Shown piece by piece: positions 1 to 50,771 of a stretch of 50,771 nt of DNA; position 1 is the first letter of the stretch, and each line of letters starts with the position of its first letter. Source of the DNA: Brachyspira sp. G79 (lineage in GTDB: Bacteria; Spirochaetota; Brachyspiria; Brachyspirales; Brachyspiraceae); assembly GCF_002379365.1 (NCBI RefSeq), contig NZ_JQIU01000008.1, positions 1,471,688 to 1,522,458 on the forward strand, given 5' to 3'. The notes under the pieces were generated by a model. That model made no database searches. It worked only from the letters and a program-made list of their open reading frames with translations, and was not told the origin of the DNA. The position numbers were made by a program, and so were the translations under genes.

Positions 1-148
1 GATAATATAATATTCATAATAAATGAAAAAACAATTATAGATAAAAGTATTAATTTTATATAATTTTTCTTAAAAAAATTCTTTCATTTACTATAATCCT
101 ATAACTAATCAATTATTGGATAATCATAACTAATATACTAAAAAAAAG

Positions 149-209
149 CAATAAATTAAAATTATATAAATAAAAACTGCTGCTTTATTTATATAACTTT
201 AATTTATTG
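149..209. repeat. Long AT-rich hairpin, 26-bp stem
   Basis: Arms 149-174 and 184-209 are reverse complements with one mismatch, around a 9-base loop containing CTGCTG. A shorter inverted pair, CCTATAACT at 98-106 and AGTTATAGG at 216-224, flanks it. It could be a terminator for a gene left of the window, a cruciform, or a small hairpin element. Confidence 0.7.
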
Positions 210-419
210 TATATGAGTTATAGGTATGCATTTAAGTACTATTTAATTTCTTAAAAATAAATAAAATATTCAAAATATAGTTAAACTCTAAAAATCATCA
301 TATTTTAACTTTACTATATTCATATTTCTTATGAACTTCAATTACTTTGTTAATAATCTTTTTATTTTACTAATAATTAATACTATCTTTTTTTCTGATT
401 TATATTATATTGTTTCATG

Positions 420-476
420 GGTATTCCTCTTTGTTTATTTGAGGTAAATAAAACTATGAGAAATACCTGCTTTTTT
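420..476 (+). terminator. Possible intrinsic terminator left of dnaN
   Basis: GGTATTCCTC (420-429) pairs with GAGAAATACC (458-467) with one mismatch, and six T follow at 471-476. The loop is long (28 bases), so the call is tentative. If functional on the plus strand it would end a transcript coming from the left before dnaN. Confidence 0.35.
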
Positions 477-627
477 AAAATAAAAAGTGGGCAATATCTA
501 TGACACTTAAACAAGTTTATAAATTAAAATATATTGTAAAAAATAGTTTTTAATGTTAAAATTAAAGTACAAATAGTATAAGTTTTTTAGAAATTTAATA
601 AAATTAAAATAAATAAAAGAGGAAGCA

Positions 628-1755
628 ATGAAATTTAGATGTTTAAAAAAGGATATAGTTAAATCTATCGGAGTTACAGAAAACGTTGTTGAAGGCAAAG
701 TAATTTATAATATAGAAAGCAATGTGCTTTTTCATCTTGCAGGAAATATGCTTACATTAACTGCTACTGACGGCTCTGTTTGGGCTAGAAGCAGAATAAT
801 ACTTGATGACTGCGAGGGTGAAGGTGCTGTAGCGGTATATGCCAAAAAGATAAGTTCTATATTAAAAGAGATGCCTGACGGACTTATTACTATCAATGTT
901 GAAGAAAATGAAAAAATAAATATAGAATCTGAAAATGGAAAAACTAAACACTTAATCATAGGAATGAAAACTGATGATTTCCCAGCATATCCTGAGAGCA
1001 ACGGAGATATAAGCTATATAATGCTTCCTACTAAAGAATTAGTTACTATGATTAATAAAACTATTTCTTCTATAGCTAAAGAACCATTTAAGCCTGCCTT
1101 AAGAGGTATATGCTTTGAAAAAACTGATTCGAAATTTCTTGCTGTTGCTACTGACGGTAGAAGAATGGCTGTAATAGAGAGAGAATTTGAAGGAGTGGAA
1201 AACGGATCTTTCTCTATAATAATAGAGCCTAAAGTATTAAATGAAATACTTGTTACTGCCAATTATGATGAAGTAGAACAGGTAAAAATGGGAGTAGATG
1301 GTCAGCAGGTTTATTTTCAAATAGGAAAATACGATTTTGTATCAAGCCTTATAGAAGGAAAATACCCTAATTTTAGACAGGTAATTCCAAAAGAGTTTGC
1401 ATACAGTTTTAGAGTAAATAAAAACGATTTGCTTGATGCTATAAGAAGAATTGTACCTATGATTAATGATGTGCGTTCAAAAAGAATGATATTAACTGTT
1501 TCTGAAGAATCTCTTAAAGTAAAAGGTATTAACCAAGAAATGGGAGAATCTTTAGAAGAGATAGATATAAAATATTCAGGCGAAGAGCATTCTGTTGCTT
1601 ACAATTATACATATATTCAAGATGTTATAAAACAAATTGATTCGGAAATAGTTACTTTTATGGTTAATAAAGATTCTAGCCCTACGATGGTAAAAGAGAT
1701 AGAAAGAGAAGATTATTATTATATCATCATGCCTATGAGTATAGGAGAAGAGTAA
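628..1755 (+). CDS. dnaN: DNA polymerase III subunit beta (sliding clamp)
   Basis: Encodes the ring-shaped processivity clamp that holds DNA polymerase III on DNA. The 375 residues match the usual family length (about 365-380). The N-terminal MKFRCLKKDI start, the internal TDGRRMAV segment of the middle domain, and the C-terminal IMPMS segment, which corresponds to the family's usual MPM ending, support the call. An AGAGGA ribosome site at 618-623 lies five bases before the ATG. A toxin-antitoxin-like pair and then recF follow on the same strand, close to the conserved dnaN-recF order. Confidence 0.97.
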   Translation: MKFRCLKKDIVKSIGVTENVVEGKVIYNIESNVLFHLAGNMLTLTATDGSVWARSRIILDDCEGEGAVAVYAKKISSILKEMPDGLITINVEENEKINIESENGKTKHLIIGMKTDDFPAYPESNGDISYIMLPTKELVTMINKTISSIAKEPFKPALRGICFEKTDSKFLAVATDGRRMAVIEREFEGVENGSFSIIIEPKVLNEILVTANYDEVEQVKMGVDGQQVYFQIGKYDFVSSLIEGKYPNFRQVIPKEFAYSFRVNKNDLLDAIRRIVPMINDVRSKRMILTVSEESLKVKGINQEMGESLEEIDIKYSGEEHSVAYNYTYIQDVIKQIDSEIVTFMVNKDSSPTMVKEIEREDYYYIIMPMSIGEE

Positions 1756-1777
1756 TTCATTTTAATAGGAAGTTATT

Positions 1778-1966
1778 ATGGAAATTTTGGATTTATCTGT
1801 ATTGGATAATGAATCAAAAAAACAGATAATAGATTTTTATGATTTACTGCTCAATAAACAAAAAAAGTATGGAAAAAATGATTTGAATAAATTTAGCGGA
1901 AGTCTAAAAATATTAGAAAAAGATCCATTAGAATTCCAAAAAGAAATAAGAAATGAATGGAAATAA
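1778..1966 (+). CDS. Putative antitoxin of a VapBC-type pair
   Basis: A 62-residue hydrophilic protein. The acidic, helical C-terminus (a DPLEFQKEIRNEW segment) resembles the toxin-binding tail of small type II antitoxins, but I do not recognise a specific family or a clear DNA-binding fold. An AGGAAG ribosome site precedes the ATG. Its 3' end overlaps the next gene, a PIN-domain protein, by 14 bases, which is the typical translationally coupled antitoxin-toxin layout. The antitoxin call rests mainly on this context. Confidence 0.6.
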   Translation: MEILDLSVLDNESKKQIIDFYDLLLNKQKKYGKNDLNKFSGSLKILEKDPLEFQKEIRNEWK

Positions 1967-2267
1967 TATATTACTTGATACAAATGCAATTATATATTTT
2001 CTAAGCGGTAAATTTTTATTAGATAGTGAATATAATGTGTATACATCTATAATATCGGAAATAGAATTACTATGTTATCCAAAAATAACATCTAAAGAAG
2101 AAAATATAATAAAAGATTTTCTTAAAAGTATTGATATTCTAAATTTAGATAATTATATTAAAAATGAAACTATTTTAATAAAAAGAGAAATTTCTATAAA
2201 ACTTCCTGATGCAATTATATTAGTTACTGCAAAAATAAATAATTTAATTTTATTAACTCAAGATTAA
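1953..2267 (+). CDS. PIN-domain (VapC-like) toxin, C-terminally truncated
   Basis: A 104-residue protein with the PIN ribonuclease signature: LLDTNAIIYF near residue 7 (first catalytic Asp), SEIELL (conserved Glu) around residues 34-39, and KLPDAIILVTA (third Asp) around residue 84. The expected activity is Mg-dependent RNA cleavage, usually of tRNA or rRNA. VapC proteins are normally about 125-135 residues. Here the frame ends right after LLTQD with tandem TAA TGA stops at 2265-2270. The same frame then reads ILKYNGYKNIQIKKCF up to a TAA at 2319-2321, which looks like the missing C-terminal strand. The toxin may be inactivated. Confidence 0.75.
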   Translation: MNGNNILLDTNAIIYFLSGKFLLDSEYNVYTSIISEIELLCYPKITSKEENIIKDFLKSIDILNLDNYIKNETILIKREISIKLPDAIILVTAKINNLILLTQD

Positions 2268-2412
2268 TGAATATTAAAATACAATGGATATAAAAATATA
2301 CAAATAAAAAAATGTTTCTAATAATACCTTATTAATCATAGTAAAACACTACTATTTTTAAAATTTTTAATATATAATACTTCCACTAATAAAATTAAAG
2401 GCTTAAATAAAA

Positions 2413-3480
2413 ATGATACTCAAAGAACTTACAATTCGTTCTTTTAGAAATTATAATGAAAATGTATTTGAATTTTCTGATAAAATTAATGTGCTTTACG
2501 GGCATAACGGCTCTGGCAAAACTAATATACTGGAGGCAGTATATATGCTTGGTAACGGCGTGTCATTTAGGACAAGACTTGACAGAGAGCTTGTAAAAAA
2601 CGGAAATGATAATTATTTTTTAAGAGGCATTTTTAGAGAAGATGAATTAAATTATGATACAAATATAGAAATAGCATATCAAAAAAAAGTAAAGAAGGTA
2701 TTTCTTGATAAAAAAGAAATTTCATCAAGAAAGGATTTAATAGGAAGGATACTTTATGTTATATTTCTTCCTAATGATACAGATTTAGTTATAGCAGAAC
2801 CAAAATTAAGACGCGATTATTTTAATATGCTTATATCAACAATATCTTTGGAATATTTAACTGCATTAATAAAATATAATAAACTCTTAAAAATGAGAAA
2901 TGTTTGTCTAAGTACAAAACCAAATGAAGCATATATTTATAATAATGATATAGCAAAACTTTCTATTTATATAGCTAGTGAAAATAAAAAATATTCTTCT
3001 CTTTTAGAAGATAAAATGAATGAAATATATAAAAATATTTTCAATGATGAAAATCCTTATGCAATAAAATATCAGTCTACTATAGAAGATATTTTAAATG
3101 AAAATGAATATGTAAAAAAACTAGAAAATACTTTAAGCGAACAAATAAGAATGCGTACCACATATTTTGGAATACACAGAGCAGAGTATCAATTTTTTTA
3201 TAAAGATTCACTTTCAAAAAAATTCTCCTCTCAAGGCGAGAAAAGAATGTTTACCCTTATAATGAAACTTGCAAGTGAGAAAATATTGTCCGAATACAGA
3301 AAAAAATCACCTATTTTATTAATTGATGATGCTATGCTCGAACTTGATAATACAAGACGAGATAACATACTTGAATACATAAAAACATTAGGACAGGTAT
3401 TTATTACTGTTACAGAAAAAGAAAAAGTGAAAAACTTTGAAAATGGAAAAGTATTTGATATACCAAATATAAGAGTTTAA
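2413..3480 (+). CDS. recF: DNA replication/repair protein RecF
   Basis: An SMC-like ATPase that helps load RecA at single-stranded gaps. The 355-residue length is typical. The Walker A GHNGSGKT lies at residues 30-37, the FSSQGEKR signature near residue 275, and the Walker B ILLIDDAMLELD near residue 300. The N-terminal LKELTIRSFRNY is the usual RecF opening. It lies 145 bases past the truncated toxin gene and two genes after dnaN. The gap 2322-2412 is AT-rich and probably carries its promoter. Confidence 0.96.
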   Translation: MILKELTIRSFRNYNENVFEFSDKINVLYGHNGSGKTNILEAVYMLGNGVSFRTRLDRELVKNGNDNYFLRGIFREDELNYDTNIEIAYQKKVKKVFLDKKEISSRKDLIGRILYVIFLPNDTDLVIAEPKLRRDYFNMLISTISLEYLTALIKYNKLLKMRNVCLSTKPNEAYIYNNDIAKLSIYIASENKKYSSLLEDKMNEIYKNIFNDENPYAIKYQSTIEDILNENEYVKKLENTLSEQIRMRTTYFGIHRAEYQFFYKDSLSKKFSSQGEKRMFTLIMKLASEKILSEYRKKSPILLIDDAMLELDNTRRDNILEYIKTLGQVFITVTEKEKVKNFENGKVFDIPNIRV

Positions 3481-3504
3481 AAAATAAAATAAAGGACCTG
3501 TAAA

Positions 3505-4005
3505 ATTAATAAAAAATATATTGTAAAATATAAATATACCTTACTTGATTTACTAAAAGATGAAAATATAAATCTCTCTGATATAGATACAAGTAATATG
3601 ATTGATATGTCTTACTTATTTCAAGAGAGCAAAAGAAAAAATTTTGAAGGTCTTGAAACTTGGGACGTATCAAATATTACTGACATGAAATATATGTTTA
3701 ATAATGCTTTATATTTTAATAAAGATTTAACTTCTTGGAATATAGAAAAATTAAAAGAGTTTGATGAAATATTTGATGATTCTTTTAAACATATAAAAAC
3801 TATTTTAATGTTTTACAATGTATGTAAGAATAAAAAATATAAAAAGAAACTTCAAAGTATGCTTGAATGTCTTGATATAAAAGAAGTTTATACAGAATTA
3901 AATAATGATAAAATCAATTATAAGAAAAATAAAGAGTTTATAAAAAAACTTGAAAATGTTTATTATGAAGAATTAAAAGAATTAATTGAAAATAATAAAA
4001 ATTAA
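3505..4005 (+). CDS. BspA-like (DUF285-type) surface-repeat protein, start codon apparently ATT
   Basis: The protein carries the repeat pattern of BspA/DUF285 proteins: DTSNMIDMSYLF, then WDVSNITDMKYMF and FN.DLTSWN. The first ATG in frame is at 3598, inside the first repeat, so it is a poor start. In frame upstream the codons read (ATT) N K K Y I V K and then ...DENINLSDIDTSN, the form expected for the N-terminus of this family. An AAAGGA ribosome site at 3491-3496 sits eight bases before an ATT at 3505-3507. Either translation starts at ATT, or an ancestral ATG was lost and the gene is crippled. A Lys-rich helical tail of about 70 residues follows the repeats. No signal peptide is visible. 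Confidence 0.6.
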   Translation: MNKKYIVKYKYTLLDLLKDENINLSDIDTSNMIDMSYLFQESKRKNFEGLETWDVSNITDMKYMFNNALYFNKDLTSWNIEKLKEFDEIFDDSFKHIKTILMFYNVCKNKKYKKKLQSMLECLDIKEVYTELNNDKINYKKNKEFIKKLENVYYEELKELIENNKN

Positions 4006-4016
4006 AAAGTCTATTA

Positions 4017-4307
4017 TATACTGAAAATTTTTAAGTTTGTCAACCGTGAACTGCGGCACCTTCCCGCACGGTATTGTTTATTCTTATCAAATGTCAACGC
4101 GACTGAACGAAGTGAGGAAGTACCCGAGACGAAGTCCGCCTGTGGTGAGGGTATGCGGCTGATTACCTATTTATTATACCAAATAAGTAATTTACTATAC
4201 ATCTAAAACATATTATGTTGATTACTAATAATACATTATGTTACAAATAAATTATAATTACATTTATAAATAATTAAAATTTTACAAAATATAGTTGTTT
4301 AGGTATA
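4017..4307 (+). repeat. Dispersed intergenic element, copy A
   Basis: Starts with TATACTGAAAA followed by TTTTTAAGTTTGTCAA and ends with AGTTGTTTAGGTATA, so its ends form an imperfect inverted repeat (TATACTGAAA / TATACCTAAA). The core around 4040-4160 is strikingly GC-rich for this genome. It contains CGAAGTCCGCCTGTGGTG at 4130-4147, which recurs inverted in copy B. No open reading frame of note. It begins 12 bases after the BspA-like gene ends. Confidence 0.7.
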
Positions 4308-4342
4308 TTTTAATAAAAAAATAATTCAATAAATAAATGCAT

Positions 4343-4370
4343 TTGACAAATAATAATTTTAATTTAAAAT
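4343..4370 (+). promoter_or_regulatory. Promoter for the DMT transporter gene
   Basis: TTGACA (4343-4348), a 16-base spacer and TAAAAT (4365-4370), 45 bases before the ATG at 4415. Confidence 0.6.
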
Positions 4371-4414
4371 CCTTCAAAATAACAAATCAATAAAAGTATA
4401 AAGAGTATTATATA

Positions 4415-5299
4415 ATGCTTAAAAAAATAGTGCCAATTTTTCCTATACTAGCAGGCATACTATGGGGTGCTACTGGTATATTTATAAGAAAATCTGCGGA
4501 ATTATCAATGAACAATATAACAATAGTATCTTCAAAAGCTGTAACTGCATCCGTTATAATGTTTGCATCAATATTATTATATAATAAATCATTAATAAAA
4601 ATACATTTAAAAGACATATTCATATTTATATTCGCTGCTTTAATAGGAATGCTTGGAGTAAATATATTTTTTAATGAGAGCGTTAGTTTTTTATCTTTAT
4701 CTTTAGCAGCAGTTTTATTAAGTCTCTCACCTATATTTGTACTTTTGCTGTCATATTTTTTATATAAAGAAAAAATCACATTAAAAAAATTAATATCTAT
4801 TATATTAGCATTTTTCGGATGCATACTTGTAAGTAATATACTTAAATCAGAAATAAAAATATCATTATGGGGTGTAATAAGCGGACTGCTTGCTGCTTTT
4901 TCATATGCCCTTTACAGTATAATATCAAAAAAAGCTATGCTTAAAGGATATCATTCTCTTACTATTACTCTATATGCTTTTATATTTATTGCTATAATAA
5001 CAGCACCTTTCGCTGATTGGAATTTAATTGCAGATTTAATAAAAAAAGATAATAATATATTTATTTTTATAATACTTCATTCTCTATTAGTTTTAATACT
5101 TCCTTATGTATTTTATACTATATCATTAAATTATATGGATACTGGAAAAGCCTCTATACTTGCCTCATGCGAACCTATTGCTGCGTCAGTATTTGGAATT
5201 ATATTTTTTAATGAAATACCAGATATTTTATCAATTATAGGTATTATATTAACGGTTACAGCTTTAACATTATTAAGTATAAATCCTAATAAAAATTAA
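4415..5299 (+). CDS. EamA/DMT-family transporter
   Basis: A 294-residue inner-membrane protein built from two similar halves, with about ten hydrophobic segments. This is the standard EamA (drug/metabolite transporter) layout. GILWGATGIFIRK near the N-terminus and ASCEPIAASVFGIIFFNE in the second half are typical of the family. The substrate cannot be inferred. It stands alone behind its own promoter, and its last four bases overlap the end of the convergent zinc-ribbon gene. Confidence 0.88.
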   Translation: MLKKIVPIFPILAGILWGATGIFIRKSAELSMNNITIVSSKAVTASVIMFASILLYNKSLIKIHLKDIFIFIFAALIGMLGVNIFFNESVSFLSLSLAAVLLSLSPIFVLLLSYFLYKEKITLKKLISIILAFFGCILVSNILKSEIKISLWGVISGLLAAFSYALYSIISKKAMLKGYHSLTITLYAFIFIAIITAPFADWNLIADLIKKDNNIFIFIILHSLLVLILPYVFYTISLNYMDTGKASILASCEPIAASVFGIIFFNEIPDILSIIGIILTVTALTLLSINPNKN

Positions 5300-5475
5300 T
5301 CATCTATTTTTACAATATGATCAATATTTTTAGTTCTTGAACTTTTGCAATAAGGACATCTTTGAGGGTTAATTTTAAAAATAAGTAAATTTACAGTATA
5401 CTTTTTTCTTCTTAATGAAAATCTTCTTTTACAGCTTTTGCATTGATAAAAATAAGGAGGCTCATCTAATTTCAT
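5296..5475 (-). CDS. Small zinc-ribbon protein
   Basis: A 59-residue protein starting at the ATG complement of 5473-5475. It has two CxxC knuckles (Cys12/Cys15 and Cys40/Cys43) separated by 24 residues, with a basic stretch (KRRFSLRRKK) between them. This is a classic four-cysteine zinc ribbon, suited to nucleic-acid or protein contacts. An AAAGG ribosome site lies just upstream (CAAAGGTATTTT before the ATG). I do not recognise a named family. It overlaps the transporter gene tail to tail by four bases. Confidence 0.75.
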   Translation of the reverse strand: MKLDEPPYFYQCKSCKRRFSLRRKKYTVNLLIFKINPQRCPYCKSSRTKNIDHIVKIDD

Positions 5476-5556
5476 AAAATACCTTTGAAAAATTTGTTAT
5501 TATATTTAAAATTATAAAAATCAATGTTTAATAATTATCGTAAAAATTTCAAAATA

Positions 5557-6486
5557 TTAAAGATTAGAATTATTTTTATAATAAAGCACAAGCAATCTCA
5601 CTACCCTAGAATAGCTTTTTACTCCATACTGCTGATTATTAGCTTTCAAATATGTATCATTAACTTTTTCACTTACTTTAGATAATTGTCCTGAATATCC
5701 CTGCCAAAACTCATAATATTTTTTTATTTCATCTTTAGTTTCGCTATTCAAATTAGATATCAAATGAGAATAATTTTCATCTCTCTTTATCTCTCCAAGT
5801 ACATAAAGAAGTGCCTCAAAATTAGCAGAATATCTTACAAAAACATCTGTATTTTTAGAGCATGCCACATATGATATAAAATTAGCCTCGTCTTCATAAG
5901 CTATACCTATTTGATGTGCCATCTCATGTGCTATTGTAAATGGTATAGATACACTTGGAATAAGAATATTAACATTAGCTTCTGATGTAAAAGGAGAATA
6001 TATACCAGTTATCTGCAGGTGTAAAAATAATTTTGATATTTTTATGGGTTTTGTTTTTGAATAATGCATATTAAGAAACTCAAAGTATTCAAACACCTTA
6101 TTATATTCGCTTTCTACAATTCTATTTAATACCTGATAATTAGTATTAATATCAGTATATTTTATTTCATCTTTAAGATCATTAACATTTCTTATAAGCC
6201 TGTCAGCCAAATTATATATATCATCATCAGTAATACTGCTGTTGTCGGCATAATACTCTATTAAAGGCACTCTGTAATAATTAAGTCCCCATACTAACAT
6301 AAAAACTATATATACTATTATTATGAAACATATAAAAACATATATAAAGTTTAAAACCGTTTTTATTTTTTCTTTAAAAGAAGCTATATTATGATTAAAA
6401 AAAGAATGCTTTAAAGCAATTATTACAAATAAAATAACTGCTATAATAAAAATAAAAAGTAAAACTTCTCCTATAGAAAAACTCAC
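5557..6486 (-). CDS. DUF3810-like membrane protein with HExxH motif (N-terminus probably frameshifted)
   Basis: From the GTG at 6486 the protein has 309 residues with two N-terminal membrane segments, then a soluble domain with FTIAHEMAHQIGIAYEDEANF, an HExxH motif followed by Glu as in zinc peptidases. This fits the DUF3810 family; no substrate is known. In-frame codons upstream read ...NFVENFYSRTIYKTIAGSL..., a family-like N-terminus, but no ATG lies in that frame. An ATG at 6635 in another frame encodes MKLKITLILSLF and would join this frame if the seven-T run (complement of 6598-6604) were eight. A promoter sits just upstream of that ATG, supporting 6635 as the ancestral start. Confidence 0.7.
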   Translation of the reverse strand: MSFSIGEVLLFIFIIAVILFVIIALKHSFFNHNIASFKEKIKTVLNFIYVFICFIIIVYIVFMLVWGLNYYRVPLIEYYADNSSITDDDIYNLADRLIRNVNDLKDEIKYTDINTNYQVLNRIVESEYNKVFEYFEFLNMHYSKTKPIKISKLFLHLQITGIYSPFTSEANVNILIPSVSIPFTIAHEMAHQIGIAYEDEANFISYVACSKNTDVFVRYSANFEALLYVLGEIKRDENYSHLISNLNSETKDEIKKYYEFWQGYSGQLSKVSEKVNDTYLKANNQQYGVKSYSRVVRLLVLYYKNNSNL

Positions 6487-6645
6487 GTTAGAAGAGAGTT
6501 TATTTAAAGAACCTGCTATAGTTTTATATATAGTCCTAGAATAAAAGTTTTCTACAAAATTTTTAGAAAAAGTTATTATTTTTAATATAACAGCAATAAA
6601 AAAAGTGATAATATTAATGTTATTTTTAATTTCATCTTAATTAAT

Positions 6646-6673
6646 ATTATACTAAAAAAGAAAAAATTGTCAA
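6646..6673 (-). promoter_or_regulatory. Promoter for the DUF3810-like gene
   Basis: On the minus strand, TTGACA (complement of 6668-6673), a 16-base spacer and TATAAT (complement of 6646-6651). The -10 lies only 10 bases before the ATG at 6635, so the transcript would have almost no leader. Confidence 0.55.
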
Positions 6674-6675
6674 AA

Positions 6676-7479
6676 CTACTTCATTTTTTTTATGTCAGCA
6701 TCCATTTTCTTTTTCCACAAATCATACATTTTCTTTTTTTCTTCAGACTCTTCAGATTCATTTAAATATACATGTATTCTTCTAAGAGAAGCTATTATAT
6801 TTAGAGCCATTTTCATATCATCTAATCTTTTATCCTGAAGCTCATATTTCGTTCTGTACTGTTCAGCGGCTGCTGCCAATAATTTTTTTACAAGCTCCAT
6901 CATTTTAACTCTGTATTTATAGCCTTCTATCTCAGGGCTCAAATCTCTGATATACGTTTTAAAATCTATCATATTTTTACCCAAAGTAGCAAATCTTCCT
7001 TCTATTTCAATAAAGTTCTGAAGCCATTTCGAGTTTTCACCATAACAGTATTTGAAATAATCTATAACATATCCAAAAGAGCAGATAAATTTGTATTTCC
7101 ATTCATCTGTTAATTTATCTCTTAAATAATCATGTATCTCTTCATTTAAAGATAATGAATCATCAGTATGATTTCCGAAAACTTCTTCCAAAAGCATAAT
7201 CGCCTTATTAACATAACGTCTTCCATCATTAAGCTGATTATCAGAACGCACATCTATATATTCTATGGCAATATAGCAGGTAGTTGCAATAAAAGAAGAA
7301 GCCTGAATATAGAGTACAGCGGCATCTATCTTTTTTCTGCATATTTCAAAATGATCCTCTAATAGTAATAAATCTTTCTCTACTTTTACTAATTTTGATT
7401 CTATACCAGCAAGCAGATCTTTATATTTATTCTGCATTCTAGTACATTCGGCTTTTGCTGCCTCGCTTATTTTTGCCAT
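6676..7479 (-). CDS. Uncharacterised coiled-coil-rich cytoplasmic protein
   Basis: 267 residues with no signal peptide or membrane segment. The N-terminal 60 residues and the Lys/Glu-rich C-terminal 60 residues are heptad-like and probably form coiled coils. The middle is Tyr/Phe-rich and helical (for example FICSFGYVIDYFKYCYGENSKW). I recognise no family. It lies 45 bases downstream of the histidine kinase gene on the same strand, so the two may be co-transcribed and functionally linked, but this is inference. Confidence 0.6.
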   Translation of the reverse strand: MAKISEAAKAECTRMQNKYKDLLAGIESKLVKVEKDLLLLEDHFEICRKKIDAAVLYIQASSFIATTCYIAIEYIDVRSDNQLNDGRRYVNKAIMLLEEVFGNHTDDSLSLNEEIHDYLRDKLTDEWKYKFICSFGYVIDYFKYCYGENSKWLQNFIEIEGRFATLGKNMIDFKTYIRDLSPEIEGYKYRVKMMELVKKLLAAAAEQYRTKYELQDKRLDDMKMALNIIASLRRIHVYLNESEESEEKKKMYDLWKKKMDADIKKMK

Positions 7480-7524
7480 AATTACATCTCCACATTTTTA
7501 TTGTCGGAAAACGCTTTGAATTTT

Positions 7525-9924
7525 TTAATTATTTAAACTAACAGGGATAGAAACAAAAAAAGTTGTTATTTTTAAAGAATCATTAACACTTTTTAATACC
7601 ATACTTCCCCCATGAGCTTCAACTATTCTCTTAGATATAGCAAGTCCTATACCTACTCCATGACTTTTTGTAGTAAAAAACGGAGTAAATATCTTCTCTG
7701 CCAAATCTGGTTCTATATATGAATCTGTATTTTCAACTATTATATCTATCATAGATTCCCTATATGCATTATCATCAAATATGACGCTAATAAATGAACC
7801 ATCTTTATTATCTTCTATAGCATCTATGGCATTAATAATAAGATTAAACACAACCTCATTCATTCTGTCATAATCCCATCTTACTGCATCTTCTTTTGTC
7901 ATTTTTAAAGCATAGAATTTAATATTTTTACCGCTTTTTTTTATATATTCTTTTGAAAGAATAGTCAAATATTTTATCATATCATCAATTTTAATATTAT
8001 CAATTTCCAAATTAATACTTTTAGCAAATGACAAATTCCTTCTAAGATAATTCTCCAAATTTTCTACTTCATTAGCAATTATCTGAGCATAATTTTTAAT
8101 AGTTTCATCTTTGCTTATTTTTACAAGTCTATTTGCAAATCCTGCGATAGGTACTATAAAGTTTCTTAAATTATGTGCCATAGAAGAACTCATTTCTCCT
8201 ATTATAGCCAAACTTTTTAAATCAAGCAACGTTTTCTGTGCTGCTTTAAGAGCATTATTATTTTTTTCCATCTCATTGTAAAGAGAAGAATATTCCAAAG
8301 CAACAGCCGCCTGCCTGCCAAACATCTTTAAATAATCAAGATCATCTTCAGGTATAGGCTTTCCATTATAAGGATTATCAACAACTATCATACCTATACA
8401 ATTAACAGAGTTCATTATTGGTATAATGGCAAAAGGATAATCTCCAAATATATTGGTATATTTTTTTATTTGATTTACTTTATCATTATTATCTACATTT
8501 ACTACATTGATACTATTTTTATTATTAAATACATCAAAAAAAAGCTGACAATTTTCATTATTAGGTATAACAGTATTTAAAAACTGCTGATTCAAATCCC
8601 ATGCATCTTCAACACTTCTTTTATCAAAAGAAAGCATTAATTTTTCTCTTAGAGCATACTTGTCTAAGTTCTGCATGTTGCTCCATATCATTCCTGCATC
8701 CTGAGCATTTTTAGGTGCTACACACATACGCCCCCTAAATACATTAAACTCCTTATCATAAAGAAAAGCAAAAGCCCTATTAAAAGCAAATACATCTCCT
8801 ATAGTAGTAATTGTCAGAAGTAAAAATAATATGTCCTCTGTCTTGGAACGCTCCAATAAAATATTGCTTATATCGTACAATGTGCTTAAACGAGACATAT
8901 GCTTTGTATTTTTTTCATTAGCCTTACTTAATGCTATCATACTGTAATGTTCTGAAATTCTGCTTGATATATTAGCTAAAAGCGGATTAAATAAATTAAG
9001 ATCATTAGAATCAAAATCTCCCAAAGGATTAACAGCATCTGGAATCTTGTCTATAACTACAATATAGCCTATACAACCTTTTTTTACTGGTATTCTATTG
9101 AAAAGGACTGATCTATTTATTATACCTTCAAATCTCTTATAATATTTGTTATTGGCCGCATTATTTATAAAAAATATGTTATTATCCCAATACTCCTCTA
9201 TATAAGAATTATCTTCAAAAATAGAATAGTCAAAATTTTCTGGAAATCCGTAACTTGACCTTAAATACAAATTATTGTCTTCATCTCTAAGCCTAATAAA
9301 AGCCTTGCTTGCTGTAAAAATATTGGCTATATCCGAAGCTAAATTATTTAAATTATTTTCAAAATCATCTACATCGCTTAATTTCAAATAAAGTTCTCTA
9401 AGAAGTTTTAATTGTTTATCTCTTTCTTTGTATGTTACACTTTGAAGTACATTATTAGCATAAACAGCAAAATGACCTATAACATTTTTTATTTCATCAA
9501 CTATTTCTCTGTAAAAATCAATCTTATTCTCTTTATTTCTAAACACAACAACACCTATGGGGTGTGCATAGAAAAATATAGGAAGTACAAAAATTGAAGC
9601 ATAATTGGAAAAGACTTCCATATCTGTATGATTGATATTTTCACCTATAAAAACTTTTTGATCATATAATACATCTTTACAATGGCTGGCCTCTATAGGA
9701 AAATCTACTTTACATACATAGTATCTGTCTATACCATATACTCCCCTTAATATAAGATAATCACCTTTAGGAAAATATACCTCTCCGCAGTCAAATCCGT
9801 AATATTGACAAGTTTTCTCCAAAAATAAATCAACGACTCTGTCTATTTCATTGGTATTCTCGGCAAAAAGAAGCCCCATAGATAAATCTGAAAAAAAACT
9901 GTCTATCGATTTTCTCTCTTCCAT
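7525..9924 (-). CDS. GAF-domain sensor histidine kinase
   Basis: A 799-residue soluble kinase. The first ~560 residues look like three successive GAF-type modules (roughly 20-165, 185-330, 345-555), followed by a short coiled coil and a kinase core. His584 lies in SMAHNLRNF, an unusual H-box. Asn698 is in the N-box FNLIINAIDAI, and the G2 box GVGIGLAISKRI starts at residue 756. The usual glycine-rich G1 box (DxGxG) is replaced by VENTDSYIEPD. No membrane segment is visible, so it likely senses a cytoplasmic signal. No response regulator is adjacent on this strand; a degenerate receiver protein lies further along at 11851. Confidence 0.88.
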   Translation of the reverse strand: MEERKSIDSFFSDLSMGLLFAENTNEIDRVVDLFLEKTCQYYGFDCGEVYFPKGDYLILRGVYGIDRYYVCKVDFPIEASHCKDVLYDQKVFIGENINHTDMEVFSNYASIFVLPIFFYAHPIGVVVFRNKENKIDFYREIVDEIKNVIGHFAVYANNVLQSVTYKERDKQLKLLRELYLKLSDVDDFENNLNNLASDIANIFTASKAFIRLRDEDNNLYLRSSYGFPENFDYSIFEDNSYIEEYWDNNIFFINNAANNKYYKRFEGIINRSVLFNRIPVKKGCIGYIVVIDKIPDAVNPLGDFDSNDLNLFNPLLANISSRISEHYSMIALSKANEKNTKHMSRLSTLYDISNILLERSKTEDILFLLLTITTIGDVFAFNRAFAFLYDKEFNVFRGRMCVAPKNAQDAGMIWSNMQNLDKYALREKLMLSFDKRSVEDAWDLNQQFLNTVIPNNENCQLFFDVFNNKNSINVVNVDNNDKVNQIKKYTNIFGDYPFAIIPIMNSVNCIGMIVVDNPYNGKPIPEDDLDYLKMFGRQAAVALEYSSLYNEMEKNNNALKAAQKTLLDLKSLAIIGEMSSSMAHNLRNFIVPIAGFANRLVKISKDETIKNYAQIIANEVENLENYLRRNLSFAKSINLEIDNIKIDDMIKYLTILSKEYIKKSGKNIKFYALKMTKEDAVRWDYDRMNEVVFNLIINAIDAIEDNKDGSFISVIFDDNAYRESMIDIIVENTDSYIEPDLAEKIFTPFFTTKSHGVGIGLAISKRIVEAHGGSMVLKSVNDSLKITTFFVSIPVSLNN

Positions 9925-9956
9925 AAAACAAACGCCTTATATAATTTTTTTATTCT

Positions 9957-11384
9957 CTATACCCAATAAGTTTCTTCTCTCAATGTAAATATTTTAAGCT
10001 CATATGGCAATATTTTTACAGTATCTATAATATTATTAACTACATTCTCAAAAGAGATATCATACTTAATACCATATTTATTAGCATCAAGCAGCCTTTC
10101 TTTGGAGGTAATATTTATAACTATTAAAAGTTTCTCCTTGCCGTCCAAGCTGTATTTATAAAATTTCCTAAAAGGATCTTTTTTAGTATTTTCTTCCTTA
10201 CTATTATCATCATAATATTCATGATGCTCATGATATTCATAATTGAGATTATTTTCGCTTTCTTTTTTTAATTTTTCAATTTTCTTTTTTTCTTCTATAT
10301 CAAGAGAAACTATTTCACCGCAGTCTGCTAGTATATTATTCTGTTTTACATATTTAATAATATTTTTGATATATTCGCTTAAATCATAGCTTATATTCTC
10401 ATAATCTTTCTCACTTCCGCCTACAACATTGCATCTGTTGATAAATCCGTATTCATCGCCTGTAGTTATCATCCACATATCACACACTATAGCCGTAAAT
10501 AAAAAAGTCTGCTTTACTCTCCAAATATTTCCGTCATACTCTGTAATAAGTCTTTTAGTATCATGATTGCTTGGAAAAGCTATTTGTCTGCATTTTTTAC
10601 GTACCAAATCATATTGCTCTACAAACCATTCTCCCTCATAATCCCACCATTTGGCACTGCTTGCCACATAATCAAACCCTGCATCTATAAGTTTTTCTGT
10701 ATCATCAATAGAACAGCCTAAACTCTCTGCAAAAAATATAACATTTTTATTGTGTTCTTTAGCATTATCTATCAAATATTTCCATAATTCTTTAGGAACT
10801 TTATATGCCGCATCGCATCTAAAACCTTCAAATCCTAAATCAAGATTATGTTTTATCAAATCATTCCAATAATACCATATAGGATTTAATATTTCATCAT
10901 TATTTTCACTGTTATTACTTTCTTTATTTGTTTCTTCTTCATCTTTTTTATTAGGATCTCTCTTATTATTGAATATAGCCAAATCGCCCCATTCAATCCA
11001 CTTACCATTATCCCAAGCACCGGGCGACTGCAAAGCTCCATCTTTAGTTTTGTACCATTCTATATGCTCATAAGTCAAATTACAGTCTTTTGAAGAATGA
11101 TTGATAACTAAATCTATCATAACTTTAATCTGCTTACTATGACAATAAAATATAAAATCTCTCAACTCTTTTTCAGCTATATTTTGACTGCTGCTTGTAA
11201 AAAATGAAGGGTTATACTGATAATAATATTTAGTAGCATATAAACTGCCGCTGAAACCAGGATATGTAATAGGATTTATATATATCCATTCAAAACCCAT
11301 AGACTTGATTCTATCAACATGACCGTACCAATTTTTTATATGCCCTAAAAGTGGCGGAAACAAATTATATCCAGAAACTCTCAT
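9957..11384 (-). CDS. GH13 (alpha-amylase family) glycoside hydrolase
   Basis: 475 residues without a signal peptide, so probably acting on cytoplasmic alpha-glucan. The GH13 signatures are present: region I DLVINHSS (Asp91, His96), region II GFRCDAA with the nucleophile Asp191, region III FFAES with the acid/base Glu220, and region IV PSNHDT (His274, Asp275). The catalytic set looks complete. A low-complexity Glu/Asn/Lys insert lies at about 145-165, and a His/Tyr/Glu-rich one sits in the C-terminal part. The exact specificity (amylase, maltosyltransferase or other) cannot be read from the sequence. It is 32 bases upstream of the kinase gene in the same orientation. Confidence 0.85.
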   Translation of the reverse strand: MRVSGYNLFPPLLGHIKNWYGHVDRIKSMGFEWIYINPITYPGFSGSLYATKYYYQYNPSFFTSSSQNIAEKELRDFIFYCHSKQIKVMIDLVINHSSKDCNLTYEHIEWYKTKDGALQSPGAWDNGKWIEWGDLAIFNNKRDPNKKDEEETNKESNNSENNDEILNPIWYYWNDLIKHNLDLGFEGFRCDAAYKVPKELWKYLIDNAKEHNKNVIFFAESLGCSIDDTEKLIDAGFDYVASSAKWWDYEGEWFVEQYDLVRKKCRQIAFPSNHDTKRLITEYDGNIWRVKQTFLFTAIVCDMWMITTGDEYGFINRCNVVGGSEKDYENISYDLSEYIKNIIKYVKQNNILADCGEIVSLDIEEKKKIEKLKKESENNLNYEYHEHHEYYDDNSKEENTKKDPFRKFYKYSLDGKEKLLIVINITSKERLLDANKYGIKYDISFENVVNNIIDTVKILPYELKIFTLREETYWV

Positions 11385-11641
11385 TCTTATAATTATATAC
11401 GAATAATAAAAAAAACAACTTTTTATAACGATATTTTAATAATAAAAACACTATTATATTTATTAAGTTTGTACTCTATGAACATTTGAAGAACATTATA
11501 AAGTTTAAAATTACATAATAGTATTTTTACATTTCTACAAATAATAATATAAAAAGTATATTATATTTATTTAATAATTAAATTGATTATTTTATAATCA
11601 TCACATTATAATACTTTTACAAAATACAAGTTTCACTCAAT

Positions 11642-11786
11642 TATACTAAAAATATATTTGTTTCAAAATTAATAATCAATATTTCACTAATTTATTTTTG
11701 AGTATTTTTATTAAGCGTAGCTTTGAGCAGATAAACATATTAATTTAGACAACTCATTTTTTACAAAATTTAATTGTTTTAGTATA
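11642..11786. repeat. Dispersed intergenic element, short copy F
   Basis: A 145-bp unit bounded by a perfect 10-bp inverted repeat: TATACTAAAA at 11642-11651 and TTTTAGTATA at 11777-11786. Its left end matches copy B, and its right part (TTACAAAATTTAATTGTTTTAG) aligns with the right end of copy A. The core carries the moderately GC-rich AAGCGTAGCTTTGAGC instead of the long GC-rich core. The rest of the 11385-11850 gap shows only AT-rich sequence and a promoter. Confidence 0.6.
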
Positions 11787-11791
11787 TAATA

Positions 11792-11819
11792 TTGATTTTA
11801 ATTGTTTCTATTATATAAT
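11792..11819 (+). promoter_or_regulatory. Promoter for the receiver/PilZ-like gene
   Basis: TTGATT (11792-11797), a 16-base spacer and TATAAT (11814-11819), 31 bases before the ATG at 11851. A second TATAAT (11785-11790) overlaps the end of repeat copy F. Confidence 0.5.
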
Positions 11820-11850
11820 AAACAATATAGTTTTTATTAGGTATAATATT

Positions 11851-12555
11851 ATGCGTATATTAGTTTATGATTCATCTTTACAGATAAGAGACAGTCTTAT
11901 CAGCATTCTTATAACTGCAGGATATGAAGTAGTAGCAGTAAAAGATAAAAAAAGCATACTATCTATGTTTGGAAAACTTCCTTTTACTGCAGCCATTATA
12001 GAAGTTAATGAAAGTGATGAAGAGATTGCAGACATATTAGAAAAAATATATTTAGATGACAGGTATAATGTCCATGTTATAGTACATATTGAAAATCCGA
12101 GTAAAGAGTTTTTCAGCAAGATGATGCGTATAGGCGTTTCTGGATTTTTATTAAAGCCTTTTAATGAAAAAGATTTTTTAAACAGATTTAGCTTACTTTT
12201 AGAAAAAGCAAATATTAAACCTAAAAAATTAAAGCATATAGTAATTAATGATTTGGATAATTTTAAATTAGTATTTAGGCATGACGGAGTAAGGCAGATA
12301 CTTCATGGTATGATAATAGAGATGTCACCTGTGGGGTTAAAATTTATTATGCCGCCTGAAGAGGCAAGTATAGAAGTGGGACATATTATTAAAAATGCTT
12401 CTATGGCTATAAGTTCATATAAAATAAGTTTCTCTATAATAATAACTGAAAAAATAGGTAATGAATATATAGGAACTTTTGATGAATTATCTGCATTTAA
12501 TTCTAAACTAATATGCAAGTTTATATACGATAAATATATAGAAAAATTAAAATAA
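11851..12555 (+). CDS. Degenerate receiver domain with PilZ-like C-terminal domain
   Basis: 234 residues. Residues 1-120 have the fold pattern of a response-regulator receiver (ILVYDSS at the first strand, Lys102 in FLLKPF). However, the phospho-acceptor Asp is replaced by Glu51 in AAIIEVNES, and the usual Ser/Thr at the end of strand four is missing. Residues ~130-234 resemble a PilZ domain: an Arg-containing VFRHDGVRQ segment, then EMSPVGLKF in place of the usual DxSxxG. This could be a phosphorylation-independent regulator, perhaps linked to c-di-GMP, but both sites are degenerate, so the ligand is doubtful. thiD follows 12 bases later. Confidence 0.65.
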   Translation: MRILVYDSSLQIRDSLISILITAGYEVVAVKDKKSILSMFGKLPFTAAIIEVNESDEEIADILEKIYLDDRYNVHVIVHIENPSKEFFSKMMRIGVSGFLLKPFNEKDFLNRFSLLLEKANIKPKKLKHIVINDLDNFKLVFRHDGVRQILHGMIIEMSPVGLKFIMPPEEASIEVGHIIKNASMAISSYKISFSIIITEKIGNEYIGTFDELSAFNSKLICKFIYDKYIEKLK

Positions 12556-12567
12556 AGGATAAAAGCT

Positions 12568-13377
12568 ATGATAAAGGCATTAACTATAGCAGGATTTGAC
12601 GGTTCGGGAGGAGCTGGAATACAGGCAGATTTAAAAACTTTTTCGGCATTAGGCTGTTACGGGATGTGCGTACTTACTGCACTACCCGTACAAAACACAC
12701 AGGGAGTGAGAAACTGTTATGGTATAGAATTAAAAGCCATAGAAGAACAGTTATACTGCATATTTGATGACATCATACCAGACGCCATTAAAATAGGAAT
12801 GCTTTTTAATAGTAATATAATAAAATTAGTAGCGGACTTCTTGAAAACTCATGCCAAAAATATACCTATTATAGTTGATCCTGTTATGGTGGCAAAAAGC
12901 GGGGACAGGCTATTATTAGAAGAGGCTGTTGCTAGTTTGAAAAGCCGTATACTTCCAATATCTACTGTAGTTACTCCAAATATACCAGAGGCTGAAGATT
13001 TAACTTCAAGAAAAATAAAAACCGATGAAGATATGATTAATGCTGCAAAAGAAATACTAGATATGGGGGCAAAAAATGTTATGCTTAAGGGCGGACATAT
13101 GGAAGGAGAGCTTTCGAGAGATTTGTTTATGAACAGAGAAGGCAAAGAGTTTTTGGATGCCGTTAGAATAGACACAAAAAACACACATGGCACAGGCTGT
13201 ACATTATCGGCAGCTATTTGCAGTTATATAGCACATGGAAAAACTCCGCTTGAAGCCTGCAAACTCGGCAAAGAATATTTATTCAATGCCTTACAATCAG
13301 CCAAAACCGACAGCGTTGGAAAGGGTCATGGTCCAGTAAATCATTTCTATGACGCTTGGAAGCATTTGGATATATAA
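12568..13377 (+). CDS. thiD: Hydroxymethylpyrimidine/phosphomethylpyrimidine kinase
   Basis: Phosphorylates HMP and HMP-P to HMP-PP for thiamine synthesis or salvage. The 269 residues match the family length. Diagnostic segments are IAGFDGSGGAGIQADLKTF at the N-terminus, VDPVMVAKSGDRLL in the middle, and the anion-hole/catalytic THGTGCTLSAAI near residue 210. The AGGATAAAAGCT ribosome region and the 12-base gap suggest co-transcription with the upstream regulator gene. No other thi genes are in the window, so the protein may serve HMP salvage. Confidence 0.95.
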   Translation: MIKALTIAGFDGSGGAGIQADLKTFSALGCYGMCVLTALPVQNTQGVRNCYGIELKAIEEQLYCIFDDIIPDAIKIGMLFNSNIIKLVADFLKTHAKNIPIIVDPVMVAKSGDRLLLEEAVASLKSRILPISTVVTPNIPEAEDLTSRKIKTDEDMINAAKEILDMGAKNVMLKGGHMEGELSRDLFMNREGKEFLDAVRIDTKNTHGTGCTLSAAICSYIAHGKTPLEACKLGKEYLFNALQSAKTDSVGKGHGPVNHFYDAWKHLDI

Positions 13378-13392
13378 TAAATAAATTGTTTT

Positions 13393-13455
13393 AATAAAAA
13401 TTGTGAGCCTCTGGGAAGTTTACTTGACAGAGCCTTAAAGCGAGCAATTTTTATT
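13393..13455. terminator. Bidirectional terminator-like nested hairpin
   Basis: AATAAAAATTG (13393-13403) and CAATTTTTATT (13445-13455) form an 11-bp stem. Inside, CTCTG (13410-13414) pairs with CAGAG (13428-13432). It sits between the convergent thiD and mod genes. The 41-base interior is GC-richer than its surroundings, so a small structured RNA is an alternative. Confidence 0.5.
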
Positions 13456-13482
13456 TATAATAAAAGCATTTGGTTTTATAAT

Positions 13483-15381
13483 TTATAAAACAATTTTTAC
13501 ATTATCTTTATACTGCTGTAAAGACACATTAATAGTAATAGTCCAGCCGTCAATATATACCATACCGCTTTCTATCATATCTTTAAACTTCTGCTTGTTC
13601 TCATCGTTTTTTATAAGAATTTCAGAGTTAGTAATATAATATCTTTTTATATTATCATCTTCTATCATATAAGCACAATTTTCTATAATAGGTGTAAGTT
13701 TAGACACTGGAGAGTTTAAACCTACATTAATAATCATATTATATATTCTGCTTAAATCAGTTACCCCATTTAATAAAAGTATTATCTGCTTGTTTTCATC
13801 TTGTTTTTCAGTATTGATATCATGCAAATCAAAAACCTTATAACCTATATCAATTTTTTTATCATCAAACATATTATTGCTTTCTTTTAGGTTTTGAATT
13901 ATTTTCTCCCCAGCCCTATTAACACGTTCGACAGTGATTGAAGAAATCACAGGCTCAAAGTTATTATCAATACAAAAATCATAAGCAGCCGATTTTTCTT
14001 TTTTAATTTCCTCATCAATCTGACAAAGAATAAATTTTCTGTTTCCGCCGTCTTCCGCATTAATCTCCATCACCGCATGTGCTGTAGTACCCGACCCAGC
14101 GAAAAAGTCGAGAATAATACTTTCTTCAAATTCATTACTAGAAAGTTTAGTTATAAGTTTAATTAAATTTAGTGGTTTAGGTGTATCAAAAATTTTTTTA
14201 TTTTCAAATATTGAAAGTATTTCTTTTGTGGCATCAGTTGTAGTACCATATTCACTAAATATAGTTCTAGTTTTTATAATTTTATTTTTATCTAACATTT
14301 CATCAAAATATATAACTTCATATGGTGTCAATCTATTCTTTGATATTTTCCAATAAATATGATCTTTATCTAATTTCTCTGGTTTTTTACGCCAACAACC
14401 ATCTTCTCCATTTGGAGCAATCGGATAAAAATCATTTCCATTTGGATCTTTAATTTTATAATATAGAGTTGGTCTATCAATCCTTAAAGAATGATTTCCC
14501 CATTTTTCAAGTTTTAATAACTTTGCTTTTCTACCATTTATAATATGTGTATATTCTTTTTCATCATGTTTTTCTTTAATATCATTTATATACCAATCTT
14601 TTTTAGAATAAGATAAAATATACTCATGTTCTTTTGAAAAATCATCTGAATCTTGACTTCCACCTTTCTTTTTTTGCCATATAATATTTTGTATAAAATT
14701 ATCCTCGCCGAAAATTTCGTCGCATAAAAGTTTTAAATTCGCCTGTTCATTATCGTCTATGCTTATAAAAATGGCTCCGTCATCTGTTAATAAATCTCTT
14801 GCTAGTTTTAATCTAGGGTACATAAATGTAAGCCAGCCGTTATGCGATTTTTTGCTTCTTTTAAAGATAAACTCCATTCTGTCATATTCTTCTTTTCCTA
14901 TATCCTGAAGTCCTAAAACCTCAAGTTCTTCTTTATCAAATCTATCTGGATATAAAAAGTTATCAGTATTAGTATTATAAGGAGGGTCTATATATATACA
15001 TTTTATTTTACCGCTGTAGTATTTTTTTAATATTTTTAAGGAGTCTAAATTGTCGCCTTTTATTATCATGTTTTCTGTTTCATCAAAGTTTTTACTTAAC
15101 TTTTCATTGATAATCAATTCTTTTTCTGTTTTTTGTCTGTATTTAGCCTTTGCCAAATTTCTGCCTATAAAGTTTAAACCGTATCCGTTTTCTTTATAGT
15201 TTATTGCTGACTTACTATTTAAAACTCTCTTTAATTCTTCAATATTTATTTCACCGTCTTTATAGATAGAAGGATAATTATTTTTTAAAAACTCTAAAAG
15301 CTGATTTTGTTCTTCATCTATTATTTCTCTTGTGTCTATTACATCAAATCCCTGTTTTTCAAATTCTTCCTTTTTAGTCAT
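13483..15381 (-). CDS. Type III restriction-modification methyltransferase (Mod)
   Basis: A 632-residue beta-class DNA adenine N6-methyltransferase. The catalytic DPPYNTNTDNF (DPPY at residues 132-135) precedes the AdoMet-binding DFFAGSGTTAHAV near residue 430, the order typical of Mod subunits. The region between them would hold the target-recognition domain. The reading frame is intact, so DNA methylation may persist even though the partner res gene is frameshifted. Its ATG at 15381 overlaps the res stop by eight bases (minus strand), which implies coupled translation. Here res comes first and mod second, the reverse of the most familiar order. Confidence 0.92.
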   Translation of the reverse strand: MTKKEEFEKQGFDVIDTREIIDEEQNQLLEFLKNNYPSIYKDGEINIEELKRVLNSKSAINYKENGYGLNFIGRNLAKAKYRQKTEKELIINEKLSKNFDETENMIIKGDNLDSLKILKKYYSGKIKCIYIDPPYNTNTDNFLYPDRFDKEELEVLGLQDIGKEEYDRMEFIFKRSKKSHNGWLTFMYPRLKLARDLLTDDGAIFISIDDNEQANLKLLCDEIFGEDNFIQNIIWQKKKGGSQDSDDFSKEHEYILSYSKKDWYINDIKEKHDEKEYTHIINGRKAKLLKLEKWGNHSLRIDRPTLYYKIKDPNGNDFYPIAPNGEDGCWRKKPEKLDKDHIYWKISKNRLTPYEVIYFDEMLDKNKIIKTRTIFSEYGTTTDATKEILSIFENKKIFDTPKPLNLIKLITKLSSNEFEESIILDFFAGSGTTAHAVMEINAEDGGNRKFILCQIDEEIKKEKSAAYDFCIDNNFEPVISSITVERVNRAGEKIIQNLKESNNMFDDKKIDIGYKVFDLHDINTEKQDENKQIILLLNGVTDLSRIYNMIINVGLNSPVSKLTPIIENCAYMIEDDNIKRYYITNSEILIKNDENKQKFKDMIESGMVYIDGWTITINVSLQQYKDNVKIVL

Positions 15382-16855
15382 TATTTATTACCTCCTCTAT
15401 CATATCATAAAGCTGTGATTTATTTATTCTCTTCTTATAATAAACTTTAACATCATTTGAATTATTTTTATTTAGCTTTTCAAAAAATCTATATGCAAAA
15501 TCTATTTTTGATTTTTCATCTGCTGGTATTTCTTCTTCTGTATTATAGCCTTTGCTTTCAACTATTAAAAATATTTTCTTACTGTTATCTTTTTCTATTG
15601 CATAGCAAAAATCCGGACTGTAATTGCCTAAAGGTGTAGGTATTGAAAGTTTTGGCATTTTAGCAAATATTGTTATATTATTTACTTTAGGATCATTAAG
15701 TATTATGCTTCTTTCAAACATGCTGTCATATTCTATAATATCTTCAAATATCCATTCTTCCTTTAAACTGAAATTATCTGCTTTTTCCTGATTTTTTCCA
15801 AGACTTCCTGCTTCTAATTCATTTTTGAAATTTCCTTTTTTATCATACATTACATTAGGTTTTATTCTACCTTCTATAAAATTATATTCAATAAGGGTTT
15901 TCATATCTCCTATCAAGGCATTTTTTATTATAGATAATATTTCTGCTTTGGCATAATTAATATTGCTTTCTATTTTTTCTTTTAATTCTTTATTGATACC
16001 ATTTAATATTTTTACTATAAATGATATAGGCATTTTTGATTTTTCAGCCAATTCTCTAGCTAAAAATACATAATTAATATTTTCTTTATATTCATGAGAA
16101 CGCACTATTTCTTTATTTATAGAATTATCTTTTTCTAAATTATCCATATCCCAGACTAATTTTACTGTTTTAAGAGAGTTTTTTTCTATATCTGATTTGT
16201 TTATTTTTTCTATTATAGAGTTTAACAATATTTCTTCATTCTCCTCGTTTAGTTCATTTATATAATAATATGCCTCTTTAGATATATAATCCCATAATTT
16301 TTTAAACTCTTCTATCTTTTCACCTTTTATTTTTAGATTTTTTCTTTCTCTTAATTTATTACCGTTTGTAATATAATGCTCCATATCCTCATCAAAAATT
16401 TTATAAGCATATTCAAGCATTGATTTTTCTTCTTTATCTGTAATTTTATCTTTTAATTGAGAAAGTTTATTAAAATAATCATCTGCCTTTTTATAAATAT
16501 CAAGTCCTTTATCATCAACCTTTTCTAAATCTATTATTAAGTCATAATATAATAAAAACTTTTCAAACTTTCGTATATTAGTTTCTATATTATTGACTTT
16601 TAATCTGATGTTTAAATCTGTTCTTGTAAACTCATCATATAAAACAGGTGAATTATCAACTATCTCTTTTTGAAGACTTTTAATAAAATCTGCCTCATCA
16701 CCAGAAACAACCACATCTAAATTATTGCATTGCCAAAAACTATTTTTATCTTTAAATGTATCTATAGTTAATCTCTCACCTTTCTGATTAACACATATTC
16801 TTAACCCCCTTCCAACCTGCTGTATTTTTGATGTATGGCTTCCTCTGTTGCTCAA
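15374..16855 (-). pseudogene. Type III restriction endonuclease (Res), C-terminal part after frameshift
   Basis: This is the downstream part of res. In the same frame the coding sequence continues upstream to about 17262: ...FETQTRFIFSVWALQEGWDNPNVFTICKLSNRG (broken here into pieces: FIFSVWALQEGWDNP, then SNRGSHTSKIQQVGRGLRI, helicase motif VI). The ATG at 16855 is therefore internal. The C-terminal nuclease pattern is preserved: YSPDFCYAI followed by FLIVESKGYN, a PD-(D/E)xK site. The part is intact apart from the frameshift that separates it from the helicase N-terminus at 17264-17270. Confidence 0.85.
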
Positions 16856-17220
16856 TTTACAAATAGTAAATACATTAGGATTATCCCAACCCTCTTGTAA
16901 TGCCCAAACAGAAAATATAAATCTAGTCTGTGTTTCAAAGGATAGTAATTTTTCCTTTGATTTTAATATTAAATCTACTCCATGTCTTATTTTCTCATCA
17001 TCATTTCCTTTATCACCTGAAAAATATCCTTCATGAACTTTTAATTGTCCGTCCTCATAATCTTTATATAAATATTCTAAATACTCTTTATATTTTTCAT
17101 TATATTTTAATTCATTTATAGTTTTTTCTCTAATTATTTTATACTCTTCTTCAAATATTTTTTTTACATCTGTGTATTTTTCAGCATCTTCTAAATCTCT
17201 TCTATATTCTGCAATATACC

Positions 17221-18297
17221 TTATAAAAAATAATGATAAAGCTTTAATACCCTGAAGAAATAATTTTTTTCTTTTTCAAAATGAAGTTCTATACTCTCTC
17301 TTATCATCAATCTTATATTATCTTCTTCTAATAAATATTCAGCAAAATACTGCTCTCCATCTGATAAAATAATATTGGATTCTTTACTCTCTTTTTTTTC
17401 ATAATTTATTTTTATTATTTCTTCACCGTTAAATTTATCTCCAACAGTTAAATCTTTATAAACAATTTCACTATTAATATTACTTTTTATTTTTACTATA
17501 TCTTTTTCTATAGATAAAATTATGTCTTTATTATTAGAAGTTTCATTATAGTATACAGTTATTTTTTTTACCAAGTTATTTTTAAATGATGATACTCCAT
17601 CAAGTTTATATGCTATATTTGAAAGTTCTATTATATGATCTTTTTTATCTTTACTTTTTGGAAATGTAGCACCAAATCTCAAAAAATAATTATTAAATCC
17701 ATTAAAATATTTAGAAAATGCTTCGCCTGCAAATTTATGGGGTTCATCAATAATAATAATAGGATTAAGTTCTTTCAAAGCATCAAGATAAGTTATAATT
17801 CTATCATTAAAGAAAGTTCCCTCTATTATCCTATTTAATTTATTTTCTTTATTAGTAAATGAATGAGGAGTTAATACTAATACAGAAAAATTATCATTAT
17901 CTAAAAATCTGTTTATAACTGATATAGAACCATCATATATATTTACTTCTATTTCTCTTTCCCTGAAATTTGAATATATTGATTTAAAATAGTCTTTTGT
18001 TATTTCAAAATTTTTTTTAGTACCCTCTCTTATAGCTAAAGACGGCACCAATATAATGAATTTATTATATCCAAAATTATGATTAAGCTCAAACATAATT
18101 TTGATAAATGTAAAAGTTTTTCCTGTACCTGTTTCCATTAATATATCTATGTTTTTACTATTAGATACTTTATCCTGCTTTATGCATTTATTTAATGAAT
18201 ACTCAAAACTAAATCCGTCTTCTAAATTATTGAATATTGATACTATATTTTGTATGCATTCTTCTTGATATTTTTGTTCTGTAAATTGTAACTGCAT
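17221..18297 (-). pseudogene. Type III restriction endonuclease (Res), N-terminal helicase part
   Basis: The first 358 residues of a Res subunit, the ATP-dependent translocase/helicase of a type III system. Motif I METGTGKT is at residues 54-61 and the DEPH box follows in IIIIDEPHKF. The frame ends at 17221 with an aberrant tail (NYFFRVLKLYHYFL). Restoring one A in the seven-A run (complement of 17264-17270) would give KLFLQGIKALSLFFIRYIAE, the expected Res sequence, and join the downstream part. As read, no full-length restriction enzyme is made unless slippage occurs. Confidence 0.88.
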
Positions 18298-18377
18298 TAT
18301 TTAACTTCTCTAAATTATTGTGTACTATTTCGTTACGATTATCGTCAAGTTTACATAATATATTTAGAGATTTATTT

Positions 18378-19490
18378 TTACTTCTTCTTAGGCAAATGCT
18401 TTATAATCTGACCTTCAAGCTGTATTGATTTTTGTTTAGCATCATAGCCCAAAATCTTACCGTACACTTCTATATAGTTTTTAGGCTCTAATGTTACAGT
18501 TACATTCACTATCAAATCGGCAACACCAGCAATATCTTTGTCATTAGTGTCGTAAATTAATATTCTTGCTTTCTTTTTAGGTATGCCATCAATGTTAGTC
18601 TGAGTTACTCTGTTTACATCGGCTTTCCATTTCACATATCCGCCATTGTATAGATCGTAATTCTCTGCAACTGTAAGATAGCTAGGACTTTCTCTGAATA
18701 TATTGTAGTCTGGTGCTATTATAAACTCTTTTAACACTCTAAATCTCTCTTTTAGGTATTCGTTAATATCGCTTTTTAATGCACCGTTTATTATCATAAC
18801 AGCTTCATTAACAGATGCACTTCTCATATTGTTTTTAGCCTTATCAAACATCTCGGCTACTTCACGCGGTGAATATGTAGGACTTTTTGCACTCTCTGGA
18901 ATCTTTCCATCTTCAAGCCCTTCAAATAAGTAAACATTCTCTAGTTTTTCTCTTAACTCTTTTTGGTCTTTGTCAAGAAGTACATATCTTATCTTTGGGT
19001 ATAATCTGTCTATTGCAATATATGAAGCAAATGTGAGTATAAATGCTATTGGAATGAGAAGAATAAATTTTGATACTGCTATTTTCTTTTTGCCTAGTAA
19101 ATATGCTCTGGGATTAATCTCATCGCCTCTGGCATTATTAGTTAAAAATCTTATTCTCTCTATATTGTCTTTTGCAACTTTATTTTCAGGCTCTAAATCT
19201 AATATTCTAAAATATTCTCTCAAAGCATTTTCTCTATGCCCGTTATTGAGACTTATATACGCCTTTGCAAGCATACCGTTAATACAAAAACTGTCTTCTC
19301 TAAGAGCTTTTCTTGAAAGTTCTTCAGCACCATAAAAATCTTTTAAAAATATATCAGCAAATGAAAGCATAGCAAGTGCATCTGCATCATTTACAATTCT
19401 AGATTTATTACTTAGAAGAAACTCTTTCGCTTTTTTATACTTCTTTTTTTTGATTAAAGTATATGCTGTAGAGGCTATTTTGCTTTTCAT
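18378..19490 (-). CDS. TPR-repeat membrane-anchored protein
   Basis: 370 residues. The N-terminal ~110 residues contain tetratricopeptide-like helix pairs (KKYKKAKEFLL, FYGAEELSRKAL, ENALREYFRILDLEPEN). One membrane segment (FILLIPIAFILTFASYIAI) follows at about 142-160. The C-terminal ~200 residues form a soluble domain ending in a beta-rich part (VTVTLEPKNYIEVYGKILGY...). It probably is a scaffold with the TPR on one side of the membrane. No named family is recognised. It is transcribed away from the iron-transport cluster. Confidence 0.7.
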   Translation of the reverse strand: MKSKIASTAYTLIKKKKYKKAKEFLLSNKSRIVNDADALAMLSFADIFLKDFYGAEELSRKALREDSFCINGMLAKAYISLNNGHRENALREYFRILDLEPENKVAKDNIERIRFLTNNARGDEINPRAYLLGKKKIAVSKFILLIPIAFILTFASYIAIDRLYPKIRYVLLDKDQKELREKLENVYLFEGLEDGKIPESAKSPTYSPREVAEMFDKAKNNMRSASVNEAVMIINGALKSDINEYLKERFRVLKEFIIAPDYNIFRESPSYLTVAENYDLYNGGYVKWKADVNRVTQTNIDGIPKKKARILIYDTNDKDIAGVADLIVNVTVTLEPKNYIEVYGKILGYDAKQKSIQLEGQIIKHLPKKK

Positions 19491-19616
19491 AATATAGATT
19501 ACAGTCCTAGTATTAAAATGTTAACATAATTATCGATATTATGATAACTTTTATTAGCATTTTTTTATTATGTAAACTTATATATTATATTATTATAAAA
19601 AACAAGGCATTTTTTA

Positions 19617-19645
19617 TTGACAAAAAAACAATATGATATATTTTA
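19617..19645 (+). promoter_or_regulatory. Probable promoter of the iron-transport cluster
   Basis: TTGACA at 19617-19622 with an AT-rich -10 region about 16-17 bases later (TATTTT). The AT-rich 19500-19600 stretch could hold regulator sites, but I see no clear Fur box. Confidence 0.4.
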
Positions 19646-19671
19646 TTGCAAAATAATTTGGGGATAAAGCC

Positions 19672-20707
19672 ATGTATTTTTTTAATAATTTAATACGAAC
19701 AGTTATGTTATTAGCGGTATTTGTAATATTATTTTCATGCAGTAAAGATACTCCTAAAAAATCATCATTAGTAATATACTCTCCATCATCAAGAGATTTT
19801 ATAGACCCATTGATAGAAGATTTTAAAAGCAAAAATCCAAATATAGATGTGGAAGTTATTATAGCAGGTACAGGTGAATTAATAAAAAGAATAGAAACAG
19901 AACAAAATGATCCTCTATGTGATGTTTTAATGGCTGCTAATATTAATTTGGTTAAAAATAATCAGAATCTATTTGAAAATTACACAACAACAAATGAAAA
20001 TGAAATAATAGACAGCTATAAAAATGCAGAAGGTTCAATGACTAGATTTATGATAAGTCCAAGTGTATTAATAGTTAATACCAATATTATAGGCGATATA
20101 AAAATAGAAGGATACAGTGATTTAACTAATGAAAAGTTAAAAGGAAAAATAGCTTTTAATGATCCTTCTTCGTCATCATCATCTTTTAAACATTTAGTTA
20201 CTATACTATATACTATGGGTAAAGATGATATAAATAATGCTTGGGATTATATAGAAAAATTATGTTCTAATTTAGACGGTAAATTATTAGCAGGTTCTTC
20301 TGCCGTATATAAAGGAGTCGCTGACAGTGAATATGCTGTAGGACTTACTTTTGAAAATGCTGCTGCTAATTATGTAGCTGCTGGATCACCTGTAAAATTA
20401 GTATATATGAAAGAAGGTGTTATAATGGAGCCTGCTGGAATATACATTATAAAAAATGCTAAAAAACTTAGAAAATGCCAAAAAATTTGTAGATTATATG
20501 ACTAGCTTTGATACTCAAAAGAAAATGAATGATGAGCTTAATGCAAGAGCTATAAGAAAAGATTTAGGAAGCTCCCCTATTTTAGTAAATATAAATGATA
20601 TTAATGCTATTACAGATAATGATGAATTAGAGGAAATAGATAATTTTGTGAAAGAAAATCAGGAAAATTGGCTTGAGCGATTCAAAACCATTATAGAAAA
20701 TTTATAA
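19672..20707 (+). pseudogene. Iron-binding ABC transporter lipoprotein 1 (BitA/B/C-like), frameshifted
   Basis: Extracytoplasmic ferric-iron-type binding protein. A lipoprotein signal ends in VILFSC, and YSPSSRDFIDPLIEDFKSKNP starts the mature domain, as in FbpA/Bit-type proteins. After VYKGVADSEYAVGLTFENAAAN the frame breaks: the six-A run at 20461-20466 would need five to give NAKNLENAKKFVDYMTS, the sequence seen in both downstream paralogues. As written, the first frame ends at 20505 and the rest reads on from 20456 to 20707. The lost tail is about 65 residues. The Brachyspira hyodysenteriae bit system has three such lipoproteins, matching this trio. Confidence 0.85.
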
Positions 20708-20723
20708 TATTAGGATATTAAAA

Positions 20724-21722
20724 ATGAAAAATATTTTGATACTCGCTTTTATAAGCCTTATTTTTTATTCATGCAGCAGTAAAACATCAGATGAAAGCAG
20801 ATTAGTTATATATTCACCTCATGCTTTGGACTTTGTAGAGCCTCTTATAAAAGATTTTGAAAATAAAAATCCAAATATAAAAATAGAGTTAATAGCTGCT
20901 GGTACTGGAGAATTAATAAAAAGAGTAGAAACAGAACAAAATACACCGCTTGGTGACATACTTTGGGGAGCTAATTTAAATCTTATAAAAGACAAATTAA
21001 ATTTATTTGAATATTATACTTCCACAAATGAGAACAGTTTATATGATGAATATAAAAATAAAGAAGGTTCTATAACAAGATTTACTACAATACCAAGTAT
21101 CCTTATAGTAAATACAAATCTTACAAAAGATATAAAAATAGAAGGGTACGCTGATTTACTTGCTCCTGCCTTAAAAGGAAAAATAGCCTATACAGACCCG
21201 TCATTATCTTCATCATCTTTTAAGCATTTAATTAACATGCTTTATGCTATGGGAGAAGGAAATCCAGAAAACGGCTGGGAATATGTAGAAAACTTCGTAG
21301 AAAATTTGGACGGTAAATTATTAAGCGGTTCTTCTGCTGTATATAAAGGAGTTGCTGACAGTGAATATGCTGTAGGACTTACTTTTGAAAATGCTGCTGC
21401 CAATTATGCTGCTTCAGGCTCTCCAGTAAAATTAGTATATATGAAAGAAGGCGTTATAATGAAAGCTGACGGAATATATATTATAAAAAATGCCAAACAC
21501 TTAGAAAATGCTAAAAAATTTGTTGATTATATTACAAGCTATGAGGCACAAAAGAAAATGAATGAAGAACTTAATGCCAGAGCTATTAGAAAAGACTTAC
21601 CAAAATCAAATATACTTCTTCCTATAGAAGAAATTAAAGTAATATATGATAACGATGAAACAGTAAATAAAAATAAGGATACTTGGCTTTCAAAATTTAA
21701 AGATATTATTACAAGCATATAA
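20724..21722 (+). CDS. Iron-binding ABC transporter lipoprotein 2 (BitA/B/C-like)
   Basis: 332 residues, intact paralogue of its neighbours. The lipoprotein signal ends LIFYSC. The mature domain begins LVIYSPHALDFVEPLIKDFE and carries the shared GSSAVYKGVADSEYAVGLTFE block, the hinge and metal/anion-site region of this binding-protein family. Iron is the likely ligand by resemblance to the bit system; this is inference. It lies 16 bases after the frameshifted copy and 26 bases before the third copy, so the trio looks like one operon. Confidence 0.88.
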   Translation: MKNILILAFISLIFYSCSSKTSDESRLVIYSPHALDFVEPLIKDFENKNPNIKIELIAAGTGELIKRVETEQNTPLGDILWGANLNLIKDKLNLFEYYTSTNENSLYDEYKNKEGSITRFTTIPSILIVNTNLTKDIKIEGYADLLAPALKGKIAYTDPSLSSSSFKHLINMLYAMGEGNPENGWEYVENFVENLDGKLLSGSSAVYKGVADSEYAVGLTFENAAANYAASGSPVKLVYMKEGVIMKADGIYIIKNAKHLENAKKFVDYITSYEAQKKMNEELNARAIRKDLPKSNILLPIEEIKVIYDNDETVNKNKDTWLSKFKDIITSI

Positions 21723-21748
21723 TAAAAAATAAAAAGAGGTAAACAATC

Positions 21749-22753
21749 ATGAAAAAGATTATTTTATTATTTTTGATATTAACAATGATATTTGTACCTT
21801 CCTGCTCAAAAAAAGAAGATAATAAAAACAGTTTAGTAATTTATACGCCCGCAACTAGATTCTTTATTGACAGATTGGCAGAAGATTTTAAGCAAAAAAA
21901 TCCTGATATAAACGTAGAAATTATTATAGCTGGTACTGCTGAAATAATAAAAAGAATAGAAGCAGAAAAAAATGATCCTTTAGGCGATATATTTTTTGCT
22001 GCAAATGAAAATATACTTAAATACAATTCCAACCTTTTTGAAGAATATGTTTCAACAAATGCTGATAATGTATATGATGATTACAGAAGCAAAGAAAAAT
22101 ATATCACTGGTTTTATGCTAAGCCCAAGTGTATTAATAATAAATACAAATTTGATAAAAGATATAAAAATAGAAGGATATGCTGATTTACTTAATCCTGC
22201 ATTAAAAGGACAAATAGCATTCAATGATCCTACAACATCATCATCTTCTTTTGAACAGTTAGTTAATATGCTTTATGCTATGGGAGAAGGTAATCCAGAT
22301 AATGGCTGGGATTATGTTGAGAAATTATATGCTAATTTGGACGGCAAACTTTTAAGTAGTTCTTCTGCAGTATATAAAGGAGTGGCTGACAGCGAATATG
22401 CAGTTGGGCTTACATTTGAAAGTGCCGCTGCAAACTATATACATACAGGCTCTCCTATAGAAGTGGTATATATGAAAGAGGGAGTACTTACTAAAGCTCA
22501 CTCTATGGCTATAATAAAAAATGCCAAACATTTAGAAAATGCTAAAAAATTTGTTGACTATGTAACAAGCTATGAAGCCCAGAAAATTATTAATGATGAG
22601 TTGTTTACAAGAGCAATAATAAAAAATTTAGAAGGCTCTGAAATACTTATACCACTTGAAAATATCAATGATATAAAAGAAGATGAAGAGATGGTTGATA
22701 AAAATAAAGATACTTGGCTAGAAAAGTTTAAAAATATAGTTACAGGCTCATAA
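21749..22753 (+). CDS. Iron-binding ABC transporter lipoprotein 3 (BitA/B/C-like)
   Basis: 334 residues, third paralogue, with a lipoprotein signal ending FVPSC. It differs from the others at the ligand region: YIHTGSPIEVVYMKEGVLTKAHSM replaces the YAASGSPVKLVYMKEGVI form. This could reflect a different ligand or chelate. An AAAGAGG ribosome site precedes the ATG. The permease gene follows after 83 bases. Confidence 0.88.
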   Translation: MKKIILLFLILTMIFVPSCSKKEDNKNSLVIYTPATRFFIDRLAEDFKQKNPDINVEIIIAGTAEIIKRIEAEKNDPLGDIFFAANENILKYNSNLFEEYVSTNADNVYDDYRSKEKYITGFMLSPSVLIINTNLIKDIKIEGYADLLNPALKGQIAFNDPTTSSSSFEQLVNMLYAMGEGNPDNGWDYVEKLYANLDGKLLSSSSAVYKGVADSEYAVGLTFESAAANYIHTGSPIEVVYMKEGVLTKAHSMAIIKNAKHLENAKKFVDYVTSYEAQKIINDELFTRAIIKNLEGSEILIPLENINDIKEDEEMVDKNKDTWLEKFKNIVTGS

Positions 22754-22836
22754 ACATATATAGGCTATTATTTATATAAGCTGCTAAAAAATAGAAATAC
22801 ATAAATATAAAAAATATACTAATTAGAAGTATAATT

Positions 22837-24501
22837 ATGAAAAATAATATAAAATATTTTTTCAAAAAAATGGACTTTTGGACATATATTACTTTTTTAA
22901 TTGTTTTAATATTTGCTTTATTTTTAGTTTATCCGTTATTTTCTCTTTTTTTAAGCAGCTTTAAAGATATAAAAACAGATGCTTGGACATTAAATAATTT
23001 TATTAAATTCTTTACAAAAAAGTATTATTACAGTACATTAATTAATAGTTTTACAGTAACTATTTCAGTAACAATTCTTGCTGTATTGATAGGTACTCCT
23101 TTAGCATATTGTATGAAGATGTATAATATAAAAGGCAAAAAAGCAGCAGAAATATTAATAATAATATCTATGATGTCTCCTGCTTTTATAGGTGCCTATT
23201 CTTGGATACTGCTTCTTGGAAGAAATGGAGTTATAACTAGATTTTTTTCATATATAGGTATTAATATTCCTACAATATACGGTTTTGGAGGAATACTTTT
23301 AGTTTTTTCATTAAAGCTATATCCTTTTATATTTATGTATGTAAGCGGTGCTTTAAGCAAGATAGATGTTTCTCTTTTGGAGGCTTCAGAAAGTTTAGGA
23401 GCTTCTAGTTTTATAAGAAATATTACTGTTACTATACCTTTAATAAAACCTACTATACTATCAGCAAGTCTTATTGTATTTATGAATGCATTAGCTGATT
23501 TCGGTACTCCTATGCTCATAGGTGAGGGATACAGAACTATGCCTACTATGATATATTCTGAGTTTATAAGCGAGGTTGGAAGTAATGCTAATTTTTCTGC
23601 TTCTATGTCTGTTATAATGATAGTTATTACAACAATAATGTTTATTATTCAGAAATATATCGTAAGTAAAAAATCTTATGCTGCTAATTCTATAAATACT
23701 ATAAAACCAAAAAATATAAAAGGTATTAAATCAGTATTAATTCATCTATTTTTATATGTTTTAATATTTATTTCTTTACTTCCTCAAATAACAGTTATAT
23801 ATACTTCATTTCTTAAAACCAACAGATCAGTATTTACTAGCGAATACTCACTTGAAAGCTATATAACAATATTTCATTCACTAGCATCATCTATAAAAAA
23901 TACATATATATACGGCATAATCACAATTATATTAATAATCATAATAGGAATGCTTACAGCTTATATAACATCAAGAAGAAAAAATATATTAACCAATATA
24001 ATCGATATAGTATCAATGTTTCCATATGTAATACCTGGTTCAATACTAGGTATTACTTTTTTACTTGCATTTAATAAGCCGCCTATAATATTAACAGGAA
24101 CTTCTATAATCATTATAATATCATTGGTAATAAGAAGGCTTCCTTATACATTAAGATCAAGTTCTGCTATACTTTATCAAATAAATAAGAATATGGAAGA
24201 AGCTTCTATAAGTCTCGGAGCTTCTCAAATAAAAACTTTTTTTAATATCACAGCAAAATTAATGCTTTCTGGTGTATTATCAGGTGCTGTACTTAGCTGG
24301 ATTACAGTTATTAATGAATTAAGCTCTTCTATTATACTTTATACTACAAAATCGCGTACTATGTCTGTAGCTATTTATCAGGAAGTTATTAGAGCAAGCT
24401 ATGGAACTGCAGCTGCACTTTCTACTATACTTACATTTACTACTATTATATCGCTTATTATATTTTTTAAGATAAGCCGTCAGAAAGAAATAAGCCTATA
24501 A
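22837..24501 (+). CDS. Fused ABC iron-transport permease (two permease halves)
   Basis: 554 residues with about twelve membrane segments: two MalFG-like permease halves in one chain, as in FbpB-type iron transporters. Each half has its ATPase-docking EAA loop: LLEASESLGASSFIRNITV around residue 185 and EEASISLGASQIKTF around residue 455. In the described Brachyspira bit system two separate permeases (BitE, BitF) and an ATPase (BitD) accompany the lipoproteins. Here the two permeases appear as one gene and no ATPase gene follows. Confidence 0.88.
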   Translation: MKNNIKYFFKKMDFWTYITFLIVLIFALFLVYPLFSLFLSSFKDIKTDAWTLNNFIKFFTKKYYYSTLINSFTVTISVTILAVLIGTPLAYCMKMYNIKGKKAAEILIIISMMSPAFIGAYSWILLLGRNGVITRFFSYIGINIPTIYGFGGILLVFSLKLYPFIFMYVSGALSKIDVSLLEASESLGASSFIRNITVTIPLIKPTILSASLIVFMNALADFGTPMLIGEGYRTMPTMIYSEFISEVGSNANFSASMSVIMIVITTIMFIIQKYIVSKKSYAANSINTIKPKNIKGIKSVLIHLFLYVLIFISLLPQITVIYTSFLKTNRSVFTSEYSLESYITIFHSLASSIKNTYIYGIITIILIIIIGMLTAYITSRRKNILTNIIDIVSMFPYVIPGSILGITFLLAFNKPPIILTGTSIIIIISLVIRRLPYTLRSSSAILYQINKNMEEASISLGASQIKTFFNITAKLMLSGVLSGAVLSWITVINELSSSIILYTTKSRTMSVAIYQEVIRASYGTAAALSTILTFTTIISLIIFFKISRQKEISL

Positions 24502-24604
24502 AGAGTTATTTGTACAATATGTAAAATTTTGTATAATATGTAAGATATTACACGTAAAAGTTGTAAACTAAGCCATTTATTTGAAAATATTTTCAAATTT
24601 CGTA

Positions 24605-24632
24605 TTGACAAAAACAATATATAGTATACTAT
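24605..24632 (+). promoter_or_regulatory. Promoter with perfect palindrome over the -10 region
   Basis: TTGACA (24605-24610), a 16-base spacer and TACTAT (24627-24632). The 14-base perfect palindrome TATAGTATACTATA (24620-24633) covers the -10 and could be an operator. No gene follows before a terminator 45 bases later. Confidence 0.45.
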
Positions 24633-24639
24633 ACGTATA

Positions 24640-24718
24640 GATTGTTTTTATTTTTTATCATATGTTTTCTTAAAAATGCCTATCAAGTAAAACCCCATTT
24701 ATTTGATAGGCTGTTTTT
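24640..24718 (+). ncRNA. Candidate small RNA (orphan promoter plus terminator)
   Basis: Between the promoter at 24605-24632 and the terminator hairpin at 24678-24711 lies an ~80-base stretch with no open reading frame. A short stable transcript is the simplest reading. It could instead be a leftover attenuator at the end of the iron-transport operon. No known RNA family is recognised. Confidence 0.35.
24678..24717 (+). terminator. Intrinsic terminator downstream of the iron permease
   Basis: GCCTATCAA (24678-24686) and TTGATAGGC (24703-24711) form a perfect 9-bp stem, followed by TGTTTTT. It would end both the iron-transport transcript and the candidate small RNA. Confidence 0.8.
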
Positions 24719-24790
24719 ATTATCATTTATAATAAACTGTTAAACATCATTTTTATAAGTTTATTAATTTAATTACTCGTGAAATGAAGA

Positions 24791-25165
24791 TATACTAAAA
24801 ATTTTTAAGTTTGTCAATTTTTTTGTTGTTCTTTTTCACGCCGAAAAAAGAACCAAAAAGTGCAAGTATTAAAATTATTATTAAATCGTACTAATTATAT
24901 TTTATATGTAGGATAAATTACTAAAATGTAGCCTTTCGCTGCCGACACCACAGGTGGACTTCGTCGGTATGCGGAGCGGTAGGCTGTGCCTGCTTCTTTG
25001 GGCAACAAAATAAGCAAAAATATTGCATTTTTTAATCAAAACATAGTTATTATAATACATTTTAAACTTATTTTATTAATACTAAATAATACTTTATACT
25101 ATTTATAAGTTATTATTACATTTTTAAATAATTAAAATTTGATAAACTATAGTTGTTTAGGTATA
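24791..25165 (+). repeat. Dispersed intergenic element, copy B
   Basis: Starts TATACTAAAAATTTTTAAGT and ends AGTTGTTTAGGTATA, matching copy A at both ends. Length 375 bp. The middle holds a GC-rich core (about 24925-25015) with CACCACAGGTGGACTTCG (24946-24963), the reverse complement of the copy A core motif with one mismatch. The 25022-25165 part aligns closely with the reverse complement of copy C. No gene is visible in the whole 24502-25313 gap. Confidence 0.72.
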
Positions 25166-25313
25166 TATAATAACTAAATATAATCCATATTTAAGAGATC
25201 ATATTATCATTCAAATATTTCTAAAAGATATATATAAAAAAAATTCACATTTTTTCTTATTGTAATATTTTGTATATATTTTATTATATAATAAATACAA
25301 AAAAGGAGCAAGA

Positions 25314-26051
25314 ATGAATAAAATAATATTAATTATGCTTATTATATCTGTTTTAGTATTTTCATGTACAAAAACAGATACATCATCAAATAATGAAGCA
25401 GCAACAGGAACTATGAATATAGACTTTAAGACTGTATTTGATGAAAATGCTAATGATGATAATAAATTAATGGAAAGCTCATATTTGAAAGTTACAGGTA
25501 CTTATGGAAATATTGATGCTAAAGTAGATGCTGAAACAGGAGCTTCAACTCCGAAAGGTGCCACAAAATCTTGGGACGCTTATAGATATGAGAATAATCA
25601 ATTTGCTAATAATAAAATAGAAAGAGGCTTCGGATTTTTTGTATTATACGCAGTAGCACCTGCAAAAACTTTCGGATTCGATGGAATGAACGGCAGTGGA
25701 ATATCTCAAAAAACTTTAGACGGAACTAACGGACCTAAAGTTACAGGTACAGGTGTAACTAAAGACGAAACTGGAATTATTACTATAAGATATGCTCATG
25801 CGGGAGGTCCTACAGTTTATCCTTGGGTATATGAGTTAAAGTCTGATACTAATGGAATATTTAAAATAGGATACGGATTAGATAATAATAAAATGAGTAC
25901 TTCTCAAATTTCTAATGATACTGATTTTTCTGATATTCAAATGATTACGGATAAGGCTAAAGATGGAATTGATTATTGGCAGGGAGATTTGCAGGGTACT
26001 TTTGAAAATGGTGTTTTAACTTTAAAAGGAACTTTGAAAGAAGTAAAATAA
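25314..26051 (+). CDS. Lipoprotein of unknown function
   Basis: 245 residues. The signal sequence ends LVFSC, so it is probably lipid-anchored. The mature part starts with a Ser/Thr/Asn-rich spacer and is then Gly/Asp/Asn-rich and probably beta-structured (GFGFFVLYAVAPAKTFGFDG, WVYELKSDTNGIFKIGYG). I recognise no family. An AAGGAG ribosome site precedes the ATG, and a terminator hairpin follows at 26079-26110. Confidence 0.7.
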   Translation: MNKIILIMLIISVLVFSCTKTDTSSNNEAATGTMNIDFKTVFDENANDDNKLMESSYLKVTGTYGNIDAKVDAETGASTPKGATKSWDAYRYENNQFANNKIERGFGFFVLYAVAPAKTFGFDGMNGSGISQKTLDGTNGPKVTGTGVTKDETGIITIRYAHAGGPTVYPWVYELKSDTNGIFKIGYGLDNNKMSTSQISNDTDFSDIQMITDKAKDGIDYWQGDLQGTFENGVLTLKGTLKEVK

Positions 26052-26078
26052 TTTTTATATTTTGAATTAATAAATAAA

Positions 26079-26110
26079 GGCTTTTAGAATATTTGAAGTT
26101 TCTAAAAGCC
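26079..26110. terminator. Bidirectional terminator
   Basis: GGCTTTTAGAA (26079-26089) and TTCTAAAAGCC (26100-26110) form a perfect 11-bp stem between two convergent genes. T-rich sequence follows on both strands. Confidence 0.75.
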
Positions 26111-26155
26111 TATAATTTTTTAAAAATTATTTTTAAGGAGTATGAATTTATAATT

Positions 26156-26893
26156 TTATTTGAAATTCTTTTCTATTAATTTTTCATAAGTTCCGTTTGT
26201 CATTATCTGAGCAAGTCCTTCATTAATTTTTTCTAAAAGTAAAGTATCTTCTTTTCTTACAGCGATGGCATAATCTTCTTTTATAGCATCGCTTTCTATT
26301 AATTTGATATCATCATTGTATTTTTCAAAATTTTTACAAGGCTCTTTATCAAATACTACAGCAGCTATTTTTTTTGATTTCAAAGCAAGTACAGCAGCAG
26401 CACCAGTATCAAACTTCTCAACATTAATATCTGTTCTTTCACTCATTACAGTATCTCCAGTAGTTCCTATAACAACACCTATATTTTTTCCAGCCAAATC
26501 ATCAAATGTGCTAATAGAATTATCATCTTTATGAACAAGCATTACCTGACTAGATACATAATAAGGCTCTGAGAAATTAACAAATTGTTTTCTCTCTTCA
26601 GTTACAGTCATACCAGCTACTATTGCATCTATTTTTTTAGCCTGTAAAGCAGGTAAAAGTCCGCTAAACTGCATATGAACAAACTCGCCATTAATTCCAG
26701 CCAATTTAAGAGCTTCACTCATAATATCATAATCAAAACCAGCTATATTTCCGTTATCCAAATATCCAAAAGGAGGAAAATCTACATCTATACCAACATA
26801 TATAGGGTCTTTTACAGTTTCTTGAGATGATTTTGAGTTGTTTGAGCATGACAATAGTACTATAATCATCATAAATATTAATATTTTTTTCAT
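26156..26893 (-). CDS. Amino-acid ABC transporter binding lipoprotein
   Basis: A family-3 (GlnH/ArtJ-like) solute-binding protein. After the lipobox VLLSC the mature domain starts with YVGIDVDFPPFGYLDNGNIAGFD, the standard ligand-site opening, followed by GLLPALQAKKIDAIVAGMTVTEER. I chose the ATG at 26893 because a GAAGG ribosome site lies nine bases before it; an upstream ATG at 26923 would spoil the signal peptide. No permease or ATPase is adjacent, so the partner components must lie elsewhere. The exact amino acid is not predictable. Confidence 0.9.
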   Translation of the reverse strand: MKKILIFMMIIVLLSCSNNSKSSQETVKDPIYVGIDVDFPPFGYLDNGNIAGFDYDIMSEALKLAGINGEFVHMQFSGLLPALQAKKIDAIVAGMTVTEERKQFVNFSEPYYVSSQVMLVHKDDNSISTFDDLAGKNIGVVIGTTGDTVMSERTDINVEKFDTGAAAVLALKSKKIAAVVFDKEPCKNFEKYNDDIKLIESDAIKEDYAIAVRKEDTLLLEKINEGLAQIMTNGTYEKLIEKNFK

Positions 26894-27077
26894 TTTTGAA
26901 CCTTCTTTTATATAATTTAACAAATACTACAAACAGTATTTATATACAAAAATATTACTTCAATATAATATAAAAGTCAAGAATACAATTATACATTTTC
27001 AAACTAAAAAGACTTTATATAAAAAAATATAGTTATCATAATATTGATATAATGATTATTTAATATATAATAAAAAG

Positions 27078-27845
27078 ATGAAAGTTAACATATTTACAGA
27101 TAATTTAAATACAAAAATATACGGCCAAAATACAGTATTATTTGAATCATTAGAAAGTACAAACAAAAAAATGATTGAAGATTTAAATAATAATATAAAA
27201 CTTGAAGAAGGAAGCGTATATATAGCATTAAAGCAAACATCAGGTAAGGGCAGTTATGGAAATACTTGGCATTCTGATAATAATTTAGGATTATGGTTTA
27301 GTATTTTGCTTTATAGCCCATTTAAAAAGGAGGCTTTAAGTTTTCTTCCCAGTATTGCATTAAGCAAATGCCTTAGAGAAAAGTATAATACATTAGCACA
27401 TGTAAAATGGCCTAATGATGTTTTGGTAAAAAATAAAAAAATATCAGGAACATTAATTCAAGTTACTTCTACTAATAATAAAAATGCATGTATCATAGGT
27501 ACTGGAGTTAACTTATATCATGAAAAAAAAGATTTTTCTTTGGATATACAGCATAAAGCAACATCTCTTTATATGGAAATAGGCAATAAGGTTAAGCTAG
27601 ATACTTTTTATAAGGACTTAATTTATTATTTTGAGGAAGTCTATAATAGTGATAAAAGTTTAGCTCAATATTTTAGAGAGTACAGCAATATGATAGGGCA
27701 TACTATTAAAGCAAAAAAAGACGGTAAAGAAGTTGAAGCTTTAGTTAAAGATATAACAGAAGAAGGTTATTTAATAGTAGAAACTGATAAAAAAATAGAA
27801 ACTTGGATATCAAGAGCCTCTTTGGATATAGATACGAATTATTAA
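27078..27845 (+). CDS. birA: Biotin--[acetyl-CoA-carboxylase] ligase
   Basis: Attaches biotin to carrier-domain lysines via biotinyl-AMP. The catalytic biotin-binding loop appears as GKGSYGNTWHS (the GRGRxGRxW motif in variant form), followed by LGLWFSILLY, HVKWPNDVLVKNKKISG with the ligase lysine, and CIIGTGVNLY. A C-terminal SH3-like domain (AKKDGKEVEALVKDI...) completes it. It has no N-terminal DNA-binding domain, so it is a class I, non-repressor BirA. Its 255 residues are typical. Confidence 0.92.
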   Translation: MKVNIFTDNLNTKIYGQNTVLFESLESTNKKMIEDLNNNIKLEEGSVYIALKQTSGKGSYGNTWHSDNNLGLWFSILLYSPFKKEALSFLPSIALSKCLREKYNTLAHVKWPNDVLVKNKKISGTLIQVTSTNNKNACIIGTGVNLYHEKKDFSLDIQHKATSLYMEIGNKVKLDTFYKDLIYYFEEVYNSDKSLAQYFREYSNMIGHTIKAKKDGKEVEALVKDITEEGYLIVETDKKIETWISRASLDIDTNY

Positions 27846-27881
27846 ATTTATAAAAAAAATTAACTTAAATGGAAGGTAATT

Positions 27882-28117
27882 ATGAGAAAACCAATACCAT
27901 ATAAAAAACCAGAAGAAAAAAAGCCAGTTAATAAAAAAGAATTATAGTACTTGTAATATTAGAATTAATTGTAATCATATTAGCTACTGTAACGACGGCT
28001 ATTATATCATTATTATTTGGAATTACGCCGTATATAAGTGCCGCTATAAGCGGAATTATACTTATAGTATTCAGCATATTTTTAGCAAGAGAATTTTTAA
28101 TTAATAAAAAAGATTAG
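27882..28117 (+). pseudogene. Small two-helix membrane protein, frameshifted
   Basis: The ATG at 27882 (GGAAGG ribosome site at 27871-27876) opens a Lys/Pro-rich start MRKPIPYKKPEEKKPVNKK, then hits TAG. Adding one A to the six-A run at 27933-27938 restores RIIVLVILELIVIILATVT followed by a second hydrophobic helix and REFLINKKD to a TAG at 28115-28117. The repaired product has 78 residues. It sits 36 bases after birA and may be co-transcribed. Function unknown. Confidence 0.6.
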
Positions 28118-28133
28118 TATTCTTAATGGTAAT

Positions 28134-28440
28134 AGTGCCAAAATAACCATAATTTACCAAATTTTGCTTGTTTATAATTATAGCTTATAAATAGCTAAAG
28201 CATTATTAATAAAATAAATTTAAAATGTATTATAATAACTATATTTTAATTAAAAATGGAGTTTTTTTGCATATTACCTCAGGAGTACTTAGCTTAGTCA
28301 ACTTGAGTAGGTGCTACAGATCGGACAGCAAAAAAGTGGATACGCATATACAGGAAGACTGTATGCTTTGAAGTGGTGGTCCCAACAAATAAATAAAATT
28401 TAAAAATATATTTTTAACAAACTTAACAATTTTCAATATA
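28134..28440 (-). repeat. Dispersed intergenic element, copy C (inverted)
   Basis: Read on the minus strand it starts TATATTGAAAATTGTTAAGT (from 28440) and ends near 28134 with a sequence aligned to the right ends of copies A and B. A GC-rich core lies around 28260-28385. Its end overlaps the last codons of the PHP gene at 28433 and supplies the TGA stop of that gene. Confidence 0.65.
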
Positions 28441-29260
28441 TATTCACATCATTAAAATTATTATCATACAAAACCTTTATATTAGAAACTCCTAGTTTTT
28501 TTAACTCTTCAATAACTTCTTTATAACAATGATCTATATTATTAGCATTATGAGCATCTGAATTAATCATAATAGGTATATTTTTTTCTAATAATTTTTT
28601 TATTGTATTTTTATTAGGATAATGAGCATTTAAATTATTTTTATTCATAATCTTTGTATTTATTTCAGCTATACTTCCACTTTTTTTTATAACTTCAATT
28701 ACTTCATCTATTTTTTCTAAATACCAATCTTCTTCTTCAGTAAAATATTCTTTATTTAAATTATACTTTCTAACAAGATCCAAATGTCCTATAATGTCTG
28801 GATTTTGTTTTTCTATCATCTTAATAACATTATCATAATATCTGTAAATAACTTCTCTAATGCTCCCAAAATAATTAATAGTATCATTAAAACTTTCTCT
28901 TGACATATCTATAGGAAAATAATTACCATTTCCATCATCAATATAATGTACAGATCCTATTCTATAATCAAGCCCCATTTCTCTATCAGTATCTTTATTT
29001 AAATTAGAATAATAATCCCCTTCAATACCAAGATAAACCTGTATTTTATCTTTATAAATATCTTTAGCTTTTTTAATATGTTCTAAATACTTAATAGTAT
29101 TTTCTATGCTCATAGAAGTATGGTCTTTTTCAAAATAAGAATGTCCAGAAAAACCTATGCTTATTAGTCCCTTATCTATAGCAGTTTCTATATTTTCTTC
29201 AACCGTATTTTTACCATCACAGTAAATGGTATGAGTATGCAAATTAGATATATATTTCAT
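28433..29260 (-). CDS. PHP-domain phosphatase (histidinol-phosphatase-like)
   Basis: 275 residues of the PHP phosphoesterase fold. The metal-binding signatures are NLHTHTIYCDGKNTVEENI at the N-terminus, GFSGHSY, IGHLDLVRKYN in the middle and MINSDAHNANNI near the C-terminus. HisK-type histidinol phosphatases look like this, but no other histidine biosynthesis genes are nearby, so other phosphomonoesters are possible. Its stop codon lies within repeat copy C. Confidence 0.8.
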   Translation of the reverse strand: MKYISNLHTHTIYCDGKNTVEENIETAIDKGLISIGFSGHSYFEKDHTSMSIENTIKYLEHIKKAKDIYKDKIQVYLGIEGDYYSNLNKDTDREMGLDYRIGSVHYIDDGNGNYFPIDMSRESFNDTINYFGSIREVIYRYYDNVIKMIEKQNPDIIGHLDLVRKYNLNKEYFTEEEDWYLEKIDEVIEVIKKSGSIAEINTKIMNKNNLNAHYPNKNTIKKLLEKNIPIMINSDAHNANNIDHCYKEVIEELKKLGVSNIKVLYDNNFNDVNIY

Positions 29261-29352
29261 AACAAAACCTTTTTAAATAAAATATTAATAAATTTCTTTG
29301 TAATAATAAAAAATATAATAACAAAAATATAATTAAAGTAAATAATAATCAT

Positions 29353-29380
29353 TTGACAAAATAATTATTTAATATATAAT
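29353..29380 (+). promoter_or_regulatory. Promoter of tRNA-Leu
   Basis: TTGACA (29353-29358), a 16-base spacer and TATAAT (29375-29380), 19 bases before the tRNA. Both boxes match consensus exactly. Confidence 0.85.
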
Positions 29381-29399
29381 ACCATTCATTATTATTGAA

Positions 29400-29481
29400 G
29401 CTCGGGTGGTGGAATAGGTAGACACAACAGCTTGAGGTGCTGTCGGGTAACACCGTGCTGGTTCAAGTCCAGTCTCGAGCA
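29400..29481 (+). tRNA. tRNA-Leu (anticodon GAG)
   Basis: An 82-base class II tRNA. The acceptor stem GCTCGGG pairs with CTCGAGC (29474-29480). The anticodon stem ACAGC/GCTGT (29427-29431 / 29439-29443) holds the loop TTGAGGT with anticodon GAG at 29434-29436. A long variable arm follows, then the GGTTCAAGTCC T-loop. CCA is not encoded. It reads CUU/CUC leucine codons. Confidence 0.96.
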
Positions 29482-29487
29482 ATTTAA

Positions 29488-30783
29488 TTAATTCTTTATC
29501 TCTTCTTCATTACATTTTTTTTCAATTTTATTTACTATAAGTTTATCTATTCTCGCTCCGTCCATATCAACTATCTCTAAATTAAACCCTTTCCATTCCA
29601 AAGCCTCACCTTCTGAAGGTACATGCTGTAATAATTCTAATATAAGTCCGCTTATAGTATTGTAATTACTAGAAGCATTTTCATCTTCTATTTCAAAATA
29701 ATCTAAGAAATCATAAATAGGACACTGCCCATCAACAAACCAGCCTCCGTTCTTTCTCTTTCTTATATCATTATTTTCCTTACCTTCAGAGGCATAACCT
29801 ACCAATGCCCCGAATATATCACTTTGAGTAACCATTCCATCTATATTACCAAACTCATCAGATACAAGCCCTATTTTTATATTATTTTTTTTCATTTCCT
29901 CAAGCACTAAATATACTTCCATATTGTTATGAAAATAATGTGCCTTTTTGACAAATTTTTCTATTTTTGCTTTTGAATTATTTAATTTATCAAATATATC
30001 AGTTACCCTAACTACTCCTATAATATTATCAAGATTATTATCAACTACAGGGTAAGCAGAAAAAGAATGTTTTGACACTATTTTTCTTATATTCTCATTG
30101 GACATATTAATATCTAAAAATACCATATCGTTTCTATGCGTCATTATAGACTCTATTTTTCTATCTCCCAAAAAGAAAGCACGTTCTATAATATCCTGTT
30201 CTATTTCTTTTACTTCTCCTCCCTGTCTTCCCTCTTCTATCATAGATTTTATTTCTTCTTCAGTTACTGGACTTTTATCATCTTTTATTCCAAGTACCCT
30301 AGAAACTAATAATGCACTTTTAGATAAGATCCACACAAAAGGAGCACCTATTTTTGATAGCAATGTCATAGGAGATGCTACAACTTTAGCTATTTTTTCT
30401 GGCATTACCATACCTATTCTCTTTGGTACAAGCTCACCGAATATCAAAGTCAAATATGTAACTAAGGCTACAACTATTATCTGTGCCGATGCAGAAGCAT
30501 ATGCTGATGGTATATTAAATTTACCTAATATATTTGCTAGTTCTTTTGCAACAGTATCTCCAGAATAAATACCTGTTAATATACCTATTAATGTTATGCC
30601 TATTTGTATGGTAGATAAAAACTTATCCGGATTATCAGATAAAGATAATGCTGCCTTAGCCCCTTTATCTCCTTCTTTACTATCTTTCATTAAAGATGAT
30701 TTTCTAGCCGAAATTACAGCTATTTCCGACATTGCAAATATGCCGTTTAAAAGTATTAACACTATTATTATTATTATATCCAT
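29488..30783 (-). CDS. CNNM/CorC (HlyC-like) membrane protein with CBS domains
   Basis: 431 residues. The N-terminal DUF21 domain has three to four membrane helices (MDIIIIIVLILLNGIFAMSE...). Then come a CBS-domain pair (IESIMTHRNDMVFLDINMS and YPVVDNNLDNIIGVVRVTDI) and a C-terminal CorC_HlyC domain (GGWFVDGQCPIYDFLDYFEI). The family is linked to Mg/Co efflux; the old haemolysin name is not evidence of toxicity. It ends seven bases from the tRNA, convergently. Confidence 0.9.
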   Translation of the reverse strand: MDIIIIIVLILLNGIFAMSEIAVISARKSSLMKDSKEGDKGAKAALSLSDNPDKFLSTIQIGITLIGILTGIYSGDTVAKELANILGKFNIPSAYASASAQIIVVALVTYLTLIFGELVPKRIGMVMPEKIAKVVASPMTLLSKIGAPFVWILSKSALLVSRVLGIKDDKSPVTEEEIKSMIEEGRQGGEVKEIEQDIIERAFFLGDRKIESIMTHRNDMVFLDINMSNENIRKIVSKHSFSAYPVVDNNLDNIIGVVRVTDIFDKLNNSKAKIEKFVKKAHYFHNNMEVYLVLEEMKKNNIKIGLVSDEFGNIDGMVTQSDIFGALVGYASEGKENNDIRKRKNGGWFVDGQCPIYDFLDYFEIEDENASSNYNTISGLILELLQHVPSEGEALEWKGFNLEIVDMDGARIDKLIVNKIEKKCNEEEIKN

Positions 30784-31111
30784 TTTAATTTATCCTTAAA
30801 ATAAAAATTATTTACTAAATAAAAAATAAACTGAGAGCATTTGATAAGTATTATAGCGGGAACTATTAAAATATTTATATAAATAGAATATGCAGTGAAA
30901 ATATTATCCTTAATCAAGGGTTTAATTTTGTGAGAAAATTATATTATAAAAAAGAAAAATTACAATAGTTTATAAATATTTTTTACATTATATTTTTTAT
31001 AATTTTTCATAATTATTTTTTATGAACTATAATAATATAATAATCCGTCTTTAACATGCAAACAGACTATTAACAATAAAATATATTGTTAATATTGTAA
31101 AAATTACATAA
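30784..31111. other. AT-rich intergenic stretch without genes
   Basis: No gene or clear repeat. A TATAAT on the minus strand (complement of 30853-30858) could be part of the promoter of the CNNM/CorC gene. Confidence 0.4.
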
Positions 31112-31555
31112 TATACTTGTTTCAAAAGTACTTGATAAACAAATTTATAAGTTTTTATTTTATGCTAAATGATATAATATAAAAATTATTACAAAAAATA
31201 AATGTTTTACATGTTGCCTAAATTATATATTTAATCTATATAATGCTGTTCTCTTCTATACTTCATATGATTATTTTATACTATGCAGACGGTCATAAGC
31301 GAAGTGCTTCATAGCAAATAGCAAACTATAATTAGAGAATATGAATATTAATAAATTGAATTTTAGAACAAGTCTACTAATAATAATTTTTAATGATATT
31401 TATAATTTTAGTAATTGTGTATTTGATAGCCCAACTTTCTTTAACCCACAGTCTGCATACCAAAGGAAAATCATATTTACTCCAGTTACCTAAGGATAAA
31501 AACTTTTAACTAAGTGGCGTCAAAAAATTTAATAATACATTTTTGTTTAGGTATA
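31112..31555 (+). repeat. Dispersed intergenic element, copy E (left end uncertain)
   Basis: The right end TTTTGTTTAGGTATA (to 31555) matches copies A and B. The middle has GC-richer patches (about 31284-31320, GCGAAGTGCTTC) as in the other cores. The left end is tentatively at TATACTTGTTTCAAAA (31112), similar to copy F with a short deletion. Confidence 0.4.
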
Positions 31556-31720
31556 TACTTAAAATTTTTAAGTTTCCCAATTCTTTTATTCAGCTTTTCC
31601 AGCTGCACAACATACCTAACGGTACTTACTTCGGTCGCAGGCGTACTTCATCAAAACGCAGAGCATGTTTATAGTCTCCGCAAATAACTAAAATTTAAAA
31701 ATATATTTTTAAATAGACAA
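31554..31720 (+). repeat. Dispersed intergenic element, copy D (right end not found)
   Basis: Begins TATACTTAAAATTTTTAAGT, sharing TA with the end of copy E, so the two are head-to-tail. The core at about 31600-31680 is GC-rich and holds CGCAGGCGTACTTC (31637-31649), related to the copy A and B core motif. The usual right end is not present; an AT-rich AAAATTTAAAAATATATTTTTAA segment shared with copy C follows. Confidence 0.5.
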
Positions 31721-31804
31721 TTATAAAATAAAAACAATATTTATTATTTTGAAACAAGTCTATTTAAATTGCAGTAACTATAAGATTTAATTTTGTAATA
31801 AAAA

Positions 31805-31838
31805 GCTCAAGACTTTACATTAAAGCAAAGCCTTGAGC
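31805..31838 (-). terminator. Terminator of feoAB
   Basis: GCTCAAGACTTT (31805-31816) and AAAGCCTTGAGC (31827-31838) form a 12-bp stem with one mismatch. On the minus strand five T follow directly, 32 bases past the feoAB stop. Confidence 0.8.
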
Positions 31839-31869
31839 CAAACACTATATTAAAAAACTATCCTTATGT

Positions 31870-34359
31870 CTAAATAATGCCCGCTATTCTTCCAGCAATT
31901 TGATAGAAAGCAAAACTCACTATCCAAGCAACAACCAATGTATAAAGCATTAAGAAAGGTATCCATTTTTTACCTATTTCTGAACCTATTACTCCTATTG
32001 CTGCAAAACAAGGGAAGTATAAAAGTACAAATAGTAATAATGTATAAGCTACTATAGGATTAAATACAGGGTCATTTCTTAAAGATTCAGTAAGTACTGT
32101 TTCATCTCCGTCTTCTATAGATTTAATCTGAGCTATTGTAGAAACTAATACCTCTTTAGCAGCTCCCCCTGCTACAAGCCCTATTCCTATTCTCCAGTCA
32201 AATCCTAAAGGTTTTAATACAGGCTCTATAAATGTACCTATTTTACCAGCATAACTATGTTTTAATCCTTCAGAAGCTCTTAATCTTTCAAACTCAGCAT
32301 TTATAACCTCTTCATCATTAGTATCTAAACCCTGACTTACAGCTAATGATTTAGCTTCATTCATAAGTCTTTCATTATCTGCATCAGTAGGTTTGTACTG
32401 AGGAAAAGTCATTAAAGCCCAAATGATTATAGAAGCAGCAAATACATAAGTACCAGCTTTTTTAATATACATCCAGCCTCTGTCAAACATATGTCTTAGT
32501 ACTGCTTTAGCTCTTGGTATTCTATATGGAGGAAGCTCCATTACAAAAGGAGTTTCTTCTCCTTTAAAGAAGGCTTTTCTAAATATAAATGCCATTATAA
32601 AAGCCATTAAAACACCAATCATATATATGCTGAACATTACAGAAGCAGCCATTTTTGGAGCGAAGAAAGCACCTATAAAAAGTATATACACTGGAAGTCT
32701 TGCTCCGCAGCTCATAAATGTAGTAATTAAAACAGTTACGACTCTATCTTTTTTACTTCTCAATGTACGTGCTGCCATAACTGCAGGTATAGTACAGCCG
32801 AAACCCAAGAAAAGAGGTATAAATGACTGACCATGAAGACCTAATTTATGCATTATTTTGTCCATTAAGAATGCAGCTCTTGCCATATATCCGCAGTCTT
32901 CCAGAAATGAAATACCTGTAAAAAGTATAAGTACAAGCGGAAGAAATGATAATACAGCACCAACCCCGCCTATAACACCATCAACAATAACCGACTGTAT
33001 TAAACTGCCTTCTGGAAGTAAACTGCCTACAAAACCAGATAATGCTCCTATACCCATTTCAAGCCAACCCTGAGGATATGCCCCTACTGTAAATGTTATT
33101 TTAAATATCAGCCATAATACAACCAAAAATATTGGAAGACCAAGCCATTTATTTAAAAATATTACATCAGCAGCTTCAGTGAAATTGAATGCCTGTATAT
33201 TATCCCTATGAACAGCTTCCTGTAAAGCTCCTCTTATATATGAGTATCTTTTATCAGCCATTATAGAATCAGTTTTGGCATTCATAGAGTTTTCTAATTT
33301 TATGATTTCTTTATTTAGAGTTTCTATAACATCTCCGCCGTTATTGCATTCTCTTCTTATAGAGTGAATTGCTCTCTCATCTTTTTCTAATGCCTTTATA
33401 GCAAGCCATCTCTTATGAAGATTGCTTATATCTCCCTGCATTTTATTTGTAATTATTTCTATAGCTTTTTCAACTTCTTCTCCGTATCTTATAGCAGAAT
33501 CCTGATGAAGTTTATTTCCAGATTTGTACATATCTTCTATTTTTTCTAATATCATAACAACACTTTCATATTTATTGCCATGTACTTTCATCACTGGAAG
33601 TTTAAAAAGCTCTGTTAAATTTTTTTCATCAATATTAACTCCGTTTTTTTCAGCATGCTCATACATATTAAGTACGCATACTATAGGTATACCTAATTCT
33701 ACAAGCTGCAATGTGAGATAAAGATTTCTTTCTAAGTTTGTAGAATCTATAACATTTATAATAAAATCAGGTTTGTCATTAAGTAAAACATCACATGCAA
33801 CAACCTCATCTTGTGAATAGGCACTCAAACTATAAACACCTGGCAAATCAATCAAATCATAAGTATATCCATTATACATCATGTTGGCCTGTCTTTTTTC
33901 TACAGTAACACCTGGGTAATTTGCAACTTTATAATTGGCACCTGTTAGTGCATTGAATATTGTAGTTTTTCCAGAATTAGGGTTTCCAGCTAATGCCACT
34001 TTTAATTTTGTATTATTAGAAGGAACTTTTATCTTCTTAGCTATATCATTTTTATTTTCAGTTAATGAAGCTTCATCTTCTTTTGATTCTTTATGTTCAA
34101 CTGGTTTTAATACTCTTTCTTTTTTTATTTCAATATTAGATTTATCAACTTCTATTCCGTTAGCTTCAGATTTTCTCAAAGATATTTCATAATCCATTAT
34201 ATGAACTTGTATAGGATCTCCTAAAGGTGCTTTTCTTACAATCCAGCCTTTAGCCCCCGGAGTAAAACCCATTTCTATAATTCTTTGTCTAATTTCGCCG
34301 TCAGTGGCTACTTTATCAACAACAAAACCTTCTTCAATATCCAATTCAGTTAGTTTCAT
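31870..34359 (-). CDS. feoB: FeoA-FeoB fusion, ferrous iron transporter
   Basis: About 829 residues. Residues 1-75 are a FeoA (SH3-like) domain (IRQRIIEMGFTPGAKGWIVRKAPLGDP). A charged linker follows, then the FeoB G-domain with G1 GNPNSGKT near 126-133, G2 GVTVEKR and G3 DLPGVYSLS. The G4 motif reads NMYE near 232-235 where NxxD is usual. The membrane part contains LEDCGYMARAAFLMDKIMH and GFGCTIPAVMAARTL, the conserved gate motifs. It imports Fe(II). The ATG at 34359 is chosen over TTG at 34362 because of the AAGGAGA ribosome site. Confidence 0.94.
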   Translation of the reverse strand: MKLTELDIEEGFVVDKVATDGEIRQRIIEMGFTPGAKGWIVRKAPLGDPIQVHIMDYEISLRKSEANGIEVDKSNIEIKKERVLKPVEHKESKEDEASLTENKNDIAKKIKVPSNNTKLKVALAGNPNSGKTTIFNALTGANYKVANYPGVTVEKRQANMMYNGYTYDLIDLPGVYSLSAYSQDEVVACDVLLNDKPDFIINVIDSTNLERNLYLTLQLVELGIPIVCVLNMYEHAEKNGVNIDEKNLTELFKLPVMKVHGNKYESVVMILEKIEDMYKSGNKLHQDSAIRYGEEVEKAIEIITNKMQGDISNLHKRWLAIKALEKDERAIHSIRRECNNGGDVIETLNKEIIKLENSMNAKTDSIMADKRYSYIRGALQEAVHRDNIQAFNFTEAADVIFLNKWLGLPIFLVVLWLIFKITFTVGAYPQGWLEMGIGALSGFVGSLLPEGSLIQSVIVDGVIGGVGAVLSFLPLVLILFTGISFLEDCGYMARAAFLMDKIMHKLGLHGQSFIPLFLGFGCTIPAVMAARTLRSKKDRVVTVLITTFMSCGARLPVYILFIGAFFAPKMAASVMFSIYMIGVLMAFIMAFIFRKAFFKGEETPFVMELPPYRIPRAKAVLRHMFDRGWMYIKKAGTYVFAASIIIWALMTFPQYKPTDADNERLMNEAKSLAVSQGLDTNDEEVINAEFERLRASEGLKHSYAGKIGTFIEPVLKPLGFDWRIGIGLVAGGAAKEVLVSTIAQIKSIEDGDETVLTESLRNDPVFNPIVAYTLLLFVLLYFPCFAAIGVIGSEIGKKWIPFLMLYTLVVAWIVSFAFYQIAGRIAGII

Positions 34360-34405
34360 CAATTTTCTCCTTGAAAATTATAAGATATTTACAAATTGTT
34401 TGTGT

Positions 34406-34433
34406 ATTCTAACATTTAAACAAAAATTGTCAA
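34406..34433 (-). promoter_or_regulatory. Promoter of feoAB
   Basis: On the minus strand TTGACA (complement of 34428-34433), a 16-base spacer and TAGAAT (complement of 34406-34411), about 50 bases before the start. Iron control would be expected, but no certain Fur box is seen. Confidence 0.6.
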
Positions 34434-34546
34434 TATATTAATATGCATTTTTGTTATTTTTTGTTTATATTTATAATAATATTATGACTATTGATATAGT
34501 TTTATTTTTTGTATATTATTTAATATAAATAAGATTAGGACAGATT

Positions 34547-35509
34547 ATGTATAATGAAAAGCATTTAAAAAATATAGGTGCATCAATAGATAAAGCAAAG
34601 GCACTTTATGACAATTGTATATGCTGCGGACATATATGCGGTATTAACCGTAATAAAAATAAGATAGGAAGATGTAAAATTTTTGAAGATACTCATCATA
34701 TAAAAGTTGCATCCCACACACTTCATTTTGGAGAAGAGCCTATGATTGTAGGAGAGAGAGGAAGCGGAACAGTATTTTTTTCAAGCTGTAATTTGAACTG
34801 TGTATTTTGTCAGAATTACCAGATTAGTAATGAAGGAGTAGGAGAAGAAGTTAATATAGAAACACTATCCGATTATTTTTTGAGTTTAGAAAGAGATGGA
34901 GCTTTAAATATAAATTTGGTAAGTGCTACACATGTTATATATCCAGTGCTTAAAGGTTTAAAGATTGCTTTAGAGAAGGGGCTTAATCTTCCTATAGTTT
35001 ACAATACAAATGGGTATGATACAAAAGAATTACTGGATTGTTTAGACGGCATAGTTGATATATATTTGCCTGATTTAAAATATGTTTTTGATGATAAGGC
35101 TTTTAAATATTCTAGGGCTGAAAATTATTTTAATGTTGCTATTAATGCGATAGAAACAATGAAAAGTCAGGTTGGAGATTTAATCGTTAATAATAATGGT
35201 ATTGCTGAGAGAGGAATCATAATAAGGCATTTGATACTGCCAAACAATGAATCTGACTCTTATGATATACTAATAGAATTAAAGGAAAGAGGATTTTTAA
35301 ATAGCACTATATCTTTAATGTCGCAGTATAATCCTAAATTTAAGGCTTTAGATTTTGAGAATATAAACAGGAAGCTATATAAAAAAGAGTATGATGATGT
35401 AGTAGACTATGCACTTGATTTGGGATTTGAAAATTTATTAGTTCAGGATATGGATAGTTCTGAAAATTATTTGCCAGATTTTACTAAAGAAAAACCATTT
35501 CAAATATAG
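34547..35509 (+). CDS. Radical SAM protein, PflX-like
   Basis: 320 residues. The radical SAM cluster motif CNLNCVFC (CxxxCxxC) lies near residue 82, in FFSSCNLNCVFCQNYQISN. The N-terminal CICCGHICGINRNKNKIGRC adds a cysteine set typical of the PflX group (COG1313), relatives of pyruvate-formate-lyase activating enzymes. The usual function is glycyl-radical or other radical chemistry, but the target is unknown. No glycyl-radical enzyme gene is adjacent. Confidence 0.82.
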   Translation: MYNEKHLKNIGASIDKAKALYDNCICCGHICGINRNKNKIGRCKIFEDTHHIKVASHTLHFGEEPMIVGERGSGTVFFSSCNLNCVFCQNYQISNEGVGEEVNIETLSDYFLSLERDGALNINLVSATHVIYPVLKGLKIALEKGLNLPIVYNTNGYDTKELLDCLDGIVDIYLPDLKYVFDDKAFKYSRAENYFNVAINAIETMKSQVGDLIVNNNGIAERGIIIRHLILPNNESDSYDILIELKERGFLNSTISLMSQYNPKFKALDFENINRKLYKKEYDDVVDYALDLGFENLLVQDMDSSENYLPDFTKEKPFQI

Positions 35510-35551
35510 TTTTATAATATTATTTAAAAAAAATTAAACAATCTTTATATT

Positions 35552-35579
35552 TTGACAAAAATATTTTATAATGTATAAT
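35552..35579 (+). promoter_or_regulatory. Promoter of the HEAT-like/MinD-like pair
   Basis: TTGACA (35552-35557), a 16-base spacer and TATAAT (35574-35579), about 58 bases before the first ATG. Confidence 0.7.
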
Positions 35580-35636
35580 TATCGAATAATCAGAGTATTG
35601 TTTATTTGATTCTTTTATTTAACTAAGGAAGAAACT

Positions 35637-35831
35637 ATGAAAGAAATTTTTGCACTTTTGGAAAGCGAAGAGGTAGAAAAAAGACTTGAGGCTCTTGAAG
35701 AGTTGGCAAAAAATGTAGAAAATTCCGATAAAATATCTGTAATTAAAGCATTGAAGCCGCATATACTAGATTGGGACGAAAATGTCAGACTTAAAGTGGC
35801 TCAGGTATTAAAATTGTATACAGGACAATAA
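35637..35831 (+). CDS. Small HEAT-repeat-like protein
   Basis: 64 residues forming about two helix pairs: EEVEKRLEALEELAKNV and ILDWDENVRLKVAQVLKLY, the latter like a HEAT motif. It ends one base before the MinD-like ATPase starts, implying coupled translation and perhaps a shared complex. Function unknown. Confidence 0.65.
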   Translation: MKEIFALLESEEVEKRLEALEELAKNVENSDKISVIKALKPHILDWDENVRLKVAQVLKLYTGQ

Positions 35832-35832
35832 T

Positions 35833-36633
35833 ATGGGAAGAATAATATCTTTTTCTAGCGGTAAGGGCGGTGCAGGAAAAACTTTATGCTCAGTTAATTT
35901 TTCTGCCGAATTAGCCTCAAGAGGATATAAAGTTTTAGTATTTGATATAGATATTAACTGTTCTAATGTATTTATATTACTTCATGTCAAACCGCAATCT
36001 AAATTACAAGAATATTTTGAGGGTACTTTAACATTAAAAGACTGCGTTATAAGAAGTGAGTATGGTATTGATGTTATTAGTGCTGGTGTTAATATACAAA
36101 GATTTGTTCAGTTTGAAAATGATTTTAATTTGTCAAACCTTGCTAAAGATTTAAAGGTTTTAGCTGAAGATTATGATTATGTTATAATAGATTATGCTGC
36201 TGGTATTACTCAGCCTATGATGCGTTTTTATGAGATGTCTGATGATATTATATTAGTAGCAAACCCAGAGATTACAGCTTTAACAGATCTCTACAGACTT
36301 ATGAAGATGATATACGTTAATAATATGACAGACAAAATGTATTTGATAGTCAATAAAGTAAAAAATATAGACTGGGCTATAAATTTATACAGAGAAGTTA
36401 AGAAGGTAACTGCTAAGTTCTCTCTTGATATTAATTTGGTTCTTTTAGGACCTGTACTTTTTGATGAAGAGAAAGTTATGATATCAGTTCAGAAAAGAAC
36501 ACCTATTATAATACTTTATCCGAAAACTCCTATAAAGGGCGGTTTTTCATTGGCTGTTACTAGATATTTGTATGATATAGGTGTTATGAAAGATGAAAAT
36601 GCCAGAGAAAAAACTTTCTCTGAGTTTTTTTAA
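35833..36633 (+). CDS. MinD/ParA-family ATPase
   Basis: 266 residues. The deviant Walker A SSGKGGAGKT lies near residues 8-17, with the signature first lysine of the ParA/MinD class. Walker A' FDIDINCSNV and the Walker B-like YVIIDYAAG follow. Such ATPases position division sites, flagella or chromosomes. In spirochaetes FlhG-like and MinD-like members both occur, and no flagellar gene is adjacent, so I leave the role open. No clear C-terminal amphipathic membrane-targeting helix is seen. Confidence 0.85.
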   Translation: MGRIISFSSGKGGAGKTLCSVNFSAELASRGYKVLVFDIDINCSNVFILLHVKPQSKLQEYFEGTLTLKDCVIRSEYGIDVISAGVNIQRFVQFENDFNLSNLAKDLKVLAEDYDYVIIDYAAGITQPMMRFYEMSDDIILVANPEITALTDLYRLMKMIYVNNMTDKMYLIVNKVKNIDWAINLYREVKKVTAKFSLDINLVLLGPVLFDEEKVMISVQKRTPIIILYPKTPIKGGFSLAVTRYLYDIGVMKDENAREKTFSEFF

Positions 36634-36761
36634 TAATTATATATAAAATTTATTTATTTTTATTTTAATATATTCTTAAAATTGGTATCATTTTAATTTG
36701 ACAAATATATTTATATTGCTAAACTATTATATAATAGGAAATGATAAATTAGAGGTGTACT

Positions 36762-37385
36762 ATGAGTAAAAATATTGTTATAACTATCAGCAGAGAATTC
36801 GGAAGCGGCGGAAGATATATCGGTGAGATGGTAGCAAAGAAACTTGATATACCTTTTTATGATAAGGCTATAATAGAGATGGCATCAGATAAAACAGGAT
36901 TTTCTCCTGAATATATCAAAGAAAATGAACAGAAATTAACTGGTTCTTCTTTATTTAATTTTGCTATATCTGGCTCTTATGCAGGAAATATGACATTTGG
37001 AAATGGAGAGTCGCTGCAAGATACTATGTTTTTTGCTCAAAGTAATGTTATTAAGGAAGTAGCTTCAAAACACTCTTGTGTTATAGTGGGAAGATGTGCT
37101 AATCATGTGTTGGAAGGAATGGATAATTGTATTAATATATTTATTTATTCAGATATGCAAAGCAAAATCAAGCGTGCTGTTGATGAATATAAATTAGATA
37201 GTACTAATATAGAAAAAATCCTAAAAGAAAGAGATAAATTAAGATCCAAACATTATAATTATTATACAGGCAAAGTTTGGGGGGATGCAAGAAATTATCA
37301 TGCCTGCTTCAATAGTGATTTTGTAGGCATTGATAATACTGTAGAATTAATAGAAAAAATAGCTAAATTTAGATTAGAAAGATAG
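36762..37385 (+). CDS. Cytidylate kinase-like protein
   Basis: 207 residues of the cytidylate-kinase-like family: ITISREFGSGGRYIGEMVAKKL is the characteristic N-terminal P-loop variant, followed by IPFYDKAIIEMA, and CVIVGRCANHVL in the middle. It probably is a nucleotide kinase, but true CMP kinase activity is not certain for this subfamily. An AGAGG ribosome site precedes the ATG. The PHP gene follows after 10 bases. Confidence 0.82.
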   Translation: MSKNIVITISREFGSGGRYIGEMVAKKLDIPFYDKAIIEMASDKTGFSPEYIKENEQKLTGSSLFNFAISGSYAGNMTFGNGESLQDTMFFAQSNVIKEVASKHSCVIVGRCANHVLEGMDNCINIFIYSDMQSKIKRAVDEYKLDSTNIEKILKERDKLRSKHYNYYTGKVWGDARNYHACFNSDFVGIDNTVELIEKIAKFRLER

Positions 37386-37395
37386 GTATATTATT

Positions 37396-38103
37396 ATGAA
37401 AATAATAGCTGATTTACATACCCATACTATAGTAAGTGAGCATGCATACAATACAGTTAATGAAATGGTACAAGCGGCTAAAAAAAAGGGTTTTTTGGCT
37501 TTAGCTATTACAGATCATGGTCCTGCCTCAAGTGATGGGGCTAAGGAAGTTCATTTTAAGGCTATGCATAATTTGCCAGATTATATAGATGGTATAAGAC
37601 TATTAAGAGGATGCGAGGCTGATATAATAGATTACAGCGGAAAAGTAGATTTAAGTGCCAGTGTATTAAATTATTTGGATTTTGTTATAGCTTCATACCA
37701 TGAAGATGCTTTACAGCCTATCAATATAAGGGAGCATACTAACGGATATGCTGAAGTGATAAAAAATAAAGACATTGATTGTTTAGGTCATGTCGGAAAT
37801 CCTAAATTTGAGTTTAATATTGAATATATAGTAAAATTATGCAAAGAATATAATAAATTAATAGAAATTAATTCATCATCTTTTAAAGTTAGAAAAGGAA
37901 GTTATCCTATATGCAAGGAGGTAGCACTTGCCTGCAAAAAATATGAAACTAATATAATAGTAACTTCTGATGCTCATTCTATGTATAAGGTGGGAGATCA
38001 TAAAGATGCAATAGATATGCTTGAATCTATTGATTTTCCTGAGAATCTTATACTTAATACTGATTATGACAGATTGATGGAATATCTTAATATAGAAAAA
38101 TGA
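37396..38103 (+). CDS. PHP-domain phosphatase, YcdX-like
   Basis: 235 residues. The PHP metal motifs are visible: DLHTHTIVSEHAYNTVNEM, AITDHGPASSDG, ASYHED, CLGHVGNP and VTSDAHSMYKVGD. This pattern fits the YcdX-type phosphatases, which bind three metals. It differs from the other PHP protein at 28433, so the two are not recent duplicates. Its stop overlaps the next ATG by four bases. Confidence 0.85.
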   Translation: MKIIADLHTHTIVSEHAYNTVNEMVQAAKKKGFLALAITDHGPASSDGAKEVHFKAMHNLPDYIDGIRLLRGCEADIIDYSGKVDLSASVLNYLDFVIASYHEDALQPINIREHTNGYAEVIKNKDIDCLGHVGNPKFEFNIEYIVKLCKEYNKLIEINSSSFKVRKGSYPICKEVALACKKYETNIIVTSDAHSMYKVGDHKDAIDMLESIDFPENLILNTDYDRLMEYLNIEK

Positions 38104-38900
38104 TAATCTTTTTTTTGATTGTAAGTTTGCTTGCTTCTTCTATAGGAGCTATTTGCGGAATAGGTGGCGGTGTTATAATAAAGCCAGTACTTGATTCTTT
38201 AAATATTATGGAAGTAAGTAAAATAAGTTTTTTATCTTCATGCACAGTGCTTTCTATGAGTTTGTATACTTTTATAGTTTCAAAGATAAAGGGAGACAGT
38301 CTTGTAAATGGAAAAATAGCTACTCCTCTTGCTTTGGGTGGTGTACTTGGCGGAATACTAGGAAAGATGTCATTTTCTTATGTTATTATATTTTTTCAAA
38401 GTGAAAATATTGCAGGTGTTTTTCAGTCGTCTATTTTAGTACTATTAACCATATTCACATTTATTTTTACTGTAAAAAATATGGGAGATAAAAAAATAAA
38501 GTCTTTGCATATACAAAATATATTTTTATGTATTATAATAGGACTTATTCTTGGATTTTTATCATCATTTCTAGGTATTGGCGGCGGACCTTTTAATATA
38601 GCATTTTTATATTTTTTCTTTAGTATGGATTCAAAAGCTGCAGCTCAGAATTCTTTGTATATAATACTTTTTTCTCAAATTGCAAGCGTATTTATAAGTG
38701 TATCAAATAATGAGGTTTCAAAAGTTAATTTACGTTTTTTGATTGTAATGATAATCGGCGGTATATTGGGCGGGGTATTAGGCAGATTTATTAATAAAAA
38801 AATAGATTCTAATATTGTTAATAAACTATTTATAATTATATTAATAATTATAATTTTGATAACTTCCTATAATTTGTACCATTTTTCTATCAATATATAA
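38100..38900 (+). CDS. TSUP-family (TauE/SafE) membrane transporter
   Basis: 266 residues with about eight hydrophobic segments. Two glycine-rich family repeats are visible: GAICGIGGGVIIKPVLD near the N-terminus and SSFLGIGGGPFNIAFLYFF in the second half. The family exports sulfur-containing or organic anions; the substrate is unknown here. The ATGA overlap with the PHP gene shows translational coupling. Confidence 0.87.
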   Translation: MIIFFLIVSLLASSIGAICGIGGGVIIKPVLDSLNIMEVSKISFLSSCTVLSMSLYTFIVSKIKGDSLVNGKIATPLALGGVLGGILGKMSFSYVIIFFQSENIAGVFQSSILVLLTIFTFIFTVKNMGDKKIKSLHIQNIFLCIIIGLILGFLSSFLGIGGGPFNIAFLYFFFSMDSKAAAQNSLYIILFSQIASVFISVSNNEVSKVNLRFLIVMIIGGILGGVLGRFINKKIDSNIVNKLFIIILIIIILITSYNLYHFSINI

Positions 38901-38960
38901 CTTTTAATGTTGTTTTATGTTATAATTATTACTATACTATTAATATGGCGGTAATTATAT

Positions 38961-40202
38961 ATGTTAGACATTGTTATAAAGAATATAGGCAGCTTGGTAA
39001 CAGCACAAGGCAGCAATCCATTATATGGTAAAAATCAGGGAAAAGTAAAAGTATATAATAATATTTGCATAGGTATAAAAAATGGTTTGATAGAATATAT
39101 AGGAGAATCTCCAAATGAAAGAGCTAGAAAAACTATCAATGCTAATGGTGCCTTAGTTACATCTGGTTTAGTTGACTGCCATACCCACTTTGTATATGGC
39201 GGAAGCCGTGAAGATGAGATGTATGATATAGTCACAGGACATATGGGATATTCTGATATAATAAAGGCTGGATACGGTATATTATCTACTGTAAAAGATA
39301 CTAGAAAACAGACAGAAAATGCCCTTTATAAAAAATCAATTCCAATACTTGACAGCATGATAAAATATGGTACTACCACTGTAGAAGGTAAAAGCGGTTA
39401 TGGTTTAACGGTTAAAGATGAGATAAAGATACTAAACGTTATGAAAAAATTAAATGAAAATCATAAAATAGATATAGTTTCTACATTTATGGGAGGGCAT
39501 GTTGTGCCTGAGGAATATAAAAATGACAGAGAAGGATATGTTAATCTAATATGCAATGAAATGATACCAAAGATTGTAGAACTTGGACTTGCAGAGTTCT
39601 GTGATGTATTTTGTGAAAATTGCGGACTCAATATGGAAGAGAGCCATAATATTTTAGATGCTGCTAGAAAGCATAATTTAAAACTTAAAATACATTCGGA
39701 TCAGCTTGAAACCAGCGGAGGTTCTTATTTGGCAGCCAGATTTAAGGCTATAAGTGCTGAACATTTGATAATGGCTGATGACAGATGTATAGATATTATA
39801 AAAAAACAAGGTGTAATAGCAGTACTTTTACCAAATGCTTCTTTTTATTTGGGAATGCCTTATGCTAGAGCTAGATATATGATAGAAAAGGGTATACCTG
39901 TTGCTATAGCTTCTGATTATAATCCTGGTTCAAGTACTTGTTTTAATATGCAATTCATTATGAAATTAGCATATTTAATATATAGATTAAAACCTGAAGA
40001 AATATTAAATGCTGCAACAATTAATGCTGCATGTGCTATTGATAGAGGTAAAGAGATCGGTACTATTGAAGTTGGTAAAAAGGCTGATATTATAATATGG
40101 AATACTAAAAAATTAAACTTTTTACTCTATACTTTGGATAATAATCTATGCGGTATTGTTTTTAAATCAGGAGAAATTGTATATAACAATACTAATATTT
40201 AG
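38961..40202 (+). CDS. hutI: Imidazolonepropionase
   Basis: Hydrolyses imidazolone-5-propionate to formiminoglutamate in histidine breakdown. Its 413 residues are typical. The metal site DCHTHFVYGGSREDE (His74, His76) and the KSGYGLT segment are present, then FMGGHVVPEEY, IHSDQLE, and ASDYNPGSST. Other hut genes (hutH, hutU, a formiminoglutamate hydrolase) are not in this window, so the pathway must be split across the genome or incomplete. Confidence 0.94.
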   Translation: MLDIVIKNIGSLVTAQGSNPLYGKNQGKVKVYNNICIGIKNGLIEYIGESPNERARKTINANGALVTSGLVDCHTHFVYGGSREDEMYDIVTGHMGYSDIIKAGYGILSTVKDTRKQTENALYKKSIPILDSMIKYGTTTVEGKSGYGLTVKDEIKILNVMKKLNENHKIDIVSTFMGGHVVPEEYKNDREGYVNLICNEMIPKIVELGLAEFCDVFCENCGLNMEESHNILDAARKHNLKLKIHSDQLETSGGSYLAARFKAISAEHLIMADDRCIDIIKKQGVIAVLLPNASFYLGMPYARARYMIEKGIPVAIASDYNPGSSTCFNMQFIMKLAYLIYRLKPEEILNAATINAACAIDRGKEIGTIEVGKKADIIIWNTKKLNFLLYTLDNNLCGIVFKSGEIVYNNTNI

Positions 40203-40283
40203 TAAATTATCATAGTATAAAAATAATTATAGTTTTTTTAATATATTTTTTATTATTTTGAAATATGCAAAGTATTATTTTAC

Positions 40284-40312
40284 TTGACAATTTAGTCTTA
40301 TTTGATTATATT
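40284..40312 (+). promoter_or_regulatory. Promoter of the TPR gene pair
   Basis: TTGACA (40284-40289), a 17-base spacer and TATATT (40307-40312). The transcript would cover both TPR genes to the terminator at 43586. Confidence 0.65.
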
Positions 40313-40378
40313 ATATAAATATACGTATATATCTCTGTACGTTTTTTTACTTTAAGGGAGTAGTTTGTATAAAATATA

Positions 40379-41359
40379 ATGGAAGAAGAATTATTTTCTA
40401 GGAAGGAGTCTGTTAAGGATATTTTTTCTGTTATAGAAAGTAAATTAAAAAACGGCTTATTTGAAGAGTCTATGGAATATTTTGATAAGATTATGTCTAT
40501 GGACTTTGAATGTGCTAATCTATATGAAAATATATCCTGCGTTAAATTTTGGATTAACAGACTTGATAAGTTTAAAAGCGTAGAGAGAAATTGTATAGAG
40601 TATTGCAAACTTTTAGATTCTACATATAAGAAGTTTAGTATATTTATACATGCTAAATCTTACAATGAGAGTCTTATGGCAATTAATGCTATACATTATT
40701 ATGTTTATAATAAAACAGTAGACTTAATAATGCAAAAAAACACTGATGATATTGAAGGTACGGAGGAATTACATTTACTTTCAAATGCTTTTATAGAGTT
40801 AAAGGATTATTCTAGGGCATTAAAATCTTATGAATATTTAAATACAATAGAACCTTATAATTCTAGGACTCTTAGTTTTATTGCTATGATTTATGATATA
40901 CTAGGCGATGAAAAGAAATGCAAATTATATATAAGAGAAGCTTTATTTTATGATCCTTTAAGTATAGAGTTTGAAAATATTAGCATTGAAGTAGTAAGAG
41001 AAATAAGAGATATAATAATAAAAAGAGGCATTCATAATAATAGTCAGGAGGAGATAATACTTTGGATGAGTGCCTACGGCGAGCTTATGAATATACTGGA
41101 TGTGAAAAGACCTTTAAGTGAAAAAGAAGAGTTTGAACTTAGGAAAAAGATATCTAGGCTTGAAGCTGACTATAGGAAATTAAAATTGAGAGAGGCAGCA
41201 GCACCTAAACTTTTAGCTTCTTATGCATTTTTAACAACATATCTTATTATGCGTCAAAATGATTCTGATATTGAAGAAGTTAAGGTATGGGGCAGAAAGA
41301 TGGCTATGATAGATAAGGATTTGCTGCAATACTACATAAAAATATTAGACAAGGAGTGA
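40379..41359 (+). CDS. TPR-repeat protein of unknown function
   Basis: 326 residues with tetratricopeptide-like helices (FIELKDYSRALKSYEYLNTIEP, then ILGDEKKCKLYIREALFYDP). No signal peptide. The ATG at 40379 has an AAGGGAG site 18 bases upstream, an unusually long spacing, but a stop at 40370 rules out a longer frame. It ends four bases before the next TPR gene, so the two are probably partners. Confidence 0.7.
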   Translation: MEEELFSRKESVKDIFSVIESKLKNGLFEESMEYFDKIMSMDFECANLYENISCVKFWINRLDKFKSVERNCIEYCKLLDSTYKKFSIFIHAKSYNESLMAINAIHYYVYNKTVDLIMQKNTDDIEGTEELHLLSNAFIELKDYSRALKSYEYLNTIEPYNSRTLSFIAMIYDILGDEKKCKLYIREALFYDPLSIEFENISIEVVREIRDIIIKRGIHNNSQEEIILWMSAYGELMNILDVKRPLSEKEEFELRKKISRLEADYRKLKLREAAAPKLLASYAFLTTYLIMRQNDSDIEEVKVWGRKMAMIDKDLLQYYIKILDKE

Positions 41360-41363
41360 TAAT

Positions 41364-43571
41364 ATGTCAGAAGCTCTACAAAAATTGGAAAATATATTTT
41401 CAGAAGAAACATTTACTAGAAAGCCATTACTTAATTATACAACTAAATATTTTTTTGATTTGGCTGCTGTAATTAATGACATAAATGATACTAATGATAT
41501 TAGTGCTGCTATAGAGACTGCTAAATTACAATTAGATAAAAATCCTAATCATATATCGGCATTATATGCAAACGGACTTTTAAATTTAAAAATTGAAAAC
41601 TACTCTGAAGGCAGTTTGGATAAACTTTTAGGTATTTTTAAAAATGCTAAGAAATGGAATATAGTTGAGTTTATAGCTCAGCAAATATTGGACGAATACT
41701 ATGAAAGCGATTATGCTTTAAGATATTTAGCCAGCTATTATCAAAGTACAAACAGAGAAGCTGAGGCTTTAGAAATATGGGAAAGACTTATACGTTTTGA
41801 TGTTTCAAATCCAGAACTTCCAGAAAAAATAGCTCATACAAAAGAATTAGCAGGTGATATAAAGAGTGCAGTACATTACTACAAAATAGCTTTTGAAAGA
41901 AATCTTTTAAGAGAGAGAAATAATGCTGAAAGCGATATAAAAAAAGTTCTTCAGTATGAACCTGATAATTATAACTATTTACTTAAACATGAAAATGCAT
42001 TAAAAGCATTGGTTGATTCTAATATAATGATAGATGTATGGAAAATAATATTTTTCTACTATTTTGAAAATAACAGATACAGTGATGCTTTGAAAACTAT
42101 AAAAAATTTACTTAATTATGAACAAGATATAGTAGCTCAAAATAATAAAAAAGCTAAATTTTTCAGACACAGACTTGTAGATGTTTACAAAGCATTGTAC
42201 CCTAACCATACACTTTTTGAAAAAATAGAAGAAATATCCTCTATAACTAATGTTAATAAAAAACCAAAAGAATGTATAGAAATATTTGAAAAATATATAC
42301 AATATGATGTTGATAAATATGTTATTCATAGAAACTTCGGTGTAGGAAAGATTAAAGCTATAGATATAAACTTTTTGATGATAAAATTTGTATCTCAGGA
42401 AGATGTAAGAAAAATGACATTTGATATGGCTATACAATCTCTGACTACTCTTCCAGCTGATGATATTAATGTTTATAAGGCATACAAACTTAATGAGATA
42501 AAAAAAATAGCAGAAGAAAATCCTACGGAACTTTTAACTATTATTTTAAAATATAAAAAAACTATTACAACTAAAGATTTAAAACAGGAATTAACTTCAA
42601 AACCAGCTGTAGTAGTTCCAGAGGCTTCTTATACTAAATGGCTTGAGGGAGCTAAAAAATCTGTAAGGGCTTCTACTTCTGTTAAGTTTGATAAAAATAC
42701 TTTTCTTTATAATGAAGAAGCTGAAACTTATGATGCTGAATGTTTGTCTAAGTTCAATAAAACTGATAACTTCTTTGAAAGATATCAGATATATATAGAA
42801 TATTTAAATTATACTCCTAATTTGAACTCAGATGAAGCTAGAGAAATGAATGATTATTTTGTTAATATTTCTAAAGATAAAAAGTCTCCTAATGATGAGA
42901 GAATAGTGAGTACAATATATTTAAGAAGTCAATCATCAGTTGATAAAGATGTACCTATTCTTTCTGATATAGTTAAAGATATTGATGATTATACCCATAT
43001 TTATGAGGTTCTTCCATCTTCAAACTACAGAGAGAAGTTTATAAAAGCTATTTGGGACGGAAGAAGAGACGATTATTATAATATTATATTAAAAATGCTT
43101 TATTCTTCTCAGGTAAAAAACAATTATCTTATAGTAAATAAATTATTTTCTGACGGTAAGGTTGATATGCTTGCTAAAACTATTGATGATATATTTCTTC
43201 ATTACAGAGAATATCCAGAGGCATTTGTATATTTTGCCCAGAAGATACTTGATGGAGAATATTATGATGATATAGAGGGAGACATTAAAATAAATAAAAA
43301 CTCTCTTATGATAGGGCTTCTTAGCATTATACCTCATCTCTCTAAAATGGTTGATAAAAAAGAAACATCTGCTCAGGCTAGAAAACTTTTGAAAGTGGTA
43401 TATGATTTGGTATTTGATAAGGCTTATTTACTCAAGTTTATAGAAAATGAATCTGAAGATGATGTAAAAATTATATTCAGTGAGTTCCAAAAGCTGGTTA
43501 ATTTAGAGCAGCATTATAAAACTGATATAATTTCTGCTGTTATTAAGCGTTTCCCTAATTGGAAAATATAA
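41364..43571 (+). CDS. TPR/CarD-like protein, resembling the N-terminal part of spirochaetal GreA fusions
   Basis: 735 residues. The first ~250 are TPR-like (ALYANGLLNLKIENY, EALEIWERLIRFDVSNPEL). A segment near residue 315, YVIHRNFGVGKIKAIDINFL, resembles the short beta domain of CarD/RNA-polymerase-interacting proteins. Long GreA proteins of Treponema and Borrelia have a similar N-terminal architecture with a C-terminal GreA coiled coil. Here the protein stops at FPNWKI without any GreA domain. It may bind RNA polymerase, or have lost that role; both are inference. A terminator follows directly. Confidence 0.6.
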   Translation: MSEALQKLENIFSEETFTRKPLLNYTTKYFFDLAAVINDINDTNDISAAIETAKLQLDKNPNHISALYANGLLNLKIENYSEGSLDKLLGIFKNAKKWNIVEFIAQQILDEYYESDYALRYLASYYQSTNREAEALEIWERLIRFDVSNPELPEKIAHTKELAGDIKSAVHYYKIAFERNLLRERNNAESDIKKVLQYEPDNYNYLLKHENALKALVDSNIMIDVWKIIFFYYFENNRYSDALKTIKNLLNYEQDIVAQNNKKAKFFRHRLVDVYKALYPNHTLFEKIEEISSITNVNKKPKECIEIFEKYIQYDVDKYVIHRNFGVGKIKAIDINFLMIKFVSQEDVRKMTFDMAIQSLTTLPADDINVYKAYKLNEIKKIAEENPTELLTIILKYKKTITTKDLKQELTSKPAVVVPEASYTKWLEGAKKSVRASTSVKFDKNTFLYNEEAETYDAECLSKFNKTDNFFERYQIYIEYLNYTPNLNSDEAREMNDYFVNISKDKKSPNDERIVSTIYLRSQSSVDKDVPILSDIVKDIDDYTHIYEVLPSSNYREKFIKAIWDGRRDDYYNIILKMLYSSQVKNNYLIVNKLFSDGKVDMLAKTIDDIFLHYREYPEAFVYFAQKILDGEYYDDIEGDIKINKNSLMIGLLSIIPHLSKMVDKKETSAQARKLLKVVYDLVFDKAYLLKFIENESEDDVKIIFSEFQKLVNLEQHYKTDIISAVIKRFPNWKI

Positions 43572-43585
43572 TTAAAAAATAATAT

Positions 43586-43615
43586 AAATAAAGGGTTTTT
43601 TTAAGCCCTTTATTT
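43586..43615. terminator. Bidirectional terminator
   Basis: AAATAAAGGG (43586-43595) and CCCTTTATTT (43606-43615) form a perfect 10-bp stem followed by a T run, between the convergent TPR and ecfT genes. Confidence 0.85.
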
Positions 43616-43619
43616 TTTA

Positions 43620-44360
43620 TTATAGTTTTATATTATCAAGTATTTTTATTATATTAAGTCTTACTAAAATAATAAATACTAAAAATAAAATGCTGAATGA
43701 TATATATAAAATGTCTTTTACTTTGATAAATGATTCATATAGCCTTGTTTTATCATATGGAGCACTGTATCCTCTCACTTCCATAGCAACAGCTGTTTTT
43801 ACTGATGACTGTATTGCCAAAATTACTATTGGTATAAAAAGATTGGCTGAATTAGCTATTTTCTCTCCTATTGGCATTAATTGATAATCAAGCCCTCTTG
43901 CTTTTTGGGCTTTTCTTATTCTTAAAGCTTCATCTTTTATTAATGGTATAAACTTTAATGATAATGCTATTATAATGCTTATGCTTTCTATTGGTATTTT
44001 TAGATATTTCAAAGGATAAAATATTTTTTCTATGGCAAAACCTATATCCATTATATCCATAGACGATAATACCACAGCTGCAAGTATTATAATTCCAAAT
44101 AATCTGAAAGCTGTATTTGCTATATAATCTATATTTCTGCCTATCAAAAAATAATTAATTAATATGATTGAAAGTAAAAGCCATATAGACGCTATAAATA
44201 TTTTTATAATATTTTTAATATTTATTCCTATAAAAAGTACATGCAAAATTATAGCTAATGCACAGAATATAGTTTGATTTATTTTATTCATTACTACTAA
44301 TGATACAGCTAAAAATAATGTGGATAAAAAAATAGTTCTTGGGTCAAATCTTTTTGTCAT
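43620..44360 (-). CDS. ecfT: ECF transporter transmembrane subunit EcfT
   Basis: 246 residues with about five to six membrane helices. The two coupling Ala-Arg-Gly-type motifs are visible: RKAQKARGLDYQ and AVAMEVRGYSA. EcfT couples ATP hydrolysis by the two ATPases to the substrate-binding S component. It is the last gene of the three-gene energizing module on this strand. Confidence 0.9.
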   Translation of the reverse strand: MTKRFDPRTIFLSTLFLAVSLVVMNKINQTIFCALAIILHVLFIGINIKNIIKIFIASIWLLLSIILINYFLIGRNIDYIANTAFRLFGIIILAAVVLSSMDIMDIGFAIEKIFYPLKYLKIPIESISIIIALSLKFIPLIKDEALRIRKAQKARGLDYQLMPIGEKIANSANLFIPIVILAIQSSVKTAVAMEVRGYSAPYDKTRLYESFIKVKDILYISFSILFLVFIILVRLNIIKILDNIKL

Positions 44361-44372
44361 AATAATACTCTT

Positions 44373-45197
44373 TTAATAAAATAATTTTTGTATTAATTCA
44401 TCAGCATTTGATACATTATCAATATTATTCACTCCTAATTTTTTAAGCTCTTCTATATATAAAAAAATTTCAGGCTCTATTAAGTTATATTCTTTAAGTA
44501 TATCTTTTGAAAATAATAAATCTTTAGGTTTTCCTTGAATATATTTTTTATTTTTATTAATAATAAAAACATAATCTCCGTATTCTATTATATCATCTAA
44601 TATATGAGATGACTGTATAATAGTAATATTTGAAGTTTTATTTAGATTTTTTATAGTATTCATAAATGTGCTTTTACTTTCAAAATCAAGTCCTGCTGTA
44701 GGTTCATCTAAAAATAATATTTTTGGAGAAGTTATTATTATAGAAGCTAGAGCTATTGTTCTTTTCTGTCCTCCGCTTATTTCAAATGGTGAGGCTTTTA
44801 ATATTTTTTTATCAATATTTAATATTTCTAGAGTTTCTCTTAATTTTTTATTAATTTCTTTATTATCAAGTTTTTTTCTTTTTAGATTAAATGTTATTTC
44901 TTCTCTTACTGTATTATTAAAAAATTGTTTTTCTGTGTATTGAAGCATTATTCCAGATGATTCTCTGAACTCTTTTAGATTATTCTTATCTTCTATATTC
45001 TTATTGTCAAATAATATTTCGCCTGATATTTTTTTTATAAGCAGGCATATAGTTTCAAGAAGTGTAGATTTTCCGCTTCCAGATACTCCAGCCAAAAAAT
45101 GAAATTTTCCGCTTTCAAATACCGCATTTAAATTTTCAGTTATTAGTTTTTTTCTTTTTTGCTTATTATATATCCTGCATTTAAGTTTTTTAAACAT
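44373..45197 (-). CDS. ECF transporter ATPase
   Basis: ABC ATPase of the energizing module. Walker A GVSGSGKSTL, signature ISGGQKRT and Walker B ILFLDEPTAGLD are all intact. The ATG at 45197 overlaps the previous gene by eight bases; a GTG at 45215 would give six extra residues. Energizing modules pair two different ATPases, and this is the second. Confidence 0.9.
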   Translation of the reverse strand: MFKKLKCRIYNKQKRKKLITENLNAVFESGKFHFLAGVSGSGKSTLLETICLLIKKISGEILFDNKNIEDKNNLKEFRESSGIMLQYTEKQFFNNTVREEITFNLKRKKLDNKEINKKLRETLEILNIDKKILKASPFEISGGQKRTIALASIIITSPKILFLDEPTAGLDFESKSTFMNTIKNLNKTSNITIIQSSHILDDIIEYGDYVFIINKNKKYIQGKPKDLLFSKDILKEYNLIEPEIFLYIEELKKLGVNNIDNVSNADELIQKLFY

Positions 45198-46023
45198 ATT
45201 TCCATAAACTTTCACAAACCTTTTTATAGTTAAAAATATCTTTATCTATTAGTACATTTTTATTTTTGTATAATTCATAAGCCAGCTTAAAATTAATAGG
45301 CATATTTAGCTTATGAAACTCATTATTTTTTATTAAAGCCCTTACAAATTCATCAGAAGAGCCTTTAAAAGATATACTTCCATTATCCATAAATACAACT
45401 TCATTGCAATGTTCTATTTCATTAATATGATGGGTTACTATAATTATAGCAGTACCCATTGAATGTATTTTCTTTAATACTTCAATTACTTTCATTCTAT
45501 TTTCAGCATCAAGCATAGATGTAGGCTCATCTAATACAAGTATTTTAGGATTTAATACCAAAGACGAAGCTATACATAGTCTTTGTTTTTCTCCGCCTGA
45601 TAATGAATGTACTTTATCTTTCCTTTTATTTGAAAGTTCTACTATTTCAAGCACTTCATCTATTCTTTTATGCATCTCTTTACTTGGTATAGAATAATTT
45701 TCCATAGTAAAAGCAATATCAAGTTCTATAGTATCGGCTACTATTTGATCATCAGGATTTTGAAAAACTAAGCTTGCTATTTTATATATTTCATATGCCT
45801 TTTCATTTATATCCATATCAAATATATTTATTTTGCCTTTATTTGCTTTTTCTATTCCAAACATAAGTTTTATTAATGTAGATTTTCCGCTTCCATTTTT
45901 TCCAAGAAGTGCCAAATAACTGTTTTCATCAATAGAGAGATTAATATTGTCAAGAAAATAGTTTTCATCATCATTTTGAATATATGAAAAACATACATCT
46001 TTAAACTCTACGGCTTTACTCAT
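45190..46023 (-). CDS. ECF transporter ATPase
   Basis: 277-residue ABC ATPase, first gene of the energizing module. Walker A GKNGSGKSTL, Q-loop VFQNPDDQIVADT, signature LSGGEKQR and Walker B ILVLDEPTSMLD are intact. The FQNPDDQ form of the Q-loop is the hallmark of EcfA proteins. The order ATPase-ATPase-T matches shared group II ECF modules. Confidence 0.92.
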   Translation of the reverse strand: MSKAVEFKDVCFSYIQNDDENYFLDNINLSIDENSYLALLGKNGSGKSTLIKLMFGIEKANKGKINIFDMDINEKAYEIYKIASLVFQNPDDQIVADTIELDIAFTMENYSIPSKEMHKRIDEVLEIVELSNKRKDKVHSLSGGEKQRLCIASSLVLNPKILVLDEPTSMLDAENRMKVIEVLKKIHSMGTAIIIVTHHINEIEHCNEVVFMDNGSISFKGSSDEFVRALIKNNEFHKLNMPINFKLAYELYKNKNVLIDKDIFNYKKVCESLWKYV

Positions 46024-46051
46024 TATGAAATTTCCTATAAATAAAAAATTA

Positions 46052-46084
46052 ATATTAGGGCTTTAATAATAAAAACCCTAATAT
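46052..46084 (-). terminator. Terminator between the S-component pair and the ECF module
   Basis: ATATTAGGG (46052-46060) and CCCTAATAT (46076-46084) form a 9-bp stem, T-rich on the minus strand after the stem. It separates the S-component/desulfidase transcript from the ATPase-T transcript. Confidence 0.65.
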
Positions 46085-46104
46085 ATTTTTGTTAATAAAA
46101 AAAT

Positions 46105-46623
46105 CTATTTTTTTAAATAATCATCAACATCATAAAAAGGTATATTTATATTATTTTCTTTTAGTATAGATTTAAACATTTCCATAAATATACCGCTTTC
46201 ATTTATCATTTTTACTCTTGAGGTAATATCTTCTTTATCTTTATAAAGTCCTACTTCTCCTTCCCAGTCAGCAGAGCATGTAAGATTAACTCCGCAGCTA
46301 GGACTTCCAGCTATTCCGTATATTCCTACTATTTCATATCCGTTATCAATATATTCTTTAAGAGTATTCACAAATGAATTTAGAGTTTCTCTAGCATATT
46401 TTTTATATCCAGAATTATTGAATTGTTCTTTAACATGTCCCCATCTTTTTAATCCATAGCATTCTGTTTCAGGGCATGGAAGCTGAAGTATTCCTATATT
46501 ATTTTTAAATAGCTCTTGTACAAATGGAAAAAATACATTCATATCCTTGTATTCTCCTTTGACAACAGCATTTTGATTTAATATGCAATGCGATAATACA
46601 GCCAATTTTTTTGACCTATTCAT
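46105..46623 (-). CDS. TudS-related putative desulfidase (CD3072-like)
   Basis: About 172 residues. Conserved cysteines are placed as in DUF523/TudS proteins: SHCILNQN near residue 10, LPCPETECYG, and GSPSCGVNLTCSADWEG. TudS enzymes use an iron-sulfur cluster to remove sulfur from thiouracil-like compounds. The ATG at 46623 overlaps the S-component stop by eight bases and follows GAGGAT; an upstream ATG at 46656 would run into the S-component gene. The pairing suggests that the imported compound is a thio-compound processed by this enzyme. Confidence 0.75.
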   Translation of the reverse strand: MNRSKKLAVLSHCILNQNAVVKGEYKDMNVFFPFVQELFKNNIGILQLPCPETECYGLKRWGHVKEQFNNSGYKKYARETLNSFVNTLKEYIDNGYEIVGIYGIAGSPSCGVNLTCSADWEGEVGLYKDKEDITSRVKMINESGIFMEMFKSILKENNINIPFYDVDDYLKK

Positions 46624-47233
46624 TATCAATATCCTCATCTTTTGAAGAAGCAGCATTTTTTTGAGCTAATAATTTTTTGTTTGTAGTTATTTTAGAGAGA
46701 AGAGAGCTAGGCATTCTTAAAATTATAATATATGCTATTATACAAGATAAAGGCTTATCTATGATATTGGATATTATTCTAGGTATAAATGCAGAAGTAA
46801 ATATTTTCTGACCGCTTTGAATTAAAAAGCCTGTCATAATATCCATAGTTCCGCCAGCTAATCCGCCGTATAATATTACTGTTATAGGAGTTCCTACTAA
46901 AGGAGCGGCAACAGCAAGTATTATACCTGTTATTATTGCTGTAGGAAGTTTGAATCCAAATTTAATAGAAATAAATCCTGTTATTATACCTATCATCATA
47001 TTAACAATAGCATAAGGAAGTTCCGCAGGATTATTAACCATAGAAGTAATTAAATTGGTAACAAATCCAGTAATAGCTCCGTATAATGGTCCGAGTACCG
47101 CACCGCTTAATACTGTACCCATTACATCGAAAAATACAAATGGGATATTTAAGTGTTTCGCTATAAATGAAAGCACTATGTTTAATGCTACGCCTATAGC
47201 ACAAAAAGTTAATGAATACGATTTTGTTTTCAT
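46616..47233 (-). CDS. ECF transporter S component (CD3073-like)
   Basis: 205 residues with about six hydrophobic helices, glycine- and alanine-rich as in S components (GAVLGPLYGAITGFVTNLI, ILYGGLAGGTMDIMTGFLI). It resembles the CD3073 group of putative S components, which neighbour TudS-like proteins. It has no ATPase of its own and would use the energizing module just downstream. The charged C-terminal tail (KDEDIDNE) is cytoplasmic. Confidence 0.82.
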   Translation of the reverse strand: MKTKSYSLTFCAIGVALNIVLSFIAKHLNIPFVFFDVMGTVLSGAVLGPLYGAITGFVTNLITSMVNNPAELPYAIVNMMIGIITGFISIKFGFKLPTAIITGIILAVAAPLVGTPITVILYGGLAGGTMDIMTGFLIQSGQKIFTSAFIPRIISNIIDKPLSCIIAYIIILRMPSSLLSKITTNKKLLAQKNAASSKDEDIDNE

Positions 47234-47738
47234 TGTGTCAATCCTTTTAGTTTTTTATTATTAACTGATTAGAACTAATCAATTTATTAGCTTATATTCA
47301 TATAAAGAAAGAATATTAATATTGTTATTTACAGACAGCCTGCCTGCAGTATTTAGATTATCTGAGGAAAGTGGTATTGATTCTTGAAATGCATATTTTG
47401 TGATGATGATAAAATATTCATAGTGAAATTAATACCTTTAATGATTATTATTCTTTGAAATTGAGTTTTAATAATATAATTTAGAGCATAAAATGTCAAT
47501 AGCTTACAAAAAGTTATATATCACTATTTTATACTTGATATTTTTATTATTTTTGTTATTATACTTATAAAGTAACTTTACTGGATTTTTCTTATGTTTA
47601 TTCTTTTATCAAAAAAAGTACTATTTTGTATGTTTTTTAACAATCATAAATTCCCTCTTAAATAAAAAATATTAGTCCGTGCGGCTTTAATAAAATCATA
47701 ATAAAAATCATTCTATTATTTTTTCAGGAGTTTATTTT
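47234..47738 (-). other. Leader and promoter region of the S component
   Basis: On the minus strand a promoter (TTGACA, complement of 47494-47499; TATTAT, complement of 47471-47476) is followed by a leader of about 230 bases before the ATG. The leader holds a GC-richer patch (about 47331-47353, CAGACAGCCTGCCTGCAG) and, 34 bases before the start, the palindrome TGATTAGAACTAATCA (47267-47282). A riboswitch or operator is possible, but no known class is recognised. The 47500-47738 part is AT-rich and holds the promoter of the next gene. Confidence 0.45.
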
Positions 47739-48494
47739 ATGGAACAGTCAAATGTTTCAAATAAAAAATCAATAATAAAAAAAGTAATTTTGATATTAAT
47801 AATTTTGCTTGCAGTACTTTCATATTTCTTTATACCTCAAGTAAATAGCAGTCTCAATACAATATTTAAAATGTTTGCATCTGGTGATTTTAATGTAGTA
47901 AAAGAATTTGTAGCTTCTTACGGACATTATGCTATGGCAGTTTCATTTATACTTATGGTATTTCAGTCAGTAATAGCACCTTTGCCTGCATTTTTGCTTA
48001 CATTTGCAAACGCTAATTTATTTGGCTGGAAGGCTGGGGCATTATTATCTTGGTCTAGTGCTATGGCGGGAGCTGCAGTATGTTTTTATATAGCGAGAAT
48101 ATTAGGAAGAGATTTTGTTGAAAAACTTACAAGCAAGACTGGGTTAAAGCAAATAGATGAATTTTTTGAAAAATACGGAAAACAAAGTGTACTTATAGCT
48201 AGGCTTCTTCCTTTTATATCTTTTGACATAGTAAGCTATGCGGCTGGATTGACATCTATGAATTTTTTAAGTTTTTTTATAGCTACTGGAATAGGACAGC
48301 TTCCTGCTACAATAGTATATTCGTATGTAGGAGGTATGCTTACAGGTGGGGCCAAACTGTTTGTTACTGGACTTTTAATATTGTTTGCATTGTCGGCATT
48401 GATAATTTTATTAAGACAGATATATAAAAATAGAAAAAATAAAACTACAAAAACTGAAGATAAAGTTGAAAATAATAATGAAGTTAAAAACTAA
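47739..48494 (+). CDS. TVP38/TMEM64 (DedA-superfamily) membrane protein
   Basis: 251 residues with about five membrane helices. The family core is visible: VIAPLPAFLLTFANANLFGW, AGAAVCFYIARILGR and LLPFISFDIVSYAAGLTSM. The Lys/Glu-rich tail is cytoplasmic. DedA-superfamily proteins are lipid scramblase/flippase or proton-coupled transporter candidates; the function here is unknown. The next gene encodes a related protein and overlaps its end. Confidence 0.85.
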   Translation: MEQSNVSNKKSIIKKVILILIILLAVLSYFFIPQVNSSLNTIFKMFASGDFNVVKEFVASYGHYAMAVSFILMVFQSVIAPLPAFLLTFANANLFGWKAGALLSWSSAMAGAAVCFYIARILGRDFVEKLTSKTGLKQIDEFFEKYGKQSVLIARLLPFISFDIVSYAAGLTSMNFLSFFIATGIGQLPATIVYSYVGGMLTGGAKLFVTGLLILFALSALIILLRQIYKNRKNKTTKTEDKVENNNEVKN

Positions 48495-49155
48495 ATATAT
48501 AAAACTTGTTATATTTTTTGCAGCAGTTATAGCTGTTATTATATTAAATTATCATTATAAACTTCATGATAGAATACATAATTTGGAAGATTTTAGAAAT
48601 ATACTTGGAGATAATATAGTTAAGGCTTCTATCATATATATTATAATAACTGCTGTAGGGAGTTCTGTGTTAGCTTTACCCGGTATAACATTTGCTTTGT
48701 TTTCTGGATTGCTATTTGGACCTGTGCTTGGTATAATATTATGTTCTTTTTCGGCTACTTTGGCAGCTGTAATTTCTTTTTTAATAGCTAGATTTTTCTT
48801 AAAAGATACTATAAAGCCATTGGTAGAGAAAAATAAATATTTAAATAAACTTTTATTTGAGGAAGGAAATAAAAATGCGATACTTCTTTTGATGATTACA
48901 AGATTAGTGCCTTTATTTCCTTACAATATACAGAATTTTGCTTATGGTATAACAGATGTAAGTTTTCTACAATATTCACTATATACATTTTTATTTATGC
49001 TTCCAGGTATATCTTTTTTTACTATAGCTTCTGTGGGAGTTGTATCTGAGAATAATAGATATTTATATTTTTTGATTGCAGGTGTTATTCTAATATTTGT
49101 ATTAGCAGTATCATTATTTTTGAAGAGAAAATATATTAATGATAAATCTGTTTAG
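48478..49155 (+). CDS. TVP38/TMEM64 (DedA-superfamily) membrane protein, second copy
   Basis: About 225 residues. The core SVLALPGITFALFSGLLFGP, ISFLIARFFLKD and RLVPLFPYNIQNFAYGITDVSF matches the family. The ATG at 48478 is inside the end of the previous gene (17-base overlap); a TTG at 48466 is an alternative start. It is only distantly similar to its neighbour, so this is an old pair, possibly forming a complex. Confidence 0.83.
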   Translation: MKLKTKYIKLVIFFAAVIAVIILNYHYKLHDRIHNLEDFRNILGDNIVKASIIYIIITAVGSSVLALPGITFALFSGLLFGPVLGIILCSFSATLAAVISFLIARFFLKDTIKPLVEKNKYLNKLLFEEGNKNAILLLMITRLVPLFPYNIQNFAYGITDVSFLQYSLYTFLFMLPGISFFTIASVGVVSENNRYLYFLIAGVILIFVLAVSLFLKRKYINDKSV

Positions 49156-49255
49156 AGTATTTTTAGGAGTTTTGTTATAGTGTTTTTTATAAAATAATAA
49201 CTTAAAAATATTGATCATCAGAACTTTTAAGCAAAATATTTTTAACTTTTTAAAA

Positions 49256-49399
49256 GGAGTAATATGTGAATAAAAAAATTATTATTATTTTATCTTTACT
49301 TTCGGCATTTATGTTATCATCATGCGGAAGTAAACAATCTGGAGAATCAGAAAAAATAGCTTCAGGAAATTCTCAATTAACTAATTCAATGGGAAGTGT
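49256..49399 (+). repeat. 144-base identical segment, copy 1
   Basis: 49256-49399 is identical to 50022-50165, covering the ribosome site, the GTG start, the signal peptide and the first ~45 codons of the two lipoprotein genes. The next differences are synonymous. Confidence 0.9.
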
Positions 49400-50000
49400 T
49401 ATATTAAGAGATGAAGGTGCAGTTCCAGTAGTGATAGATAATGATAATAAAGAGGTTATTATAGAAGCAACAGTAAATGGTAAATATTTTAATACACCGT
49501 CAAGGCATCATGGAATAGTATTTAAAGGCGGAAAATATGGTGATAGAGGTGTATTGATAGGATTAGCAGATGAAAGAGAGTTTTATCAGGCTTTAAAAGA
49601 TATAGGATGTGTTGAAGGAACAAATTTAACTATGGAAGACATGAAATTATCTAAAGCTGTTAAAGGAGAGCCTTTAGATGTATTTGTAACTTGGGAAGGA
49701 TTAAATAAAGAAATTCCTTTTTCTGATATAATAAAATCTTCTGAAGAGAGAATGATGATAGTTAGATTTGGAGGAAATTTTGAAGCTGCTAAAGATAATA
49801 GAACAGGCTGCATATTATGTCTTGACAGCTGCCCTATTGCTATAACAAGTGATTCATCATTTACTACTGCTGAACTTGAAAACAAGGAGATAGATAAATA
49901 TATAAGAGAAGATGTACTTCCGCCTGACGGCACAAAAATTTCAGTTATGTTTAGAATGAAACAATTAGACTGCTGTTCTGTAGCAATAAATAATAATTAA
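49266..50000 (+). CDS. Lipoprotein of unknown function (tandem copy 1)
   Basis: 244 residues. The start is GTG, because the ATG two bases before it is followed at once by a stop; AAAAGGAG lies at 49252-49259. The signal peptide ends FMLSSC. The mature protein starts with a Ser/Gln/Gly-rich spacer. A conserved TGCILCLDSCP motif (C-x2-C-x3-C) lies near residue 183, and an extra CC pair is near the C-terminus. This could bind metal or form disulfides. No family is recognised. Confidence 0.75.
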   Translation: MNKKIIIILSLLSAFMLSSCGSKQSGESEKIASGNSQLTNSMGSVILRDEGAVPVVIDNDNKEVIIEATVNGKYFNTPSRHHGIVFKGGKYGDRGVLIGLADEREFYQALKDIGCVEGTNLTMEDMKLSKAVKGEPLDVFVTWEGLNKEIPFSDIIKSSEERMMIVRFGGNFEAAKDNRTGCILCLDSCPIAITSDSSFTTAELENKEIDKYIREDVLPPDGTKISVMFRMKQLDCCSVAINNN

Positions 50001-50021
50001 AATAAATTTATTTTATTAAAT

Positions 50022-50165
50022 GGAGTAATATGTGAATAAAAAAATTATTATTATTTTATCTTTACTTTCGGCATTTATGTTATCATCATGCGGAAGTAAA
50101 CAATCTGGAGAATCAGAAAAAATAGCTTCAGGAAATTCTCAATTAACTAATTCAATGGGAAGTGT
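50022..50165 (+). repeat. 144-base identical segment, copy 2
   Basis: Exact copy of 49256-49399 at a spacing of 766 bases. See the first copy. Confidence 0.9.
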
Positions 50166-50736
50166 CATATTAAGAGATGAAGGTGCAGTTCCTGTTGTAA
50201 TAGATAATGATAATAAAGAAGTTATTATAGAAGCAACAGTAAATGGTAAATATTTTAACACGCCTTCAAGACATCATGGTATAGTATTTAAAGGCGGAAA
50301 ATATGGAGATAGGGCTGTTTTAATAGGGCTAGCAGATGAAAGAGAAGTTTATCAGGCTTTAATTGATATAGGTGCAGTAGCTGGAAATAATCTTAAACTT
50401 AAAGATTATGGTAAAGTAACGGAATATGTAGATGGTCAGAAATTAGATGTATTTGTTACTTGGGATGGATTGGATAAAGAAATACCTTTTTCTGATATAA
50501 TAAAATCTTCAGAAGAAAGACCTGTTGATGTTAGATTTGGAGGAAATTTTGAAGCTGCTAAAGCTAATAGAACAGGCTGCATACTATGTCTTGACAGCTG
50601 TCCTATTGCAATAACAAGCGATGCTGCTTTTGCTACTAAAGAACTTGACAGTAAAAAAATAGATAAATATATAAGAGAAGACGTACTTCCTGCTGACGGA
50701 AGCAAAGTTTATGTAGTATTTAGAATAGCAGAATAA
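50032..50736 (+). CDS. Lipoprotein of unknown function (tandem copy 2)
   Basis: 234 residues, paralogue of the preceding gene with the same GTG start, signal peptide and TGCILCLDSCP motif. It lacks the C-terminal CC pair. The middle (about 105-140) is clearly diverged from copy 1 (IDIGAVAGNNLKLKDYGKVT), while the flanks are nearly identical. The gene ends 35 bases before the window edge. Confidence 0.75.
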   Translation: MNKKIIIILSLLSAFMLSSCGSKQSGESEKIASGNSQLTNSMGSVILRDEGAVPVVIDNDNKEVIIEATVNGKYFNTPSRHHGIVFKGGKYGDRAVLIGLADEREVYQALIDIGAVAGNNLKLKDYGKVTEYVDGQKLDVFVTWDGLDKEIPFSDIIKSSEERPVDVRFGGNFEAAKANRTGCILCLDSCPIAITSDAAFATKELDSKKIDKYIREDVLPADGSKVYVVFRIAE

Positions 50737-50771
50737 TATTTATTTAGTTTTAAGTATAAATAATATAAAAT

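What the first reader, a model, noticed from the sequence alone, without database searches (positions are those of the whole stretch)
15374..18297. Type III restriction gene frameshifted while its methyltransferase stays intact
res is split at a seven-A run, yet the helicase motif I, motif VI and PD-(D/E)xK nuclease site are otherwise intact, and mod has a full frame. Loss of cutting with kept methylation would leave an epigenetic regulator; a slippage-prone run could make restriction phase variable. The order res then mod with an eight-base overlap is also less usual.
Basis: partly seen in the sequence, partly recalled or inferred. Interest (0 to 1): 0.55.

Follow-up and report, generated by a model that had tools for sequence, protein, structure and literature searches.

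The report
Broken restriction gene beside intact methylase
A gut spirochaete carries a two-gene DNA-protection system whose cutting gene is interrupted by a one-base slip in a run of A's while the DNA-marking gene stays whole; this is a known kind of damage and may even be a read error, but it sits at a spot where related bacteria hold different such systems.

Summary
[quoted passage not shown] Res and Mod are otherwise EcoP15I-like; no other lesion was seen. B. alvinipulli and a Brachyspira MAG have an uninterrupted Res with a run one base longer. Loss of Res with Mod kept is in print for Haemophilus, Neisseria and Helicobacter. The run is not special: such runs are as dense in neighbouring intact genes, and no A/T run in the window exceeds eight. 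This assembly has pure run-length breaks in 5 of 308 compared genes, against 0 of 311 in B. murdochii, so chance mutation or read error suffices. B. intermedia, sequenced by 454, has an A-run break in res of another type III family at the same spot. Extra findings: mod's target-recognition region differs in all three close relatives; res moved between species; and 9 of 24 genomes hold type III systems of two families after the same conserved gene. Phase variation is not excluded but has no positive evidence.

The parts
17221..18297 (-). res, first piece: 358 aa with helicase motifs I and II; the last residues after the run are out of frame
17264..17270 (-). run of seven A where the res frame changes; one base shorter than in the two intact relatives
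15374..17260 (-). res, second piece: 628-aa open frame with helicase motif VI and PD-(D/E)xK nuclease; first possible start codon (ATG, GTG or TTG) is TTG 16855, with no ribosome-binding site visible before it
13483..15381 (-). mod, intact 632-aa type III adenine methyltransferase (DPPY then FAGSG)
14114..14692 (-). mod target-recognition region (about residues 230-422): no DNA match to either relative, while DNA on both sides matches at 90-93%
15374..15381 (-). 8-base overlap of res stop and mod start, also present in two relatives
18378..19490 (-). conserved gene 80 bases upstream of res on the same strand, boundary of the exchange spot; called TPR-like only from a weak, below cut-off NCBIfam match, no Pfam match
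12568..13377 (+). thiD-like gene (name from sequence, not from a family search), other boundary; also beside the spot in G008, G010 and G015

Best explanation
[quoted passage not shown] A one-base slip in a run of A's, of a kind this AT-rich genome shows at a low background rate, recently broke res. Res then ends after the first helicase half, without motif VI or the nuclease, so there is no cutting. Mod, with its own ribosome-binding site, is probably still made and methylates adenines at a site set by its own recognition region. Shown: the break, intact relatives, intact Mod frame, absence of a second frame lesion, transfer signal. Inferred: loss of cutting, continued methylation, and that the slip is in the DNA and is chance rather than a switch.
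For: Both pieces match one Res protein nearly end to end. Two relatives have the uninterrupted gene. Both pieces stayed under strong selection: dN 0.037-0.065 against dS 0.36-0.47, with no second frame lesion. Run-length frame breaks occur in 5 of 308 other genes of this assembly (18 partial matches set aside). res dS against the relatives (0.36-0.47) is about half that of the flanking TPR-like and thiD-like genes (0.85-1.1), which points to transfer. Precedents seen as passages: H. pylori strain 51 res with a missing base, H. influenzae and Neisseria res mutations with mod kept.
Against: Run-length breaks are more common here than in B. murdochii (5/308 against 0/311, Fisher p 0.03), which could mean read errors in this assembly. 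All breaks together do not differ significantly (7/308 against 3/311, p 0.22). No reads, expression or methylation data.
Confidence: 0.5

Rival explanations
1. Sequencing or assembly error at the A run: the living strain has an intact, ordinary type III system.
For: 5 of 7 broken genes in this assembly are pure A/T run-length changes against 0 of 3 in B. murdochii. B. intermedia PWS/A, identified by its 3,304,788-base chromosome and sequenced on the Roche 454 FLX at 14x, shows an A-run break in res and another in mod of a different type III family, the kind of error 454 is known for (from memory). N runs of 258-2867 bases (21 in a 351-kb sample) suggest a scaffolded draft, though some could be withheld stretches.
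Against: The sequencing method of this genome is unknown to me. A/T run lengths overall look like those of other Brachyspira, without a cut-off. The seven broken genes do not look essential, but seven are too few to judge (my reading of the sequences).
Confidence: 0.38
2. Reversible phase variation of restriction: slippage in the A run switches Res on and off in a population, with Mod kept on so that the chromosome stays protected.
For: Break lies exactly in a homopolymer; Mod is intact and has its own ribosome-binding site; res of a second type III family at the same spot has an A-run break in B. intermedia; 2 of 9 type III res genes at the spot are broken, against 1-2% of genes in general.
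Against: The run (7, or 8 in relatives) is no longer than many others in intact genes (78 runs of 7 or more in 35 ORFs). The B. intermedia case is from 454 reads, and its mod has a second frame change in the recognition region that I could not place at a run. In a gene as long as res about 5% would be hit by background alone. No phase-variable locus with so short an A run stood out in three literature listings, which were not read for that.
Confidence: 0.08
3. Rescue during expression: RNA polymerase or ribosome slips at the run, so some full-length Res is made from the shifted gene.
For: Frame slips in poly-A may be or are corrected this way in insect endosymbionts and at an 11-A run in Citrobacter (passages).
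Against: Those papers stress tracts of 9 to 12; here 7. RNA around the run folds no better than shuffles (z -1.25 for 75 bases downstream, +0.71 for 131 bases around it) and I see no ribosome-binding-site-like stimulator just before the run. The shift is absent in both close relatives.
Confidence: 0.04

Closest known systems
EcoP15I / EcoP1 type III restriction-modification
   Same: Mod and Res each align with the EcoP15I subunits (Mod E 3.4e-57, Res second piece E 1.4e-48, Res first piece E 2e-23)
   Different: gene order res then mod with an 8-base overlap (EcoP1 has mod, a 2-base gap, then res; passage); res broken here
Type III systems with mutated res and kept mod (H. influenzae modA, Neisseria modA11/12, H. 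pylori modH)
   Same: res damaged by frame shift, nonsense change or deletion with mod present; recognition region of mod varies between alleles (passages and abstract)
   Different: there mod itself carries repeats and switches; here mod has no such repeat and nothing shows switching or gene regulation
Second type III family (B) at the same Brachyspira spot
   Same: same position after the TPR-like gene and same gene order; mod recognition region differs between species in both families
   Different: B Res (G025 copy tested) matches PADLOC model PDLC03651, the window's pieces PDLC03647 and PDLC03649; the Mods still align locally at 38-45%, so the families are distinct but not unrelated

Membership tests
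Type III restriction-modification (EcoP15I-like) | Mod: adenine methyltransferase with DPPY before FxGxG and one target-recognition region | tested here: met
   PF01555 9.4e-44; PADLOC MTase_III 1.1e-137; motifs in order; variable region about residues 230-422
Type III restriction-modification (EcoP15I-like) | Res: helicase motor plus C-terminal PD-(D/E)xK nuclease in one chain | tested here: not met
   both parts present in the DNA but in two frames; one frame in both relatives (EcoP15I match of the L010 copy)
Type III restriction-modification (EcoP15I-like) | res and mod adjacent, same strand | tested here: met
   8-base overlap
Type III restriction-modification (EcoP15I-like) | methylates one adenine in a short asymmetric site; cuts 25-27 bases from the site | not testable with these tools
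   needs methylome and enzyme assay; cutting distance for EcoP1 from a passage
Phasevarion (phase-variable type III mod) | long repeat tract in mod whose length switches the frame | tested here: not met
   no A/T run of 9 or more, and one G/C run of 6 or more (37279, outside mod) in the window; longer-unit repeats were not scanned for separately
Phasevarion (phase-variable type III mod) | ON and OFF variants within a population and a methylation-dependent regulon | not testable with these tools
   no reads, no expression data
Phase-variable restriction gene | run longer or more unstable than ordinary runs in the same genome | tested here: not met
   length only: a run of 7, where the window has 113 runs of 7 or more and 24 of 8; instability itself was not testable

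The most novel reading that the evidence does not exclude
Brachyspira keeps an exchange site beside a conserved TPR-like gene where type III systems of two families are swapped, their recognition regions are replaced, and short A runs act as low-rate reversible switches of res, so that restriction can be turned off to accept DNA while methylation continues.
Probability: 0.07. Interest if true: 0.55.

Novelty: new member of a known kind. Interest (0 to 1): 0.22.

Why it matters
If the break is real it is one more case in which a type III system loses cutting and keeps marking, here in a spirochaete genus for which two literature searches listed no study of type III systems. The wider pattern may matter more: a fixed spot where restriction systems and recognition regions are exchanged across Brachyspira species. 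The comparison also warns that run-length breaks in AT-rich genomes should be checked in reads before a gene is called switched off.

Tried and rejected
Special slippage run: rejected, equal density of such runs in intact genes. Cut-off or compression of long runs in this assembly as proof of read error: not seen. Programmed ribosomal shift: no structure beyond shuffles, no conservation. Internal restart of the second Res piece: first ATG/GTG/TTG is TTG 16855, no ribosome-binding site visible, and it would lack motif I. Loss of Mod through broken coupling with res: unlikely, Mod has its own strong site. Promoter scan: 57 hits against 47 in shuffles, uninformative; no terminator-like site in 13200-19700. 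Virus collection: no relative. First gene-order script had the strand of loci wrong and was redone. The smaller frame-break surveys are superseded. I had also called the two type III families unrelated; their Mods align, so I now say distinct.

Full report
Where it is. The window lies in a genome (G000, 3,285,397 bases, 14 contigs) whose nearest named Res relatives are Brachyspira records; a more distant one (51%) is an Endomicrobium MAG. Among 26 genomes of the genus, 4 have a match to the second Res piece: this one, G002 and G015 at 91%, and G001 at 41%. The nearest genomes by flanking DNA are G008 and G010 (mostly 92-95% in the larger blocks). G010's length equals that published for B. murdochii 56-150 (3,241,804 bases). 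The species may be B. innocens, but that is a guess from memory and was not tested.

The observation. On the minus strand Res starts at ATG 18297 and runs 358 aa to a stop at 17221. The frame that continues Res is open from 17260 to 15374. Both pieces match type III Res: ResIII and EcoP15I residues 70-298 for the first, RE_endonuc and EcoP15I residues 396-967 for the second. Each matches its own part of one NCBIfam type III endonuclease model (positions 1-384 and 391-985 of 986, each piece below the whole-protein cut-off). The frame changes at a run of seven A (17264-17270). In B. alvinipulli ATCC 51933 (L010, G002) and in an uncultured Brachyspira MAG (L009, G015) the gene is uninterrupted, 976 and 974 aa, with a run one base longer there. 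Mod is whole (632 aa) and overlaps res by 8 bases, as in both relatives.

Is it special? A/T runs of seven or more are as dense in 35 hand-listed intact long ORFs (2.10 per kb; 29 of 35 have one) as in the res region (2.05 per kb). The window holds 113 such runs, 24 of length eight and none longer. I compared genes between a 951-kb sample of this genome and a 1.14-Mb sample of B. murdochii. Of 911 murdochii ORFs, 301 found a single-frame match here, 7 a frame-broken one and 18 a partial one that I set aside; the rest had no match good enough in the sample. In reverse, of 695 ORFs, 308 were single-frame, 3 broken and 8 partial. By my reading of the alignments, five of the seven breaks here are pure A/T run-length changes; one is an A inserted next to a run, and one gene has several lesions. 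None of the three murdochii breaks is a single-base run-length change (one is in an AT repeat). Fisher p is 0.03 for run-length breaks and 0.22 for all breaks. At that rate a gene as long as res has about a 5% chance of such a break. This says the break needs no special cause. It does not say whether the cause is mutation or read error.

A calibrating case. G009 is B. intermedia PWS/A by its 3,304,788-base chromosome; its paper describes Roche 454 FLX sequencing at 14x (passage). After the same TPR-like gene it has a type III system of a different family. Its res changes frame at an A run one base shorter than in an intact relative. Its mod has two frame changes: one at an A run one base shorter, and one within the recognition region, whose cause I could not place because that region does not align. 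A-run breaks are what 454 error looks like; they are also what a shared weakness of AT-rich genes would look like. The N runs in the present genome (21 of 258-2867 bases in a 351-kb sample) suggest a draft and keep error a live rival.

How old is it? Both res pieces show strong purifying selection against both relatives (dN 0.037-0.065, dS 0.36-0.47) and no second frame lesion. If real, the break is recent.

Where the system came from. Synonymous divergence of res against the two relatives is 0.36-0.47, while the flanking TPR-like and thiD-like genes give 0.85-1.1 (thiD compared with one of the two). res therefore appears to have moved between species after they split. In mod, 30-column blocks of the alignment are 83-100% identical outside a central stretch, 63-73% in one block at its edge and 7-47% within it, for all three species pairs. 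The stretch corresponds to about residues 230-422 and has no DNA match to either relative: the recognition region was exchanged. The same pattern is seen in three mods of the second family.

The exchange spot. The TPR-like gene occurs in 24 of 26 Brachyspira genomes, and I read what follows it in all 24, some cut short by contig ends. Type III family A follows in 3 (G000, G002, G015), type III family B in 6 (G004, G009, G012, G022, G024, G025), and a type I methylase with specificity gene in 1 (G010; PADLOC). The other 14 hold other, unidentified or ordinary genes. Of the nine type III res genes two are broken, both at A runs (G000, G009); the other seven are single frames of 901-976 aa. G012 against G013 is a clear occupied and empty pair: the same TPR-like and phosphatase-like genes (the latter named from sequence) are 94 bases apart in G013 and are separated by res-mod in G012.

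How it would work. Res cut off after its first helicase half cannot translocate or cleave, by analogy with EcoP15I; the second piece has no common start codon before TTG 16855. Mod has a strong ribosome-binding site of its own, so methylation without cutting is the expected state. That Mod is made, and that it regulates anything, is inference.

Known cases. Passages of three papers state the same situation: the type III review says res mutations can make the enzyme non-functional in phase-variable systems (PMC3874151); inactivating res mutations are reported with H. influenzae and Neisseria modA (PMC2667262); and H. pylori strain 51 has a res with a missing base (PMC3230613). The exchange of recognition domains is the subject of PMC3311624 (abstract and outline). 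For Brachyspira, searches for restriction-modification (7 papers) and methylome (3 papers; nine distinct in all) listed no study of type III systems in this genus by title and abstract start; one of the nine was opened, for passages. The B. intermedia genome paper mentions several restriction-related genes as species-specific (passage).

Verdict. A correct observation of an ordinary event, with an open question whether it exists outside the assembly. The mobile, recognition-swapping setting is the more interesting part.

Noticed in passing
window 18378-19490 and L006, L007, L038-L049, L179-L187: What follows a conserved TPR-like gene varies: type III systems of two families in 9 of 24 genomes, type I methylase plus specificity gene in one, varied unidentified or ordinary genes in 14.
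   Followed up: partly
Sequenced by 454.
   Followed up: partly
window 19672-20707: First of three tandem solute-binding-protein genes is also frame-broken near 20480, at a short A run one base longer than in B. murdochii.
   Followed up: partly
window 22753-22837: The MAG relative (L009) has an ABC-transporter-type ATPase gene between the binding-protein genes and the permease; here the permease follows directly.
   Followed up: no
window 49266-50736: Two lipoprotein-like ORFs in tandem with nearly identical first halves and more diverged second halves.
   Followed up: no
L039 6811-8115; L043 10925-15296: ORFs at the exchange spot in G008 (434 aa) and G007 (551 and 811 aa) match no PADLOC model; only the 551-aa one has a Pfam match (pentapeptide repeats). 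Possible undescribed defence genes.
   Followed up: no
L184 4794-6718: In G016 an ATPase with a weak, below cut-off match to PtuA and a small following gene lie a few genes away from the TPR-like gene.
   Followed up: no
whole window: No A/T run longer than 8 in 50.8 kb of AT-rich DNA; 8 runs of nine and 1 of ten in a 351-kb sample of the genome.
   Followed up: partly
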